DNA from: Saccharothrix algeriensis
GTDB lineage: Bacteria > Actinomycetota > Actinomycetes > Mycobacteriales > Pseudonocardiaceae
DNA length: 64,000 bases
Assembly (NCBI RefSeq): GCF_016907655.1
Contig: NZ_JAFBCL010000001.1
Location: 4,498,001 to 4,562,000 of the forward strand
Direction: 5' to 3'
The position numbers and the translations under genes were made by a program. The notes beneath the pieces are model-generated. The model had not been told where the DNA came from, ran no database searches, and saw only the letters and a list, made by a program, of their open reading frames with translations. This document shows, piece after piece, positions 1 to 64,000 of this stretch (the first letter of the stretch is position 1; each line of letters opens with the position of its first letter).

Positions 1-239
1 GCTCGGCGATGCTGTTCACCGCCGCGAAGGCCACCCACCTCGGCGTGCTGCCGCAGGGGCAGCCCGAGCGGTACTCGCGGGCCCGCGACATGGTGGCCGA
101 GCACGACGCGGCGGGGTTCGGCGGCTGCACCAACACGGGGGAGTGCACCGCGGTGTGCCCCAAGGGCATCCCGCTGACCACCATCACCCGGCTCAACGCC
201 GACCTGCTGCGCGCTCACACCAGCCGCAGCGACAGGTAG
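1..239 (+). CDS. sdhB: Succinate dehydrogenase/fumarate reductase iron-sulfur subunit, C-terminal part (5' end outside window)
   Basis: Only the last ~78 codons are present, read in the frame that begins at base 3 and stops with TAG at 237-239. The tail contains the cysteine cluster motif CTNTGECTAVCPKGIPL, typical of the second ferredoxin-like cluster region of SdhB/FrdB proteins, which pass electrons from the flavoprotein subunit to quinone in complex II. The last codons overlap the 3' end of the convergent YeiH-type gene by 25 bases. The family call rests on this one cysteine region, but the motif and its position near the C terminus are characteristic. Whether it is succinate dehydrogenase or fumarate reductase cannot be told from the fragment. 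Confidence 0.85.
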   Translation, partial: SAMLFTAAKATHLGVLPQGQPERYSRARDMVAEHDAAGFGGCTNTGECTAVCPKGIPLTTITRLNADLLRAHTSRSDR

Positions 240-1003
240 CCCACCGAGCACACCAGCAGCGTCGCCAGCAGGCCCAGCAGCAGCGCGCGCGGTCCGGTCG
301 CGAGCAGGGAGCGCGGCCGGACCGCCGTGCCCAGGCCGAACATGGCCGCCGTGAACAGCGCCGTGGTCAGCACCCGGGACCAGTCCACCGCGGCGCCCGG
401 CAGCAGGTCCGCCGACCGGACCGCGACCATCGCCAGGAACCCCAGCAGGAACAGCGGGACCAGCGGCCCGCGCCGCCGGTTCACGCCCGCCGCGATCGGC
501 GCGAGCAGCGCCACCCGGCTCAGCTTGACCGCCATGGCCGTCGCCAGGCCCGCCGGCGACGCGGCGGCGGCCACCTGCGCCACCTCGTGCACGCTGAGCC
601 CGATCCACTCCGGCGACGCGCCCAGCAGCGGCAGGACCACCATGGTGAGGGTGCCGAACAGCGTCACCAGGGCGATCCCGGTCGCGACGTGCTCCTCGTC
701 CCGCTCGGTCGCCACGGCCGCGATCGCCGACGCGCCGCAGATCGAGAAGCCGCTGGCCACCAGCACGCACAGCCCGCGCGGCAGCCCCAGGCGCCCGCCG
801 AGCCACAGCGTGCCGCAGAACGTCACCCCGACCGTGACCACCGCGGCCACCAGGATCCCCGGCCCCAGGTCGACCAGCTGCGGCAGCGACAGCTGCAGCC
901 CGAGCAGCACCACCCCGGCGCGCAGCAGCTTGCGGGTGAGCGGCGCCAGGTCCGGCAACCGCCCGCCCACCAGGACTCCCAGGACCAGCGCAGCGATCAG
1001 CAC
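215..1003 (-). CDS. YeiH/UPF0324 family putative sulfate or anion exporter, short form
   Basis: This is a 262-residue, very hydrophobic protein with about nine to ten predicted membrane helices. The family signatures are visible: GFSICGASAIAAVAT and the conserved helix WIGLSVHEVAQVAAA. The GTG at 1003 is the only plausible start that avoids the divergent gene; upstream codons of the frame run through the LysR gene. Family members such as E. coli YeiH (~350 aa) carry one or two further N-terminal helices that are missing here, so the protein is either a short variant or 5'-truncated. It faces a LysR regulator across 70 bases, the same arrangement as yeiE-yeiH in enterobacteria, which suggests regulation by that neighbour. 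The substrate is not proven for the family. Confidence 0.83.
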   Translation of the reverse strand: MLIAALVLGVLVGGRLPDLAPLTRKLLRAGVVLLGLQLSLPQLVDLGPGILVAAVVTVGVTFCGTLWLGGRLGLPRGLCVLVASGFSICGASAIAAVATERDEEHVATGIALVTLFGTLTMVVLPLLGASPEWIGLSVHEVAQVAAAASPAGLATAMAVKLSRVALLAPIAAGVNRRRGPLVPLFLLGFLAMVAVRSADLLPGAAVDWSRVLTTALFTAAMFGLGTAVRPRSLLATGPRALLLGLLATLLVCSVGYLSLRLV

Positions 1004-1061
1004 ACTGCCAGCGTGGGGCGCGCCGGCGCGCCCCGGTAGCCGGCCGCGGGCGATGAAGTCA

Positions 1062-1067
1062 TACCCT
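1062..1067 (+). promoter_or_regulatory. -10-like element for the LysR gene
   Basis: TACCCT, six bases before the ATG at 1074, with no ribosome binding site between. Consistent with a leaderless mRNA. No convincing -35. Confidence 0.4.
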
Positions 1068-1073
1068 CGGGCT

Positions 1074-1955
1074 ATGACCGAGCTGCCCGACCTGGACTCC
1101 CTGCGCCTGCTGGTGCTGGTGGGGGAGACGGGCAGCCTCGGCCGGGCCGCGCAGGAGCTGGGCGTGGCGCAGCCGTCGGCGAGCAAGCGGCTGACCACCC
1201 TGGAGCGCCGCCTGGGCCTGGTGCTGGTCGACCGCGGCCGGCGCGGCTCGGTGCTGACCCCGGCGGGCGTGGTCGTCACCGAGCGGGCGCGGCGCGTGCT
1301 CGACGAGGTGTCCGGGCTGCTGGCGGGCGCGCGGGCGCTGCGCACCTCCCGCGAGGCGCAGCTGCGCGTGGCGGCCAGCATGACCGTCGCCGAGCACCTC
1401 GCGCCGAGCTGGATCGGCGAGCTGCGCCGCACCCGCCCCGACCTGCACGTGGGCCTGCGGGTCACCAACTCCGAGACCGTGCTGGGGCTGGTGCGCGAGG
1501 GCGCGGTCGACCTCGGGTTCGTGGAGGCGTGCGGCCCGCTGCGCGGCCTGTCCACCCGCAGGGTCGCCGTGGACCGGCTCGCCGTGGTGGTGCCGCCGGG
1601 GCACCGCTGGGCCCGCCGGCCGGTCACCGCCGCCGAACTCGCCCGCACCCCCCTGGTGGTCCGCGAACGCGGCTCGGGCACCCGCGACACCCTCGACCGC
1701 GCGCTGCCCGACGCCTGCCCGCCCGCCCTGGAGCTGGGCTCCACGACGGCCGTGCGCGGCGCGGTGGTCGCGGGCGTCGCGCCGGCGGTGCTCAGCGTGC
1801 TGGCGGTCGCCCTGGACCTGGCCGACGGGCGGCTGGTGGAGGTCCCGGTGGCCGGGCTGGACCTGCGCCGCGTGCTGCGGGCGGTGTGGCCGGGCGGGCG
1901 GCGGCTGGTGGGCCCGGCGGCGGAGCTGCTCGCGATCGCGGTCCGGCGTAGTTGA
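1074..1955 (+). CDS. LysR-type transcriptional regulator, YeiE/CysL-like
   Basis: A 293-residue protein with an N-terminal winged HTH (about residues 1-62; GSLGRAAQELGVAQPSASK is the recognition region) and a LysR substrate-binding domain (about 90-290) with the motifs RVAASMTVAEHLAP and DLGFVEAC. Length is normal for the family. It is divergent from the YeiH-type transporter, and LTTRs usually control the divergent neighbour from the shared intergenic region, here only 70 bases. The ATG was chosen because the upstream reading frame has no initiation signals and covers the divergent gene. Closest functional relatives by context are YeiE/CysL regulators of sulfur metabolism; the effector is unknown. 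Confidence 0.87.
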   Translation: MTELPDLDSLRLLVLVGETGSLGRAAQELGVAQPSASKRLTTLERRLGLVLVDRGRRGSVLTPAGVVVTERARRVLDEVSGLLAGARALRTSREAQLRVAASMTVAEHLAPSWIGELRRTRPDLHVGLRVTNSETVLGLVREGAVDLGFVEACGPLRGLSTRRVAVDRLAVVVPPGHRWARRPVTAAELARTPLVVRERGSGTRDTLDRALPDACPPALELGSTTAVRGAVVAGVAPAVLSVLAVALDLADGRLVEVPVAGLDLRRVLRAVWPGGRRLVGPAAELLAIAVRRS

Positions 1956-1963
1956 ATGGGGCC

Positions 1964-2611
1964 ATGAGCTGGTTCCGCCGACGCACCGAGCCCGCACCGC
2001 CGCCCGCGCGCCGGTCCGACCCGGAGCGGGCGGCCGAGTTCTGGCGGCGGTGGGCGGAGCTGCTGCCCGAGGTGAGCGCGGCGCTGGGCGACGGCGAGCC
2101 GCACCGGGTGGAGAACCGGCTGTGCGAGCTGGTCGCCGACCTCCACCCGGACCTGCACTTCTCCCTCGAACGCGGCCACCGCGCGATCTACGCGCTGGTC
2201 GTCAGCGGCCAGGAGGACCCGCGCCTGCGCCCCTGCACCGACGCGTGGGCCGCCGCCGCCCCTCCGGAGGACATGATCTGGGAGTACCACGACTCGGTGC
2301 CGCCGGTGCCCGACCCGACCGGGGTGACGGTCAACCTGGGCGCGCGGCGCCTGCGGCTGGCCGACGTGCGGGTGGTCGCCCGGGTCGCCGACGGCCTGGT
2401 GGACGTGGCCGTGTTCCACCCGCTGTTCCCCGAGCTGGACGAGCGGCAGCGCCGGACCATGACGTTCCTGCCGCTGGACGCCACGCTGGGTGAGCGGCTG
2501 GCGGGCGAGCGGCTCGGCCGCGTCGAGACGGCCGCCGCCGAGCCGGCGGGCGCCTTCGGCCTGCTGGAGCTGCGCGAACTCGTCCGGGGGCTGTCCGGGG
2601 ATCGGGCCTGA
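1964..2611 (+). CDS. Conserved hypothetical protein
   Basis: A 215-residue soluble protein starting MSWFRRRTEP; a TTG four codons upstream is a less likely start. After a basic, proline-rich N terminus it has a charged globular domain with the recognisable stretches ELVADLHPDLHFSLERG and PPEDMIWEYHDSVPP, ending in a helical segment rich in leucine and arginine. I see no membrane segment, signal peptide or catalytic motif I recognise. It lies 8 bases after the LysR gene and 31 bases before ligA on the same strand, so it may be cotranscribed with the LysR gene. Codon use matches its neighbours and supports a real gene. Function unknown. Confidence 0.75.
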   Translation: MSWFRRRTEPAPPPARRSDPERAAEFWRRWAELLPEVSAALGDGEPHRVENRLCELVADLHPDLHFSLERGHRAIYALVVSGQEDPRLRPCTDAWAAAAPPEDMIWEYHDSVPPVPDPTGVTVNLGARRLRLADVRVVARVADGLVDVAVFHPLFPELDERQRRTMTFLPLDATLGERLAGERLGRVETAAAEPAGAFGLLELRELVRGLSGDRA

Positions 2612-2630
2612 GATCGTCGTGGTGGCCGGC

Positions 2631-5974
<3,344 letters not shown>

Positions 5975-6118
5975 GGGCTGTCGCGTCCTCTGGGCAGGTG
6001 TGGGTGACCCCCCGGCGGGGCGGGACAGCTGCGCGCACGACCGCCTCCTCGGGTGGTGCGGGGAGGACCACTGGAGCAGTGGCCCGCCACGTCGCACCAC
6101 CGGTTCCGCGGTTCCGGG

Positions 6119-6538
6119 TCAGCCGGGGAAGCGCCGGACCCACCGCTTCTGCCAGGGCGTTTCCACCGCGCGGTGGTGGTAGTGGGCCCTGGTCCAGGCG
6201 ACCGCTTCACCCGAGGGGACGCCCGCCAGCACCGCCAGGCACGCGATGACCGTCCCGGTGCGCCCGACGCCGCCGCCGCAGGCGACCTCGACGTCCTCGC
6301 CCGCCGCCGCGCGGGCGTGCAGGCCGCGGACGGCGCGCACGGCGTCCTCGGTGGAGCGGGGCAGCAGGAAGTCGGGCCAGTCGACCCAGTCGTGCGGCCA
6401 GGCGAACTCGCGGCCGCGCCGCAGCCGGGAGCCGCCGAGGTAGAGCCCGTACGACGGCGCGTCGTCGGGGGAGGGGTTGCGCAGCCCGCGTCCGCGGACC
6501 GCGGTCCCGTCGGGCAGTTCGATAGCACCGGCCAACAT
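6119..6538 (-). CDS. Small protein tyrosine/dual-specificity phosphatase-like protein
   Basis: A 139-residue cytoplasmic protein with the cysteine phosphatase P-loop CGGGVGRTG (C87, R93; C-x5-R) following a beta strand EDVEVA, and a conserved WPDFLLP segment before it that could supply the general acid. Such enzymes hydrolyse phosphotyrosine or other phosphate esters through a cysteinyl-phosphate intermediate; the substrate cannot be told. The histidine that usually precedes the P-loop cysteine is alanine here. ATG at 6538 gives a compact full domain. It lies between the OtrA-like remnant on the same strand and a divergent BKACE-like gene. Confidence 0.75.
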   Translation of the reverse strand: MLAGAIELPDGTAVRGRGLRNPSPDDAPSYGLYLGGSRLRRGREFAWPHDWVDWPDFLLPRSTEDAVRAVRGLHARAAAGEDVEVACGGGVGRTGTVIACLAVLAGVPSGEAVAWTRAHYHHRAVETPWQKRWVRRFPG

Positions 6539-6622
6539 CCGCCGATGCTAGCCGGCCCAGGACCACCTGCCCGGCGCGCCCCCGGACGGCTCCGGCCGCT
6601 CGCCGCGCCGCGCGCGCCGTGC

Positions 6623-6628
6623 GAGGCT
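6623..6628 (+). promoter_or_regulatory. -10-like element for the BKACE gene
   Basis: GAGGCT, six bases before the GTG at 6635; weaker match than its counterparts elsewhere in the window. Confidence 0.3.
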
Positions 6629-6634
6629 GGTCCG

Positions 6635-7360
6635 GTGCTCCAGGTCTGCCTGAACGGTTCCCGCGAGCCCGGGAGCCACCCCGCGCTGCCGCTGTCCCCG
6701 CAGCGGCTGGCGGCCGACGCCGCCGCGCTGGCGGAACTCGGCGTCGCCCACTTCCACCTGCACCCGAGGGACGTGGTGGGCCGGGAGTCGCTGGCCGGCC
6801 CCGAGGTCGCGACCGCCGTCGCCGTGGTGCGCGCCGCCGTGCCGCGGGCCGAGCTGGGCGTCACGACCGCCGCGTGGGTCGAGCCGGACCCGCGCCGCCG
6901 CGCCGACCTGGTGCGCGGCTGGTCGGGCCTGTCCACCGGCTGCCCCGACGTGGCCTCGGTCAACGTCCACGAGGACGGCTGGCTCGACGTGGCGGGCGCG
7001 CTGCACGCCGCCGGGGTCGGCCTCGAACTGGGCGTCTTCCACGAGCGGGCCGCGCGCGCCCTGGTCGAGGCGGGCCTGCCGGCGGGCACGCGGCGCGTCC
7101 TGGCCGAGATCCGCCCCGCCGGCACGGTCGAGGAGGCGGCGGCCGTGCTCCGGCTGCTGGAGCCGCTGGGCGCGCCGGTCCTGCTGCACGGCGAGGACGA
7201 TAGCACCTGGCCCGTGCTGGAGCTGGCCGCCCGGCTCGGCCTGGACACCCGCGTCGGGCTGGAGGACACCCTGCGCAACCCGGACGGCGCGGTGACCCGC
7301 GACAACGCCGAACTCGTCACCCACGCCCAGCGCGCCCTCCGCGCCCACGCCGCCGGCTGA
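6635..7360 (+). CDS. BKACE family (DUF849) 3-keto acid cleavage enzyme
   Basis: A 241-residue TIM-barrel protein of the family that condenses a beta-keto acid with acetyl-CoA to give acetoacetate and a new acyl-CoA. The metal-binding motif HFHLHPRD lies at the end of an early strand and GLEDTLRNPDG near the C terminus supplies the conserved glutamate. The initial VCLNGSRE is a shortened form of the family N terminus. It is shorter than typical members (270-310 aa), so specificity may differ from Kce. GTG start fits the translation of the first strand; no SD is present. It ends just before a long palindrome and converges with the ACT-domain gene. The natural substrate is unknown. Confidence 0.82.
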   Translation: MLQVCLNGSREPGSHPALPLSPQRLAADAAALAELGVAHFHLHPRDVVGRESLAGPEVATAVAVVRAAVPRAELGVTTAAWVEPDPRRRADLVRGWSGLSTGCPDVASVNVHEDGWLDVAGALHAAGVGLELGVFHERAARALVEAGLPAGTRRVLAEIRPAGTVEEAAAVLRLLEPLGAPVLLHGEDDSTWPVLELAARLGLDTRVGLEDTLRNPDGAVTRDNAELVTHAQRALRAHAAG

Positions 7361-7422
7361 GCCCGCCGCGCCGAGCCCGCCCCGCCGGCGCGACCCCGGT
7401 CGAACGCGGCGCGACCGCCGCC

Positions 7423-7448
7423 GCGACCGGCCCCGCGGGGCCGGTCGC
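7423..7448. terminator. Bidirectional palindrome between convergent genes
   Basis: A perfect 26-base palindrome (GCGACCGG, CCCCGCGGGG, CCGGTCGC) abuts the stop of the ACT-domain gene and lies 63 bases after the BKACE gene. No U-tract; a GC-hairpin terminator serving both strands is the simplest reading. Confidence 0.55.
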
Positions 7449-8102
7449 TCAGTCCGGCAGCACCACCGACACGATCCCGGCCAGGTGCGCGAGCCGCGCC
7501 ACCTCCGCCGCCCGGAACATCGGCCCGCCCGGCCGCCCCACCAGCAGCACCCGGTCCGGCTTGCCCAGCGGCGTGGCGGCCAGCTCGGTGCCCAGCTCGC
7601 GCCACGTCTCGGGCACCCAGTCCTCCTCGCCGTCGAGCACGGTGGCCCGCGCCAGCGGCATCCACGGCGGGTCCTCCAGCCGGGTCTCCGGCGCGGCCGT
7701 CGACGCCGTCACCCGGCGCGCGCCGGAGCTGTCGTGCGCCACCACCACGGCCCACCCGGCGCGGATGATCTTCGGCACGCCCTCGGTGAACACCTCCAGG
7801 CCGCGCGCGGGCTCCTCCGCGACCTCCTCCACCAGCTCCAGCTCGCGGTGGGTGTCCAGCACGCCCGCGTACGGGCGCACCGCGTCCACCTCGACCCCGT
7901 CGACGGACTCCGCGGCGGTGATCAGCACGTCCGGCAGCCGGCCGGAGGGCAGCTCCACCACCAGGTCGTCGATGGCCAGGCCGGCGCCGCGCTCCACCAC
8001 GTCCACGCTCAGGATGTCGGCCCCGGTCTCACCGATCGCGGAGGCGACCGCGCCCAGGGCGCCGGGACGGTCCGGGAGCTGGACCCGGATCAGGAAGGAC
8101 AC
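7449..8102 (-). CDS. ACT-domain amino-acid-binding protein (Rv3013-like)
   Basis: A 217-residue protein beginning with a clear ACT domain (FLIRVQLPDRPGALGAVASAIGETG, quoted in parts: LPDRPGALGAVAS), followed by a second region with GRPGGPMFRAAEVARLAHL near the C terminus. ACT domains bind amino acids as regulatory ligands; no enzyme domain is fused here. The GTG at 8102 gives the expected start immediately before the first ACT strand; an ATG at 8180 would add 26 basic, low-complexity residues. It is divergent from gatC, the same arrangement as Rv3013 beside the gat operon in mycobacteria. Function unproven. Confidence 0.83.
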   Translation of the reverse strand: MSFLIRVQLPDRPGALGAVASAIGETGADILSVDVVERGAGLAIDDLVVELPSGRLPDVLITAAESVDGVEVDAVRPYAGVLDTHRELELVEEVAEEPARGLEVFTEGVPKIIRAGWAVVVAHDSSGARRVTASTAAPETRLEDPPWMPLARATVLDGEEDWVPETWRELGTELAATPLGKPDRVLLVGRPGGPMFRAAEVARLAHLAGIVSVVLPD

Positions 8103-8324
8103 GGTGCACGCCTCCAAGGGGCTGGGTTCGGGCTTTCCGGCCGATGATTCTCGCAGACGCGGCTTCGCTTTCCGATCCACCGGGCGCGTTGTCGGGCGGT
8201 AAAATCCCGCACCCCCGCGCGGGCGCGCCCCACCTCGGGCCCAACCCCGTCAAGACGCGCCCCGACCGGCCAATAGACTCGGCGGGTCCGAATTCCGAGA
8301 AAACGACCCACGGGGGTTGACGAG

Positions 8325-8624
8325 GTGCCGAGCATCTCCCGCGACGAGGTCGCCCACCTGGCCCGCCTGGCCAGGCTCGACGTCACCGACGACGAGCTGG
8401 ACCTGTTCGCCGGCCAGCTGGACGTGATCCTCCAGTCGGTGGCCGCGGTGGGCGACATCGCCACCGCGGACATCCCGCCCACTTCGCACGCCGTCCCGCT
8501 GACCAACGTGTTCCGCGAGGACGTGGTGCGCCCCAGCCTCGGTCAGCAGCGGGCGCTGGCGGGCGCCCCCGCCGCCGAGGAGGGCCGCTTCCGCGTCCCC
8601 CGGATCCTGGGCGAGGAAGCATGA
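8325..8624 (+). CDS. gatC: Aspartyl/glutamyl-tRNA amidotransferase subunit C
   Basis: A 99-residue GatC with the N-terminal signature [22 protein letters not shown]. GatC clamps GatA to GatB in the GatCAB complex, which amidates Glu-tRNA(Gln) (and Asp-tRNA(Asn)) in organisms without a direct glutaminyl-tRNA synthetase. Consistent with this, gltX and tRNA-Gln/tRNA-Glu genes are elsewhere in the window. GTG start; first gene of a four-gene operon with gatA 34 bases downstream. Confidence 0.95.
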
Positions 8625-8658
8625 GCGCCGACGCCCTTCTCACCGCGGAGGCGGAATC

Positions 8659-10158
8659 ATGAGCGAACTGATCCGCGACACCGCGGGCGAACTGGCCGCG
8701 AAGATCGCGCGCCGCGAGGTCTCCGCCGCAGAGGTCGCGCAGGCCCACCTCGACCGGATCGGCGAGGTCGACGGCTCGGTGCACGCGTTCCTGCACGTCG
8801 ACGCCGAGGGCGCGCTCGCGGCGGCCCGCGCGGTCGACGAGGAGATCGCCGCCGGCCGGGCCGTCGGGCCGCTGGCCGGCGTCCCGCTGGCGCTCAAGGA
8901 CGTGCTGACCACCGAGGGCGTGCCGACCACGTGCGGGTCGAAGATGCTCGCCGGCTGGGTGCCGCCCTACGACGCCACGGTCACCCGCAGGCTGCGCGAG
9001 GCCGGCGTCGTGATCCTGGGCAAGACCAACATGGACGAGTTCGCGATGGGCTCCTCCACCGAGAACTCGGCCTACGGCCCGACCCGCAACCCGTGGGACC
9101 TGGACCGCGTGCCCGGCGGCTCGGGCGGCGGCTCGTCGGCCGCGCTGGCCGCGTTCGAGGCGCCGCTGGCGATCGGCACGGACACCGGCGGCTCCATCCG
9201 CCAGCCCGCCGCCGTCACCGGCACGGTCGGCGTGAAGCCCACCTACGGCGGCGTGTCCCGCTACGGGCTGGTGGCGTTCTCCTCGTCGCTGGACCAGGCC
9301 GGGCCGTGCGCCCGCACGGTCCTGGACGCGGCGCTGCTGCACGAGGTCATCGCGGGCCACGACCCGCTGGACTCCACCTCCATCGACGCCCCCGTCCCGC
9401 CGGTCGTCGCGGCTGCCCGCGAGGGCGCGTCCGGCGACCTGGCCGGCGTGCGGGTCGGCGTGGTCTCCCAGCTGGGTGGCGACGGCTACCAGCCGGGCGT
9501 GCTGCGCTCGTTCGAGGCGGCTGTGGCGCACCTCGAGCAGTTGGGCGCGGAGGTCGTCGAGGTGTCGTGCCCCAGCTTCGACCACGCCCTGTCGGCCTAC
9601 TACCTGATCGCGCCCAGCGAGGCGTCGTCGAACCTGGCCCGCTTCGACGCCATGCGCTACGGCGCCCGCCACGGCGACGACGGCACCCGCAGCGCCGAGG
9701 AGGTCATGGCCATCACCCGCGACCGCTGCTTCGGCCCGGAGGTCAAGCGGCGCATCATGATCGGCACCTACGCGCTGTCGTCGGGCTACTACGACGCCTA
9801 CTACGGCTCGGCGCAGAAGGTCCGGACGCTGATCAAGCGCGACTTCCAGCAGGCGTTCGAACGGGTCGACGTGCTGGTCTCGCCGACGACGCCGACCACG
9901 GCGTTCCGCCTCGGCGAGCGCACCGACGACCCGCTGGCCATGTACAAGGCGGACCTGTGCACCGTCCCGGCGAGCATGGCGGGGATGCCCGCCATGAGCG
10001 TCCCGAGCGGACTGTCCGACGAGGACGGCCTGCCGGTCGGGTTGCAGCTCATGGCCCCGGCGCTGCAGGAGCACCGCCTGTACCGGGTCGCGGCGGCCTA
10101 CGAGGCGACCCGCGGCACGGTCATCGCGGACGTCCCGGTCCTGGCGGGTGCGCGATGA
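8659..10158 (+). CDS. gatA: Glutamyl/aspartyl-tRNA amidotransferase subunit A (amidase)
   Basis: A 499-residue amidase-signature protein that hydrolyses glutamine and channels ammonia to GatB. The Ser-cis-Ser-Lys catalytic set is visible: lysine in PLALKDVL, the glycine/serine-rich [11 protein letters not shown], and [12 protein letters not shown] with the nucleophile region. The end has the conserved [14 protein letters not shown] at 8659 is preceded by GGAGGCGGA. Its TGA overlaps the ATG of the next small gene (ATGA at 10155-10158), so translation is coupled. Length and order are normal for actinobacteria. Confidence 0.97.
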
Positions 10159-10346
10159 GGACGGCACGCGCGGTGTTGGCCCTCGTGGGCGCGGTCGGCG
10201 CGGCGACCAGCGCGTTCTCCACGCTGAAGTCGGCCCGCGGCAAGAAGGACGGGCTGGCGCTCGTCAACGCGGTCGCGAGCATCCTGGTCGCGGTCACCGG
10301 CGCGGCGCTGGCCGTGCGCGGGCTCCGGAAGGGCGGTGCGGCATGA
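10155..10346 (+). CDS. Small hydrophobic protein embedded between gatA and gatB
   Basis: A 63-residue protein with two hydrophobic helices (about residues 5-20 and 34-55) separated by a basic turn SARGKKDG, ending [10 protein letters not shown]. It overlaps gatA by ATGA at its start and gatB by ATGA at its end, so all three genes should be translated together in fixed proportion. I know no function; in mycobacteria this position holds pfkA instead. It could anchor or modulate the amidotransferase at the membrane, or simply ride in the operon. The double overlap and clean codon use argue it is a real gene. Confidence 0.72.
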
Positions 10347-11845
10347 CCTCCGTGGACGAGCTGATGGACTACACCGAGGTCCTGGAGCGGTTCGACCCGG
10401 TGCTGGGCCTGGAGGTGCACGTCGAGCTGCACACGGCCACGAAGATGTTCTGCGGGTGCGCCAACCGGTTCGGCGGCGAGCCCAACTCGCACGTCTGCCC
10501 CACCTGCCTGGGCCTGCCGGGCTCGCTGCCGGTGGTCAACGGCAAGGCGGTGGAGTCGGCGATCCGCATCGGGCTGGCGCTCAACTGCTCGATCGCCGAG
10601 TGGTGCCGGTTCGCCCGGAAGAACTACTTCTACCCGGACATGCCGAAGAACTTCCAGACCTCCCAGTACGACGAGCCGATCGCGTTCGACGGGTGGCTCG
10701 ACGTCGAGCTGGACGACGGCGAGGTGGTGCGCGTGGAGATCGAGCGCGCCCACATGGAGGAGGACACCGGCAAGTCGCTGCACGTCGGCGGCGCGACCGG
10801 CCGCATCCACGGCGCCGAGCACTCGCTGCTGGACTACAACCGGGCGGGCGTGCCGCTGATCGAGATCGTCACCAAGCCGATCACCGGCACCGGCGCGCGC
10901 GCCCCGGAGGTGGCCCGCGCCTACGTGACGGCGCTGCGCGACCTGCTCAAGGCGCTGGACGTGTCCGACGTCCGGATGGACCAGGGCTCGCTGCGCTGCG
11001 ACGCGAACGTGTCGCTGATGCCCAAGGGCGCCACCGCGTTCGGCACCCGCACCGAGACCAAGAACGTCAACTCGCTGCGCAGCGTCGAGCGGGCGGTGCG
11101 GTTCGAGATGACCCGGCAGGCGGCGGTGCTCGCCGCCGGCGGCGCGGTCACCCAGGAGACGCGCCACTTCGACGAGTCGACCGGCGGCACGTCCTCCGGC
11201 CGCACCAAGGAGACCGCGGAGGACTACCGGTACTTCCCGGAGCCCGACCTGGTGCCCGTCGCGCCGTCCCGGGACTGGGTGGAGCAGCTGCGCGGCACCC
11301 TGCCGGAGCTGCCGTGGGAGCGCCGCAAGCGGGTCCGGCGGGAGTGGGACCTGACCGACGCGGAGCTGCGCGACCTGGTCAACGCCGGCGCGGTGGACCT
11401 CGTGGCGGCCACGGTGGAGGCCGGCGCGACCCCGGCCGAGGCCCGTTCCTGGTGGGTGGCCTACCTGACCAAGGAGGCCAACGCGCGGGGCGTGGAGCTG
11501 GGCGAGCTGGCCGTCACCCCGGCGCAGATCGCGCGGATCATCGCCCTGGTCAACGCGGGCGAGCTGACCAACAAGCTGGCCCGCGAGGTCGTGACCGGCG
11601 TGCTGGCGGGCGAGGGCGAGCCGGAGGCCGTCGTCGAGGCCCGCGGCCTGAAGGTCGTCTCCGACGACTCGGCGCTGGAGAAGGCGGTGGACGAGGCGCT
11701 GGCGGCGCAGCCCGACGTGGCGGCCAAGATCCGCGACGGCAAGGTGGCGGCGGCGGGCGCGATCGTCGGCGCGGTCATGAAGGCGACGAAGGGGCAGGCG
11801 GACGCGAAGAAGGTGCGCGACCTGGTGATCGCCCGCTGCTCGTAG
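10343..11845 (+). CDS. gatB: Aspartyl/glutamyl-tRNA amidotransferase subunit B
   Basis: A 500-residue GatB, the subunit that binds the mischarged tRNA and phosphorylates its side chain before amidation. Visible: the zinc-site cysteines in MFCGCANRF and [14 protein letters not shown], the kinase-site region [24 protein letters not shown], and the C-terminal YqeY-like tail ending [19 protein letters not shown]. Starts within the stop of the preceding small gene. Ends 59 bases before a long hairpin. Confidence 0.97.
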
Positions 11846-11904
11846 TCCCGAGCGCAGCCCCGCGCACGGCCCGCGCGGTCGTCCGGGGCGCACCGCGCAA
11901 GTCC

Positions 11905-11938
11905 GCGACGGGCCCGGCCACTCGGCCGGGCCCGTCGC
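11905..11938 (+). terminator. GC-hairpin terminator after gatB
   Basis: A perfect 15-bp stem (11905-11919 with 11924-11938) closed by the loop ACTC. No U-tract follows, as often in high-GC actinomycetes. Confidence 0.6.
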
Positions 11939-12142
11939 GCGTCCGGGCCTGCCGTGACCCCCACCCGCCCGGCCGCGCGCACCCCGCCTGCCGCGCGGCG
12001 CTCCCCGGTGGGGCGCGGTGCCGCCGGGCCGGTGTCGCGCCCGCGGCGGAGGCTGCGCCGCGGGCGCCCATTCCACCCGACCGGTCGGTCGGGTCATCCC
12101 CTTCTTGCGGTCTCCGCCGCGCCTGCGCTGTGTTAAGTCGTT

Positions 12143-12163
12143 CACCCAAACGGGTGGTAACGT
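12143..12163 (+). promoter_or_regulatory. Candidate promoter/operator upstream of the GGPYQxH-repeat gene
   Basis: An inverted repeat CACCC-N4-GGGTG (12143-12156) directly precedes a -10-like TAACGT (12158-12163). Start of transcription near 12170 would leave a ~195-base leader. The rest of the 11939-12366 interval has no gene I can support; it contains one short palindrome CCGACCGGTCGG at 12077-12088. Confidence 0.35.
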
Positions 12164-12240
12164 CGCCCTAAAAGACGGCTCGGCCCAGGTCAAAGTGCCT
12201 CGCTGACCGCGGAGTGGTTGCTCTGGGTGAATTTACCCCG

Positions 12241-12260
12241 CACAGATGCGTCCATCTGTG
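12241..12260 (+). repeat. Inverted repeat in the leader of the GGPYQxH-repeat gene
   Basis: CACAGATG-CGTC-CATCTGTG, a perfect 8-bp stem with a four-base loop, unusually AT-rich for this window. It could be a dyad operator or an mRNA hairpin 106 bases before the start codon. Confidence 0.5.
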
Positions 12261-12366
12261 TAAGGCTTGAGCCGTTCGGTGGGGCCGGGGGGCCGGCCGG
12301 ACGATCAACCGCACCAGCCGTGCACCCCCGCCTCGCCGCGGGGTTCGTTGTAGGGGAGGACAACGC

Positions 12367-12696
12367 ATGTCTGCTGAAACCGATCCCAAGCTCGTCGAGG
12401 AGATCGACGCCATCGGCGACGCCGTCGCCGAGGCGACCGACACCGCCGGTGTCGCGCTGCGGGTGTCGATCGGCGGTGAGCGGAAGGGCGGCGGCGGTTC
12501 GGTGCCCGAGGGGGGTCCGTACCAGACGCACAGCATGCCCGGCGGCGACCCCGACGACCCGGACGGCGGCCCGTACCAGCCGCACGAGCCGGACCCGGGC
12601 AAGACGCAACCGTTGACCCCGACCGGCGGTCCTTACCAGTCGCACTCCGCCCCGGAGGCGATCGCCGCCGCGGGAGCCGTCGCCGCGAAGAACTAG
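12367..12696 (+). CDS. Small GGPYQxH-repeat protein, partner of the TPR-CHAT protease gene
   Basis: A 109-residue protein of unknown family. Residues 1-32 look like an amphipathic helix plus strand (KLVEEIDAIGDAVAEATD). The rest is glycine/proline-rich and disordered, with three copies of a motif GGPYQxH at residues 49-55, 67-73 and 87-93 (x = T, P, S), spaced 18 and 20 residues apart. There is no signal peptide, membrane segment or cysteine. A strong SD (GGGGAGGA) sits six bases before the ATG. The stop falls in a 17-bp tandem repeat. The next gene, 195 bases on, encodes a CHAT-domain protease; the regular exposed motifs make this protein a candidate substrate, adaptor or effector. That link is inference from position only. 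Confidence 0.8.
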   Translation: MSAETDPKLVEEIDAIGDAVAEATDTAGVALRVSIGGERKGGGGSVPEGGPYQTHSMPGGDPDDPDGGPYQPHEPDPGKTQPLTPTGGPYQSHSAPEAIAAAGAVAAKN

Positions 12697-12780
12697 TCGC
12701 CGCGAAGGACCAGTCGCCGCGAAGGACCAGTCGCCGCGAAGGACCAGTCGCCGCGAAGAACCGGTCACCGCGAGGGAATT
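12679..12780 (+). repeat. 17-bp tandem repeat across the 3' end of the small-protein gene
   Basis: Five to six copies of GTCGCCGCGAAGGACCA: 12679-12695, 12696-12712, 12713-12729 and 12730-12746 nearly identical, 12747-12763 and 12764-12780 diverged. The first copy encodes the last residues VAAKN and its variant end supplies the TAG stop. The unit is not a multiple of three, so copy number or point changes would alter the C terminus. The following 110 bases up to the CHAT gene are GC-rich with a small palindrome TTCCCCG-CCG-CGGGGAA and no gene. Confidence 0.85.
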
Positions 12781-12891
12781 CCCCGCCGCGGGGAACTCCT
12801 CGCCGCGGGGACCAGCGGTGGGGCCGGCGCCGAGCCGGTCGCGCTGCCAGCCGGACGGGTGGCAGTGCGACCGGCTCGCCTGTGCTCTCAT

Positions 12892-15504
12892 ATGAGGGTG
12901 CCTCTGGCGACCGCCGACCCCGTGGGGGATGCCCGCGAACTGCACCGCAAGGGCAAGGCATCCGCTTCCGCGAACCGCTACCTGACCGCCACCCGCATCC
13001 TGCGCCGGGGGCTCGCCCTGCTCGACGGGGCCGCCGGCGGCCCGGACCCGGTGGGCCGGCTGGAGGTCCGCATCAGGCTGCTGATCACCCTGTCGTTCTG
13101 CCACGCCGAGACCGAGGGCCTGGAAGCGGGCCTGACCCGGCTCGCGACCGCCCGCGACCTGCTCGCGGACCTGCCCGGTGGCGCGCTGCGCGACGAGCTG
13201 ACCAGCCTCGTCAACGGCGTCCAGGGCGTCCTGCTGTTCCGCGTGGGGCGCATCGAGGAGGGCATCGCCTACGTCGACCTCGACGTCGCCCACCACGAAC
13301 GCCTGCTGGCCGCCGCCGACGACCCCACCGCCGTCGTCCAGTCCCTGGTCACCACGCTCACCAACCGCGGCAACGCCTACGGCGAGGTCCACCGCATCGC
13401 CGAGGCGGTGCGCGACCTCGACCGCGCCGTCGAGCTGGCCGCCGAGCACGACCTGCCGCTGCGCGCCGCGATCGCCACCCACGCGCTGGGCAACGTGCTG
13501 CGCCTGGCCGGCGACATCCCGCAGGCCCTGCGCCGCTACCAGGAGGCCAACCGCGCCTTCCGCGAGCTGGAACCCGGGCTGCTGCTGCGCCTGGGCATCG
13601 ACCAGGCCGAGGCGATGATCAGCGTCGGGCTGGCCGACGAGGCGGGCCGGCTGCTCGACGAGGTGCTGCCCGAGCTGCGCCGCCAGCGCATCGGCCAGGA
13701 CGTCGCCGAAGCCGAGCTGTACCGGGGCGCGGCGGCCCTGGCCGACGGCGACCTGGCGACCGCCCGCCGCATGGCCAGGTCCGCGCAGCGCCGGCTCGTG
13801 CGCCGCGGCAGCCCCGCGTGGGCGGCCGTCGCGGGCCTGATCGAACTGCGCGTGGACGTGCTGCGGGCCATCGAGTCCCGCCGCTCGTCACCGGCGGTCC
13901 TGCGCCGCGCCCTGGAGCTCGCGGCCCGGCTCGACGCGCTGCGGCTGCCCGACCAGGCCACCGTGGCCACCGTGCTGGCCGCGCGCATGGAGGTGCGGCA
14001 CGGCAACCTCGACAGCGCCGCCGACCTGCTGCGCGGCGTGGCGGGCGCCCGGCGCTTCGCCCCCATCGACCACCGGATGCTGCTGCGCCTGTGCCGGGCG
14101 GAACTCGCGCTGGCGCGCGGCAACCGGCGGGTGGCGCTGGCCCAGGCGAAGGCGGGGCTGGCCGAGCTGGGCCGGCTGCGCGACCGGATGGGCGGCCTCG
14201 AACTGGTCTCCGGCACCGCGCTGCACGGTCGCGAGCTGGGCGACCTGGCCGTGCGGCTGGTGCTGCGCGGCGGCGACTCGGCCGCGACGGCCCGCCGCCT
14301 GTTCACCTGGCTGGAGCGCACCCGCGCCCAGCTCTACCGCTACGACCCGGTCGAGTCCACAGTGGACTCGGCGCTGAGCGAGCGGATCGCCGAGGTCCGC
14401 CGGCTCAGCCGCGCCCTGCTGCGCGCCCGGCTGGACGGCCTGGCCACCGGGCAGCTGGAGGACCGGCTGGCGGCCGGCCAGCGGGAGGCCATGCGCCTGG
14501 GGTGGAGCGAGAGCCCGTGGGGCAGGCCCCGCCCGGTGGCCACCGCCGACGAGGTGGTGGCCCGGCTCGGCGACCGGGCCCTGGTGAGCTTCGCGGCGTG
14601 CGGCGACGAGCTGGTGGCCGTCGTCCTGGCCGGCGGGCGGGTCCGGATGCGCCGCCTCGGGTCGGCCGAGGAGGCGACCGAGCGCGCCCGCCGCCTGCAC
14701 GCCGACCTCAACGCCCTGGCGCCCGACCACCTGCCGCCGCCGCTGGCGGAGGTCATCGCGGCGTCGGCCCGCCGGGAGGCCGAGAACCTGGACCGCCTGC
14801 TCCTGCGACCCCTGGCGGGGCTGATCGGGCAGCGGGAGCTGGTGGTGGTGCCGACCGGGGCGCTGCACGTGGTGCCGTGGGGCGTCCTGCCCACGTGCGC
14901 GAACCGCCCGACGGTGGCGGTGCCGTCGGCGACCTCGTGGCTGTCCACCACCCGGGCCGACGGCGAGCAGACCTCCGGCGTCCTGCTGGTCCGGGGGCCG
15001 GGCCTGCAGGCGGCGCAGGGCGAGATCGACCGCCTGGCGGGCTACCACCGCGACGCCAAGCTGCTGGGCGTGGCCGACGCCAAGGTCGGCTCGGTGCTCG
15101 ACTCGCTGGACGGGGTGGACCTCGCCCACATCGCGGCGCACGGCGAGCACGAACCGGAGAACGCCCTGTTCTCCCGGCTGGAGCTGGTCGACGGCGCCCT
15201 GTTCGCCCACGAGGTGGGCCGGGTCCGCCGCCCGCCGCGCCGCGTGGTGCTGGCGGCGTGCGAACTGGCCCTCAACCGCGTGCGGCCCGGCGACGAGCCG
15301 CTGGGCTTCGCCGGCGCCCTGCTGGCGGGCGGCGCGCGGACGGTCATCGCCGCGTCGAGCCGGGTGGGCGACAAGCCCTCCGCCGAGGCGATGGCCGACT
15401 TCCACCACAACCTGGCCGCCGGCGCCTCCCCCGCGGTGGCCCTGGCCGAGGCGGTGGCGGTGGACCCCCTGCGCCGCCCCTTCGTCTGCCTGGGCTCGGG
15501 CTGA
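12892..15504 (+). CDS. TPR-CHAT protein (caspase-family protease with tetratricopeptide repeats)
   Basis: An 870-residue protein. Residues ~15-480 are helical TPR-like repeats (for example RGNAYGEVHRIAEAVRDLDRA and HALGNVLRLAGDIPQALRRY). Residues ~600-870 are a CHAT domain, the bacterial caspase/separase-like protease fold, with RELVVVPTGALHVVPWGVLP, the catalytic histidine H750 in HIAAHGEHE and the catalytic cysteine C790 in VVLAACELALNR both kept. CHAT proteases cleave protein targets, often in defence or cell-death modules, with the TPR part sensing or recruiting. No signal peptide. ATG at 12892 chosen; an in-frame GTG at 12859 would add 11 residues and neither has a clear SD. The partner is probably the GGPYQxH protein upstream. 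A hairpin terminator follows. Confidence 0.9.
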   Translation: MRVPLATADPVGDARELHRKGKASASANRYLTATRILRRGLALLDGAAGGPDPVGRLEVRIRLLITLSFCHAETEGLEAGLTRLATARDLLADLPGGALRDELTSLVNGVQGVLLFRVGRIEEGIAYVDLDVAHHERLLAAADDPTAVVQSLVTTLTNRGNAYGEVHRIAEAVRDLDRAVELAAEHDLPLRAAIATHALGNVLRLAGDIPQALRRYQEANRAFRELEPGLLLRLGIDQAEAMISVGLADEAGRLLDEVLPELRRQRIGQDVAEAELYRGAAALADGDLATARRMARSAQRRLVRRGSPAWAAVAGLIELRVDVLRAIESRRSSPAVLRRALELAARLDALRLPDQATVATVLAARMEVRHGNLDSAADLLRGVAGARRFAPIDHRMLLRLCRAELALARGNRRVALAQAKAGLAELGRLRDRMGGLELVSGTALHGRELGDLAVRLVLRGGDSAATARRLFTWLERTRAQLYRYDPVESTVDSALSERIAEVRRLSRALLRARLDGLATGQLEDRLAAGQREAMRLGWSESPWGRPRPVATADEVVARLGDRALVSFAACGDELVAVVLAGGRVRMRRLGSAEEATERARRLHADLNALAPDHLPPPLAEVIAASARREAENLDRLLLRPLAGLIGQRELVVVPTGALHVVPWGVLPTCANRPTVAVPSATSWLSTTRADGEQTSGVLLVRGPGLQAAQGEIDRLAGYHRDAKLLGVADAKVGSVLDSLDGVDLAHIAAHGEHEPENALFSRLELVDGALFAHEVGRVRRPPRRVVLAACELALNRVRPGDEPLGFAGALLAGGARTVIAASSRVGDKPSAEAMADFHHNLAAGASPAVALAEAVAVDPLRRPFVCLGSG

Positions 15505-15512
15505 GGCCGACC

Positions 15513-15538
15513 CCGCCCATCCCTCGCGGGAGGGGCGG
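15513..15538 (+). terminator. Hairpin after the TPR-CHAT gene
   Basis: 11-base arms (15513-15523 with 15528-15538) with one A/G mismatch and a TCGC loop, in the 50 bases between convergent genes. Confidence 0.5.
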
Positions 15539-15554
15539 TGGACCGGCGGCGCGG

Positions 15555-16733
15555 TCAGTCCCGGCCGTTCTCCGAGCCGGACTGGCGGACGACGACGGCC
15601 ACCCGGTCGTCGCTGGACACCGGGGCGCCGCCGGCGTCCTTGTTGACCGTGCCCACCAGCGCGGCGTTGTCGTCGATCGCCACCATCGCGCCGATCCGCC
15701 CGTAGCCGCCCTCCTCGTCCAGGTAAGGCTCCGGCTTGCCGGTGAAGCCGCCATCCGGGTTCATCGGCAGCACCAGCGTGCCCGGCGCCCTCGACGTGCC
15801 CAGCCAGACCGCGTTCGACAGCGCCGCGCAGCCGCTCACCCCCGGCTTGTCCGGCCACGACCACGCCGGGTCGCCCAGCGGCCTGCCCGCCTCCACCCGG
15901 TACAGCAGGTCGCCGGCCGCGCCCGCGTCGGTCACCCACGTCTTCGAGCCGTCCCCGGACACGCACAGCCCGCCCGGCGACCGCAGGCCCGACGCCAGCA
16001 CCCGCGAGCCCTCCGTCGGGTTGCCGCGCGCCGGCTGCCCCGACCCGTCGATCCGCAGCACCTTCCCGGCCAGCGACGCCGGGTCGGCGGCCGACGCCGG
16101 GTCGCCCGCGTCGCCGGTGGCCACCAGCAGCGCGCCGGTCCGGTCGTGGGCCAGCACGCCCCGGTTGCCCGACGGGCCCCTCGGGATGCCGGTCAGCACG
16201 GGCTTGGGCACGTCACCGGGCGCGATCCGCAGCACGCGGTTGTCGGTCGGCGTCGTCAGGTACACGTAGACGAGCTGGTCCTCCGGGTAGGTCGGCGACA
16301 GCGTCAACCCGGTCAGCCCGCCGTCGGACGACGCGTCCACCTCGAACGCGTGCAGCACCACCGGCTCCACGTCCTTGGTGACCCGCACCAGCCGACCCGT
16401 GGCGCGCTCGGTCGCCAGCGCCGTCACCGCGCCCGTCGTCTGGTTCACGTCCGTCAGCGCCACCGCCGACACGGGTGACAGGCACGTGCCGACGACCGCC
16501 GGGTTGAAGTCCTTGCAGCCCTGCGGCGGCGGCACGGGGGTCTGCTGCCCCGGCCGGCCCTGGCCGGGGCTGCCCGGCAGCTGGCCGGGCAGCTCGGGCT
16601 CGGGCCCGGCCTGCGGCGTGAGCTGCGGCGCGGGGCTCCACCCGGTCGGGGCCGGCTGCTCGGGGAAGCTCGCGCAACCGGCGGCCAGCAGGCCGACGGC
16701 GCAGCCGACCAGCACCCCACGGAGACGTGACAC
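15555..16733 (-). CDS. Lipoprotein of the glucose/sorbosone dehydrogenase beta-propeller family (LppZ-like)
   Basis: A 392-residue exported lipoprotein. The N terminus has a short basic start, hydrophobic core and lipobox LLAAGC, followed by a ~50-residue Pro/Gly/Gln-rich linker. From about residue 80 the repeats of a six-bladed PQQ-type sugar dehydrogenase propeller are visible (GGLTGLTLSPTYPEDQLVYV, GSRVLASGLRSPGGLCV, DLLYRVEAG). The family oxidises sugars with PQQ in some members, but many actinobacterial LppZ-like proteins have no shown activity. GTG start at 16733 places the signal sequence correctly. It occupies the same place relative to gatB and doxX as lppZ (Rv3006) in mycobacteria. 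Confidence 0.85.
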   Translation of the reverse strand: MSRLRGVLVGCAVGLLAAGCASFPEQPAPTGWSPAPQLTPQAGPEPELPGQLPGSPGQGRPGQQTPVPPPQGCKDFNPAVVGTCLSPVSAVALTDVNQTTGAVTALATERATGRLVRVTKDVEPVVLHAFEVDASSDGGLTGLTLSPTYPEDQLVYVYLTTPTDNRVLRIAPGDVPKPVLTGIPRGPSGNRGVLAHDRTGALLVATGDAGDPASAADPASLAGKVLRIDGSGQPARGNPTEGSRVLASGLRSPGGLCVSGDGSKTWVTDAGAAGDLLYRVEAGRPLGDPAWSWPDKPGVSGCAALSNAVWLGTSRAPGTLVLPMNPDGGFTGKPEPYLDEEGGYGRIGAMVAIDDNAALVGTVNKDAGGAPVSSDDRVAVVVRQSGSENGRD

Positions 16734-16744
16734 GGTCGCCAAGG

Positions 16745-17650
16745 CTAGGCGCGCGGTCGTGAACGTGAGGTGAGCAGGTCGGGCGCGCCCCGCCCCGCGG
16801 CCGGGCCGCGGGCCTCCTCCAGCGCCCGGTCCACCGCCCGGTCCACCGCCGCCGCGCGGTCCAGCAGCAGCACCAGCTCGTCCACCACCACCCCCGGGGC
16901 CTCCAGCGGCAGGAAGTGCGTGTTCGGCAGCACCCGGACCCGGGCCTGCGGCAGCCCCGCCACCGGGCCGACCACGCTGTCCGGCGCCGCCAGCCAGTCG
17001 TACCGGCCGGCCAGCACCGTCGTGGGGCACGTCACGCCGGTCAGGTCCAGCCTCGGCGCGCTCCCCAGCGCGAGCGCCAGCGTGAAGTACCAGCCCCAGT
17101 CGTGCTCCAGGAACCGCCGCAACGACTCCACCACCGGCCACGGCCCGCCCGGCGCCGGCACCCGGTGCAGCACGGCGCCCAGCAGCGGGCCCACGCGCCG
17201 CAGGGCCTTCGCCGACGCCACCCCGACCAGCCTGCGCACGTCCTCCGGCACGCCCGGCAGGCCGAGGACGCCCGCGAACGGGTCACCCGGCGCGCCCGCC
17301 ACGAGCATCAGCCCCGACACCCGGTCGGGGTGGCGCAGCGCCAGCGCGGCGGCCACCGTGACGCCCATCGCCCAGCCCACCACCACGCACCGCTCGACAC
17401 CGCCCGCGTCCAGCACGGCCACCGCGTCGGCGACGTGGTCCCGCAACCCGATCCGCGCCGGGTCGGCCGGGCGGTGCGAACCCGGCGTACCGCGGTGGCG
17501 CCAGCCGTGGACGCGCGCGACCCGCAGCACCGGCCACGCGGTCGGCGCGGCGCCCAGCCCGGGGCTCAGCAGCACGTCCGGACCGTCCACGTCGGTGCGC
17601 CACGCCCCGATCCGGGTGCCGTCGTCGGAGAACACGACATGTTCCCGCAT
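16745..17650 (-). CDS. Alpha/beta-hydrolase fold protein with alanine at the nucleophile position
   Basis: A 301-residue alpha/beta hydrolase. The oxyanion region (LSPGLGAAPTAW), the acid (GRYDWLAAPDS) and the histidine loop (LPNTHFLPLEAPG) are in the expected order, but the nucleophile elbow GxSxG reads GWAMG, with A94 where serine is expected. The codon is GCG on the coding strand, two or more changes from the usual serine codons except TCG. Hydrolase activity of the ordinary kind is therefore unlikely; the protein could act as a ligand sensor or lyase-type enzyme. It lies 11 bases upstream of the lipoprotein gene on the same strand and is divergent from the 2-hydroxyacid dehydrogenase. Confidence 0.85.
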   Translation of the reverse strand: MREHVVFSDDGTRIGAWRTDVDGPDVLLSPGLGAAPTAWPVLRVARVHGWRHRGTPGSHRPADPARIGLRDHVADAVAVLDAGGVERCVVVGWAMGVTVAAALALRHPDRVSGLMLVAGAPGDPFAGVLGLPGVPEDVRRLVGVASAKALRRVGPLLGAVLHRVPAPGGPWPVVESLRRFLEHDWGWYFTLALALGSAPRLDLTGVTCPTTVLAGRYDWLAAPDSVVGPVAGLPQARVRVLPNTHFLPLEAPGVVVDELVLLLDRAAAVDRAVDRALEEARGPAAGRGAPDLLTSRSRPRA

Positions 17651-17666
17651 GGCCGACAGTGTGCCG

Positions 17667-17672
17667 TAGCGT
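17667..17672 (+). promoter_or_regulatory. -10-like element for the 2-hydroxyacid dehydrogenase gene
   Basis: TAGCGT, six bases before the GTG at 17679. Confidence 0.45.
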
Positions 17673-17678
17673 GCGGGT

Positions 17679-18593
17679 GTGACGCTTACCGTGTTGGTCC
17701 CCGACGACCTCGGCCTCCGCGTGCTGTCCGCTGTGGAGGGTGTGCGCCCGGTCCGGTACTCGGCGGGCGCCGAGCTGCCGCCCGAGGCCGCGCACGCCGA
17801 GGTCCTCGTGCCGAAGTTCCTCCAGGACACCGACCCGCGCGAGTTCTTCGGGCGGCTGCCTAAGTTGCGCCTGGTGCAGTTGCTGAGCGCGGGGGCGGAG
17901 CGGTTCATCGGGACCCTGCCCGACGGGGTGGCGCTGTCCACGGGCCGCGGCGCGCACGGCGGCAGCACCGCCGAGTGGGCGATCGGGGCGCTGCTGGCGG
18001 TCTACCGCGACTTCCCGGTGTTCGAGCGGGCGCGGCAGGAGCGGCGGTGGGACTACCACCTGACGGAGACGTTGCAGGACAAGGAGGTGCTCGTCGTCGG
18101 GGCGGGCGACCTCGGCGAGCAGTTCCGGCGGCGGCTGGAGCCCTTCGGCGCGACCGCGACGATGGTCGGCCGCACCGCGCGGGACGGCGTGCACGGGGTG
18201 GCCGAGCTGCCGGAGCTGGTCGGCCGGTTCGACGCGGTGCTGCTGGTCGTGCCGCTGACCGAGGAGACCGCGGGGCTGGTGGACGCCGCGCTCCTGGCCC
18301 GGATGAAGGACGGGGCGATCCTGGTCAACGCGGCGCGCGGGCCGGTGGTGGACACCGACGCCCTGGTGGCCGAGCTGGTGTCCGGGCGGCTGCGGGCGGC
18401 GCTGGACGTGACCGACCCGGAGCCGCTGCCCGCCGACCACCCGCTGTGGACCGCACCGGGCCTGTTCCTGACGCCGCACGTGGCCGGCTCCTGCACCGGC
18501 CACGCGGAGCGCGCCTACGCCGTGGTCGCGTCGGAGGTGGAGCGGTTCGCCCGCGGGGAGGAGCCGCGGAACCTGGTGCGCGGCGCCTACTGA
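17679..18593 (+). CDS. D-isomer-specific 2-hydroxyacid dehydrogenase family protein
   Basis: A 304-residue NAD(P)-dependent oxidoreductase. The Rossmann motif is VVGAGDLGEQF (about 142-152), and the catalytic arginine (NAARGPVVD), glutamate (DVTDPEPLP) and histidine (LTPHVAGSC) are all present. The family reduces 2-keto acids or oxidises D-2-hydroxyacids; the substrate is not evident. The N-terminal substrate domain is shorter and less conserved than in SerA. GTG start follows the -10-like element directly. It is monocistronic as far as can be seen and divergent from the nucleophile-less hydrolase. Confidence 0.88.
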   Translation: MTLTVLVPDDLGLRVLSAVEGVRPVRYSAGAELPPEAAHAEVLVPKFLQDTDPREFFGRLPKLRLVQLLSAGAERFIGTLPDGVALSTGRGAHGGSTAEWAIGALLAVYRDFPVFERARQERRWDYHLTETLQDKEVLVVGAGDLGEQFRRRLEPFGATATMVGRTARDGVHGVAELPELVGRFDAVLLVVPLTEETAGLVDAALLARMKDGAILVNAARGPVVDTDALVAELVSGRLRAALDVTDPEPLPADHPLWTAPGLFLTPHVAGSCTGHAERAYAVVASEVERFARGEEPRNLVRGAY

Positions 18594-18685
18594 TCCCGGC
18601 CCCCGCGGCCGGCCCGCCTTCGATTAGCCCTTCCGGGTTAGCCCAGGAGGCGCAACGGACGCTCGCGGACATCCCCCGAACCTCC

Positions 18686-18691
18686 TAACGT
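18686..18691 (+). promoter_or_regulatory. -10-like element for the doxX gene
   Basis: TAACGT, eight bases before the GTG at 18700. Confidence 0.45.
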
Positions 18692-18699
18692 GCGGGTGC

Positions 18700-19491
18700 G
18701 TGGCTACTCACGACGACGCCCGGAAGCCCTCGGGCGGCTACTCCGACGAAGGTCTCCACCAGGGTCCGACGAGCGGCGCGGGCGGAGGGGCGCACCACTT
18801 CGACGACACCCGGGCGACGGGCGACACCGCTGCCTTCGACACGGCTGCCTTCGACACGGCCGGCTACACCCCGCCGGGCTACACACCGGACGCCGCCGGC
18901 TACACCCCGATCGACACGTCCACCCCGCCGGGCAGGCCGGCCCACCGCGCCGAGGACGGCCGCGAACCGCCCAGGTGGACGGGCAGCGCCGACCTCGGGC
19001 TGCTGGTGCTGCGCCTGGCGCTGGGCGGGGCGTTCCTCGGCCACGGCCTGCAGAACCTCTTCGGCCTGTTCGGCGGGGTGGGCGTGGACGCGTTCGCGGG
19101 CAACCTCGCCGACCTCGGCTACCGGCAGGAGCGGATCCTCGCGTGGGTGGCCGGCATCGCCGAACTGGTCGGCGGCGGCCTCCTCGTCCTGGGCCTGTTC
19201 ACCCCGCTGGCCGCGGCGGCCGTCCTGGGCGTGGTGGCCAACGCCATCGCCCAGAAGTACGGCGCCGACCCGTTCCCGGCCGAAGGCGTCCGCCACTTCC
19301 TGACCCCGGAGGGCGTCGAGCAGGAGGTCGCCTACGCGGCCATGGCCTTCGCGCTCCTGTTCACCGGCCCGGGCCGCGCAGCGCTCGACCGCAACCGCGG
19401 CTGGTTCCGCCACCCGCTGCCGGCCGGCGTCCTCTGCCTCCTCCTGGCCGCCGGCGCGGCCACCACGACCCTGCTGGTGTTCCACGACTGA
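18700..19491 (+). CDS. DoxX family membrane protein (Rv3005c-like) with repetitive N-terminal tail
   Basis: A 263-residue protein. The first ~95 residues are hydrophilic and low-complexity, with repeated AAFDTA and GYTP units. The remainder is a DoxX-type four-helix membrane domain (LLVLRLALGGAFLGHGLQNLF; ILAWVAGIAELVGGGLL). In mycobacteria the homologue works with SodA and SseA in a membrane oxidoreductase complex; that partner set is not in the window. GTG start is preceded by TAACGT. The cytoplasmic tail is unusual for the family and its tyrosine/proline repeats could mediate binding. Position before the ilv genes is conserved with mycobacteria. Confidence 0.85.
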   Translation: MATHDDARKPSGGYSDEGLHQGPTSGAGGGAHHFDDTRATGDTAAFDTAAFDTAGYTPPGYTPDAAGYTPIDTSTPPGRPAHRAEDGREPPRWTGSADLGLLVLRLALGGAFLGHGLQNLFGLFGGVGVDAFAGNLADLGYRQERILAWVAGIAELVGGGLLVLGLFTPLAAAAVLGVVANAIAQKYGADPFPAEGVRHFLTPEGVEQEVAYAAMAFALLFTGPGRAALDRNRGWFRHPLPAGVLCLLLAAGAATTTLLVFHD

Positions 19492-19648
19492 CCGCGCCGC
19501 CCCGCGCCCGCCCACCGCGCAAGCGGTTGCGACCGACGGGGCGCCGGCGAGCGGGCTGCCCGCGACCAGGCCGCCCCGTTCCCGCCGCGGGCCGGGCGGC
19601 CGGGGAGGCCCGCACGCCGCACCGCCGTGCCGCCCCCCGTCCGCGGGG

Positions 19649-21493
19649 TCACCGGTTCACGTCGCGCACCGCTCCCTTCGACGCGTCCGTCGTCAGCAGG
19701 GCGTAAGCCCGCAGCGCCGCCGTCACCGGGCGCACGCGGTCGACGGGCTGCCACGGGCGCTCCGACGCCTCCACCTTCGCCCGCCGCTCCGCCAGCACCT
19801 CGTCCGGCACCTGCAGCTCCAGCTTCCGGGCGTGCACGTCGATCAGGATCCGGTCGCCGTCCTCCACCAGGCCGATCACCCCGCCACCCGCCGCCTCCGG
19901 CGACACGTGGCCGATCGACAGGCCCGACGTCCCGCCCGAGAACCTGCCGTCGGTGATCAGGGCGCACTTCTTGCCCAGCCCGGCGCCCTTGAGGAACGCG
20001 GTCGGGTGCAGCATCTCCTGCATCCCCGGCCCGCCCGCCGGCCCCTCGTAGCGGACCACCAGGACGTCACCCGGCTGGATCTCCTTGTTCAGGATCACCG
20101 ACACCGCCTGCTCCTGGGACTCCACGACCCGCGCCGGGCCCTCGAAGCGCCACAGGTCCTCGTCGACGCCCGCCGCCTTGATGACCGCGCCGTCCTCGGC
20201 CAGGTTGCCGCGCAGCACGGCCAGCCCGCCGTCCTTCGTGTACGCGTGCGCCACGTCCCGGATGCAGCCGCCCGCCGCGTCCGTGTCCAGCTTCGACCAG
20301 CGGTTGGCGGTGGAGAACGCGCGGGTGGTGCGCACGCCGCCGGGGGCCGCGTGGAACAGCTCCACGGCCTCCGCGGACGGGGACGCGGCCCGCACGTCCC
20401 ACTTCGACAGCCACGACGCCAGGTCGGGGGAGTGCACCGAGTGCACCGACTCGTCCAGCAGCCCCGCCCGCCACAGCTCGCCCAGCAGCGCCGGGATGCC
20501 GCCCGCCCGGTGGACGTCCTCCATGTGGTAGTCCGAGTTCGGCGACACCTTCGACAGGCACGGCACCCGCCTGCTCAGCGCGTCGACGTCGGCCAGCGTG
20601 AAGTCGATCCCGCCCTCGCGCGCGGCGGCGAGGATGTGCAGGACGGTGTTGGTCGAGCCGCCCATCGCCATGTCCAGCGCCATCGCGTTCTCGAACGCCG
20701 CCCGGGACGCGATCGAGCGCGGCAGCGCGGACTCGTCGTCCTCGCCGTAGTAGCGGCGGCACAGCTCGACCACCGTCCGGCCGGCCTCGGCGAACAGCGC
20801 GCGCCGGGCCTCGTGCGTGGCCAGGGTGGAGCCGTTGCCGGGCAGGGCCAGGCCCAGCGCCTCGGTCAGGCAGTTCATCGAGTTGGCCGTGAACATGCCC
20901 GAGCACGAGCCGCACGTGGGGCAGGCCGAGCGCTCGACCGCCGTCAGGCCCTCGTCGTCCACCTCCGGGGACGCCGAGGCCGCGATCGCCGTGATCAGGT
21001 CCGTCGGCGCGACCGCGACCCCGTCGACGACGACGGCCTTGCCCGCCTCCATCGGACCGCCGGACACGAACACGACCGGGATGTTCAGGCGCATCGCCGC
21101 GTTCAGCATCCCCGGCGTGATCTTGTCGCAGTTGGAGATGCACACGATCGCGTCGGCCTGGTGCGCGTTCACCATGTACTCGACCGAGTCGGCGATGATC
21201 TCGCGCGACGGCAGGGAGTAGAGCATCCCGCTGTGGCCCATGGCGATGCCGTCGTCCACCGCGATGGTGTGGAACTCGCGCGGCACGCCGCCCGCCTCGC
21301 GCACCGCTTCGGCCACGATGTCGCCGAGGTCGCGCAGGTGCACGTGCCCCGGCACGAACTGCGTGTACGAGTTGGCGATGGCCACGATCGGCTTGCCGAA
21401 ATCGCTGTCGGTCATGCCGGTGGCGCGCCACAGCGCGCGGGCGCCGGCGGCGTTGCGGCCGTGGGTCGTGGTGCGGGAACGGAGCGGTGGCAC
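19649..21493 (-). CDS. ilvD: Dihydroxy-acid dehydratase
   Basis: A 614-residue IlvD that dehydrates 2,3-dihydroxy-isovalerate and -3-methylvalerate, the third common step of valine/isoleucine synthesis. The iron-sulfur ligands lie in [13 protein letters not shown] and [11 protein letters not shown], and the Mg-site in [11 protein letters not shown]. The conserved C-terminal [19 protein letters not shown] is also present. ATG at 21493 gives the standard start [21 protein letters not shown]-type N terminus (quoted in part). It is on the strand opposite ilvBNC and ends in the 157-base gap before doxX, in which I see no gene. Confidence 0.97.
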
Positions 21494-21574
21494 GGCTCCT
21501 CCAGAGTCTGCTCAAAAGCTGTGTCGCGAAAAGGCGCGGGGTGGGCGCCGGAGTCCGGGAGCGGTGCCCTGAGG

Positions 21575-22009
21575 CTACTCCCGCCGCAGCTCCGCCGTGA
21601 CCAGCACACCGGCGAGCGCGAGTGTGACGACGTGCACGGCGGTGCACCACAGGCAGACCTTGCCGATCAGCACGACCTCGGCCGCGACCAGGTAGACCAC
21701 GAACAGCACGCCCACGGCGACGGACCCGAGCCGCACCCAGCGCAGCCGCCGGTCCCGCCACGCCGCGGGCAGGCACAGCGCCGTCAGGAACGCGAAGAAC
21801 AGCAGGCCCAGCACGGCGACCGGGATGCCGAACAGCTCCGACTGCTCACTGGTGGTCACGGTGCCGCAGTCGACGACCTCGCCCTCGGCGCACAGCAGGA
21901 CGTCGGCCGAGAAGTGCGCCGCGGTCATGTAGGCCGACACGGCCAGACCGGCCAGGGACAGGACGAGGCTGACCGGTGCGACCCAGCGCACCTGCGTGTT
22001 CGACGTCAC
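21575..22009 (-). CDS. Vitamin K epoxide reductase (VKOR) family membrane protein
   Basis: A 144-residue integral membrane protein with four helices. Both VKOR cysteine pairs are visible: the loop pair in LLCAEGEVVDCGTV and the active CLWC in the third helix (GKVCLWCTAVH), plus the conserved SELFGIPV region. Bacterial VKORs reoxidise DsbA-type thiol oxidoreductases and pass electrons to quinone, supporting disulfide formation in exported proteins. No thioredoxin domain is fused. GTG start. It lies between ilvD and the PH-domain gene on the same strand, 81 bases upstream of ilvD. Confidence 0.9.
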   Translation of the reverse strand: MTSNTQVRWVAPVSLVLSLAGLAVSAYMTAAHFSADVLLCAEGEVVDCGTVTTSEQSELFGIPVAVLGLLFFAFLTALCLPAAWRDRRLRWVRLGSVAVGVLFVVYLVAAEVVLIGKVCLWCTAVHVVTLALAGVLVTAELRRE

Positions 22010-22045
22010 TCACCGCATTTTACGTAGGTCGGTGTCGCGTCCGGG

Positions 22046-22705
22046 TCAGGGCTCGCCGTGCGGTCGCGCGGCGTTCCCGTCCGCCTGCGGCCCGTCACCG
22101 GCCGGCCCGTCCCCCGCCCGTTCGGGACCGGTCCTGCCGGGTTCCGCCCCGGCCGAGCCGGTCCTGCCGGGGTCGGGCTTGCCGGGGTCGGGCTTGCCGG
22201 GGTCGGCGGGCGCGGGCCCGGCGGTGCCGGGCTCCAAGGCCGCGGGTGCGGCGGGCGCGGCGACGTCCGCGGGCCCGGCGTCGGGGGCCGGTCCGGCGGG
22301 GGCGGGTTCGCCGGCGCCGGGTTCGTCGGTGTCGGGCCGCGCGGTCGGGTCGCGGAAGCGGCCACCGCTCACCGCGGCCAGCGCGGGCAGGTGGCCCGCC
22401 CGCACGGCGGGCAGCCGGACCTGCGACCGGTCCCCCAGCACGGCGCTCAGCCAGCCCTTCGGCACGACCTTGATGGCCGTCACGTCGTCCCACGCCAGCA
22501 CCCGCTTGGAGAACGTGCCGCGCGCCACCAGGCGCGTCGCGTCCACCGTGGTCCGGTTCCGCAGCACCCACCACGCGAACCCCAGGGGCAGCAGGTAGAG
22601 CGCCTGGAGGCCGGGCGCGGCCCACGCGACCGGGGTCACGCAGATCAGGAGGCAGCCCGCCGCGAGCAGGGCGGGCGCGGGGATCCGGAACACGAGCTTG
22701 TCCAC
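22046..22705 (-). CDS. PH-domain membrane protein (Cfp6-like) with proline/glycine-rich C-terminal tail
   Basis: A 219-residue protein. Residues 1-50 contain two hydrophobic helices; residues ~50-115 are the bacterial PH-type domain (RNRTTVDATRLVARGTFSKR, VLAWDDVTAIKVVPKGWLS). The last ~100 residues are a low-complexity tail with repeated PDPGK, EPGRTGP and GDGPAGDGP units, longer than in the mycobacterial counterpart Cfp6 (Rv3004), which also sits beside ilvB. GTG at 22705 gives the family start MDKLVFRIP. Function unknown. It is divergent from the ilvB leader; the 130-base gap must hold promoters for both. Confidence 0.8.
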   Translation of the reverse strand: MDKLVFRIPAPALLAAGCLLICVTPVAWAAPGLQALYLLPLGFAWWVLRNRTTVDATRLVARGTFSKRVLAWDDVTAIKVVPKGWLSAVLGDRSQVRLPAVRAGHLPALAAVSGGRFRDPTARPDTDEPGAGEPAPAGPAPDAGPADVAAPAAPAALEPGTAGPAPADPGKPDPGKPDPGRTGSAGAEPGRTGPERAGDGPAGDGPQADGNAARPHGEP

Positions 22706-22801
22706 ATCACGGGATGCTGCCACCGCTCCTCCGGAGGGGTGATGGCAGCCCCGGTCCACCCGTGCCGGGTGTCCACGATCCGGGAGTGCTGTCCCGCACA
22801 G

Positions 22802-22831
22802 TTGACGCCCGTCGCGGTTGACGGTTAACGT
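22802..22831 (+). promoter_or_regulatory. Promoter of the ilvBNC leader
   Basis: TTGACG (22802-22807) and TAACGT (22826-22831) with an 18-base spacer, seven bases before the ATG of the leader peptide. The leader peptide would be the first thing on the mRNA. Confidence 0.55.
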
Positions 22832-22838
22832 CACCGCC

Positions 22839-22886
22839 ATGCAGCGCAACCTCGTTCTCGTACTTCCCAGGCGCGTCGCCGCCTAG
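22839..22886 (+). CDS. Leu/Val-rich leader peptide of the ilvBNC operon
   Basis: Fifteen codons encode [15 protein letters not shown], with five consecutive leucine/valine codons. It ends 26 bases before the attenuator hairpin. Ribosome stalling on the Leu/Val run when charged tRNAs are scarce would favour read-through into ilvB. Leader-peptide control of ilvB is known in actinobacteria. Confidence 0.85.
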
Positions 22887-22912
22887 GCTTATCGAGCTTG
22901 CGTCGACGCGCG

Positions 22913-22950
22913 ACCCTCGTCCCACCCGTTCGGGTTGGCGAGGGTTTTTT
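22913..22950 (+). terminator. Rho-independent attenuator of ilvBNC
   Basis: A stem of ACCCTCG (22913-22919) with CGAGGGT (22939-22945), extended inside by a CC-CACCC/GGGTTGG arm with one bulge and one mismatch, loop GTTC, followed by six T. One of only two hairpins with a U-tract that I saw in this window; the other is before cimA. Confidence 0.88.
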
Positions 22951-22992
22951 CGTGCCCGGACCGTGCATCCTCCATTACCCACGAGGCAGACA

Positions 22993-24825
22993 ATGACCAG
23001 CGCAACCTCGCGACAGGCTCCCGGCGAGCCACCGTCGCCCCGCCCTGGACCGCGGCCGAAACCGGCCCCGCCGAGCGGCGCCCCCGTCCGCGTGACCGGC
23101 GCCCAGTCCCTCGTCCGCTCGCTGGAGGCGGTCGGCTGCGAGGTGGTCTTCGGCATCCCCGGCGGCACGATCCTGCCCGCGTACGACCCGCTCCTGGACT
23201 CCACCAAGGTGCGCCACGTCCTCGTCCGCCACGAGCAGGGCGCCGGCCACGCCGCCACCGGGTACGCGCAGGCCACCGGGCGGGTCGGCGTGTGCATGGC
23301 GACCTCCGGCCCCGGCGCGACGAACCTGGTCACCCCGCTGGCCGACGCGAACATGGACTCGGTGCCGGTGGTCGCCATCACCGGCCAGCAGTCCCGGCCG
23401 CTGATCGGCACCGACGCGTTCCAGGAAGCCGACATCTGCGGCATCACCATGCCGATCACCAAGCACAACTTCCTGGTCACCGACGCCGCCGACATCCCGC
23501 GCGCGATCGCCGAGGCGTTCCACCTGGCGTCCACCGGCCGCCCCGGCCCGGTCCTGGTCGACATCCCCAAGGACGTGCTGCAGGAGACGACCTCGTTCTC
23601 CTGGCCGCCGGAGCTGCGCCTGCCCGGCTACCGGCCGACCACCCGCCCGCACGGCAAGCAGGTGCGCGAGGCGGCGAAGCTGATCGCCGCGGCCAAGCGG
23701 CCCGTGCTCTACGTCGGCGGCGGCGTCATCAAGGCCGACGCGTCGCCGGAGCTGCTGCGGCTGGCCGAGGAGACGAACATCCCGGTCGTCACGACGCTGA
23801 TGGCGCGCGGCGCGTTCCCCGACTCGCACCGCCAGCACCTGGGGATGCCGGGGATGCACGGCACGGTCTCCGCGGTCGCCGCCATGCAGAAGTCGGACCT
23901 GCTGGTCGCCTTGGGCGCGCGGTTCGACGACCGGGTCACCGGGCAGCTGTCGACGTTCGCGCCGGACGCGCAGGTCGTGCACGCCGACATCGACCCGGCG
24001 GAGATCTCCAAGAACCGGCGCGCGGACGTGCCGATCGTCGGCGACTGCAAGGAGATCATCGCCGAGCTGATCGAGGCGGTCCGGGTCGAGCGGGAGGTCC
24101 GCACCACCGACCTGACCGGGTGGTGGGAGCAGCTGGACGCGCTGCGGACGACGTTCCCGCTGGGCTACGACTGGCCGGAGGACGGCACGCTGTCCCCGCA
24201 GTACGTCATCGAGCGCATCGGCGCGCTGACCCCGGCGGGCACCCTGTTCACGGCGGGCGTCGGGCAGCACCAGATGTGGGCCGCGCAGTTCGTCGGCTAC
24301 GAGTCGCCGCGGACCTGGATCAACTCCGGCGGCCTGGGCACCATGGGCTACGCGGTGCCGGCGGCGATGGGCGCCAAGGCGGGCGTGCCGGAGGCCCAGG
24401 TGTGGGCGATCGACGGCGACGGCTGCTTCCAGATGACCAACCAGGAGCTGGCCACCTGCGCCATCGAGAACATCCCGATCAAGGTCGCCGTCATCAACAA
24501 CGGCAACCTGGGCATGGTCCGCCAGTGGCAGACCCTGTTCTACGGCGAGCGCTACTCCAACACCGACCTGGGCACGCACAAGCACCGCATCCCGGACTTC
24601 GTGCTGCTGGCCGAGGCGCTGGGCTGCGCCGGGCTGCGCGCGGAGTCGAAGGAGGAGGTCGACGCGGTGGTCAAGAAGGCGATGGAGATCAACGATCGCC
24701 CGGTCGTGATCGACTTCGTGGTCGGCAAGGACGCCCAGGTCTGGCCCATGGTCGCGGCGGGCACCGGCAACAGCGAGATCATGGCCGCCCGCGGCATCCG
24801 CCCGCTGTTCGACGAGGACGAGTGA
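22993..24825 (+). CDS. ilvB: Acetolactate synthase catalytic subunit
   Basis: A 610-residue ThDP enzyme forming acetolactate and acetohydroxybutyrate, the first common step to Val/Leu/Ile. Visible: [13 protein letters not shown], the ThDP glutamate in [15 protein letters not shown], the FAD-binding middle domain ([10 protein letters not shown]) and the Mg/ThDP motif [16 protein letters not shown] ~35-residue Pro-rich N-terminal extension precedes the first domain. ATG at 22993 has GAGG seven bases upstream; a GTG at 22963 is in frame. Controlled by the leader and attenuator upstream. ilvN follows after one base. Confidence 0.97.
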
Positions 24826-24826
24826 G

Positions 24827-26417
<1,591 letters not shown>

Positions 26418-26468
26418 ACCCCTTTCCCGGGACGGAGCCCGCGGTGCCACCGGCGCCGCGGGCTCCGG

Positions 26469-26474
26469 TATACC
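26469..26474 (+). promoter_or_regulatory. -10-like element for the DUF397-like gene
   Basis: TATACC, eight bases before the ATG at 26483; the gene may thus have its own leaderless start besides ilvC read-through. Confidence 0.4.
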
Positions 26475-26482
26475 TAGGCGGC

Positions 26483-26752
26483 ATGAGCGACAGCGCGCCG
26501 ATCTACGACGACAAGGCCCACGTGCGGGGCAACCTCGACCTCACCGGCGCCCGGTGGATCCGCAGCGACGAGGGCGCGGAGGACGAGGAGGAGCACGTCG
26601 AGATCGCGTTCGTCGAGCACACCGACGGCGTGACGTACACGGCGATGCGCAACTCCGCCCACCCCGAGGGTCCGGTGCTCGTCTTCACGCCGGCCGAGTG
26701 GGAGGCGTTCATCCTGGGCGTCAAGGACGGGGAGTTCGACGAGCCCTGGTAG
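26483..26752 (+). CDS. DUF397-like small protein
   Basis: An 89-residue acidic protein with the DUF397 outline: ARWIRSDEG, then HVEIAFVEHTDGVTYTAMRNS (quoted in part: VEIAFVEHTDG), then PVLVFTPAEWEAFILGVKDGEFD. DUF397 proteins are common in actinomycetes, usually next to an XRE-type regulator with which they form toxin-like or developmental pairs. No XRE gene is adjacent here, so this is an orphan copy. The extra acidic insert EGAEDEEEH is unusual. Function unknown. Confidence 0.75.
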   Translation: MSDSAPIYDDKAHVRGNLDLTGARWIRSDEGAEDEEEHVEIAFVEHTDGVTYTAMRNSAHPEGPVLVFTPAEWEAFILGVKDGEFDEPW

Positions 26753-27077
26753 GCGTCGCCCGCGGTCCGGCCGCGCCCGGCCGGGCCGTGACGCACCCCC
26801 GGCGGCGCCGGGGCCCGCCTGCGCGGCGACCCGCCGTCCGCCCGCCGCCGATCCGCCGTCCGGCCGCCCGCGCGGGGCCGTCACCCGCCCGGGGGCGCAG
26901 GACACGCGTACCGGAAACCAGCAGGTGGGACAACGCACCCGGGTGTCGGGAAGCGCCGCCGCGCCGGCTATGCTCGTCCACAACCCGGACACACTGCCGT
27001 GGCCGGCCGGCGCGGGTATCGACTCGCTCAGGCGGCCCCGCGCTCCCCACCCTCCTCGCACACCCGGGAGCACGTCC
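26753..27077 (+). promoter_or_regulatory. Intergenic region upstream of serA
   Basis: No gene is supported in these 325 bases. A TATGCT at 26969-26974 is the best -10 candidate for serA, about 104 bases before its GTG; the serA frame is open upstream of that GTG but the added residues look like non-coding translation. Confidence 0.35.
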
Positions 27078-28667
27078 GTGACCAAGCCCGTTGTCCTGAT
27101 CGCCGAGAAGCTAGCCCCGTCCGTTCTCGACGTCTTCGGCGAGGGCATCGAGGTGCGCCACGTGGACGGCACCGACCGCCCCGCGCTGCTCGAAGCCGTG
27201 GCCGACGCGGACGCGCTGCTGGTCCGCTCCGCGACCAAGGTGGACCGGGAGGTCTTCGCCGCCACCACGAAGCTCAAGGTCGTGGCCCGCGCGGGCGTCG
27301 GCCTGGACAACGTGGAGGTCCCGGCGGCCACCGAGCGCGGTGTCATGGTGGTCAACGCGCCGACGTCCAACATCGTCAGCGCCGCCGAGCACGCCGTCGC
27401 GCTGCTGCTCGCCACGGCCCGCCAGATCCCCGCCGCGCACGCCACCCTCCAGAACCACGAGTGGAAGCGCAGCAGGTTCAACGGCGTCGAGATCAACGGC
27501 AAGACCGTCGGCGTCGTGGGCCTGGGCAAGATCGGCCAGCTGTTCGCCGCCCGCCTCGCCGCCTTCGGCACCACGCTGATCGCCTACGACCCGTACGTGA
27601 GCCAGCAGCGCGCCGCCCAGCTCGGCATCGAGCTGGTGTCGCTGGACGAGCTGCTGGAGCGCGCGGACGCCATCTCGATCCACCTGCCGAAGACCCCGGA
27701 GACCAAGGGCCTGATCGGCGCCGAGCAGCTGGCCAAGGTCAAGCCCGGCGTGATCATCGTCAACGCCGCGCGCGGCGGCCTGGTCGACGAGGAGGCGCTG
27801 GCCGAGGCGGTGAAGGAGGGCCGGGTCGGCGGCGCGGGCATCGACGTGTTCAGCACCGAGCCCACCACCGAGAGCCCGCTGTTCGGCCTGCCCAACGTCG
27901 TGGTCACCCCGCACCTGGGCGCCTCCACCGCGGAGGCGCAGGACCGCGCGGGCACCGACGTGGCCAGGTCGGTGCTGCTGGCGCTGCAGGGCGAGTTCGT
28001 GCCGGACGCGGTGAACGTGCAGGGCGGCGGCGTGGTCGGCGAGGAGGTCCGCCCGTACCTGCCGCTGGTGCACAAGCTCGGCACGGTCGTCGCGGCGCTG
28101 TCGGCGAAGGCCCCGACGAGCGTCACCGTCGAGGTGCGCGGCGAGCTGTCCACCGAGGACGTGGCGGTGCTGCCGCTGGCGGCGCTGCGCGGCGTGTTCT
28201 CCAGCGTGGTCGAGGAGCAGGTCACCTTCGTCAACGCGCCGAGCCTCGCGGCCAGCCTCGGCGTCTCGGTCGACCTGACCAAGGAGCCGGAGAGCGCCAA
28301 CCACCGCAGCCTGGTCACGGTGCGCGCGGTGCAGGCCGACGGCGCGGTCATCACCGTCTCGGGCACCCTCACGGGCCTGGACCAGGTGGAGAAGCTGGTG
28401 GGCGTCAACGGCCGCGGCTTCGACCTGCGCGCCGAGGGCAACGTGCTGCTGCTGGACTACCCCGACCGCCCCGGCGTGATGGGCACGGTGGGCACGCTGC
28501 TCGGCGAGGCCGGCGTGAACGTGGAGGCCGCGCAGATCAGCCAGACCAAGGACGGCGCGGACGCCTTCATGCTGCTGCGCGTCGACCGCCCGGTGGACAC
28601 CGCCGTGCTGGACCCGATCGGCGCGGCCGTCGGCGCCCGCACGGTGCGCGCGGTCGACTTCGGCTGA
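27078..28667 (+). CDS. serA: D-3-phosphoglycerate dehydrogenase
   Basis: A 529-residue long-form PGDH catalysing the first step of serine synthesis. NAD motif VGVVGLGKIGQLFA, catalytic arginine in NAARGGLVDEE, glutamate in GIDVFSTEP and histidine in TPHLGASTAE. After the catalytic part comes the allosteric substrate-binding domain (about 320-450) and a C-terminal ACT domain (LLLDYPDRPGVMGTVG) that binds serine. Length equals mycobacterial SerA1. GTG start immediately before the first strand. Confidence 0.96.
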   Translation: MTKPVVLIAEKLAPSVLDVFGEGIEVRHVDGTDRPALLEAVADADALLVRSATKVDREVFAATTKLKVVARAGVGLDNVEVPAATERGVMVVNAPTSNIVSAAEHAVALLLATARQIPAAHATLQNHEWKRSRFNGVEINGKTVGVVGLGKIGQLFAARLAAFGTTLIAYDPYVSQQRAAQLGIELVSLDELLERADAISIHLPKTPETKGLIGAEQLAKVKPGVIIVNAARGGLVDEEALAEAVKEGRVGGAGIDVFSTEPTTESPLFGLPNVVVTPHLGASTAEAQDRAGTDVARSVLLALQGEFVPDAVNVQGGGVVGEEVRPYLPLVHKLGTVVAALSAKAPTSVTVEVRGELSTEDVAVLPLAALRGVFSSVVEEQVTFVNAPSLAASLGVSVDLTKEPESANHRSLVTVRAVQADGAVITVSGTLTGLDQVEKLVGVNGRGFDLRAEGNVLLLDYPDRPGVMGTVGTLLGEAGVNVEAAQISQTKDGADAFMLLRVDRPVDTAVLDPIGAAVGARTVRAVDFG

Positions 28668-28680
28668 GGGGCGACGTTCG

Positions 28681-28740
28681 CGGCGCGCGGCCGGGCCACC
28701 CGGCCGCGCGCCGGCGTTTCCCCCGACCGGGGGAAGCCGG
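28681..28740 (+). terminator. Two adjoining hairpins after serA
   Basis: First stem: 15 perfect bp, 28681-28695 with 28699-28713, loop CCA. Second: CCGGC/GCCGG plus TTCCCCC/GGGGGAA arms between 28711 and 28740, overlapping the first by three bases so that the two may be alternative structures. Confidence 0.6.
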
Positions 28741-28785
28741 CGCGGACCTCATCCCCGTGACATCGCCGCAGGTAGCGCCAGCGAT

Positions 28786-28808
28786 ACCGTTCACCGTTGA
28801 ACGGTGAA
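28786..28808 (+). promoter_or_regulatory. Overlapping palindromes upstream of the subtilase gene
   Basis: ACCGTTCA-N4-TGAACGGT (28786-28805) overlaps TTCACCGTT-G-AACGGTGAA (28790-28808). Both are perfect dyads, AT-richer than the surroundings, about 180 bases before the subtilase start, and look like an operator for a dimeric regulator. No regulator gene is adjacent. Confidence 0.5.
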
Positions 28809-28987
28809 ATCTGTGGGTGTCGTCACTCGTTCGGACTAATTGATCGGCTCGGTGGACGGATTAGGTTCCACCCACGAGGTCGACCCGGTGCCGTAGAGGG
28901 CACGGCACCACGCGAGCGGCTCCCCTCCCTACCGGACACGTGCGAGGCTGCCCGCGGGGTCGTACCAGACCTCGGTTGGGGCACGTT

Positions 28988-31900
28988 GTGAGCCGATCTC
29001 GCGTTGTCGCCAGATCAGCGGTACCGGTGTTGGCCGCGATCCTCGTCGCCGGCTCGACCGCCGGCACCGCGCTGGCCGCGGAGGATCAACTGGCGCCGTC
29101 CGTCGCAGCCGCGCGCGGACTGGACGCCGGCGGACTGAAGTTGAAGGTGGGCAAGCGCCTGTCGGCGGCCCGGGGCAAGGTCACCGCGTTCGTGGAGTTG
29201 GAGGCCAAGCCGGCCGTCGACACCTACACCGAGAAGACCGGCCAGGGCGCCTCCAAGCAGCAGGCCAAGGAGGCCGCCAAGGCCACGAAGAACGACACCG
29301 CCAAGGTCGTCGACTCCGTGGTGACGGACCTGAAGGGCAAGGACGCCTCCACCAAGGAGGTCTACCGCACCGCCAACGGCGTGCCCGGCGTGGTCGTCAC
29401 GGCCGACGCCGCGAAGGTGCGGGAGCTGGCGCAGCGCGGGGACGTCAAGTCCGTGCGCACCGTGGTGCCGAAGGTCCGGCAGAACTCGTCCGCCGTGCAG
29501 CTGACCAACACGCTCAAGGCGTGGCAGCAGTACGGCCGGCTCGGCGAGGACACCCGCGTCGGCATCATCGACACGGGCATCGACTACACCCACGCCGACT
29601 TCGCCGGTCCGGGCACGGTCGAGGCGTTCAAGGCGATCGACGAGACCAAGGTCGACGCCTCGTACTTCCCGACCGCCAAGGTCGTCGGCGGCTACGACTT
29701 CGTGGGCAACGCCTACGACGGCGCCTCCACCGACCCGGCGGTCAACACCCCCAAGCCCGACCCGAACCCGATCGACTGCAACGGTCACGGCACGCACGTC
29801 GCCGGCACCGCGGCGGGCTTCGGCGTCAACGCCGACGGCTCGACCTTCAGGGGCGACTACGCCAAGCTCACCCCCGAGGCGCTCGACGCCCTGCGCGTCG
29901 GCCCCGGCACCGCGCCCAAGGCCCTGCTCTACGCCCTGAAGGTGTTCGGCTGCGAGGGCTCGACCAACGTCACCGCGCAGGCGCTGGACTGGTCGCTCGA
30001 CCCCGACGGCGACGGCGACTTCTCCGACCACCTCGACGTGGTCAACCTGTCGCTGGGCTCCGACTACGGCGCGCCGGACGACCCCGACTCGCTGTTCGTG
30101 CGCAAGCTCAACGCCTCCGGCGTGGTGACGGTGTTCTCCGCGGGCAACGGCGGCGACCTCTACGACGTCGGCGGCTCGCCGGGCAGCACCCCCGAGGCGC
30201 TGACCGTGGCGTCCACCCGCGACGCCTACGTGCTGCGCGACGCGGCCGAGGTCACCGCCCCGGCGGGCGCCGCGGGCCGCAAGCCCGGCCAGTACAGCCA
30301 GAACTACGACTACGAGGGCAAGTCCGTCACCGGCGCGGTCGTCCCCCTCGGCGACGCCGGCAACAAGGACGGCTGCCTGCCGCTGTCGGCCGCCGACCAG
30401 GCCGCCGTCGCCGGGAAGATCGCCTGGCTGGAGTGGGACGACAACGACGCCAGCCGGCGCTGCGGCTCCGGCGCGCGGGCGAACAACGTGACCGCCGCCG
30501 GCGCGGTCGGCGCGGTGTTCACCTCCACGCTGGAGAACTTCAGCGCGGGCATCGCGGGCAACGCCGCCATCCCGGTCATCCAGCTGACCGGCGGCGCGAC
30601 CGCCTCCCTGCGCCCGGCGCTGGCCACCGGCGCGCTGACCGTCCGCCTCGCGGGCGACCTGCGCACCGCGCTGCCCACCTACGACCAGGCGATCACCGAC
30701 ACGCCCAGCTCGTTCACCTCGCGCGGCGTGCGCGGCCCGGCCGTGAAGCCGGACATCGCGGCGCCGGGCGACACGATCGCCTCGGCGCAGGTCGGCTCGG
30801 GCAACAAGGCGCTGGTCAACAGCGGCACCTCGATGGCCGCCCCGCACACCTCGGGCATCGCCGCGCTGGTCCGCCAGGCCCACCCGGACTGGACGCCGGA
30901 GGAGGTCAAGGCCGCGATCATGAACAGCGCGTCCGCCGACGTGAAGGCCGACGGCAAGACCTACGCGCCCAACCGGGTCGGCGCCGGCCGCATCGACGGC
31001 AAGGCGGCCCTGGACAACCAGGTGCTCGCCTACGTGCAGGACGACCCGGGCGCGGTCAGCGCGACCTTCGGCGTGGTCGAGGTGACCAAGCCGGTGTCGC
31101 TGACCAAGACCATCAAGGTGGTCAACAAGTCCACCAAGTGGGTCGACTACACCGTCGGCTACGAGCAGCTGACCGGCATCCCGGGCGTGCGCTACGAGCT
31201 GTCGCAGGGCTCCGTCCGCCTCAGCCCGCGCGGCATCGCGCGGGTCAAGGTCACGCTGAGGATCGACAACCCGGCCGAGCTGCGCAAGACCGTCGACCCG
31301 ACGGTGGCGCCGCTGCACCTGGACGTGCCGCGCCAGTTCCTGGCCGACGCGTCGGGCCGGGTCGTGTTCACGCCCCGGAACGGCTCCTCGGTCGCGCTGC
31401 GGGTGCCCGTCTACTCGGCGCCCAAGCCGGCGGCGGACATCAACACCCCGGACCGCGTGACCTTCCGGGGCGGCGCGGCGCAGTCGGTGCTCAACCTCAC
31501 CGGCCGCGGCGTCGACCAGGGCGCCTACAAGTCGCTGGTCAGCGTGCTGGAGCTGCAGAAGTCCTCGCCGAAGCTGCGGGAGTGCCGCCGCAACGTGACG
31601 ACGAACTGCACGCTCAACGACACCGCCAAGGGCGGCGACCTGCGCCACGTCGGCGTCACGTCCACCGCGCCGCTGGCCAAGGCGCAGGGCACGCCGCAGG
31701 ACGCGCTGCTGGCGTTCGGCATCGCGACCTGGGGCAACTGGTACAACCTGGGCAACAACACGATCCCGTTCGTCGACGTCGACACCACCGGTGACGGCGT
31801 GCCCGACTTCGAGGTCTACGCCAACAAGCTCACCGACACCGACCTGCTGGTCGCCGTGACGCAGGACCTGCGCACCGGCGAGACCGTCGACATCCAGGCG

Positions 31901-32320
31901 GTCAACGGCCAGTTCGGCGACGTGGACACCAACGTGTTCGACACCAACGTGGTGGTCCTGCCGGTGCTGCTGACCGCGCTGGGCATCGACCCGGCGGCCG
32001 ACACCGCGCGGATCTCGTACACGACCGGCGTGGCCGGCTTCTACGTCGCGCCGGGCGCGTCGAACGGCCTGATCGACTCGATCGACACCCCGTCGTCGTT
32101 CGACCCGCTCAAGCCGGGCCTGTGGGTGCAGGGCGGCGGCGACGCCGCGCTGTCCTACCGGGCGCGGCCGGGCACCGCGCTGGTGGTCAACCGGGACGCC
32201 GCGGCCCTGGCCGCCGACGGCTCGGACAGCCTGCTGGTGCTGCACCACCACAACGCCTCGGGCGACCGGGCGGACGTGGTCAAGGTGAAGGCGAACGGGG
32301 GCAACCGCGCGGCCGGCTGA
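28988..32320 (+). CDS. Secreted subtilisin-like serine protease (S8) with propeptide and PA insert
   Basis: A 1110-residue exported protease. The N terminus is a Sec signal peptide (basic start, AVPVLAAILVAGSTAGTALA, cleavage likely after ALA). An I9-type propeptide (about 45-150) keeps the enzyme inactive until processed. The catalytic triad is intact: D195 in GIIDTGIDYTH, H267 in NGHGTHVAGT and S615 in NSGTSMAAPH. A PA-type insert (about 430-560) lies between His and Ser. The C-terminal ~450 residues form beta-rich domains, no membrane anchor seen. GTG at 28988 is chosen because it places the signal peptide at the start. Likely monocistronic, with a strong hairpin after it. Confidence 0.92.
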   Translation: MSRSRVVARSAVPVLAAILVAGSTAGTALAAEDQLAPSVAAARGLDAGGLKLKVGKRLSAARGKVTAFVELEAKPAVDTYTEKTGQGASKQQAKEAAKATKNDTAKVVDSVVTDLKGKDASTKEVYRTANGVPGVVVTADAAKVRELAQRGDVKSVRTVVPKVRQNSSAVQLTNTLKAWQQYGRLGEDTRVGIIDTGIDYTHADFAGPGTVEAFKAIDETKVDASYFPTAKVVGGYDFVGNAYDGASTDPAVNTPKPDPNPIDCNGHGTHVAGTAAGFGVNADGSTFRGDYAKLTPEALDALRVGPGTAPKALLYALKVFGCEGSTNVTAQALDWSLDPDGDGDFSDHLDVVNLSLGSDYGAPDDPDSLFVRKLNASGVVTVFSAGNGGDLYDVGGSPGSTPEALTVASTRDAYVLRDAAEVTAPAGAAGRKPGQYSQNYDYEGKSVTGAVVPLGDAGNKDGCLPLSAADQAAVAGKIAWLEWDDNDASRRCGSGARANNVTAAGAVGAVFTSTLENFSAGIAGNAAIPVIQLTGGATASLRPALATGALTVRLAGDLRTALPTYDQAITDTPSSFTSRGVRGPAVKPDIAAPGDTIASAQVGSGNKALVNSGTSMAAPHTSGIAALVRQAHPDWTPEEVKAAIMNSASADVKADGKTYAPNRVGAGRIDGKAALDNQVLAYVQDDPGAVSATFGVVEVTKPVSLTKTIKVVNKSTKWVDYTVGYEQLTGIPGVRYELSQGSVRLSPRGIARVKVTLRIDNPAELRKTVDPTVAPLHLDVPRQFLADASGRVVFTPRNGSSVALRVPVYSAPKPAADINTPDRVTFRGGAAQSVLNLTGRGVDQGAYKSLVSVLELQKSSPKLRECRRNVTTNCTLNDTAKGGDLRHVGVTSTAPLAKAQGTPQDALLAFGIATWGNWYNLGNNTIPFVDVDTTGDGVPDFEVYANKLTDTDLLVAVTQDLRTGETVDIQAVNGQFGDVDTNVFDTNVVVLPVLLTALGIDPAADTARISYTTGVAGFYVAPGASNGLIDSIDTPSSFDPLKPGLWVQGGGDAALSYRARPGTALVVNRDAAALAADGSDSLLVLHHHNASGDRADVVKVKANGGNRAAG

Positions 32321-32351
32321 CCCGCTCCGGGCGGTCGGACGCCGTACGCCA

Positions 32352-32387
32352 CTCTGGCCGGTCGGGGGTTGCCCCGGCCGGCCAGAG
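32352..32387 (+). terminator. Hairpin terminator after the subtilase gene
   Basis: A 16-bp stem CTCTGGCCGG-TCGGGG / CCCCGG-CCGGCCAGAG (one G/T pair), loop GTTG, followed by CCGTTT. Confidence 0.75.
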
Positions 32388-32527
32388 CCGTTTAAGCGCA
32401 TCGGGTGACGGCCATTCGGCGGCACTGAACCGTTCGGGTGTCCCGCAGTCCGGGAGATATGGCCACTGAAGTGTGTTCCGAGTGCGGCGAACGGGTCTGC
32501 GACCGGTAGCCTTTCGCAAAGGAAACT

Positions 32528-32546
32528 AGTCCCGAGCAATGGGACT
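32528..32546 (+). promoter_or_regulatory. Inverted repeat just upstream of the leuB ribosome binding site
   Basis: AGTCCC-N7-GGGACT ends 8 bases before GGGAGG. It could be an operator or a small mRNA hairpin; no dedicated leader peptide with Leu codons is visible here. Confidence 0.3.
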
Positions 32547-32566
32547 GATACCTGGGAGGTGTGTGG

Positions 32567-33607
32567 ATGCGGCTCGCAGTGATCCCAGGAGACGGGATCG
32601 GGCCCGAGGTCGTCGCCGAGGCCCTGAAGGTGCTCGGTGAGGTCGTTCCAGCGGCTGAGATCACCCGCTACGACCTCGGCGCGGCGCGCTGGCACGCCAC
32701 AGGTGAGTTGTTGCCGGAATCCGTGCTGGGCGAGCTGCGCCAGCACGACGCCATCCTGCTCGGCGCCGTGGGCGACCCGTCGGTCCCCAGCGGCATCCTG
32801 GAACGCGGTCTCCTGCTCCGCCTGCGGTTCGAACTGGACCACCACGTCAACCTGCGCCCGGCCCGGCTCTACCCCGGCGTGCGCAGCCCGATCGCCGACC
32901 CGCCGGAGATCGACATGGTGGTCGTGCGGGAGGGCACCGAGGGCCTGTACGCGGGCAACGGCGGCCTGCTGCGCAAGGACACCCCGCACGAGATCGCGAC
33001 CGAGGTCAGCATCAACACCAGCTTCGGCGTGGAGCGGGTGGTCCGCGACGCGTTCGCGCGCGCGGCGGGCCGCCCGCGCCGGCACCTGACGCTGGTGCAC
33101 AAGACCAACGTCCTGACCCACGCGGGCTCGCTGTGGTCGCGGGTGGTCGAGGAGGTCTCGCTGCAGCACCCGGACGTGACCGTCGCCTACCAGCACGTGG
33201 ACGCGGCGACGATCCACCTGGTCACCGACCCGGCCCGGTACGACGTGATCGTCACCGACAACCTGTTCGGCGACATCCTCACCGACCTGGCGGCGGCCGT
33301 GACCGGTGGCATCGGCCTGGCCGCCAGCGGCAACCTGGACGTCACCCGCCGCAACCCGAGCATGTTCGAGCCGGTGCACGGCAGCGCGCCGGACATCGCG
33401 GGCCAGGGCGTCGCCGACCCGACGGCGGCCGTGCTGTCGGTCGCCCTGATGCTGGACCACCTCGGCGAGCACGAGGCGGCCCGGCGCATCGAGGCGTCGG
33501 TGGCCTTCGACCTGGCCACCCGCGACCACGCCTCGCCCGGCGCGACCTACGCCGTGGGCGACCGGCTGGCCGCGCTGGTCAGCTCCAACGTCCGCACCGG
33601 GGCCTAG
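32567..33607 (+). CDS. leuB: 3-isopropylmalate dehydrogenase
   Basis: A 346-residue enzyme of leucine synthesis that oxidatively decarboxylates 3-isopropylmalate with NAD+. Motifs: [15 protein letters not shown], the substrate arginines in [30 protein letters not shown], the metal-binding aspartates in [15 protein letters not shown] and [14 protein letters not shown]. It is the compact actinobacterial type. ATG at 32567 sits seven bases after GGGAGG; an in-frame GTG at 32561 overlaps the SD and is rejected. Confidence 0.96.
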
Positions 33608-33787
33608 CACCGGGACCAGACACCAGACACCGGGCTCCGGCGCCGGAACCCGGCGCCGGGACCGACCCGGACCACCCGCAGGCCGACCGCGACCCACCGT
33701 CGCGGGCGGCCTGCGCGTTCGTCCACAGGTGACCAGTCCCACCGGTCGGAGGTGGCCCCGGGGCGCGTCGTGCACGTAGGGTCGTGC

Positions 33788-33916
33788 GACGCCACCAGTG
33801 GGGGAAGTCCGGTCGAAGTCCGGCGCTGACCCGCAACGGTAGGCCCCCCGCGACGGGGGGCGAGCCCGATCACCCGCAGGCGGCAGAACGAGCACACTCC
33901 TGCCGTGGTCTGCGGG
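33788..33916 (+). ncRNA. Cobalamin riboswitch upstream of the btu-like transporter
   Basis: The conserved core is easily read: GGAAGTCCGGT, AAGTCCGGCGCTGACCCGC, AACGGTAGG, a CCCCCCG/CGGGGGG arm and a B12 box AGCCCGATCACCCGC. After it, CCCGCAG-G-CGGCAG (33873-33886) can pair with CTGCCG-TGGT-CTGCGGG (33900-33916); the first arm overlaps the B12 box, so ligand binding and this hairpin exclude each other. AdoCbl should switch the operon off. The core lies within 33790-33880; the remaining 60 bases lead to the GTG. Confidence 0.9.
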
Positions 33917-33975
33917 ACGGTTGCGCCGGTCCCCCGGGCTGCGTGCCGCACGGCCACCCGTCCGAAAGGCGACCG

Positions 33976-34997
33976 GTGACCAAACGGCTGTGCGCCGGGC
34001 TGACAGCGCTCCTGCTCGTGTCCGTCGTGTGCGGTGTGGCCCTGGGGCCGGTGCGCGTCCCGCTCGGCGACGTCCTGCGGCTGCTCGGGGACGCCCTGAC
34101 CGGCGGCGTCGTGCAGCCCGAGGAGGCCGGCCGGTACCGGATCGTGTGGGACATCCGGCTGCCGCGCGTGCTGCTGGCCGCCGTGGTCGGCGCGGGCCTG
34201 GCCGTCGTGGGCGTCGCTATCCAGGCGATGGTGCGCAACGCGCTGGCCGACCCGTACGTGCTGGGCATCTCCTCCGGCGCGAGCGTGGGCGCCACCGCCG
34301 TGGCCACCCTGGGCCTGTTCGCCTCGCTGGGCATCTACGCGCTGTCCACCGCCGCGTTCCTGTCGGCCCTCGCGGCCATGGCGCTGGTCTACCTCGCGGC
34401 CCGCCGGGGCGGGCTCACCCCGCTGCGGCTGGTGCTCACCGGCACGGCCATGGCCTACGGGTTCTCCGCCCTGGCGATGCTGATGGTCTTCCAGGCGCCG
34501 CACGGCGAAGCCGCGCGGGCGGCGATGTTCTGGCTGCTGGGCAGCCTGGGCGGGGTCACCTGGGCCTCGCTGCCGGTGGCGGCGGTGACCGTGCTGGGCG
34601 GCGTCGCCTACCTGCAGACCCGGGCCAAGCAGCTCAACGCGCTGTCCATGGGCGACGAGACCGCCACGACGCTGGGCGTGGACGCGACCCGGCTGCGCAA
34701 GGTCCTGTTCGTCGTCACCGCCGCCATGACCGGCGTGCTGGTCGCGGTCAGCGGCGCGGTCGGCTTCGTCGGCCTGATGATGCCGCACCTGGTCCGGCTG
34801 GTGGTGGGCTCCGACCACCGCCGCGTCCTGGCCGTCGCGCCCCTGGCCGGCGCGTGCTTCCTGATCTGGGTCGACGTCGCCGCGCGCCTGCTGGCGGCGC
34901 CGGAGGAACTCCCGCTGGGCGTCATCACCGCGGCGCTGGGCGTGCCCACCTTCGTGTTCCTCATGCGGGGACGCGGCTACGTGTTCGGAGGCCGGTG

Positions 34998-34998
<1 letters not shown>
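33976..34998 (+). CDS. FecCD-family ABC permease, probable cobalamin importer (BtuC-like)
   Basis: A 340-residue membrane protein with about ten helices. Family signatures: LPRVLLAAVVGAGLAVVGVAIQ, NALADPYVLGISSGAS and the coupling region GFVGLMMPHLVRLVVG. FecCD permeases import cobalamin, siderophores or haem; the riboswitch upstream argues for cobalamin. GTG at 33976 is chosen because the longer open frame would begin inside the riboswitch. Its stop overlaps the ATG of the ATPase gene (TGATG). Confidence 0.9.
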
Positions 34999-35758
<760 letters not shown>

Positions 35759-35762
<4 letters not shown>

Positions 35763-36742
35763 GGAAGCTCGTCGCCCTCGCCCTCGTCCTGTCCACCACC
35801 GGCTGCGGGGCGACCATCGCGACCCAGGAGCCCGGCGGCGCGAAGGTCACCGTCCGCAACTGCGGCCAGGAGGTCACCTACGACGGGGCGCCGTCCAAGG
35901 TCGTCACCAACGACACCGGCATCACCGAGATGATGTTCGCCCTCGGCCTGGCCGACCGCATGGCGGGCTACGTCATCGCCGGCGACAACAAGGGCACCGA
36001 CGTCAGCACGTCGCCGTGGAAGGCGGACTTCGAGCGGCTGCCGAAGCTGGCCGAGAAGATCAACAAGGAGGTCGTGCAGGGCGCGGGCGCGGACATGGTG
36101 TTCGCCGGCTGGGGCTACGGCTTCTCCGAGAGCACCGGCTTCACCCCCGACGTCCTCGAGGAGCAGGGGATCGCCACCTACCTGCTGACCGAGACGTGCC
36201 GCAACGGCGTGGGCAAGCAGCGCGGCGTCATGCCGCCGCTGGAAGCGCTCTACACCGACCTGCGCAACCTCGGCGCGATCTTCGGGGTGTCGGCCAGGGC
36301 CGAGGAGCTGATCGCCGGGTACCAGCGGCAGGTCGCCGGGGCGGAGGAGCTGGTGCGGGGCAGGCCCAAGCCGAAGGTCTTCCTGTACGACAGCGGCCTG
36401 GACCAGCCCTACACGTCCGGGAAGAACGCCGCGCCGCAGGACATCATCGGCCGGGCCGGCGGCGAGAACATCTTCGGCGACCTGGACGACAGCTGGACCG
36501 CGGTGGGCTGGGAGACCGTGGTGGAGCGCAACCCGGACGTCATCCTGATCAACGACTACGCGGACGGCGACCTGTCCACGCCCCAGCAGAAGCAGGCGTT
36601 CCTGGAGTCCTACGCGCCGCTGAAGGAGGTGCCCGCCGTGCGGGACAAGCGGTTCTTCGCGCTGCCCTACGCCGCCCTCGTGGAGGGCCCGCGCAACCCG
36701 GCCGCCATCGAGGCTTTCGCGCGGTTCCTGGCGGGGGGCTGA
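35759..36742 (+). CDS. ABC transporter substrate-binding lipoprotein, probable cobalamin binding (BtuF-like)
   Basis: A 327-residue class III (TroA/FepB-type) binding protein. The signal is short with cysteine in LVLSTTGCG serving as the lipidated residue; the -3 threonine is slightly off the lipobox consensus. Motifs include KVVTNDTGITEMMFALGL and ERNPDVILINDYADG. No cobalamin-specific residue can be assigned by eye; specificity is inferred from the riboswitch. Last gene of the operon; an inverted repeat follows at 36790-36827. Confidence 0.88.
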
Positions 36743-36789
36743 GCGCCCGGCCGACGTTCGCGGGCGTTGCCCGTCGCCCAGCTGGTGGG

Positions 36790-36827
36790 ACAACCCGTCC
36801 GTGGAGTGGTAAGCCCGGACGGGTTGT
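36790..36827 (+). terminator. Inverted repeat between the btu-like operon and the cimA leader
   Basis: Perfect 12-bp arms ACAACCCGTCCG (36790-36801) and CGGACGGGTTGT (36816-36827) with a 14-base loop, no U-tract. Likely terminator of the transporter operon, but its end is only 16 bases before the cimA leader peptide and just before its -10-like CAGTAT (36830-36835), so an operator role is possible. Confidence 0.5.
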
Positions 36828-36842
36828 GGCAGTATTCGGCCC

Positions 36843-36887
36843 GTGGCTCTCCACGCCGTGATCATTATTTCGGAGCGCGCCGGGTAA
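36843..36887 (+). CDS. Isoleucine-rich leader peptide of cimA
   Basis: Fourteen codons starting with GTG encode MALHAVIIISERAG, with a Val and three consecutive Ile codons. A -10-like CAGTAT ends seven bases before the GTG, so the mRNA may begin with this frame. It is followed by competing stems and an intrinsic terminator before cimA, the layout of a classical amino-acid attenuator. Isoleucine is the end product of the citramalate pathway. Confidence 0.75.
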   Translation: MALHAVIIISERAG

Positions 36888-36912
36888 GTGCTTCCCCAGC
36901 ACCCGGCGCGCC

Positions 36913-36947
36913 GACCTCTCGCATGTTGCGGGGGGTCTTTTTGTTTT
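36913..36947 (+). terminator. Rho-independent attenuator before cimA
   Basis: GACCTCTCGCA (36913-36923) pairs with TGCGGGGGGTC (36927-36937) including two G/T pairs, loop TGT, followed by TTTTTGTTTT. An upstream stem GCGCGCCGGG with CCCGGCGCGC spans the leader stop codon (36874-36912) and ends where the terminator begins, so stalling in the leader can change which forms. Confidence 0.82.
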
Positions 36948-36970
36948 CCCAGATCTTCTAGGAGACCCCC

Positions 36971-38587
36971 GTGACCACGCTCGGTGATTCCTTCCACGTC
37001 TACGACACGACCCTGCGGGACGGTGCCCAGCGCGAGGGCATCTCCTACTCGGTGACGGACAAGCTCGCGGTCGCGCGGCTGCTGGACGGGCTCGGCGTGG
37101 GGTTCATCGAGGGCGGCTGGCCGGGCGCGCTGCCCAAGGACACCGAGTTCTTCGCCCGCGCCGCGGCGGGCGACCTGGTGCTCGAGCACGCGCAGCTCGT
37201 CGCCTTCGGGGCCACCCGCAAGGCGGGGGTGAAGGTGGAGCAGGACCAGCAGGTCAGGGCGCTGCTGGACAGCCAGGCCCCGGTCGTGACGCTGGTGGCC
37301 AAGTCCGACCGGCGGCACGTCGAGCGGGCGCTGCGCACCGACGTCGCGGAGAACTGCGCGATGGTCCGCGACACCGTCCGGTTCCTCGTCGGGGAGGGGC
37401 GCCGGGTGTTCCTGGACGCGGAGCACTTCTTCGACGGCTTCGCGTTCGACCCGGACACCGCGCTGCGCACGCTGGAGTCCGCCGTGGAGGGTGGCGCCGA
37501 CGTCGTCGTCCTGTGCGACACCAACGGCGGCCAGCTCCCGCTGGGGCTGGCCGAGACCGTCGCCGACGTGGTGGCCCGCACGGGCTTCCGGGTCGGCATC
37601 CACTGCCAGGACGACACGTCCTGCGCGGTGGCCAACACCATCGCGGCGGTGCAGGCGGGGGCCACCCACGTCCAGTGCACCGCCAACGGCTACGGCGAGC
37701 GAGCGGGCAACGCCGACCTGTTCGCCGTCGTCGGGAACCTCGTGACCAAGCTCGGCCGGCCGGTGCTACCGCCCGGTGCGCTGGCCGAGCTCACCCGCGT
37801 CTCCCATGCGGTGGCCGAGATCGCGAACATCGCACCCGACCCCCACCAGGGCTACGTCGGGTCGTCGGCCTTCGCCCACAAGGCGGGGCTGCACGCGAGC
37901 GCGATCAAGGTGGACCCGGAGCTGTACAACCACATCGTTCCGGACACCGTCGGCAACGGCATGCGGGTGCTGGTCACCGAGATGGCGGGCCGGGCCAGTC
38001 TCGAGCTCAAGGGACGTGAGCTCGGGATCGACCTGGCCCGCCGGCCCGAGGCGCTGACCAGCGCCGTGCGCCGGGTCAAGGAGCTGGAGGCGGGCGGCTG
38101 GTCGTTCGAGGCCGCCGACGCCTCGCTGGAGCTGCTGCTCAAGCACGAGCTGTCCGAAGCGGACACCCCGCCGTTCGAGCTGGAGTCCTACCGGGTGGTG
38201 CTCGACCACACCCGCGACGGGGCGATCGTGTCCGAGGCGACGGTCAAGGTGCACGTCGCGGGGGAGCGGGTGATCGCCACCGCCGAGGGCAACGGGCCGG
38301 TGCACGCGCTGGACGCGGCGCTGCGCAAGGCGCTGCTGCCGCACCTGTCCTGGTTGGACAGTGTGCAGCTCAACGACTACAAGGTGCGCATCCTGTCCCG
38401 GCCGCACGAGGCGGCCGAGCACGGCACCGACGCCGTCACCCGCGTGCTGGTGGAGTCCACCGACGGCGAGCGCGAGTGGACCACCGTCGGCGTCCACGGC
38501 AACATCGTGGAGGCGAGCTGGCTGGCGCTGTGCGACGCCCTGGCGCACAAGGCGGCGCGCGCCGCCGTCAGCCCGTCACCAGCGTGA
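36971..38587 (+). CDS. cimA: (R)-citramalate synthase
   Basis: A 538-residue DRE-TIM metallolyase condensing pyruvate and acetyl-CoA to citramalate, a threonine-independent entry to isoleucine. The N-terminal motif VYDTTLRDGAQREGIS and IHCQDDTSCAVANTIAA are those of CimA/2-isopropylmalate synthases; the LeuA_dimer allosteric domain occupies about residues 405-530. The FEGGWPGALPKD-type region (IEGGWPGALPKD here) distinguishes CimA from LeuA. GTG start with GGAGA upstream. Preceded by the Ile leader and attenuator; 3' end overlaps the convergent secreted protein by 20 bases. Confidence 0.92.
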   Translation: MTTLGDSFHVYDTTLRDGAQREGISYSVTDKLAVARLLDGLGVGFIEGGWPGALPKDTEFFARAAAGDLVLEHAQLVAFGATRKAGVKVEQDQQVRALLDSQAPVVTLVAKSDRRHVERALRTDVAENCAMVRDTVRFLVGEGRRVFLDAEHFFDGFAFDPDTALRTLESAVEGGADVVVLCDTNGGQLPLGLAETVADVVARTGFRVGIHCQDDTSCAVANTIAAVQAGATHVQCTANGYGERAGNADLFAVVGNLVTKLGRPVLPPGALAELTRVSHAVAEIANIAPDPHQGYVGSSAFAHKAGLHASAIKVDPELYNHIVPDTVGNGMRVLVTEMAGRASLELKGRELGIDLARRPEALTSAVRRVKELEAGGWSFEAADASLELLLKHELSEADTPPFELESYRVVLDHTRDGAIVSEATVKVHVAGERVIATAEGNGPVHALDAALRKALLPHLSWLDSVQLNDYKVRILSRPHEAAEHGTDAVTRVLVESTDGEREWTTVGVHGNIVEASWLALCDALAHKAARAAVSPSPA

Positions 38588-39200
38588 ACCCCTCGGCGGC
38601 CAGGACCTTGTTGATCGGGAAGAAGTACGAGGCGCAGCCGGAGCCGCCCACCAGGTGCCCCTGGGCGTGACCGCCGCTGACCACCGGGAGCCAGTCGTCG
38701 CCGGGCTGGACGCACAGGCTGGTGCGGGTCAGCCCGGTGATGGTCCCGCCGGGGTGGTGGACGGACTGGTTCTTCGCCAGGACCGTGCCGCAGCGCCAGC
38801 CGGTGCGGCCTCCGGCCGCGCACACGCTCGCCCCGACGGGGGCCTCCGCCGAGCCGGTGACGGTCGTCGGGTGGCCGACCACCCGGGGCAGCTGCCGCCA
38901 GGCCGACGGGTCCTGCACGCGCACCACCGCGTAGGCGGGGCGGACGTGGACCACCGGGCCGACGACACCGCCGCCGGGGCCGCGCAGGACGGCGCCCACC
39001 GGGGCGCAGCCGGCCGGGACCAGCAGGTGGCCGCGGACGTTGAAGCCGTTGGCGCACCGGGACCCGGCGGGGCCTTCGAGCCGGGTGCCCGCTTCGAGCG
39101 GGACCGCCCCGGGAACGGGTCCGGGGGTGGGTGCGGGGGCGGCGGTGGCCGGGGCGACCGCGGCCAGCAGGGCGAGGAGGACGAGCAGCAGGGTTCTCAT
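38568..39200 (-). CDS. Secreted trypsin-fold (streptogrisin-like) protein lacking the catalytic triad
   Basis: A 210-residue exported protein with a signal peptide (LLLVLLALLAAVAPATA). The scaffold is that of actinomycete S1 proteases: RCANGFNVR, the GWRCGTV motif and paired cysteines, and a C-terminal GGSGCAS. All three catalytic positions are altered: the TAGHC segment reads VPAGCA (histidine lost, ~61-66), the DYAIV segment reads AYAVV (aspartate lost, ~89-93), and GDSGGP reads GDDWLP (serine lost, ~168-172). It is also short and has no propeptide. Proteolysis is excluded; a binding or inhibitor role is possible. Start chosen at the ATG that opens the signal peptide. Confidence 0.83.
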   Translation of the reverse strand: MRTLLLVLLALLAAVAPATAAPAPTPGPVPGAVPLEAGTRLEGPAGSRCANGFNVRGHLLVPAGCAPVGAVLRGPGGGVVGPVVHVRPAYAVVRVQDPSAWRQLPRVVGHPTTVTGSAEAPVGASVCAAGGRTGWRCGTVLAKNQSVHHPGGTITGLTRTSLCVQPGDDWLPVVSGGHAQGHLVGGSGCASYFFPINKVLAAEGFTLVTG

Positions 39201-39243
39201 CCCTCGACGCTAGGCACGGCGGGTGCCGGCGCAAGCCGCCGGT

Positions 39244-39249
39244 TAGGGT
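39244..39249 (+). promoter_or_regulatory. -10-like element for the FAH-family gene
   Basis: TAGGGT, seven bases before the GTG at 39257. Confidence 0.45.
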
Positions 39250-39256
39250 GATTGCC

Positions 39257-40027
39257 GTGCGCATCGCCCGTATCGCCCAACCGGACGGCCTCGCCTTCGC
39301 CGCGATCGAAGGGGACGGCGACGACCTGACCGCCGTCGAGATCGCCGACGACCCGTTCGCGAACCCGACGTTCACCGGACGCCGCTGGCCGCTGGCCGAC
39401 GTCCGGCTGCTGGCGCCGTTCCTGCCGCCCAAGATCGTGGGCATCGGCCGCAACTACGCCGAGCACGCCGCCGAGCTGGGCAACGAGGTCCCGGACCACC
39501 CGCTGATGTTCCTCAAGCCCAACACGGCGGTGATCGGGCCGAACGCGGAGGTCAAGCTGCCCGCGGCGGCCGGGCGGGTGGACTTCGAGGGCGAGCTGGC
39601 CGTCGTCATCGGCGTGGGCGGCCGGGACATCCCGGCGGCGCGGGCCCGGCAGTCGGTGCTGGGCTACACGATCGCCAACGACGTCACGGCGCGGGACCTC
39701 CAGCGGACCGACGGCCAGTGGACGCGCGCGAAGGGCTTCGACACCTTCTGCCCGCTGGGGCCGTGGGTGGAGACCTCGTTCGACCCGTCCGACGTGGCGA
39801 TCCGCACCGAGGTCGACGGCGAGGTGCGGCAGGACTCGCGCACCTCGTTGCTGCTGCACGACATCCCCGCCCTGATCGAGCACATCTCGGCCGTGATGAC
39901 CCTGCGCCCGCTGGACGTGATCCTCACCGGCACGCCCGCCGGCGTGGGCCCGCTCACCGCCGGGCAGACCGTCTCGGTCACCGTGGAGGGGCTCGGCACC
40001 CTCACCAACACCGTCGCCGACCGCTAG
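39257..40027 (+). CDS. Fumarylacetoacetate hydrolase family protein (Rv2993c-like)
   Basis: A 256-residue FAH-fold hydrolase/decarboxylase. Metal and active-site motifs: GIGRNYAEHAAELGN, MFLKPNTAVIGP, DFEGELAVVIG and the C-terminal ILTGTPAGVGP. Family members act on acylpyruvates, 2-hydroxyhepta-2,4-diene-1,7-dioate and similar; substrate unknown. It has the same place between leuB and gltX as Rv2993c in mycobacteria. GTG start directly follows the -10-like element. Converges with the monooxygenase gene over a shared hairpin. Confidence 0.9.
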   Translation: MRIARIAQPDGLAFAAIEGDGDDLTAVEIADDPFANPTFTGRRWPLADVRLLAPFLPPKIVGIGRNYAEHAAELGNEVPDHPLMFLKPNTAVIGPNAEVKLPAAAGRVDFEGELAVVIGVGGRDIPAARARQSVLGYTIANDVTARDLQRTDGQWTRAKGFDTFCPLGPWVETSFDPSDVAIRTEVDGEVRQDSRTSLLLHDIPALIEHISAVMTLRPLDVILTGTPAGVGPLTAGQTVSVTVEGLGTLTNTVADR

Positions 40028-40034
40028 CCGCCGG

Positions 40035-40061
40035 GGGCGGCCCCCGCGCGGGGAGCCGCCC
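40035..40061. terminator. Hairpin between convergent genes
   Basis: GGGCGGC-CCCC (40035-40045) pairs with GGGG-A-GCCGCCC (40050-40061), loop GCGC, one bulged A. It touches the stop of the minus-strand gene and can serve both directions. Confidence 0.55.
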
Positions 40062-41306
40062 TCAGCTCCGCTCGATCCGCTCGGGCGCGCGGCGGGCGAA
40101 CCCCGGCGCGCGCTCGGGCATCAGCCCGATCCCCACCAGGTAGGCCGGGATGGCCTGCAGCAGCGGGTACCGCTGCAGCAGCGCCACCGGCCGCGGCGCC
40201 CGGCCGGTCGCGACGCGCGCGGAGCCCTCCAGCGCGGGCCGCAGGAACGCGTTCTGGATCAGGCGCTGGATCGCCTGGGTCACCGCGGTCGGCAGCCACC
40301 GCCGCCGGCGCACCCGCGCCAGGTCCGCCGCCGTGAGCCGGCCCTCCCGCAGCGGCCGGGCCAGCAGGCGCGCGGCGGCCACCGCGTCCTGCACCGCCAG
40401 GTTGATGCCCACGCCCCCGATGGGCGACATGGCGTGCGCCGCGTCGCCGATGCACAGCACGCCCTCGGCGTGCCAGCGCCGCAACCGGTCGAGCCTGACG
40501 TCCAGCAGCTTCACGTCGTCGAGCGACTCGACGGTCCCCATCCGCTCGGCCACCCACGGCACGAGCGCCGCCACGCGCGCCCGGAACGCCTCGACGCCCT
40601 CGGCGCGCAACCGCTCGTCGGCGCCCTTGCGGATCAGGAACGCGGCCTGGAAGTACTCGCCGCGGTTGATCAGCACCAGCCCGCTGCCGCGGCCGAAGCG
40701 CCCGAGCCCGCCGGAGGGCTCGTCGGCCGCGCGCGGCAGCCGGAACCACCACACGTCCATCGGCGCGCCGAACGAGCGCGCCCGCAGCCCGGCCTCCCGG
40801 CGCACCGCCGAGTGGCGCCCGTCCGCCGCCACCACCAGGTCCGCGGCCAGCTCGACCTCGCGCCCCGCCGTCCGGTAGCGCACGCCGGTGACCCGGCCGC
40901 CGGACCTGAGCAGGCCGGTGAACTCGGCGTCCATCTTCAGCGCGAAGGACTCCTCGCGCCGCCCGGCGTCGGCGACCAGGTCCAGGAAGTCCCACTGCGG
41001 CACGAACGCGATGTGCTTGTGCGGCCCCGGCAGCCGGGACATGTCGGCCACCGTCTGCGTGCCGCTGTCCAGCAGCACCTGCACCTTGTCCACCAGCTGG
41101 TGCGGCACCTCCGCGAACGACGGCCCGAGCCCCAGCTCGTCCAGCAGGGTCAGCGTGGACGCGTGCACCGTGTCGCCCCGGAAGTCCCGCAGAAAGTCGC
41201 CGTGCTTCTCCAGGACGGTGACCGCCACCCCGGCGCGGGCCAGCAGCAGCGCGCACACCATCCCCGCCGGCCCTCCGCCGACCACCGCGACCGTGGTCCT
41301 CTCCAT
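40062..41306 (-). CDS. FAD-dependent aromatic-type monooxygenase (PHBH/UbiH fold)
   Basis: A 414-residue flavoprotein with all three class A monooxygenase motifs: VAVVGGGPAGMVCALLLARAG-type GxGxxG near the N terminus (GGGPAG), the DG motif VVAADGRHSAVRR and the GD motif LCIGDAAHAMSPIGG followed by GVGINLAVQDAV. Such enzymes hydroxylate aromatic or lipophilic substrates with NAD(P)H and O2. The arrangement is closest to the 2-polyprenyl-6-methoxyphenol hydroxylase group. ATG at 41306 has GAGG at a normal distance; the GTG at 41315 would touch the SD. A dyad lies 16 bases upstream. Substrate unknown. Confidence 0.86.
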   Translation of the reverse strand: MERTTVAVVGGGPAGMVCALLLARAGVAVTVLEKHGDFLRDFRGDTVHASTLTLLDELGLGPSFAEVPHQLVDKVQVLLDSGTQTVADMSRLPGPHKHIAFVPQWDFLDLVADAGRREESFALKMDAEFTGLLRSGGRVTGVRYRTAGREVELAADLVVAADGRHSAVRREAGLRARSFGAPMDVWWFRLPRAADEPSGGLGRFGRGSGLVLINRGEYFQAAFLIRKGADERLRAEGVEAFRARVAALVPWVAERMGTVESLDDVKLLDVRLDRLRRWHAEGVLCIGDAAHAMSPIGGVGINLAVQDAVAAARLLARPLREGRLTAADLARVRRRRWLPTAVTQAIQRLIQNAFLRPALEGSARVATGRAPRPVALLQRYPLLQAIPAYLVGIGLMPERAPGFARRAPERIERS

Positions 41307-41321
41307 CGTCCCCACCTCGTT

Positions 41322-41337
41322 TTCAACGGTAGTTGAA
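41322..41337. promoter_or_regulatory. Dyad upstream of the flavin monooxygenase gene
   Basis: TTCAAC-GGTA-GTTGAA, perfect 6-bp arms, in an AT-richer pocket between divergent monooxygenase and gltX. Typical of a TetR/MarR-type operator, but no such regulator is adjacent. Confidence 0.45.
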
Positions 41338-41379
41338 TAACTTCAGGATGCTCCTGTCGGCGCCGCCGGTCAAGGCGGA

Positions 41380-41385
41380 TAGGCT
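41380..41385 (+). promoter_or_regulatory. -10-like element for gltX
   Basis: TAGGCT, nine bases before the ATG at 41395; identical hexamer to that of ligA. Confidence 0.45.
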
Positions 41386-41394
41386 GATCGGGTC

Positions 41395-42882
41395 ATGAGC
41401 GCATCCGCAGTCACCCCAGAGGTCCGCGTCCGCTTCTGCCCGTCGCCGACCGGCACGCCGCACGTGGGCCTGATCCGCACCGCCCTGTTCAACTGGGCCT
41501 ACGCCCGCCACACCGGCGGCGCGATGGTGTTCCGCATCGAGGACACCGACGCGGCCCGCGACTCCCGCGAGTCCTACGAGCAGCTGCTCGACGCGATGCG
41601 CTGGCTGGGGCTCGACTGGGACGAGGGCCCCGAGGTCGGCGGGCCGCACGGGCCGTACCGGCAGAGCGAGCGCCGCGACCTCTACGCCGACATCGCCCGC
41701 AGGCTGCTCGACGCGGGGGAGCTGTACGAGTCGTTCTCCACCGCCGAGGAGATCGAGGCGCGGCGCAGGGCGGCCGGCCAGGACCCGAAGCTCGGCTACG
41801 ACGGCCACGACCGCGACCTCACCGACGCGCAGCGGGCCGCGCTGCGCGCCGAGGGCCGCGAGCCGGTGCTGCGCCTGCGGATGCCCGACGAGGACCTCGG
41901 CTGGGACGACCTGGTCCGCGGCGAGATCACCTTCAAGGCCGGCTCGACGCCCGACCCGGTCCTGGTGCGCGCCAACGGCGACCCGCTCTACACGTTCACC
42001 AATCCGGTGGACGACGCGCTGATGCGCATCACGCACGTGCTGCGCGGGGAAGACCTGCTGCCGTCCACCCCGCGCCAACTCGGCCTTTATGCCGCGCTGC
42101 GGCGAATCGGCGTGACCGACCACACCCCGCGCTTCGGCCACCTGCCCTACGTGATGGGCGAGGGCAACAAGAAGCTGTCCAAGCGCGACCCGCAGTCGAA
42201 CCTGTTCCGCTACCGGGAACGCGGATTCCTGCCCGAGGGGCTGCTGAACTACCTCGCGCTGCTCGGCTGGTCGATCGCCGACGACCGGGACATCTTCTCG
42301 GTGGCGGAAATGGTCGAGTCGTTCTCCCTGGAGAAGGTCAGCGCCAACCCGGCCCGGTTCGACCTGAAGAAGGCCGAGGCGATCAACGCGACGCACCTGC
42401 GCGCGCTGCCCGTGGAGGACTTCGTCAGCCGCGTGCTGCCGTACCTGGCGGCCGACGGCCTGCTGGTGGACCCGACCGACGAGCAGTTGGCGACGTTGCG
42501 CGGAGTGGCCCCCCTGGTGCAGGAGCGACTGGTCGTGCTGTCCGAGGCGTCCGGCATGGTGCGCTTCCTCTTCGCGGACGAGGAGTCGTTCGTGCCGGAG
42601 GAGGAATCGGCGGCGAAGGCGCTGGGCGAGGACGCGCGCCCGGTGTTGACGGCCGGTATCACCGCGCTGGAGTCGTTGCCGGAGTGGACGGCGCCCGCGA
42701 TCGAGGAAGCGCTCAAGGCGTCCCTTGTGGACGGTCTGGGGCTCAAGCCGCGCAAAGCCTACGCCCCGATCCGGGTCGCGGTGACGGGTCGCACCGTCTC
42801 GCCGCCGCTCTACGAGTCCCTGGAGCTGGTCGGTCGGGATCGCTCGATCGGGCGCTTGCGACGGGCGCTCGGGGCAACCTGA
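41395..42882 (+). CDS. gltX: Glutamyl-tRNA synthetase
   Basis: A 495-residue class I synthetase. The HIGH-type motif is HVGL in [20 protein letters not shown], and the KMSKS-type motif is KLSKRD. The anticodon-binding helical domain follows from about residue 320. In a GatCAB organism this enzyme is expected to be non-discriminating and to charge tRNA-Gln with Glu as well; both tRNA genes are 1 kb downstream. ATG start with a -10-like element close upstream. Confidence 0.96.
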
Positions 42883-42974
42883 CTGGTGCGTTCGGGCGGT
42901 TCAGCGATGCTTGACCGTGCAAGAACCCCCAGATATCACCTCTCTGGTCGAGTCGGACGAGGGTCGCTCGCACC

Positions 42975-42980
42975 TAGCCT
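42975..42980 (+). promoter_or_regulatory. -10-like element for the HAD hydrolase gene
   Basis: TAGCCT, six bases before the GTG at 42987. Confidence 0.45.
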
Positions 42981-42986
42981 CACTGG

Positions 42987-43724
42987 GTGACAACCGCAGC
43001 CCCGACCTTCACCCCCCGGAGAACCGGCGAGATCCGCGCGGTGAGCCTCGATGTGGACGACACCCTCGTCGACTACAGCACCTCATCGCGGGCCGCGCTC
43101 GCCGCGATGGTCGGCAACGCCGACAACTGGACGCTGTGGCAGCGCATCACCGACGAGCACTGCTCCCTGCTGCTCGCGGGCCGGCTGGAGTACGAGTCGA
43201 TGCGCAACATCCGCACCCGCGCGTTCTTCGCCGCGCTGGGCGAGGAGCTGGACCTGGCCGAGGCGACCCGGCGCGAGCTGCACCGCCAGGAGGTGCTGGC
43301 GGCCGGCTGGCGGCTGTTCCCCGACGTGGTGCCCTGCCTGGAGTGGCTGCGCGCCACCGGCCTGCCGATGGCCGCCGTGAGCAACGCCTCCGGCCGGCAC
43401 CAGCGCGTGAAGATCGCCACCCTCGGCCTCGCGCAGTACTTCGACACCGTGCTCATCGCGGGCGAGGTGGGCGCGGCCAAACCGGACCCCGTGATCTTCG
43501 ACACCGCGTGCGCCGACCTCGGGGTGCCCCCGCGCGACACCGTGCACATCGGGGACCGCCTCCACGCCGACGCCATCGGCGCGCGGGACGCCGGCCTCAA
43601 GGGCGTCTGGCTGAACCGGCAGGGGCCGGGCGACGGTTCGCTGCCCACCGGCATCGCCGCCATCAACAGCCTCGCTGAGCTGCCCGAACTCCTCGTCTGC
43701 GAGCTGTCGGCGGCGTCCGCCTGA
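42987..43724 (+). CDS. HAD-superfamily hydrolase
   Basis: A 245-residue HAD phosphatase with motif I VSLDVDDTLVD, a helical C1-type cap (about 35-110), motif II AAVSNASG, motif III lysine in GAAKPDPVIF and motif IV HIGDRLHADAIGARDAG. These hydrolyse small phosphorylated metabolites via an aspartyl-phosphate; the substrate is not apparent. It is followed by a perfect 14-bp inverted repeat and then the tRNA genes. Confidence 0.9.
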   Translation: MTTAAPTFTPRRTGEIRAVSLDVDDTLVDYSTSSRAALAAMVGNADNWTLWQRITDEHCSLLLAGRLEYESMRNIRTRAFFAALGEELDLAEATRRELHRQEVLAAGWRLFPDVVPCLEWLRATGLPMAAVSNASGRHQRVKIATLGLAQYFDTVLIAGEVGAAKPDPVIFDTACADLGVPPRDTVHIGDRLHADAIGARDAGLKGVWLNRQGPGDGSLPTGIAAINSLAELPELLVCELSAASA

Positions 43725-43732
43725 CCCCGATT

Positions 43733-43779
43733 TCCGTTCCGCCGGGCTCTTGGTCTACTATTCCTCCCGGCGGAACGGA
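43733..43779 (+). terminator. Long-looped inverted repeat between the HAD gene and tRNA-Gln
   Basis: Perfect 14-bp arms TCCGTTCCGCCGGG (43733-43746) and CCCGGCGGAACGGA (43766-43779) around a 19-base loop. The loop contains TACTAT (43756-43761), a good -10 match that could drive the tRNA genes. Confidence 0.55.
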
Positions 43780-43834
43780 CAGCCCCCGGGCCAGGGATCA
43801 CCACCCAGGTGCGGGAAGTTGATCGGAAAGCCAA

Positions 43835-43906
43835 TGGGGTATGGTGTAATTGGCAGCACGACTGATTCTGGTTCAGTTAGTCTAGGTTCGAGTCCTGGTA
43901 CCCCAG
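43835..43906 (+). tRNA. tRNA-Gln (CTG)
   Basis: A 72-base cloverleaf. Acceptor TGGGGTA pairs with TACCCCA, the anticodon arm ACTGA-TTCTGGT-TCAGT displays CTG, and the T arm has GGTTCGAGTCC. Discriminator G; CCA is not encoded. Confidence 0.95.
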
Positions 43907-44002
43907 CTGCAGCGGTGGAAAACGGATGTGCTAAGCTACCGCAGCAAGATAAAGTGAACACCGAGGCGAGATCCGGTCGGAAGACCAGGTCACACCACCT
44001 AG

Positions 44003-44075
44003 GGCCCCGTCGTCTAGCGGCCTAGGACGCCGCCCTCTCAAGGCGGTAGCGTGGGTTCGAATCCCATCGGGGCTA
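44003..44075 (+). tRNA. tRNA-Glu (CTC)
   Basis: A 73-base cloverleaf. Acceptor GGCCCCG pairs with CGGGGCT (G1/T72 wobble), T8 conserved, anticodon arm CCGCC-CTCTCAA-GGCGG displays CTC, T arm GTGGGTTCGAATCCCAT. CCA not encoded. The 96 bases between the two tRNAs contain no other tRNA. Confidence 0.95.
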
Positions 44076-44085
44076 CAGATCGGGG

Positions 44086-44120
44086 GATCCCCGTGTCGCA
44101 TTGCGACACGGGGATCTTTC
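44086..44120 (+). terminator. Terminator after tRNA-Glu
   Basis: GATCCCCGTGTCGCA (44086-44100) is perfectly complementary to TGCGACACGGGGATC (44102-44116), followed by TTTC. Confidence 0.8.
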
Positions 44121-44225
44121 GCATTTACACCGGGGGTCCGACCCCCGGACCCCGGCCGGGAGGCTCCGCCCCCGGACCCCCGGTGGGGCTTCGCCCCTTG
44201 CCCCCTCCGTCGGTCCCCTGTTCGG

Positions 44226-44271
44226 CCGGCTTCCTGTTCGGCCTGTCTTCCCGGCTTCCTGTTCGGCCTGT
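44226..44271. repeat. 21-bp direct repeat after the tRNA genes
   Basis: A 21-base sequence beginning CCGGCTTCCTGTTCGG occurs at 44226-44246 and 44251-44271 (25-base period). It lies in a G/C-homopolymer-rich 240-base stretch (44121-44364) that otherwise holds no gene. Confidence 0.7.
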
Positions 44272-44364
44272 GTGGTTTGTGGCTGGGGAGGTTGGAGTTG
44301 GGGGTGGGGCTGGAGGGTCGGGGGTCGGGGGCGGAGGGAGGGGAGGGGGAGGGGTGGGTGGGGG

Positions 44365-45066
44365 TTATAGGCGGGCTTGTAGGGCTTCGGCTGCGGCTAG
44401 TAGGTCTGCTGCCCAGCGGGCGCCTGGGCGGCGGCCCATGCGGTCGATGGGGCCCGAGACGGAGACCGCCGCGACCACCGAGCCGGTGCTGTCCCGTACG
44501 GGGGCGGAGACGCTGGCCACGCCCGGCTCGCGCTCGGCCACGCTCTGGGCCCACCCCCGGCGGCGGACCTCCAGGAGGGTGCGCTCGCCGTAGACCGCGT
44601 CGACGAGCACGGAGCGCTGGGTGCCCGGGTCGGCCCACGCCGCCAGGACCTTCGCGCCCGAGCCCGCGGTCATCGGCAGCCGCGCCCCCACCGGGACGGT
44701 GTCGCGCAGGCCGCTCGGCGGTTCCGCCGACGACACGCAGATCCGCTGCACCCCGTCCCGGCGGTAGAGCTGCACGCTCTCGCCGGTGATGTCGCGCAAC
44801 CTCGGCAGCACCGAGGAGGCCGCGTCCAGCAGCGGGTCGGTGGCCCCGCCCGCCAATTCCGCCAGTGCCGCGCCCGGACGCCACCGGCCGTCGGAACCCC
44901 GTCGCAGCAACCTGTGCACCTCCAGGCCCACGGCCAACCGGTGCGCGGTCGCCCGGGGCAGGCCCGTCCGGTTGCACAACTCGGCGAGCCCACACGGATC
45001 CTTTGCGACGGCGTTCAAGACAGCCACTGCCTTGTCCAGCACGCCGATCCCGCTATGCTGTCCCAC
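44365..45066 (-). CDS. ndgR: IclR-family regulator NdgR/LtbR-type
   Basis: A 233-residue protein: N-terminal winged HTH ([35 protein letters not shown]) and C-terminal IclR effector domain ([38 protein letters not shown]). Its divergent position to leuCD and its sequence match NdgR of Streptomyces and LtbR of corynebacteria, which control leuCD and other amino-acid genes. GTG start lies 12 bases from the dyad in the shared promoter region, so autoregulation is likely. Confidence 0.9.
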
Positions 45067-45078
45067 AAGCCGATACTA

Positions 45079-45099
45079 ACTTCCCACTGTCTGGGAAGT
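45079..45099. promoter_or_regulatory. Probable NdgR operator between ndgR and leuC
   Basis: ACTTCCCA-N5-TGGGAAGT, a perfect 8-bp dyad. Downstream, GTCCAGATC is directly repeated at 45098-45106 and 45115-45123. IclR-family operators are dyads of this size in the divergent gap. Confidence 0.65.
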
Positions 45100-45135
45100 C
45101 CAGATCTATCGACTGTCCAGATCCTGGGAGAAGCG

Positions 45136-46539
45136 ATGAGCCGCACGCTCGCGGAGAAGGTGTGGGAAGCGCACGTGGTGCGCCACGGCAGTGGCGCGGA
45201 GCCCGATCTGCTCTACATCGACCTCCACCTGCTGCACGAAGTGACCAGCCCGCAGGCGTTCGACGGACTGCGCCTGGCGGGTCGACCGATCCGCCGCCCC
45301 GACCTGACCATCGCCACCGAGGACCACAACGTCCCGACGGTCGACATCGAACTGCCGATCGCCGACCCGGTGTCGCGCACCCAGGTCGAGACGCTGCGCA
45401 AGAACTGCGCCGAGTTCGGCGTGCGGCTGCACCCGATGGGCGACGCCGAGCAGGGCATCGTCCACGTGGTCGGCCCCCAGCTGGGCCTGACGCAGCCCGG
45501 CATGACCGTCGTCTGCGGCGACAGCCACACCTCCACGCACGGCGCGTTCGGCGCGCTGGCGTTCGGCATCGGCACCTCCGAGGTCGAGCACGTGATGGCC
45601 ACCCAGACGCTGCCGCTCAAGCCGTTCAAGACGATGGCCATCACGGTCGACGGCGAGCTGCGGCCCGGCGTGACGGCGAAGGACGTCATCCTCGCCGTCA
45701 TCGCCCGGATCGGCACCGGCGGCGGCCAGGGCTACGTGCTGGAGTACCGGGGCAGCGCGATCGAGGCGCTGTCCATGGAAGCCCGCATGACCATCTGCAA
45801 CATGTCGATCGAGGCCGGCGCGCGCGCCGGGATGATCGCACCGGACCGGACCACGTTCGACTACCTCCGGGGCCGCCCGCACGCGCCGTCGGGGGCCGAC
45901 TGGGACGCCGCGGTGGCGTACTGGGAGTCGCTGCGCACCGACGAGGGCGCCGAGTTCGACGCCGAGGTGCGCCTCGACGCCGCCGAGCTGACCCCGTTCG
46001 TCACCTGGGGCACCAACCCCGGCCAGGGCCTGCCGCTGGCCGACCGCGTGCCGGACCCGGAGGCCATCGCCGACGAGAACGAGCGCGTCGCCGCGGAGAA
46101 GGCGCTGGCGTACATGGGGCTGGAGCCGGGCACGCCGCTGCGCGACATCCACGTCGACACGGTGTTCCTCGGCTCCTGCACGAACGGGCGCATCGAGGAC
46201 CTGCGCGCCGCGGCCGACGTCCTGCGCGGGCAGCGGGTCGCCGACGGCGTGCGGATGCTGGTGGTGCCCGGCTCCATGCGGGTGCGCGCCCAGGCCGAGT
46301 CCGAGGGGCTGCACGAGGTGTTCCTCGCGGCGGGCGCCGAGTGGCGGCAGGCCGGGTGCTCGATGTGCCTGGGCATGAACCCGGACCAGCTCAAGCCGGG
46401 CGAGCGCAGCGCGTCCACCTCCAACCGCAACTTCGAGGGCAGGCAGGGCAAGGGCGGTCGCACCCACCTGGTCTCGCCGCTCGTGGCCGCCGCCACCGCC
46501 GTGCGCGGCACCCTGTCGTCGCCCGCCGACCTGGTCTGA
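45136..46539 (+). CDS. leuC: 3-isopropylmalate dehydratase large subunit
   Basis: A 467-residue aconitase-family subunit, second step of leucine synthesis. Iron-sulfur ligands lie in FLGSCTNGR and [11 protein letters not shown]; also [22 protein letters not shown] at 45136 is preceded by GGGAGAAG. The longer open frame upstream would run through the ndgR operator. leuD follows after 12 bases. Confidence 0.97.
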
Positions 46540-46551
46540 GGAGCTAGTCAG

Positions 46552-47154
46552 ATGGAAGCGTTCACCACGCACACCGGGGTCGGCGTGCCGCTGCGGCGGT
46601 CCAACGTGGACACCGACCAGATCATCCCGGCCGTCTACCTCAAGCGCGTCACCCGCTCGGGTTTCGAGGACGGGCTGTTCGCCGCCTGGCGTGGCGACGA
46701 GCAGTTCGTGCTCAACCAGGAGCCGTTCCGGGCGGGCAGCGTGCTGGTCGCCGGGCCCGACTTCGGCACCGGCTCCTCCCGCGAGCACGCCGTCTGGGCG
46801 TTGATGGACTACGGCTTCCGGGTGGTCATCTCCTCCCGGTTCGCCGACATCTTCCGGGGCAACGCGGGCAAGCAGGGCCTCGTGGCCGCCCAGTGCGAGC
46901 AGTCCGATGTCGAATTGCTGTGGAAGGTGCTGGAGAACGACCCCGGCACCCCGGTGACCGTGGACCTCACCGACAACACCGTTGTGGCGAAGGACTTCAC
47001 CGCCCCCTTCACCATCGACGAGTACACCCGCTGGCGGCTGCTGGAGGGTTTGGACGACATCGCGCTGACCCTGCGGCACGCCGACGACATCACCACGTTC
47101 GAGCGGAACCGCCCCGGTTGGTTGCCCACCACCGAACCGGTCCCCGCGCGGTAG
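46552..47154 (+). CDS. leuD: 3-isopropylmalate dehydratase small subunit
   Basis: A 200-residue swivel domain with the motifs [14 protein letters not shown] and [17 protein letters not shown]. It completes the LeuCD heterodimer. ATG follows a GAGGAGC-type SD. A strong hairpin stands right after the stop. Confidence 0.97.
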
Positions 47155-47160
47155 TCCGAA

Positions 47161-47199
47161 GGGGCCGGATTCCCCCGTTGCCAGCGGGAATCCGGCCCC
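47161..47199 (+). terminator. Terminator after leuCD
   Basis: GGGGCCGGATTCCC (47161-47174) perfectly complementary to 47186-47199, 11-base loop, no U-tract. Confidence 0.7.
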
Positions 47200-47361
47200 G
47201 TCCGGGCCCGTCAGGGCCGATCCGGTGTCCCTCGACAGGTCGTAATTGCCCACGCCACAACGAAAAATCTGGCGTGGCGATTGGTATTTCCTTGCATATG
47301 GGCTTACCGTGGCCATCAGTCGGCCCGACTAGGGCCGTGAGCGTCCTGGGAGGGACTGAAG

Positions 47362-48030
47362 GTGAACAAGGCCCAGCTCATCGAGGCGCTCGCCGAGCGC
47401 CTTGGCGACAAGAAGAACGCCGCTGCCGCTGTCGACGGCATCGTCGACGTCATCGTCCGCAGCGTCCACAAGGGCGAGAAGGTCAACATCACCGGCTTCG
47501 GTGTCTTCGAGAAGCGTGCCCGCGCGGCCCGCACCGCTCGCAACCCGCGCACCGGTGAGACCGTGAAGGTCAAGAAGACCAACGTTCCCGCGTTCCGCGC
47601 GGGTTCGACGTTCAAGGACGTCATCAGCGGCACGAAGAAGCTGCCGAAGGCCACCGCCGCGAAGCCCGCCGCGAAGTCCGCCGCCGCCGCGAAGACCGCC
47701 GCCTCCACCAAGGCGCCGGCCACCCGCAGCACCACCGCGCGCACCACCACGACGCGCACCGCGCGCAGCACCACCGCGCGCACCGCCGCCGCCGCGACCA
47801 AGGCCCCGGCCACCCGCCGGACCGCCGCGGCCGCGAAGCCCGCCGCCGCCACCACCGCCGCCAAGGCCCCCGCCGCGAAGGCGACCACGGCCAAGGCGTC
47901 GACGGCGAAGGCGAGCACGGCCGCCCCGAAGGCGGCCGCGGCGAAGAAGCCGGCCGCCGCCAAGGCGACCACGGCGAAGGCCCCCGCGGCCAAGAAGCCG
48001 GCGGCGAGGAAGACCGCGGCGAAGAAGTGA
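47362..48030 (+). CDS. hupB: HU-type nucleoid protein with lysine/alanine-rich tail (HupB-like)
   Basis: A 222-residue two-domain HU. Residues 1-90 are the canonical HU fold ([38 protein letters not shown]). Residues ~95-222 form a basic, unstructured tail of PAAK, KAPA, TTART and KKPAA units, as in mycobacterial HupB and Streptomyces HupS. It compacts DNA; the tail adds linker-histone-like binding. GTG start behind GGGAGGG. The position after leuCD is conserved in actinobacteria. Confidence 0.95.
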
Positions 48031-48072
48031 ACTCCGGCCGGGCGGTGGCCCGGCGGGAGAGGCGTTGACCCA

Positions 48073-48112
48073 CGCTCGGGGCCCGGTGCGGACGCGCACC
48101 GGGCCCCGAGCG
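48073..48112 (+). terminator. Terminator after hupB
   Basis: A perfect 18-bp stem (48073-48090 with 48095-48112), loop GACG, followed by CGTCTTCG. Confidence 0.75.
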
Positions 48113-48562
48113 CGTCTTCGGGGCGAGGCCCCGCCCCCGCGGGGGCCCGCGCGGGCGCGACTTGTCCTTCCCCGGCCCTGAGAGGGCTTCCGGCGGCCTG
48201 TCCCGCTCAGCGGGGTCGCTGCCACCCTCCACGTCGGACGCGCGTTCCCACGGCGCTACCGGTGGGCGGTTCCGGGCTCGCCGCCGTCACCCGAACAGCC
48301 GCAGGTCTCGCCGGAACAGTCCACGGCGAAGGTCGGGTGGTGTCACGGAAAGGCCGCCCGCGGCGGCACATCCACCGGACGCGTCCGGCGAACGGGGTTC
48401 CGGCGAATCGGGGAGCCGGCGCGGGAGCGGTCCGCCCGCGGGTCACCGGCCGGCCCCCGGGAAGCGGCGGGTGGAATGCGGCGGAATTCGGCGGGACGGC
48501 GCCCGCGGGGCCGCACGGGTGCGGGGACGGGGCGGTGATTCCCCGCCCCCGCGAAAACCGGT
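48113..48562. other. 450-base intergenic stretch with no supported gene
   Basis: Open frames here are GC-frame shadows rich in Pro/Arg/Gly with no start signal or domain. A short palindrome CCCCGCGGGGGCCCGCGCGGG-like run lies near 48135. No tRNA, repeat or regulatory dyad was recognised. Confidence 0.5.
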
Positions 48563-49474
48563 TCAGGGCTTGGGGCTGGCCAGCGGGCTCGGCAGGTAGT
48601 GCGCCGAGACCAGCCGGGGGCCGCCGGCCGGGTCCGATGTGGACCACCCCGGCTCCGGCCGGTGGAAGGCCAGCAGCCACGCGCTGCCCTTCTTGCACGG
48701 CACCTCGCCCACCGGCAGTCCCGCGCGGTCCGCCAGGGCCGAGACCAGGTCCGGGATCACGCCGCCCTGGCTGCACACCACCGGCACGCCGACGCCGTCC
48801 ACGATCTCCAGCAGGCGGTCCAGGCCGGCCCGCGGGTCGGGCCAGTAGCCCTCCTCCGACAGCCCCGGCTCCAGCAGCACGCCCGCGCCGATGTCGTCCG
48901 CCACGCCCTGCACGGTCTCCACGCACCGCACCCGCGGCGCCGAGTGGACGCGGGCCGGCCCCCACAGGGGCAGCAGGGCGCGCAGGCCCTCCGCCTGCCG
49001 CCAGCCCGCCGCGCTCAGCGGGCGCAGGTCGTCGTCGCCCCGCCAGTTGTCGCGCTTGCCCGCCTTCGCGTGCCGCACCAGCAGCACGGTCGCCAGGTCG
49101 GCGGGCGCGGCGGTGAAGACCCCGAGCACCTCGCGGTCGGTGTCGCGGGTGACCAGCTCCGCCGCCGCGTCGACCGGCAGCCAGCGCAGCTCGTCGACCT
49201 CGTCGTTGGGCTCGAACGAGCCGCCCTCGGCGCGCGCGCTGAAGTAGTCGACCACCTTCTCGCCGCCGAAAGCCGCGTACCGCACGGTCTTCAGGTGCCG
49301 CCCGAGCACGGCCCGGTAGCCGGTCTCCTCCAGCACCTCCCGCACCGCCGCCGCGGGCACGGTCTCGCCCGGGTCGAGCTTGCCCTTGGGCAGCGACCAG
49401 TCGTCGTAGCGCGGCCGGTGGACGACGGCCACGGAGCCGTCGTGCCACAGGACGGCGCCCGCCGCCCGGATCAC
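48563..49474 (-). CDS. mutT1: NUDIX hydrolase fused to a histidine phosphatase domain (MutT1-like)
   Basis: A 303-residue two-domain protein. The NUDIX box is [20 protein letters not shown] (about 31-50), cleaning 8-oxo-dGTP and related nucleotides; the C-terminal domain starts [10 protein letters not shown], the RHG-type motif of histidine phosphatases, with the second histidine region replaced by CSQGGVIPD. The same fusion is MutT1 (Rv2985) of M. tuberculosis, also next to ppk. Its GTG overlaps the ppk stop (GTGA), so both are one operon. Confidence 0.9.
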
Positions 49475-51738
49475 CCGAGCGCTCGGTGGGCGCGCAGCAG
49501 CTCGGTCTGGTGGTCGCGCACCCGGCTGCCGTCGGACGGGGAAGCCTCCCACTCGCCGTCGGGTCGCAGCACCCAGCACCGGGTGGTCGGCTCCAGCGCC
49601 GAGTCGAGCACCTCGTCCAGCTGCGCGACGAGCTTCGGGTCGGTCACCCGCACCTGCACCTCGACCCGGCGGTCCAGGTTGCGGTGCATCATGTCGGCGC
49701 TGCCGATCCACCGCTCGTCGCAGCCGACGAAGTGGAACACCCGCGAGTGCTCCAGGAAGCGGCCCAGGATGGAGCGCACGTGGATGTTCTCCGACAGGCC
49801 CTCGATGCCGGGCTTGAGCGCGCACACCCCGCGCACCACGATGTCCACCCGGACCCCGGCCTGCGAGGCGCGGTAGAGCGAGTCGATGACCTGCTCGTCC
49901 ACCAGCGAGTTCACCTTGATCCGCACGCCCGCCGGCTCACCGGCCTGCGCGTGCTCGACCTCCCGCTCGATGCGCTCCACGATGCCCCGCCGCACGCCGT
50001 AGGGCGCGACCAGCAGGCTGCGGTAGTGGTCCTGCCGGGCGTAGCCGGTGAGGACGTTGAACAGGTCGGTCAGGTCCGCGCCGATGGTCGGCTCGGCGGT
50101 CAGCAGGCCGATGTCCTCGTACAGCCGCGCGGTCTTGGGGTTGTAGTTGCCGGTGCCGATGTGGCAGTACCGCTGGATGCGCGAGCCCTCCTGGCGCACC
50201 ACCAGGGACGTCTTGCAGTGCGTCTTGAGCCCCATCAGGCCGTAGACGACGTGCACGCCCGCCTTCTCCAGCGCCCGCGCCCACTTGATGTTGGCCTGCT
50301 CGTCGAACCGGGCCTTGATCTCCACCAGCGCCACGACCTGCTTGCCCGCCTCGGCCGCGTCGATCAGCGCGTCCACGATCGGCGAGTCGCCGGAGGTGCG
50401 GTACAGCGTCTGCTTGATGGCCAGCACGCGGGGGTCGGCCGCGGCCTGCTCGATGAACCGCTGCACGGACGTGGAGAACGAGTCGTAGGGGTGGTGCACC
50501 AGCACGTCGCCCTCGCGCAGGGTGGCGAAGATGCTCTTGGGCGTCTCGCGCTCGCCGAACGCCGGGTGCGTGGCGGGCACGAACGGGGCGTCCTTGAGCT
50601 GCTTGCGGTCCACGCCGTAGAGCTGCCACAGCGACGACAGGTCCAGCAGGCCCGGCACCTGCACGACGTCGTGCGGGTCCACCTCCAGCTCGCGCAGCAG
50701 CCGTTCGAGCATGTGCTCGGTCATGTCGTCGGCGATCTCCAGCCGCACCGGGGGACCGAACCGGCGGCGCACCAGCTCCCGCTCCAGCGACTTGAGCAGG
50801 TCCTCGTCCTGGTCCTCCTCGACCTCCAGGTCGGCGTTGCGGGTGACCCGGAAGGCGTGGCACTCGATGACCTCCATGCCCGCGAACAGCTCGCCCAGGT
50901 GCGCGGCGATCAGCTCCTCCAGCGGCAGGAACGTCGCGGTCGGGCTGGTGCGGTCCTGCTCGACGCGGACCAGGCGCGGCACGTTGTCGGGCACCTTGAT
51001 GCGGGCGAACCGCTCCGCGCCGCCCTCGGGGTCGCGCACCGTCACGGCCAGGTTCAGCGACAGGCCGGAGATGTAGGGGAACGGGTGCGCCGCGTCCACC
51101 GCGAGCGGCGTCAGCACCGGGAAGACCTGGTCGGTGAAGTAGTTGGACAGCCGCAGCTGCTCCAGCTCGGTCAGCTGCGCCCAGTTGACGATGCCGATGG
51201 CGTGCTTCTCCAGCTCCGGCCGCACGTGGTCGAGGAACGCGCGGGCGTGCTGCTCGACCAGTTCCTGGGTGCGCTTGAAGATCGCGGCCAGCTGCTCGCC
51301 CGGCGTGAGGCCGTCGGCGCTGCGCACCGACAGGCCGGTGTCCGCGCGGCGCTTCAGGCCGGCGACCCGCACCATGTAGAACTCGTCGAGGTTGGAGGCG
51401 AAGATCGCGAGGAACTTGGCCCGCTCCAGCAGCGGCTGGGAGGCGTCCTCGGCCAGGGCGAGCACCCGCGCGTTGAAGTCCAGCCAGGACAGCTCGCGGT
51501 TGAAGTAGCGGTCGTCGGGCAGGTCGGCCTGGGCCTCGACCGCGGTGACGGCGGGCGGTGAACTCGGGAACGAGCGCTGCGGCGCCTCGGGCTGCGGCGC
51601 GGCGCGGTCGTCGGCGCGGCGGACGGCCGCGCGCGGGCGGCGGCGGGGCGCGCTCGCGGCGGGTTGCGCCCGGGGCGTCCTCGTGCGTCGCTTGGGCGCC
51701 GGCTGCTCGGGAGTGTTGTCCGTGCTCACGATAGGCAT
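49471..51738 (-). CDS. ppk1: Polyphosphate kinase 1
   Basis: A 755-residue PPK1 making polyphosphate from ATP. After a ~70-residue basic, Pro/Arg-rich extension ([13 protein letters not shown]) come the N domain ([19 protein letters not shown]), the H domain and the catalytic C domains; the autophosphorylated histidine lies in [19 protein letters not shown]. The [16 protein letters not shown] region supplies phosphate-binding arginines. ATG at 51738 has GAGG eight bases upstream; a GTG three codons later is possible. Upstream gene of the ppk-mutT1 operon. The 220 bases before it hold no gene. Confidence 0.96.
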
Positions 51739-51958
51739 TGTTCCTCAACCGAGGCGGCCTCGCGCCGATCGCAGCCGTCGCGGAGGTGAACTCCGCGTCA
51801 CACGCGAGGGCCCGGTCGCGGTGCCGGGGCTGGACGGGGCCCACACCGCGTCGTTCGTCACACCGGACGCGGGTGAACGGCCTCCGTCGGTCCGGGGTGG
51901 GGGAGCGCCGGCGCGGCGGAGCCGTCCCGAGCACGGGGCCGGGTGCGGCGCGCGCCGA

Positions 51959-52153
51959 TCAGAAGGCGCGGTCGAGCTTGACGATCGCGCCGTTGGGGGC
52001 GCGGTGGATGGTGACCCGCTGGCCCGGCCGCAGGGTCCGCCAACCGCCTGCCGTCACGGCGTTGGCCGGCACCTCGATGGCCACGCCGTCGTTGCGGACC
52101 ACCGTCACCGAGCCGCCCCAGTGGTGCTTCTGCACAGTCGCCTGTTCCCCCAT
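51959..52153 (-). CDS. Small beta-rich protein, possibly OB/cold-shock-like
   Basis: A 64-residue protein: KHHWGGSVTVVRNDGVAIEV, then GGWRTLRPGQRVTIHR, then NGAIVKLDRAF. The alternating strands and the LRPGQRV turn resemble actinobacterial cold-shock-like proteins found near ppk, but the RNA-binding aromatic motifs (KGFGFI, VFVH) are absent. It may bind nucleic acid or be a small structural domain. Convincing codon use and a clean ATG support a real gene. Divergent from the LVIVD protein. Confidence 0.7.
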   Translation of the reverse strand: MGEQATVQKHHWGGSVTVVRNDGVAIEVPANAVTAGGWRTLRPGQRVTIHRAPNGAIVKLDRAF

Positions 52154-52242
52154 GGCGGCAAAGCTAGCCGATCGGGGGTGGTGAGCGCGATCGCAATAAT
52201 GCCACGCTCCGCGATAGCGCCATCACGGAAAGGAGCGGCGGC

Positions 52243-53838
52243 ATGAGGCTTACGGCAGGGGTGGTCGCGGCGGTGCTGCTCGGCTTCCTGGGCACGGGCA
52301 GTGCGACGGCGGCGCCGGACCGGGACGCGCCGCCGGCGCGGGACGGCGTGGCCGCGGCCGGCGCCGCGGAGGGCTCCGCGGGCGGTGGTCTCGCGCCGGC
52401 GGCCCGGAACGTCGAGCTGCGCAAGTCGATCCCGGACACCGCGGGCGCGATCTCCATCAACTTCGTGCAGTACCGGAACCGCGACGTCATGTTCGTCAGC
52501 GGCACGTTCGGCCTCAAGACCTACGACGTGACCGACCAGGACGACCCGAAGCTGCTCGACCACCTGACCAAGAAGGAGCTGGCGCTGCCCGGTGACGACC
52601 CGGAGCAGCGGTTCTGGGAGAACGAGGACGTCACCGTCGACCCCAAGCGCAAGCTGGTGTTCCTGGCCCGCGAGCGCAACGCCTTCGGCCGCCAGCCCGG
52701 CAACGAGCGGCCCACCGGCGTCTACGTCGTCTCGGCCGCCGACCCAGGGAAGCTGGAGCTGATGAGCTTCGCCCCGATGGGCACCGGCCACATCACCACG
52801 TGCATCAACGACTGCACGTACCTGTGGACGACGGGCTACGACGGCACGCCGTCCGACGACCCGGACACCTACCGCCGCTCCGGCAAGGTGTTCGTCACCG
52901 ACCTGCGCGACCCGCGCAACCCCAAGACCCTGACCACCTACGTGGACCAGAACCGCAACCAGGGCGAGACGCACATGACGCACGACGTCCAGGTGGACGG
53001 CGCGGGCGTCGCGTGGGTGGCGGGCACCGGCGGCACCCGCGGCTACTACACGCAGGGTTGGCACCGCGACCCGCTGACCGGCAAGGTGCGCCGGGCGACG
53101 CCGTACGACCCGGTGCCGTACGCGGGCGGCGCGGCCCCGAAGCTGGACATGCCGACGTCGTTCTCCCACAACTCGTTCCGCCCGATCGGCCGCACCCTGG
53201 CCGACGGTCCGCGCCCGACCCGCGAGCACCCGGCGGGCAGCCTGCTGCTGCACACCGAGGAGGCGTTCGGCTCGGCCACGTGCAAGGACCAGGGCCGGTT
53301 CGTGATCTCGTCGCTGGAGGGCTCGACCAACGGCGAGTCGTGGCGGGCCACCCCGGACAAGCCGTTCACGCTCGAAACGGTCGGCGTGTGGAGCCCGGAC
53401 GACCAGGAGGGCACCCTGCCCGGCCCGGACGTGTTCTGCTCCGCGCACTACTTCGACGTGCAGAAGCGGATCGTCGCCTACTCCTGGTACGAGCAGGGGA
53501 CGCGGTTCCTGGACATCACCGACCCGAAGAACCCGATCCAGGTGGCGTACTGGCGGCCCGAGGGCGCGGTGTCGTGGGCGCCGTACTTCCACCGCGACCG
53601 GGTTTTCGTGGCGGACATGGGACGCGGCGTCGAGGTCCTCAAGCTCACCAAGGCCGCTTACGACGCCCAGGAGACCCACACCAACGTGACGCTGAAGACC
53701 GAGCCCGTGGCGGAATCCGCCCGTTCGGCCGACAGCCCGCGCAAGCGCTTGCCGCTCGCTCCGGACCCGGATTACGGATACGCGTGCCCGATGTTGGTCG
53801 GCCGTGGCTGCGGTGACGGCGCGGCAGCCTGCTGCTGA
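52243..53838 (+). CDS. Secreted LVIVD-repeat beta-propeller protein
   Basis: A 531-residue exported protein. Signal peptide VVAAVLLGFLGTGSATAAP, then a ~30-residue Ala/Gly linker. The body has repeated propeller strands of LVIVD type (MFVSGTFGLKTYDVTDQDDP; VFVTDLRDPRNPKTL; GTRFLDITDPKNPIQVAYWR; VFVADMGRGVEVLKL), a probable seven-bladed propeller. The C terminus ends in a cysteine-rich GYACP..GRGCGDGAAACC (quoted in parts). No catalytic residues are recognised; such proteins are extracellular binding platforms. SD AAAGGAG precedes the ATG. Confidence 0.83.
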   Translation: MRLTAGVVAAVLLGFLGTGSATAAPDRDAPPARDGVAAAGAAEGSAGGGLAPAARNVELRKSIPDTAGAISINFVQYRNRDVMFVSGTFGLKTYDVTDQDDPKLLDHLTKKELALPGDDPEQRFWENEDVTVDPKRKLVFLARERNAFGRQPGNERPTGVYVVSAADPGKLELMSFAPMGTGHITTCINDCTYLWTTGYDGTPSDDPDTYRRSGKVFVTDLRDPRNPKTLTTYVDQNRNQGETHMTHDVQVDGAGVAWVAGTGGTRGYYTQGWHRDPLTGKVRRATPYDPVPYAGGAAPKLDMPTSFSHNSFRPIGRTLADGPRPTREHPAGSLLLHTEEAFGSATCKDQGRFVISSLEGSTNGESWRATPDKPFTLETVGVWSPDDQEGTLPGPDVFCSAHYFDVQKRIVAYSWYEQGTRFLDITDPKNPIQVAYWRPEGAVSWAPYFHRDRVFVADMGRGVEVLKLTKAAYDAQETHTNVTLKTEPVAESARSADSPRKRLPLAPDPDYGYACPMLVGRGCGDGAAACC

Positions 53839-53867
53839 CCGGTTGAGCCCTGGCTGACGGGGTGGTT

Positions 53868-53901
53868 GCGCTGCGCGGCTCGACACAGGGCCGCGCAGCG
53901 C
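53868..53901 (+). terminator. Hairpin after the LVIVD gene
   Basis: Perfect 12-bp arms GCGCTGCGCGGC (53868-53879) and GCCGCGCAGCGC (53890-53901), 10-base loop. Confidence 0.6.
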
Positions 53902-53955
53902 GCGGCGGCGCTTCAGCTCTCACCTCAGCCGCGCCTCGCGCGGCGGCGCTTCAGC
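53899..53955. repeat. 19-bp direct repeat
   Basis: CGCGCGGCGGCGCTTCAGC at 53899-53917 and again at 53937-53955, separated by 19 bases, just before the first long palindrome. Confidence 0.8.
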
Positions 53956-53969
53956 GCAGCCTCGTGCCT

Positions 53970-54095
53970 CGTGTTCTCCCCGTACGGCCTGGGCGCAGCC
54001 CAATCATGCCGAGCAGGGGGTGTCAAGCACGCTTCACCGCTTGACACCCCCTGCTCGGCATGATTGCCTCCGGCAGGCCGTACGGGGAGAACACG
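53970..54095. repeat. Nested long palindrome A (possible MITE or REP-like element)
   Basis: Outer arms: 22 perfect bp, 53970-53991 with 54074-54095 (right arm CAGGCCGTACGGGGAGAACA and two more bases). Inner arms: 27 perfect bp, 54002-54028 with 54039-54065, loop ACGCTTCACC. The inner arm has the form CATGC-N6-GGGGGTGTCAAGC. The whole can fold into one long cruciform-like hairpin. No gene lies within. A related palindrome with the same right flank follows at 54288. Confidence 0.9.
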
Positions 54096-54287
54096 ACGCA
54101 CTTCCCTTCTCCTTGGGGGCCTCTCGGCCGCTCTTCTTACTAAGATCGCGCACCGATCCGGGTGAGATTTGGTGCGGTACTGCCCGAGGCTGAAGGGATT
54201 AAAAGAGTCCTCGCCGGACAGGCAGGCCGCCAAGGAGAAGGAAGAGCAAGAGCGGTCGAGTTCCCCCCGCATGACCTGTCAAAGACG

Positions 54288-54384
54288 ACCATGCTTTCTT
54301 GGGGGGTGCAAGCGAAAAGCGTGCTTGCACCCCCCAAGAAAGCATGGTAGCCCTCCGGGCAGGCCATACGGGGAGAACACGAGG
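54288..54384. repeat. Long palindrome B, related to palindrome A
   Basis: Perfect 26-bp arms, 54288-54313 with 54323-54348, loop GAAAAGCGT, arm of the form CATGC-N6-GGGGGTGCAAGC. It is followed by CTCCGGGCAGGCCATACGGG and GAGAACACGA, almost the same flank as at 54068-54096 (one G/A difference and one extra G). The 190 bases between A and B, and 54385-54521 after B, contain no supported gene. Confidence 0.9.
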
Positions 54385-54521
54385 CGACCGGGCTGCACGG
54401 GGCGTGCCGAAACCCAAAAGCAAGAGGTGTGAGCGGGGGTCTGTGGTGGGGTCTGGGAGTCGTGGGTCGCCCAGGGGGCCTGCGCGTGTGCGAGAGCTTT
54501 GTGTGAAGTTCGGTGTCCGGC

Positions 54522-55124
54522 CTAGCAAACGGGGCTGAGGGCCTCGCGCGTGCGCGGTCCGAGGCCCAATCCGGTGGCCAGTTCCAAATCCTCCGCCGTG
54601 TCCACGTCATTGCGCAGCGAAGGCCAAGGGCCGATCAGCGCCTGTGCGCCGGCCGAATGCGCCTCGGCCGAGCCGACGCCGAATTCGGGCTCCAGCTCGC
54701 CACCGGGAGCCGAGAGCAGCAGGGTCGTGCCGGTGCCCTGGCGGTCCGGGCAGAAGGCCCGGCTCTCGGCGGCGGCCAGGGCTGCGCGCAGCTCGGCCGT
54801 CCGCAGGGCGGGCAGGTCCGCTTGGAGGGCGCCCACCACGCAGCGCCGGTCCCGCTGCCGCAGCATCGCCGCCCCGAACCGCAGGGCCTCGTTGAGCCCT
54901 TCGGGGCCGGGAGCCGAGTCCACGCCCATGGCCCGCAGTTCCGCCGCCACCGCCGGATCCTCGGTGACGGCGAGCACCCGCCGCACGGCGGGCAGCGCGG
55001 CGGTGATGGTGTCCAGGGCGAACGCCAGCGCCAGCGCCGGCCGGTCGTCGGTCACCCCCACCAGCCGCGTCTTCGCCCGTTGCAGGGTCTTGACCGGCAC
55101 CACCAGGTCCACGTCGGCACGCAC
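54522..55124 (-). CDS. fbiD: Phosphoenolpyruvate guanylyltransferase of F420 synthesis (FbiD/CofC)
   Basis: A 200-residue nucleotidyltransferase-fold protein with VDLVVPVKTLQRAKTRL at the nucleotide-binding start, GLNEALRFGA, VGALQADLPALR (metal-binding Asp) and the C-terminal SLRNDVDTAEDL. It activates PEP with GTP to give EPPG for coenzyme F420. M. tuberculosis FbiD (Rv2983) has the same neighbours (ppk, gpsA). GTG start. It is divergent from plsC. Confidence 0.9.
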   Translation of the reverse strand: MRADVDLVVPVKTLQRAKTRLVGVTDDRPALALAFALDTITAALPAVRRVLAVTEDPAVAAELRAMGVDSAPGPEGLNEALRFGAAMLRQRDRRCVVGALQADLPALRTAELRAALAAAESRAFCPDRQGTGTTLLLSAPGGELEPEFGVGSAEAHSAGAQALIGPWPSLRNDVDTAEDLELATGLGLGPRTREALSPVC

Positions 55125-55246
55125 ACGGCCATACTCCCCCCACCGGGACGGGGCGGGCCCGTCGGCTCCCGGGCGCGGCCGACTGGACCGCGCCCGAGGT
55201 CGCGGGGAAGACTCCGGGCGTCCTGCGGGCGACGAGAGGGAGAACT

Positions 55247-55948
55247 GTGGCCAAGGAGAAGGGCGGCTTCTGGGTGGGGGTCGCCGCGGCGGTCTTCTAC
55301 CCGGCCACCGCGTTGATGGCGCGGCGGCGCGACGAGGGCGAGGAGCGCATCCCGCGGACGGGGGGCGCGCTGCTGGTGATGAACCACGTGTCCCACCTGG
55401 ACCCGGTCTACGACGCGGTGTTCACCCACCGGCGGGGCCGCGTGCCGCACTTCCTGGCCAAGCACAGCCTCTGGAAGGTCCCGGTGCTGGGCGCGGTCCT
55501 CAGGGGCGCCCGGCAGATCCCCGTCTACCGGGGCACCTCCGACGCCCAGCAGAGCCTGCGCGCGGCGCACGAAGCCCTGGAGCAGGGCCTGCTGGTGATC
55601 ATCTACCCGGAGGGCACCATCACCCGCGACCCGGACGGCTGGCCGATGAACTCGCGGACCGGTGTGGCGCGGCTGGCGCTGGAGCACGACGTGCCGGTGC
55701 TCCCGGCGGCCCGCTGGGGCACCCGCGACCTGTACGACCACTACCGCGGGAAGTTCCGCCCGTTCCCGCGCAAGACCGTGGTGACCAGGGTCGGCGCGCC
55801 GGTCGACCTGTCGGCCCACCGGGCGCAGCCGCAGTCGATCGCGCTGCTGCGCGAGGTGACCGACCTGATCATGGGCGAGGTGAAGGGCCTCCTGTCGGAG
55901 GTCCGCGAGGAGACCGCGCCCGACGGCTTCTACAGCAAGAAGAGCTGA
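55247..55948 (+). CDS. plsC: 1-acyl-sn-glycerol-3-phosphate acyltransferase family protein
   Basis: A 233-residue PlsC-type acyltransferase. Catalytic HX4D in [13 protein letters not shown], substrate motif in [10 protein letters not shown] and the EGT motif in [11 protein letters not shown]. It acylates lysophosphatidate in phospholipid synthesis and is attached to the membrane by its N-terminal hydrophobic helix. GTG start with GAGGGAGAA upstream. One base before gpsA, so the two steps of phosphatidate supply are coupled. Confidence 0.92.
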
Positions 55949-55949
55949 C

Positions 55950-56954
55950 GTGGAGCGCGTCGCGGTGATGGGTGCGGGGTCGTGGGGCACGGCCTTCGCC
56001 AAGGTGCTGGCCGACTCGGGCACCGACGTGGTGCTGTGGGCGCGGCGCGCGGAGGTCGCCGACGGGATCACGCGGTCCCGGGTGAACCCCGACTACCTGC
56101 CCGACGTGGTGCTGCCGCCGAACCTGGCGGCGACGCACGACGCGGAGGAGGCGCTGCGGGGCGCGGACGCGGTGGTGCTGGGCGTGCCGAGCCAGACGCT
56201 GCGGGAGAACCTGGCGCGGTGGCGGCCCGCCCTGCCGGCCGGCGCGACGCTGGTCAGCCTCGCCAAGGGCGTGGAACTGGGCACGCTCAAGCGGATGAGC
56301 GAGGTGGTCCGCGAGGTCGCCGGGGTGCCCGAGGAGCAGGTCGCGGTGGTGTCCGGGCCGAACCTGGCCAAGGAGATCGCGGCCGGGCAGCCGACCGCCA
56401 CCGTCATCGCGTGCACCGACCACGACCGGGCGGTGGACTTCCAGCAGGCGTGCTCCAACTCGTACTTCCGCCCCTACACCAACGTGGACGTGGTGGGCTG
56501 CGAGCTGGGCGGCGCGTGCAAGAACGTGATCGCGCTGGCGTGCGGGATGGCGGCCGGGCTCGGGTTCGGCGACAACACCATGGCGTCGATCATCACCCGC
56601 GGGCTGGCGGAGACGGCCCGGCTGGGCGCGGCGCTGGGCGCGGACCCGCTGACCTTCGCCGGGCTGGCCGGGCTGGGCGACCTGGTGGCGACCTGCGCGT
56701 CGCCGCTGTCGCGCAACCGGTCGTTCGGCGAGCGGCTGGGCCGGGGCGGGACGGTGGCGGGCGCGCAGGAGGCCGCGCACGGCCAGGTGGCCGAGGGCGT
56801 GAAGTCCTGCTCGTCGATCCGGGAGCTGGCCGCGCGGCTGGGCGTGGACATGCCGATCACCGACGGCGTCCACCGGGTGTGCCACGAAGGGCTGGACCCC
56901 AGGGCGCTGACCACGGCGCTGCTGGAGCGCGAGCGCAAGGCGGAGCGGCAGTGA
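55950..56954 (+). CDS. gpsA: Glycerol-3-phosphate dehydrogenase [NAD(P)+]
   Basis: A 334-residue enzyme reducing dihydroxyacetone phosphate to sn-glycerol-3-phosphate. Rossmann motif [15 protein letters not shown], catalytic region [18 protein letters not shown] and the lysine in [18 protein letters not shown] start; stop overlaps the GTG of the PLP lyase gene. Confidence 0.96.
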
Positions 56955-58015
56955 ACGAGGACTTCGGGGACGGCACGCGCGTCGTGCACTCGGTGCCGGC
57001 GGTGGCGGGGCAGCCGTTCCTGCCGGGGCCGGTGTTCGCCTCGGCCTACCACCTGGGCGGCGACGACACCTACGGGCGCGCGCACAACCCGGGCTGGCGG
57101 GCGCTGGAGGACGCGCTGGGCGGGCTGGACGGCGGCGAGGCGGTGCTGTTCCCGTCCGGGATGGCGGCGATCTCCACGCTGCTGCGGGTGGTCCTGGCCC
57201 CCGGTGACGCGGTGGTGCTGCCCTCCGACGGGTACTACCTGACGCGGACGCTGGCGGCCGAGCTGCCGGTGCGCGTGGTCGAGGCGCCCACGGCCGGGCC
57301 GTACCCGCCGCTGGACGGCGTGCGGCTGGTGCTGCTGGAGTCGCCGTCCAACCCCGGCCTGGAGGTGTGCGACATCGCCGCCCTGTCCGCCGCGGCGCAC
57401 GCGGCCGGCGCGCTGGTCGCGGTGGACAACACGACCGCCACGCCGCTGGGGCAGCGCCCGCTGGAGCTGGGGGCGGACGTCGTGGTCAGCAGCGACACGA
57501 AGGCCGTCGCCGGGCACAGCGACGTGCTGCTCGGGCACGTGTCCAGCCGGGACCCGGAGCTGGTCGGGAGGCTGCGGTCGGCGCGGACCGTCGGCGGGGC
57601 CGTCCCCGGTCCGTTCGAGGCGTGGCTGGCCCACCGCGGGCTGGGCACGCTGGACCTGCGGCTGGCGCGGCAGGCGCAGAACGCGGCGGCCCTGCACGAG
57701 GCGCTCAAGGGCCACCCCGCGGTGTCCGGGCTGCGGTGGCCCGGCTCGCCGGAGGACCCGGCGCACGCCGTGGCGGCCCGGCAGATGCGGCGGTTCGGCG
57801 GCGTGCTGACGTTCGTGCTGCGCGACGCCGCCGCGGTGGCCCGGTTCCTGGAGCGGTCGGCCCTGGTGGCGGCGTCGACCAGCTTCGGCGGTCTGCACAC
57901 GACGCTGGACCGGCGCGCGCAGTGGGGCGACCCGGTGCCGGAGGGCCTGGTGCGGCTGTCGGCGGGCTGCGAGGACACCGCCGACCTCGTGGCCGACGTG
58001 CTGGCCTCGCTCTGA
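56951..58015 (+). CDS. Cys/Met metabolism PLP-dependent enzyme (cystathionine lyase-like)
   Basis: A 354-residue fold-type I PLP enzyme of the cystathionine gamma-synthase/lyase family. Visible: tyrosine/arginine site [23 protein letters not shown], and the PLP lysine in [16 protein letters not shown]. It probably cleaves cystathionine or a related thioether to give cysteine; exact activity open. GTGA overlap with gpsA. A cysteine dioxygenase gene behind a Cys-type leader peptide follows, which fits sulfur amino-acid metabolism. Confidence 0.88.
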
Positions 58016-58132
58016 CCGGCGCGGCCGGGGCGTCGCCGGGCGGCGGCGCCCCGGTCGCCCCGCCGGGTGAACGGCGTTCCAGAGCGTGGGACCGGGTTGC
58101 CGGGCCCCGCGGGCGCTGCCACCCTTCGGGGC

Positions 58133-58213
58133 ATGTCCTTCCGCGCCATGATCGACGGGCGGGGTCACATCGACCTCGGCCTGGTCGCCAGCGCGCTGTG
58201 TCCTTCCCGGTGA
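58133..58213 (+). CDS. Actinobacterial sulfur-gene leader peptide upstream of cysteine dioxygenase
   Basis: A 26-codon frame whose C-terminal part reads GHIDLGLVASALCPSR. The pattern H[IV]DLxRVxSALC near the end is that of a class of short actinobacterial leader peptides found upstream of sulfur-metabolism genes. A single Cys codon lies three codons before Arg and stop. A -10-like CACCCT (58120-58125) stands seven bases before the ATG. No U-tract terminator is visible between it and the next gene, so regulation could be translational. An in-frame ATG at 58148 is an alternative start. Confidence 0.75.
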   Translation: MSFRAMIDGRGHIDLGLVASALCPSR

Positions 58214-58275
58214 CCGCTCCGCGTCCCGCGGGCCGCTGACGCCCGCCCCGCCGCACCACACCGTGAGAAGGAACC

Positions 58276-58743
58276 ATGTTCGCCGTTCCGGAGAACACGA
58301 TCGCCCTGCCCCAGTCGCACGCCGCCCCGCACCCCGTGCGGGTCGCGCTCGACGTGGCGGCCGAGCGCGAGCGCTGGGCGCACCTGCTGCGCTACGACCC
58401 CGACCACCGGTTCTCCGCCCTGGTGGAGAAGACCCCCGAGCAGGAGGTCTGGCTGCTGAGCTGGCTGCCCGGCCAGCACACCGACCTGCACGACCACGGC
58501 CCGACCACCGGCGCGTTCACCCTGGTCAGCGGTGCGCTGACGGAGGTCGTCGTGCGGGGTCGCCACCAGGTGCTGCACCACCTGGCAGCCGGCCAGTCGC
58601 GGGTGTTCGGCCCCGACTACGCGCACCGGGTGCGCAACGACGGTCCGGACCCCGCCGTCACGGTCCACGTCTACCGCGACGGCGGGCGCACCCTGCGCCC
58701 GCACCGGTTCGACCCGGTGGGCGGGACTACCTGCGCGCGGTGA
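58276..58743 (+). CDS. Cysteine dioxygenase family protein
   Basis: A 155-residue cupin that oxidises cysteine to cysteine sulfinate with O2 and iron. The three histidine ligands are H72 and H74 in HTDLHDHGPTTG and H117 in PDYAHRVRND. Shorter than mammalian CDO (200 aa), like other actinobacterial members. SD GAGAAGGA precedes the ATG. Downstream of the leader peptide by 62 bases, and 17 bases overlapping the convergent PNPOx gene. Confidence 0.88.
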   Translation: MFAVPENTIALPQSHAAPHPVRVALDVAAERERWAHLLRYDPDHRFSALVEKTPEQEVWLLSWLPGQHTDLHDHGPTTGAFTLVSGALTEVVVRGRHQVLHHLAAGQSRVFGPDYAHRVRNDGPDPAVTVHVYRDGGRTLRPHRFDPVGGTTCAR

Positions 58744-59374
58744 CGTGCGCGGGCACGGCCCAGTCGCCGACCAGCGCCGGGTCGGGCTCCGGCTCGCCCC
58801 AGGAGGTGCGCAGCGGCAGCACGCCCGCCCACCTGGCGTTGGCCGCGACGTCGCCCGCCTCGTCGCCGGGCGGTCCGCTGCGGACCTTCACCGAGGCTTC
58901 CGCGAGGTCGACGGCCAGCACCGACGTGGCGGCCAGCTCCCTGGGCGTGGGCGACCGGGCGTAGTCCCAGGAGCCGGGCGCGATGTGCTCGGTGAGCACT
59001 TCCAGCGCGCGCGTCTTCGCCACCGGGTCGGTCACCGCGACCGCGGTGCCGTGGATCACCGCGGCCCGGTAGTTCATGGAGTGGTCGAACACCGAGCGCG
59101 CGTAGACGACGCCGTCGAGCAGGGTCACCGCGACGCACACCGGGACGCCGGCCGCCGCCTCGCGCAGGCTGCGCGCGCCCGTCGAGCCGTGCAGGAAGAT
59201 GGTGTCGCCGTCGCGCCCGTAGCCTGTGGGGAGCACCAGGGGCGCGCCGTCGACCACCACGGCCAGGTGGCACACCAGGCCGGCGTCGAGCACCGCGTGC
59301 AGGGCGGCGCGCTCGGTCACGGTGCGGTCGCGCCCTCGTTTGATCGTGCTGCGGGGCGTCGGTGACAACGTCAT
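58727..59374 (-). CDS. Pyridoxamine 5'-phosphate oxidase-like flavin-fold protein
   Basis: A 215-residue split-barrel protein with [23 protein letters not shown] and [11 protein letters not shown], the FMN/F420-binding fold of the PNPOx-like (Nim-related) group, and [16 protein letters not shown]. It may bind FMN, F420 or haem; not certainly a true PNPOx. ATG at 59374. It is divergent from a MocR-type regulator that carries a PLP-binding domain, and the 49-base gap holds direct repeats, suggesting direct control. Confidence 0.82.
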
Positions 59375-59393
59375 GCGTGCAGCATCCGTTGTA

Positions 59394-59415
59394 AAGTGGC
59401 CTTCTTCAAGTGCCA
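59394..59415. promoter_or_regulatory. Direct repeat in the PNPOx-mocR gap
   Basis: AAGTGGCC (59394-59401) and AAGTGCCA (59408-59415), 14 bases apart. MocR/PdxR-type regulators usually bind direct repeats in the divergent promoter. Confidence 0.5.
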
Positions 59416-59423
59416 ATTTTCGG

Positions 59424-60824
59424 ATGTCCGGGGAGGCCACCGTGGTGGAGGCGGCGCTGCCGGTGTCGTTGGACCGGGCCTCGGCCGAGCCGCTGGCCGT
59501 GCAGCTGGCCGAGGCGCTGCGCACGGCCGCCGCCGACGGCCGGCTGCGCAGCGGCGACCGGCTGCCCTCGACCCGCGCGCTGGCCGCGCGGCTGGGCGTC
59601 AGCCGCACCGTCACCGCGGCGGCCTACGAGCAGCTGCACGCGGAGGGCTGGATCGCCGGGCGGCACGGGTCCGGCACGTACGTGACCACCACGCCGCCGG
59701 GCTCGCTCAAGAGCCCCGCGCGGCGGGCGCCCGCGCCCGAGCCGGTGGCGGACTTCATCGACTTCGCGCCCGGCGCGCCGTGGGCGGAGGGGCTGGACCG
59801 GGCGGCCTGGCGGCGGGCGTGGCGGGCCGCGGCGGACACCCTGCCGCTGTTCCGGCCCCAGCGCGGCGGGCTGCCGGAGTACCGGGCCGTGATCGCCGAG
59901 CACCTGCTGCGGCACCGGGGGCTGGCGGTGCGGGGCGGGCTGCGCGAGGAGCTGGTGCTGGCCACCGGCGGGACCACGGCGGCGCTGGTGGAGCTGGCCG
60001 CGGCGGTGCTGGGCCCCGACGACGTGGTGGCCCTGGAGGAGCCCGGCTACCAGCGGGCGGTGGGCGCGCTGCGGTCGGCCCGGATCAAGGTCGTGCAGAC
60101 GCCGGTGGACGAGGAGGGGCTGCTGGTCGACGCCGTGCCGGCGGGCGTGCGGGTCGTCTACTGCTCGCCCGCCCACCAGTACCCGATGGGCGGCCGGATG
60201 TCGGCCGGCCGCCGCGTCGCGCTGGTCGAGCGCGCCCGCCGGGAGGGCTGGCTGGTCATCGAGGACGACTACGACGGCGAGCTGCGCTACGACATCGCGC
60301 CGCTGCCGCTGCTGGCCGCGCTGGCCCCGGACGTCGTGGTGCACCTGGGCACCACGAGCAAGATCCTCACCCCGACGCTGGGCGCGGGCTGGATGGTCGC
60401 GCCCGAGCCGATCGCGGCGGCGGTCCTCGCGCACCGGGAGCGCACCGGGACCAGCCCGTCGGCCGCCGGGCAGCGGGTGCTGGTCGAGCTGGCCCGCGCC
60501 GGGGACCTCGGCCGGCACCTGCGCAGGCTGCGGCGCGAGCTGTCCGAGCGGCGGGCGCTGGTGGTCTCGGCGCTGGCCGAGGCCGGGATCGCCGTGCTCG
60601 GCGACGACGCCGGCGCGCACGTGGTCGTGCTGCTGCGCGACGCCCAGGCCGAGCGGGACCTCCTGGCGGCGGCCGAGGCGCGCGGGCTGCGGCTGGACGG
60701 GCTCGGGCGGCACCACGCGGCGCGGCCCAGGGTGTTCGGCGTGGCCGTCGGGTACGGGGCCTGCTCGCGGGAGCAGCTCACCGCCGCCCTGCCGGTGCTG
60801 GTGGAACTGCTGCGCGCCGCGTGA
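59424..60824 (+). CDS. MocR/PdxR-type GntR regulator with aminotransferase domain
   Basis: A 466-residue fusion: GntR winged HTH (residues ~15-85; [20 protein letters not shown]) and an aminotransferase-like domain (~110-466) with the PLP lysine in [15 protein letters not shown] and [11 protein letters not shown]. It senses PLP or an amino compound rather than transaminating. ATG at 59424 is shown; GTG at 59442 or 59445 has the better SD (GGGGAGG) and may be the true start. The target is likely the divergent PNPOx-like gene. Confidence 0.87.
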
Positions 60825-60869
60825 GCGCCGCCGCCGCGGGCTTCGCCGTTCCCGGCTGCGCCATCCGGG

Positions 60870-60875
60870 TAGGGT
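60870..60875 (+). promoter_or_regulatory. -10-like element for ddl
   Basis: TAGGGT, eight bases before the ATG at 60884. Confidence 0.45.
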
Positions 60876-60883
60876 CGCGGACC

Positions 60884-61954
60884 ATGACACGACGCAAGAC
60901 CAGGGTCGCCGTGGTGTTCGGCGGGCGCAGCAGCGAGCACCGGATCTCCTGCCTGTCCGCCGGGAGCGTCCTCGGGCACCTGGACCGGGAGCGGTTCGAC
61001 GTGGTGCCGGTCGGCATCACCCACGACGGGGGCCGGTGGGTGATCGGCGCGGACGACACCAGGGCGCTGGAGGCGCGCGACCGCCGGCTGCCGTCGGTGG
61101 ACGCGCTGGTGCCCGTGTCGGGCGGCGAGCTGGTCCCGGTCGCGCCGGACGAGGCGCTGGCCGAGGTCGACGTGGTGTTCCCGGTGCTGCACGGCGCGTG
61201 GGGCGAGGACGGCACGATCCAGGGCCTGCTGGAGCTGGCCGACATCCCCTACGTCGGCCCCGGCGTGCTGGCGTCGGCGGTCGCGATGGACAAGGAGTTC
61301 ACCAAGCGCCTGCTGCGCGGCGCGGGGCTGCCGGTCGGCGAGTTCGCGGTGCTGCACCGCGACCGGGAGACCCTGGAGCCGGGGGAGCGGGCGCGGCTGG
61401 GCCTGCCGGTGTTCGTGAAGCCGGCCCGCGCCGGGTCGTCGGTCGGCATCTCCAAGGTGGTCGACTGGGACCACCTGGACGGCGCGATCGCGCTGGCGCG
61501 CAAGACCGACCCGAAGGTGGTCGTCGAGGCCGGGGTGGCCGGGCGCGAGGTCGAGTGCGGCGTGCTGGAGTTCCCCGACGGCCGCGTGGAGGCGTCGCTG
61601 CCGGCCGAGCTGCGCGTCGTCGGCGGCGCGGTCGACTGGTACGACTTCGACGCCAAGTACCTGGACGACGTGTGCGAGTTCGACGTGCCGGCGAAGCTCG
61701 ACGAGGGGGTCGCCGACCGGGTCCGGGAGATGGCCGTCACGGCGTTCCGGGCGCTGGACTGCCAGGGCCTCGCGCGGGTGGACTTCTTCGTCACCGAGGA
61801 CGGCGGGCTGGTGGTCAACGAGGTCAACACGATGCCCGGGTTCACGCCGATCTCCATGTACCCGCGGATGTGGGCGGAGACGGGGATCGACTACCCGACC
61901 CTGCTGACGACGCTGGTCGACACGGCGCTGGCCCGCGGGACCGGGCTGCGGTGA
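60884..61954 (+). CDS. ddl: D-alanine--D-alanine ligase
   Basis: A 356-residue ATP-grasp enzyme making the D-Ala-D-Ala dipeptide for peptidoglycan. N-terminal [28 protein letters not shown], the ATP-binding [14 protein letters not shown] and the C-terminal metal site [17 protein letters not shown]. Length normal. ATG follows TAGGGT directly. Confidence 0.96.
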
Positions 61955-61959
61955 CCGCG

Positions 61960-61984
61960 GCGGGGAGGGCGGCGCCCTCCCCGC
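61960..61984. terminator. Hairpin between ddl and the convergent DUF3515 gene
   Basis: 11-bp perfect arms GCGGGGAGGGC (61960-61970) and GCCCTCCCCGC (61974-61984), loop GGC. Confidence 0.6.
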
Positions 61985-61992
61985 GCCGCCGG

Positions 61993-62562
61993 TCAGCCCC
62001 CGGTGTCGACGGGCGTGGCGGGCAGGGTGTCGCGGATCGTGGTGGAGATGTCCTGGATCGGGCCGGTGCCCGCCTCGGCCGGGATGGTCAGCGCCACGTA
62101 GGCGGGCCGGTCCACCAGGTACCAGGTCGAGGACGAGCCCTCGGTGACCTCCAGCCACTGCACGGAGGAGACGCTGCGCAGCTGCGAGGTCGGCGTCAGC
62201 CCCGCCGGGCGGTCCAGGCCGCAGCGCAGCACGATCGGCTCGTGCCGCGCGTCGCCCCAGGCCAGCGCGCCCGCCGGCGCGGGCTCGGCCAGCTCGCGGC
62301 GGGGCAGGGTGGCGCCGTTGGAGACCAGCTGCACCGGCAGCCTGCCCAGCAGCGCCCGGCACGGCTCGCCCTCGGCGGCCGGGGCGGGCACCGGGACCAG
62401 CGCCAGCGGTCCGGAGTGGTCGGTCCGCGGCTCCGCCTGCTCGCCCGCGCCGAGGAACAGCCCGACGGCCGCGACCCCCGCCGCCAGCAGCGCGGGCAGG
62501 CCCACCGCGACGGCCAGCAGCGGTCTGGGGAGCAGGGGGGTGGGTTCCGGTGCCTGTGCCAC
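61993..62562 (-). CDS. DUF3515 membrane-anchored protein (Rv2980-like)
   Basis: A 189-residue protein with one N-terminal membrane helix (about residues 15-38) and an extracellular domain. Features: LLGRLPVQLVSNGA, ALAWGDARHEPIVLRCGL and STWYLVDRPAYVALTIP. The DUF3515 family is confined to actinobacteria and lies beside ddl/thiL; function unknown, cell-envelope role suspected. GTG start at 62562. Confidence 0.85.
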   Translation of the reverse strand: MAQAPEPTPLLPRPLLAVAVGLPALLAAGVAAVGLFLGAGEQAEPRTDHSGPLALVPVPAPAAEGEPCRALLGRLPVQLVSNGATLPRRELAEPAPAGALAWGDARHEPIVLRCGLDRPAGLTPTSQLRSVSSVQWLEVTEGSSSTWYLVDRPAYVALTIPAEAGTGPIQDISTTIRDTLPATPVDTGG

Positions 62563-62582
62563 CCCGCTATGACAGCACGCCG

Positions 62583-62816
62583 CTAGAGGTGGACCACCGG
62601 GCAGGTCAGCGTTCGCGTGATGCCCTCGACGTTCTGGATGCGGGCGACCACGAGCTGCCCCAGCTGGTCGACGGTCTCGGCCTCCGCGCGCACGATGACG
62701 TCGTACGGGCCGGTGACGTCCTCCGCGGTGGCGACGCCCGGGAGGCCGGAGATCTCGGCCGCGACGGCGGCTGCCTTCCCGACCTCGGTCTGGATGAGGA
62801 TGTATGCGTGCACCAC
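62583..62816 (-). CDS. Stand-alone Lrp/AsnC ligand-binding (RAM) domain protein
   Basis: A 77-residue protein equal to the RAM domain of Lrp regulators without a DNA-binding domain: VHAYILIQTEVGKAAAVAAE, GPYDVIVRAEAETVDQLGQLV and TRTLTCPVVHL. Stand-alone RAM proteins bind amino acids and form oligomers; some modulate full-length Lrp proteins. GTG start. It lies 20 bases upstream of the DUF3515 gene on the same strand. Confidence 0.88.
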   Translation of the reverse strand: MVHAYILIQTEVGKAAAVAAEISGLPGVATAEDVTGPYDVIVRAEAETVDQLGQLVVARIQNVEGITRTLTCPVVHL

Positions 62817-62913
62817 GGCGTGCCCCTTCGTCGCGACAGGTTAGGTCGGGGTAGGAACGTGCACAGCAACGTACCCCAGTCGGGGTTCCGAATGCTCAGA
62901 ACGGGAGGCAATC

Positions 62914-63879
62914 TTGCGTCCGGAGCCGCCGCGGAACGCGGACACGGTCGCTGAGGTGGGTGAGTTCGGTCTCATCCGCCGGGTGACGGCAGGTCGGACG
63001 CAGCCGCCCACCACCCTGCTCGGGCCCGGTGACGACGCGGCCGTCGTGGCCGCGCCCGACGGGCGGGTCGTCGTCTCGACCGACGTGCTCGTCGAGGGCG
63101 TCCACTTCCGGCTCGACTGGTCGTCCCCGGAGCAGGTGGGCCGCAAGGCGGCGGCCGTGAACCTGGCCGACGTGGCGGCCATGGGCGCGCTGCCGACCGC
63201 CCTGCTCATCGGCCTGGCCTGCCCGCCGGGCACGCCGACCGCGCTGGTGGAGGGGCTCACCGCCGGGCTGTGGCAGGAGGCCGCGGTCGCGGGCGCCGGC
63301 GTGGTGGGCGGCGACATGGTCTCCTCCGCGACGCTGGTGATCTCCGTCACGGCGCTGGGCGACATGAACGGCCTGGAGCCGGTCACCCGTTCGGGAGCCC
63401 AGGTGGGTGATGTCGTGGCGGTGTGCGGGCGGCTGGGCTGGGCGGCGGGCGGGCTGGCGGTGCTCGGGCGCGGTTTCCGGTCGCCGGTGGCGGTCGTCGG
63501 GGCGCAGCGGAACCCCGAACCCCCTTACGCGGCCGGGCCGCAGGCCGCCGAGGCCGGCGCGACGGCGATGATCGACGTGTCGGACGGGCTGCTGGCCGAC
63601 CTGGGGCACATCGCCGACGAGTCGGGCGTCGGCATCGACATCCGCACCGAGCTGCTGGAGGTCCACCCGCGGCTGCTGGACGTGGCCTCCGCGCTGGGCG
63701 CCGACGCGCGGCACTGGGTGCTGACCGGCGGCGAGGACCACGCGCTGGCGGCGACCTTCCCGGAGCCGGCCGCCGTGCCGGAGGGGTGGCGCACCATCGG
63801 CACCGTCCGGCACGGCAGCGGCGTGACGGTGGACGGGCGCGCCTACGAGAAGCCCCCTGGCTGGGAGCACTGGCGGTAG
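62914..63879 (+). CDS. thiL: Thiamine-monophosphate kinase
   Basis: A 321-residue PurM-type kinase phosphorylating TMP to the cofactor TDP. Motifs: LLGPGDDAAVVAAPDG, VSTDVLVEGVHFRLDW, NLADVAAMGALPTALLIG, GVVGGDMVSS and MIDVSDGLLADLGHI. Start is the rare TTG at 62914, five bases after GGGAGG; this SD decides the start. Position next to DUF3515/ddl matches mycobacteria. Confidence 0.95.
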   Translation: MRPEPPRNADTVAEVGEFGLIRRVTAGRTQPPTTLLGPGDDAAVVAAPDGRVVVSTDVLVEGVHFRLDWSSPEQVGRKAAAVNLADVAAMGALPTALLIGLACPPGTPTALVEGLTAGLWQEAAVAGAGVVGGDMVSSATLVISVTALGDMNGLEPVTRSGAQVGDVVAVCGRLGWAAGGLAVLGRGFRSPVAVVGAQRNPEPPYAAGPQAAEAGATAMIDVSDGLLADLGHIADESGVGIDIRTELLEVHPRLLDVASALGADARHWVLTGGEDHALAATFPEPAAVPEGWRTIGTVRHGSGVTVDGRAYEKPPGWEHWR

Positions 63880-63880
63880 G

Positions 63881-63886
63881 TAGCCT
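63881..63886 (+). promoter_or_regulatory. -10-like element for the last gene
   Basis: TAGCCT, seven bases before the GTG at 63894, right after the thiL stop. Confidence 0.4.
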
Positions 63887-63893
63887 GGTCGGT

Positions 63894-64000
63894 GTGGAAC
63901 TATGCACGCGGGCGTATGATCATCCAGACGCGGCGGCGCTGGTCGCCGAGCTGCAGCAGGTGTTCGTGGTGCGCTACGGCGACCAGGACGTCACGCCGGT
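63894..64000 (+). CDS. Start of a probable GNAT-family acetyltransferase (3' end outside window)
   Basis: Only 35 codons are visible: GTG start, ELCTRAYDHPDAAALVAEL, QQVFVVRYGDQDVTP. The pattern of an initial strand followed by a helix ending in YGDQDVTP is common at the N terminus of actinobacterial GNAT acetyltransferases. No acetyl-CoA-binding motif is within the window, so the call is tentative. Confidence 0.55.
   Translation, partial: MELCTRAYDHPDAAALVAELQQVFVVRYGDQDVTP

Follow-up and report, generated by a model that had tools for sequence, protein, structure and literature searches.

Separase, with its partners securin and SCC1, couples a helical-repeat superhelix to a caspase-like domain and acts with a disordered partner; securins diverge fast. 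In RRNPP receptors such as Rap and NprR, a peptide-binding TPR protein has its cognate small gene adjacent. The type III-E CRISPR system Craspase/CASP (Csx29, Csx30 and RpoE/CASP-sigma) combines TPRs with a CHAT domain bearing a His-Cys dyad, and a dedicated protein is encoded alongside. According to passages of the source papers, CHAT substrates are commonly encoded near their protease (the Craspase paper, PMC9729208), and Csx30 both binds its sigma factor and inhibits it (PMC10028731). For the sigma factor group ECF54, a review passage gives a conserved context of carboxypeptidase, subtilase and CHAT domains, and mentions no small motif protein (PMC8999054).

In the window, i.e. the 64,000-nucleotide stretch of Saccharothrix algeriensis DNA that was analyzed, a small gene and a TPR-CHAT gene follow one conserved leader as a pair, and such genes stay together as both diverge. 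Small proteins with other tags adjoin related proteases, and this arrangement suggests a putative protease-and-partner switch. A literature search found no description of a GGPY protein/TPR-CHAT pair. We lean, by a little, towards a dedicated two-protein module, in which the TPR-CHAT protein would hold a docked small partner, either substrate or inhibitor. The features of the locus are:

12248-12280, plus strand: conserved promoter-like block (alignment of 17 loci)
12257-12278, plus strand: core TGTGTAAGGCTTGAGCCGTTCG of the promoter-like block
12273-12303, plus strand: dyad/hairpin with a G-run loop, just after the promoter-like block
12346-12365, plus strand: hairpin with the Shine-Dalgarno AGGGGAGG in its loop, directly 5' of the start codon
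12367-12696, plus strand: acidic disordered protein of 109 residues, N-terminal helix plus GGPYQxH repeats (ORF, profile, AlphaFold)
12511-12531, plus strand: motif copy 1, GGPYQTH, residues 49-55 (translated ORF)
12565-12585, plus strand: motif copy 2, GGPYQPH, residues 67-73 (translated ORF)
12625-12645, plus strand: motif copy 3, GGPYQSH, residues 87-93 (translated ORF)
12892-15504, plus strand: TPR-CHAT protein of 870 residues, probable protease
12919-14190, plus strand: TPR superhelix, residues 10-433
14773-15453, plus strand: CHAT domain, residues 628-854 (Pfam PF12770)
15139-15141, plus strand: predicted catalytic His750 codon (invariant in 60/60 aligned homologues)
15259-15261, plus strand: predicted catalytic Cys790 codon (59/60)
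15513-15538, plus strand: terminator-like hairpin separating the pair from the convergent GSDH-domain gene (fold energy)

The open reading frames bear out the first-pass annotation, which had placed three GGPYQxH motifs in a 109-residue protein upstream of an 870-residue TPR-CHAT protein, with 195 bp between the small-gene stop and the TPR-CHAT start. The spacing of the motifs, which it had called even, is nearly but not exactly so (18 and 20 residues). Upstream of the pair lie a gatA-like Amidase gene and GatB, and downstream the GSDH-domain gene.

Pfam matches in the larger protein were CHAT (2.2e-29) and TPR_12 (3e-7), and the dyad had rightly been annotated as intact, H746 being as invariant among the aligned homologues as H750. 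With a CHAT domain and its His-Cys dyad behind TPRs, the protein is placed by its architecture among the TPR-CHAT proteases (clan CD, CHAT branch). Its sole NCBIfam match, Csx29 (4.1e-4), is below the cut-off, at 19.3 bits versus 300. When a model of this protein was searched with Foldseek, separase ranked first and Csx29 (8eey_B) 20th (E 3.9e-5), the CHAT part being poorly modelled (pLDDT mostly below 65); for the top rows, TM-scores by query length were 0.16-0.31. Among the 50 VIA rows listed, the best TPR fold matches were the peptide-binding TPRs of LGN, Rap and NprR, high Z being common to this fold, and Csx29 was not found in these rows, which cover mainly residues 6-464 and are uninformative on Csx29 membership. 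PADLOC matched nothing in the small protein, and in the TPR-CHAT protein only Cas9, twice at chance level. It likewise had no match for the sigma factor, CRD and TPR-CHAT protein of a related locus (L055), while the subtilase of another (L109) matched its subtilase and, weakly, IetS models.

The locus resembles Craspase in its protease and its companion gene, and an ECF-like sigma factor belongs to the gene group in relatives of the window pair. Unlike Csx30, however, the partner is a disordered protein of about 100 residues with repeated motifs, no sigma gene adjoins the window pair, and no Cas7-11 gene was found among the neighbors read (positions 9000-18500). Likeness to separase would lie in the predicted fold, a helical-repeat superhelix plus a caspase-like domain, and in a disordered partner that diverges rapidly; the window protein is bacterial and much smaller.

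The AlphaFold model of the small protein has a helix at residues 7-25 followed by low-confidence coil (mean pLDDT 55.5). In 19 GGPY genes with 55 motif copies, GGPY/F is encoded by 15 different 12-nt versions, so the motif is kept at the protein level and does not merely reflect fresh DNA duplication. The small protein diverges faster than TPR-CHAT (mean identity of 49% versus 76% over 19 loci), with GGPY/F retained. By employing a GGPY profile on 150 family genomes, we found 11 with a match, each adjoining an orthologous TPR-CHAT gene, and no orphan match; the association with a CHAT neighbor expected in the first-pass annotation held throughout. Small-protein similarity matches with E > 1e-4 look like low-complexity chance, except for L021 and L024, which are real GGPY genes adjoining TPR-CHAT.

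TPR-CHAT loci were sampled from part of the matches listed: 149 loci with a TPR-CHAT ORF became 106 after merging repeats and 80 at ≥45% identity (L037, with an incomplete ORF, was left out, and L184-L186 lie outside the 106). At family loci with neither a sigma factor nor a subtilase linked, a small disordered gene was directly upstream in all 44 sampled (43 by ORF rules, L078 by reading). Strict criteria placed such a gene at 37 of 43 loci, versus 0 of 43 antisense, and relaxed start rules at 43 of 43. A conserved small gene upstream of CHAT homologues, also anticipated earlier, is accordingly present, its sequence differing between clades. Both refuting conditions set in the first-pass annotation therefore failed, and its interpretation finds partial support. 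These counts bear on whether the two genes are independent neighbors, the small one being an unrelated fast-evolving ORF that shares the operon while TPR-CHAT acts elsewhere. Fast divergence and differences between clades would suit this, but retention at 44 of 44 loci across motif types, the lack of orphan matches and a motif kept through synonymous changes argue that it is unlikely.

Motif type goes by clade, namely GGPYQ/K, GPVHHQT, PTGWDPY, GIPHAE, GHHQTH and Cys tails, and tracks the TPR-CHAT tree, with copy number varying from 1 to 13 across the small proteins. Repeat scans found at least three copies at 22 of 80 loci in sense, at 10 of 80 in antisense ORFs and in 2 of 48 unrelated 2-kb stretches; the antisense control was rejected as unfair, since DNA repeats repeat on the other strand too. 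An unseeded 12-residue motif scored 189, versus at most 145 in all 15 shuffles, in 25 hand-picked proteins, a set with several close relatives from which the Cys-tailed kind was left out. A width-8 search likewise beat its shuffles (122 versus at most 101). For this search the N-terminal 15 residues were trimmed, as were the last 75 residues of five proteins; on full sequences it had settled on the N-terminal Met region. A regular-expression test, weak alone, matched 19 of the 25 proteins (shuffled mean 7.4, maximum 16). The family-wide motif is degenerate, and the Cys-tailed small proteins (19 loci including L078) were read as having no aromatic motif, so that a single docking code for all small proteins would be conjectural.

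All 43 small proteins lack a hydrophobic segment (the highest mean over 15 residues is 1.11), and on this ground a gasdermin-type substrate was considered and rejected. The TPRs and the adjacent small gene also recall RRNPP receptors, and the repeats could be copies of a mature peptide that proteolysis sets free and the TPRs sense, as in Rap-Phr or NprR-NprX. Such a peptide signal is nevertheless improbable, as no export signal is visible in the small proteins, no exporter was noticed, and the TPRs, unlike those of Rap, are fused to a protease domain. A helix followed by repeated cores of varying number also looks like a RiPP precursor, for which TPR-CHAT would be the leader peptidase. We give this very little credence: there is no modifying enzyme among the four window neighbors tested (Amidase, GatB, GSDH and a 2-hydroxyacid dehydrogenase, 2-Hacid_dh_C), Pfam had no match in the tested small proteins beyond one chance-level one, and the cores differ between clades.

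The dyads annotated in the leader are present. In the G-run hairpin, at least one two-sided change is seen in 5 of the 12 predicted pairs, and the stretch 12269-12308 folds at -22.7 kcal/mol (z -2.4). The Shine-Dalgarno hairpin, whose segment alone does not fold unusually (z -0.7), has at least 5 pairs in 18 of 43 loci versus 1.7 (maximum 6) with shuffled flanks. The hairpin annotated after the pair was also recovered (15502-15545, -24.6 kcal/mol, z -2.0). The 6.88-Mb genome contains the core pattern twice, each time 5' of a TPR-CHAT gene, and in 150 genomes it has 19 matches, 16 of them about 300-640 bp upstream of a listed TPR-CHAT match; the promoter-like element is nearly private to small-gene/TPR-CHAT operons. 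The pattern was chosen by eye from surveyed loci, which makes its hits there non-independent; its scarcity elsewhere does count independently. With no mismatch allowed, the core covers 3 GGPY loci plus 13 more, of which 11 were read as Cys-tailed and two were not fetched; it is absent from GPVHH loci and gatB-site Cys-tailed loci.

In the fetched stretches, at least 25 members of the 44-locus set have gatB upstream, some of them with other motifs, and the location is therefore older than the GGPY motif. The proposal of a lineage-specific insertion thus holds only in part. One GGPY pair (L037) sits elsewhere, behind a Clp-ATPase-like gene (named by reading). In more distant relatives, drawn from further families or genera within the class, subtilase and sigma factor are upstream in 12 of 20, and CRD too in 8 of these 12, the tree label 'S8+sig+CRD' being assigned on S8 plus sigma alone. 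Such loci resemble ECF54 neighborhoods, their sigma genes being putative ECF54 members, whereas the window clade (44 members) has a small protein instead of linked subtilase and CRD. A tblastn search with sigma, CRD and S8 references had no match at 13 orthologous loci, L059-L071 (about 6 kb on each side). The module may descend from ECF54-type operons of subtilase, sigma factor, CRD and TPR-CHAT, and in the window branch sigma factor and subtilase are not linked, with the small protein as sole linked partner.

At sigma-bearing family loci, a motif protein was read upstream of the sigma factor in 28 of 28, two of them weak (L107, with GATEPS repeats and an unclear start, and L180, with a single GGSHQTN); the automatic motif label named only part of these. 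Chagasin-type peptidase inhibitors, found at 12 of the 28, fit a regulated protease. No small gene directly upstream was seen at the 8 subtilase-type family loci. The 28 sigma-type loci, a sigma-bearing TPR-CHAT operon elsewhere in the window's own genome (L194) and the inhibition of a sigma factor by Csx30, as the cited passage has it, would agree with an orphan ECF54-type regulator. The pair would then still control, in trans, a sigma factor encoded elsewhere, with the small protein being either a tag linked to sigma or what remains of an anti-sigma factor. We hold this to be rather unlikely, as none of the 19 promoter-like matches is at a sigma-type locus read, and nothing ties the small protein to sigma directly.

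Returning to the two-protein module, the small protein and TPR-CHAT probably form a direct physical pair, in which a substrate role is a tentative assignment and an inhibitor role an unlikely one. The small protein would dock via its N-terminal helix and repeated short linear motifs into the TPR superhelix, and thereby feed or plug the CHAT active site, either as a dedicated substrate like Csx30 or as a disordered pseudosubstrate inhibitor like securin; motif copy number would set avidity. Between the GGPYQ/H and GGPYK/GGPFK groups, 17 of the 19 fully separating TPR-CHAT columns are in residues 1-185, versus 11/48, 19/46, 27/118, 29/75 and 28/64 for five other splits, a concentration noticed post hoc and on one branch. 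Splits nested within the K group also lean to this region (20/36, 8/12, 5/9 and 2/4), which may simply evolve fast there. Charge complementarity between basic TPR residues 191-440 (median +9, 44 proteins) and acidic partners (median -9) was rejected as evidence, because equal basicity (+10.5) is found in subtilase-type proteins, which have no small partner. That charge in TPR-CHAT compensates for the motif change from Q to K was also discarded, as the net charge of residues 1-190 has no one-way shift.

A broader and more speculative proposal, which we rate as somewhat doubtful, is a large, separase-securin-like actinobacterial family. Each TPR-CHAT would have its own fast-evolving disordered partner gating the protease via the TPR groove; receptor and motif would change together, copy number would tune the response, and a short P-x-G-G-aromatic motif would have diversified into clade codes, replacing the sigma and subtilase outputs of ECF54-type systems.

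To our knowledge, no substrate is known for the majority of actinobacterial CHAT and caspase-like proteases. Each protease of this family comes with a small, easily synthesized candidate partner, and natural pairs that differ in motif number in the dozens. Simple swaps between them would allow specificity to be tested, and could reveal the evolution of a protease-partner code as well as the route from a sigma-linked proteolytic switch to one made of two genes.

The first-pass annotation had reported a two-gene pair in the window, and this observation is confirmed, both domains of the larger protein being present:

12367-12696, + strand, small gene, 109 aa with three GGPYQxH motifs
12892-15504, + strand, TPR-CHAT gene, 870 aa with TPRs and a CHAT domain

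The genes are separated by 195 bp, the corresponding gap being 62-147 bp in the other 18 GGPY loci measured. Much of this gap is taken up by a 17-bp tandem repeat of 5.8 copies (window 12679-12777) that starts at the 3' end of the small gene. Amidase and GatB genes lie upstream of the pair and a convergent GSDH-domain gene lies downstream. Searches of the small protein against Pfam, NCBIfam and PADLOC gave no match. The catalytic residues of the protease are intact, as had been stated, with His746 and His750 found in 60 of 60 aligned homologues and Cys790 in 59 of 60.

Using a profile of the GGPY proteins (A2), matches at E 0.001 or better were found in 11 of the 150 Pseudonocardiaceae genomes searched, and in all 11 the GGPY match adjoins a TPR-CHAT match, as judged by coordinates. 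The same 11 genomes are the ones in which the top TPR-CHAT match, among those listed, reaches at least 67% identity, the next genome standing at 59%. TPR-CHAT matches (1e-10) occur in 99 of the 150 genomes and in 33 of 46 genera. At the 13 orthologous loci L059-L071, gatB is always upstream, and sigma factor, subtilase and carboxypeptidase-regulatory-like protein (CRD) matches are absent from the stretches around the pair. One of them, L066 (Saccharothrix coeruleofusca), has by reading an XRE-type-looking regulator gene (4245-5111) between gatB and the GGPY pair. The pairing of the GGPY protein with the TPR-CHAT protein is strongly supported.

A wider survey brought together 106 non-redundant TPR-CHAT loci; in 80, the protein shares at least 45% identity with the one in the window. 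These 80 were divided into 44 without a linked sigma factor or subtilase (43 by script, plus L078, whose sigma match sits beyond the small gene), 28 with sigma factor and CRD, and eight with an S8 subtilase. The CRD is a protein of about 154 aa whose carboxypeptidase-regulatory match is sub-threshold; subtilase identity was confirmed at L109. The L109 subtilase gene (1627-3399), next to a TPR-CHAT gene, also matches the PADLOC subtilase model and, weakly, IetS models. A conserved small gene upstream of the TPR-CHAT homologues, as the proposed cassette would have it, was found under a strict rule (ATG ORF with Shine-Dalgarno sequence, 40-200 bp upstream) in 37 of 43 loci lacking sigma factor and subtilase versus none of 43 in antisense, and under relaxed start rules in all 43. 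The 43 encoded proteins are of 52-145 aa, acidic (median -9) and devoid of hydrophobic stretches. At L188, where Asn replaces the catalytic Cys of the TPR-CHAT homologue (42% identity), no upstream small gene meeting the rules was found. All 28 sigma-type loci have, by reading, a motif protein encoded ahead of sigma (weak in L107 and L180). Two sigma-plus-CRD loci from outside the 106, L184 and L185, have an additional small gene with motifs (PEGHIG twice and GYHDS twice), placed after CRD and before TPR-CHAT. No comparable small gene was found in the upstream ORFs listed for the eight subtilase-type loci. At least three further TPR-CHAT paralogues occur in the window's own genome (G000 C1 6723331-6725913, 225920-228061 and 5149421-5151478), the first with the promoter-like element and a Cys-tailed small gene, the second with subtilase, sigma and CRD matches upstream.

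The motif type varies by clade, with 1-13 copies per small protein. Among the sigma-less loci, 19 have GGPYQ/H/K or GGPF, six GPVHH/GPVQQ/GYHH, and 18 plus L078 are Cys-tailed; sigma-type loci show PTGWDPY, PDGAWDP, PGGAYDP, PAGWEP, GIPHAE, GHHQTH and others. An unseeded search of 25 chosen proteins (none Cys-tailed) returned a 12-residue motif, approximately P/N-x-G-G/H/W-aromatic-...-P, with a likelihood of 189 versus at most 145 in 15 shuffles, a score inflated by related sequences. The GWDP/GAYD-type repeat proteins (L105, L106, L108, L142, L143, L144, L088, L090 and others) share a conserved C-terminal stretch of about 70 aa, with tblastn matches in 13 of 28 sigma-type loci; the one checked had no Pfam match. 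Over the 19 GGPY loci, mean identity is 76% for the protease and 49% for the small protein, and GGPY/F is kept in 55 motif copies with 15 different DNA versions. When GGPYQ/H is split from GGPYK/GGPFK, 17 of 19 fully separating protease columns fall within residues 1-185, compared with 11/48, 19/46, 27/118, 29/75 and 28/64 for five other splits and 20/36, 8/12, 5/9 and 2/4 for splits nested inside the K group. This apparent co-change is suggestive only, because it concerns one branch and the boundary was picked afterwards.

The leader is also conserved. An alignment of 17 loci revealed, 5' of the small gene, a promoter-like block in which successive columns are invariant. The core pattern of this block has two matches in the own 6.88-Mb genome, both at TPR-CHAT genes (with one mismatch allowed, the reversed control also matches once), and 19 in the 150 genomes, against one match for the reversed control. 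Sixteen of the 19 precede a TPR-CHAT match by about 300-640 bp, the remaining three having none nearby among the matches listed; the exact pattern is absent from GPVHH loci and gatB-site Cys-tailed loci. A perfect 8-bp dyad (CACAGATG / CATCTGTG, window 12241-12260) overlaps this block, its right half alone being well conserved among relatives. After the block comes a G-run-loop hairpin. A separate hairpin carries the Shine-Dalgarno sequence in its loop and has a stem that varies between clades; such Shine-Dalgarno hairpins of at least 5 pairs occur in 18 of 43 loci (shuffled mean 1.7, maximum 6).

An AlphaFold model of the TPR-CHAT protein, built from 11 sequences (mean pLDDT 69), was good for the TPR superhelix and poor for the CHAT part. 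Foldseek placed separase first (E 6.8e-7) and Csx29 of the Craspase complex 20th (3.9e-5), both with low TM-scores. In the VIA rows (mainly residues 6-464) LGN leads, closely followed by Rap and NprR; since TPR folds are alike, these matches go only as far as making a peptide groove plausible. In published accounts, the relative Csx29 cleaves Csx30, an inhibitor that binds an ECF-type sigma factor (PMC10028731, PMC9729208), and securin holds separase (PMC9729208). The small protein here would be a docked partner of the protease, as substrate or inhibitor, two roles that sequence cannot separate. Chagasin-type inhibitors gave tblastn matches in 12 of 28 sigma-type loci, which fits the expectation of a protease needing restraint, although the best-known chagasin targets are papain-type enzymes. 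These chagasin-family (I42) genes, in L090 (Pfam 2.7e-15), L142, L144 and nine other loci, lie between motif protein and sigma gene, about 1.2-1.7 kb upstream of TPR-CHAT. The open-licence PMC texts, as far as they were covered, yielded no recognisable account of actinobacterial TPR-CHAT proteins having a partner that is disordered or carries short motifs.

In a FastTree tree of 105 TPR-CHAT proteins, those from sigma-less loci with a small partner form a single group of 44 (support 100), which joins the eight subtilase-type proteins (support 91); the partner kinds require 10 changes versus 46 in shuffles. Among 20 distant relatives (L159-L178, 31-39% identity), 12 have same-strand subtilase and sigma matches upstream, eight of these 12 with CRD as well, and eight are without such matches. 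For ECF54 sigma factors, a review gives such a subtilase/sigma/CHAT context and proposes that they are controlled by proteolysis (PMC8999054). Taken with the tree and the upstream genes of the distant relatives, this context indicates that the window pair probably descends from subtilase-sigma-type operons, as a branch without sigma.
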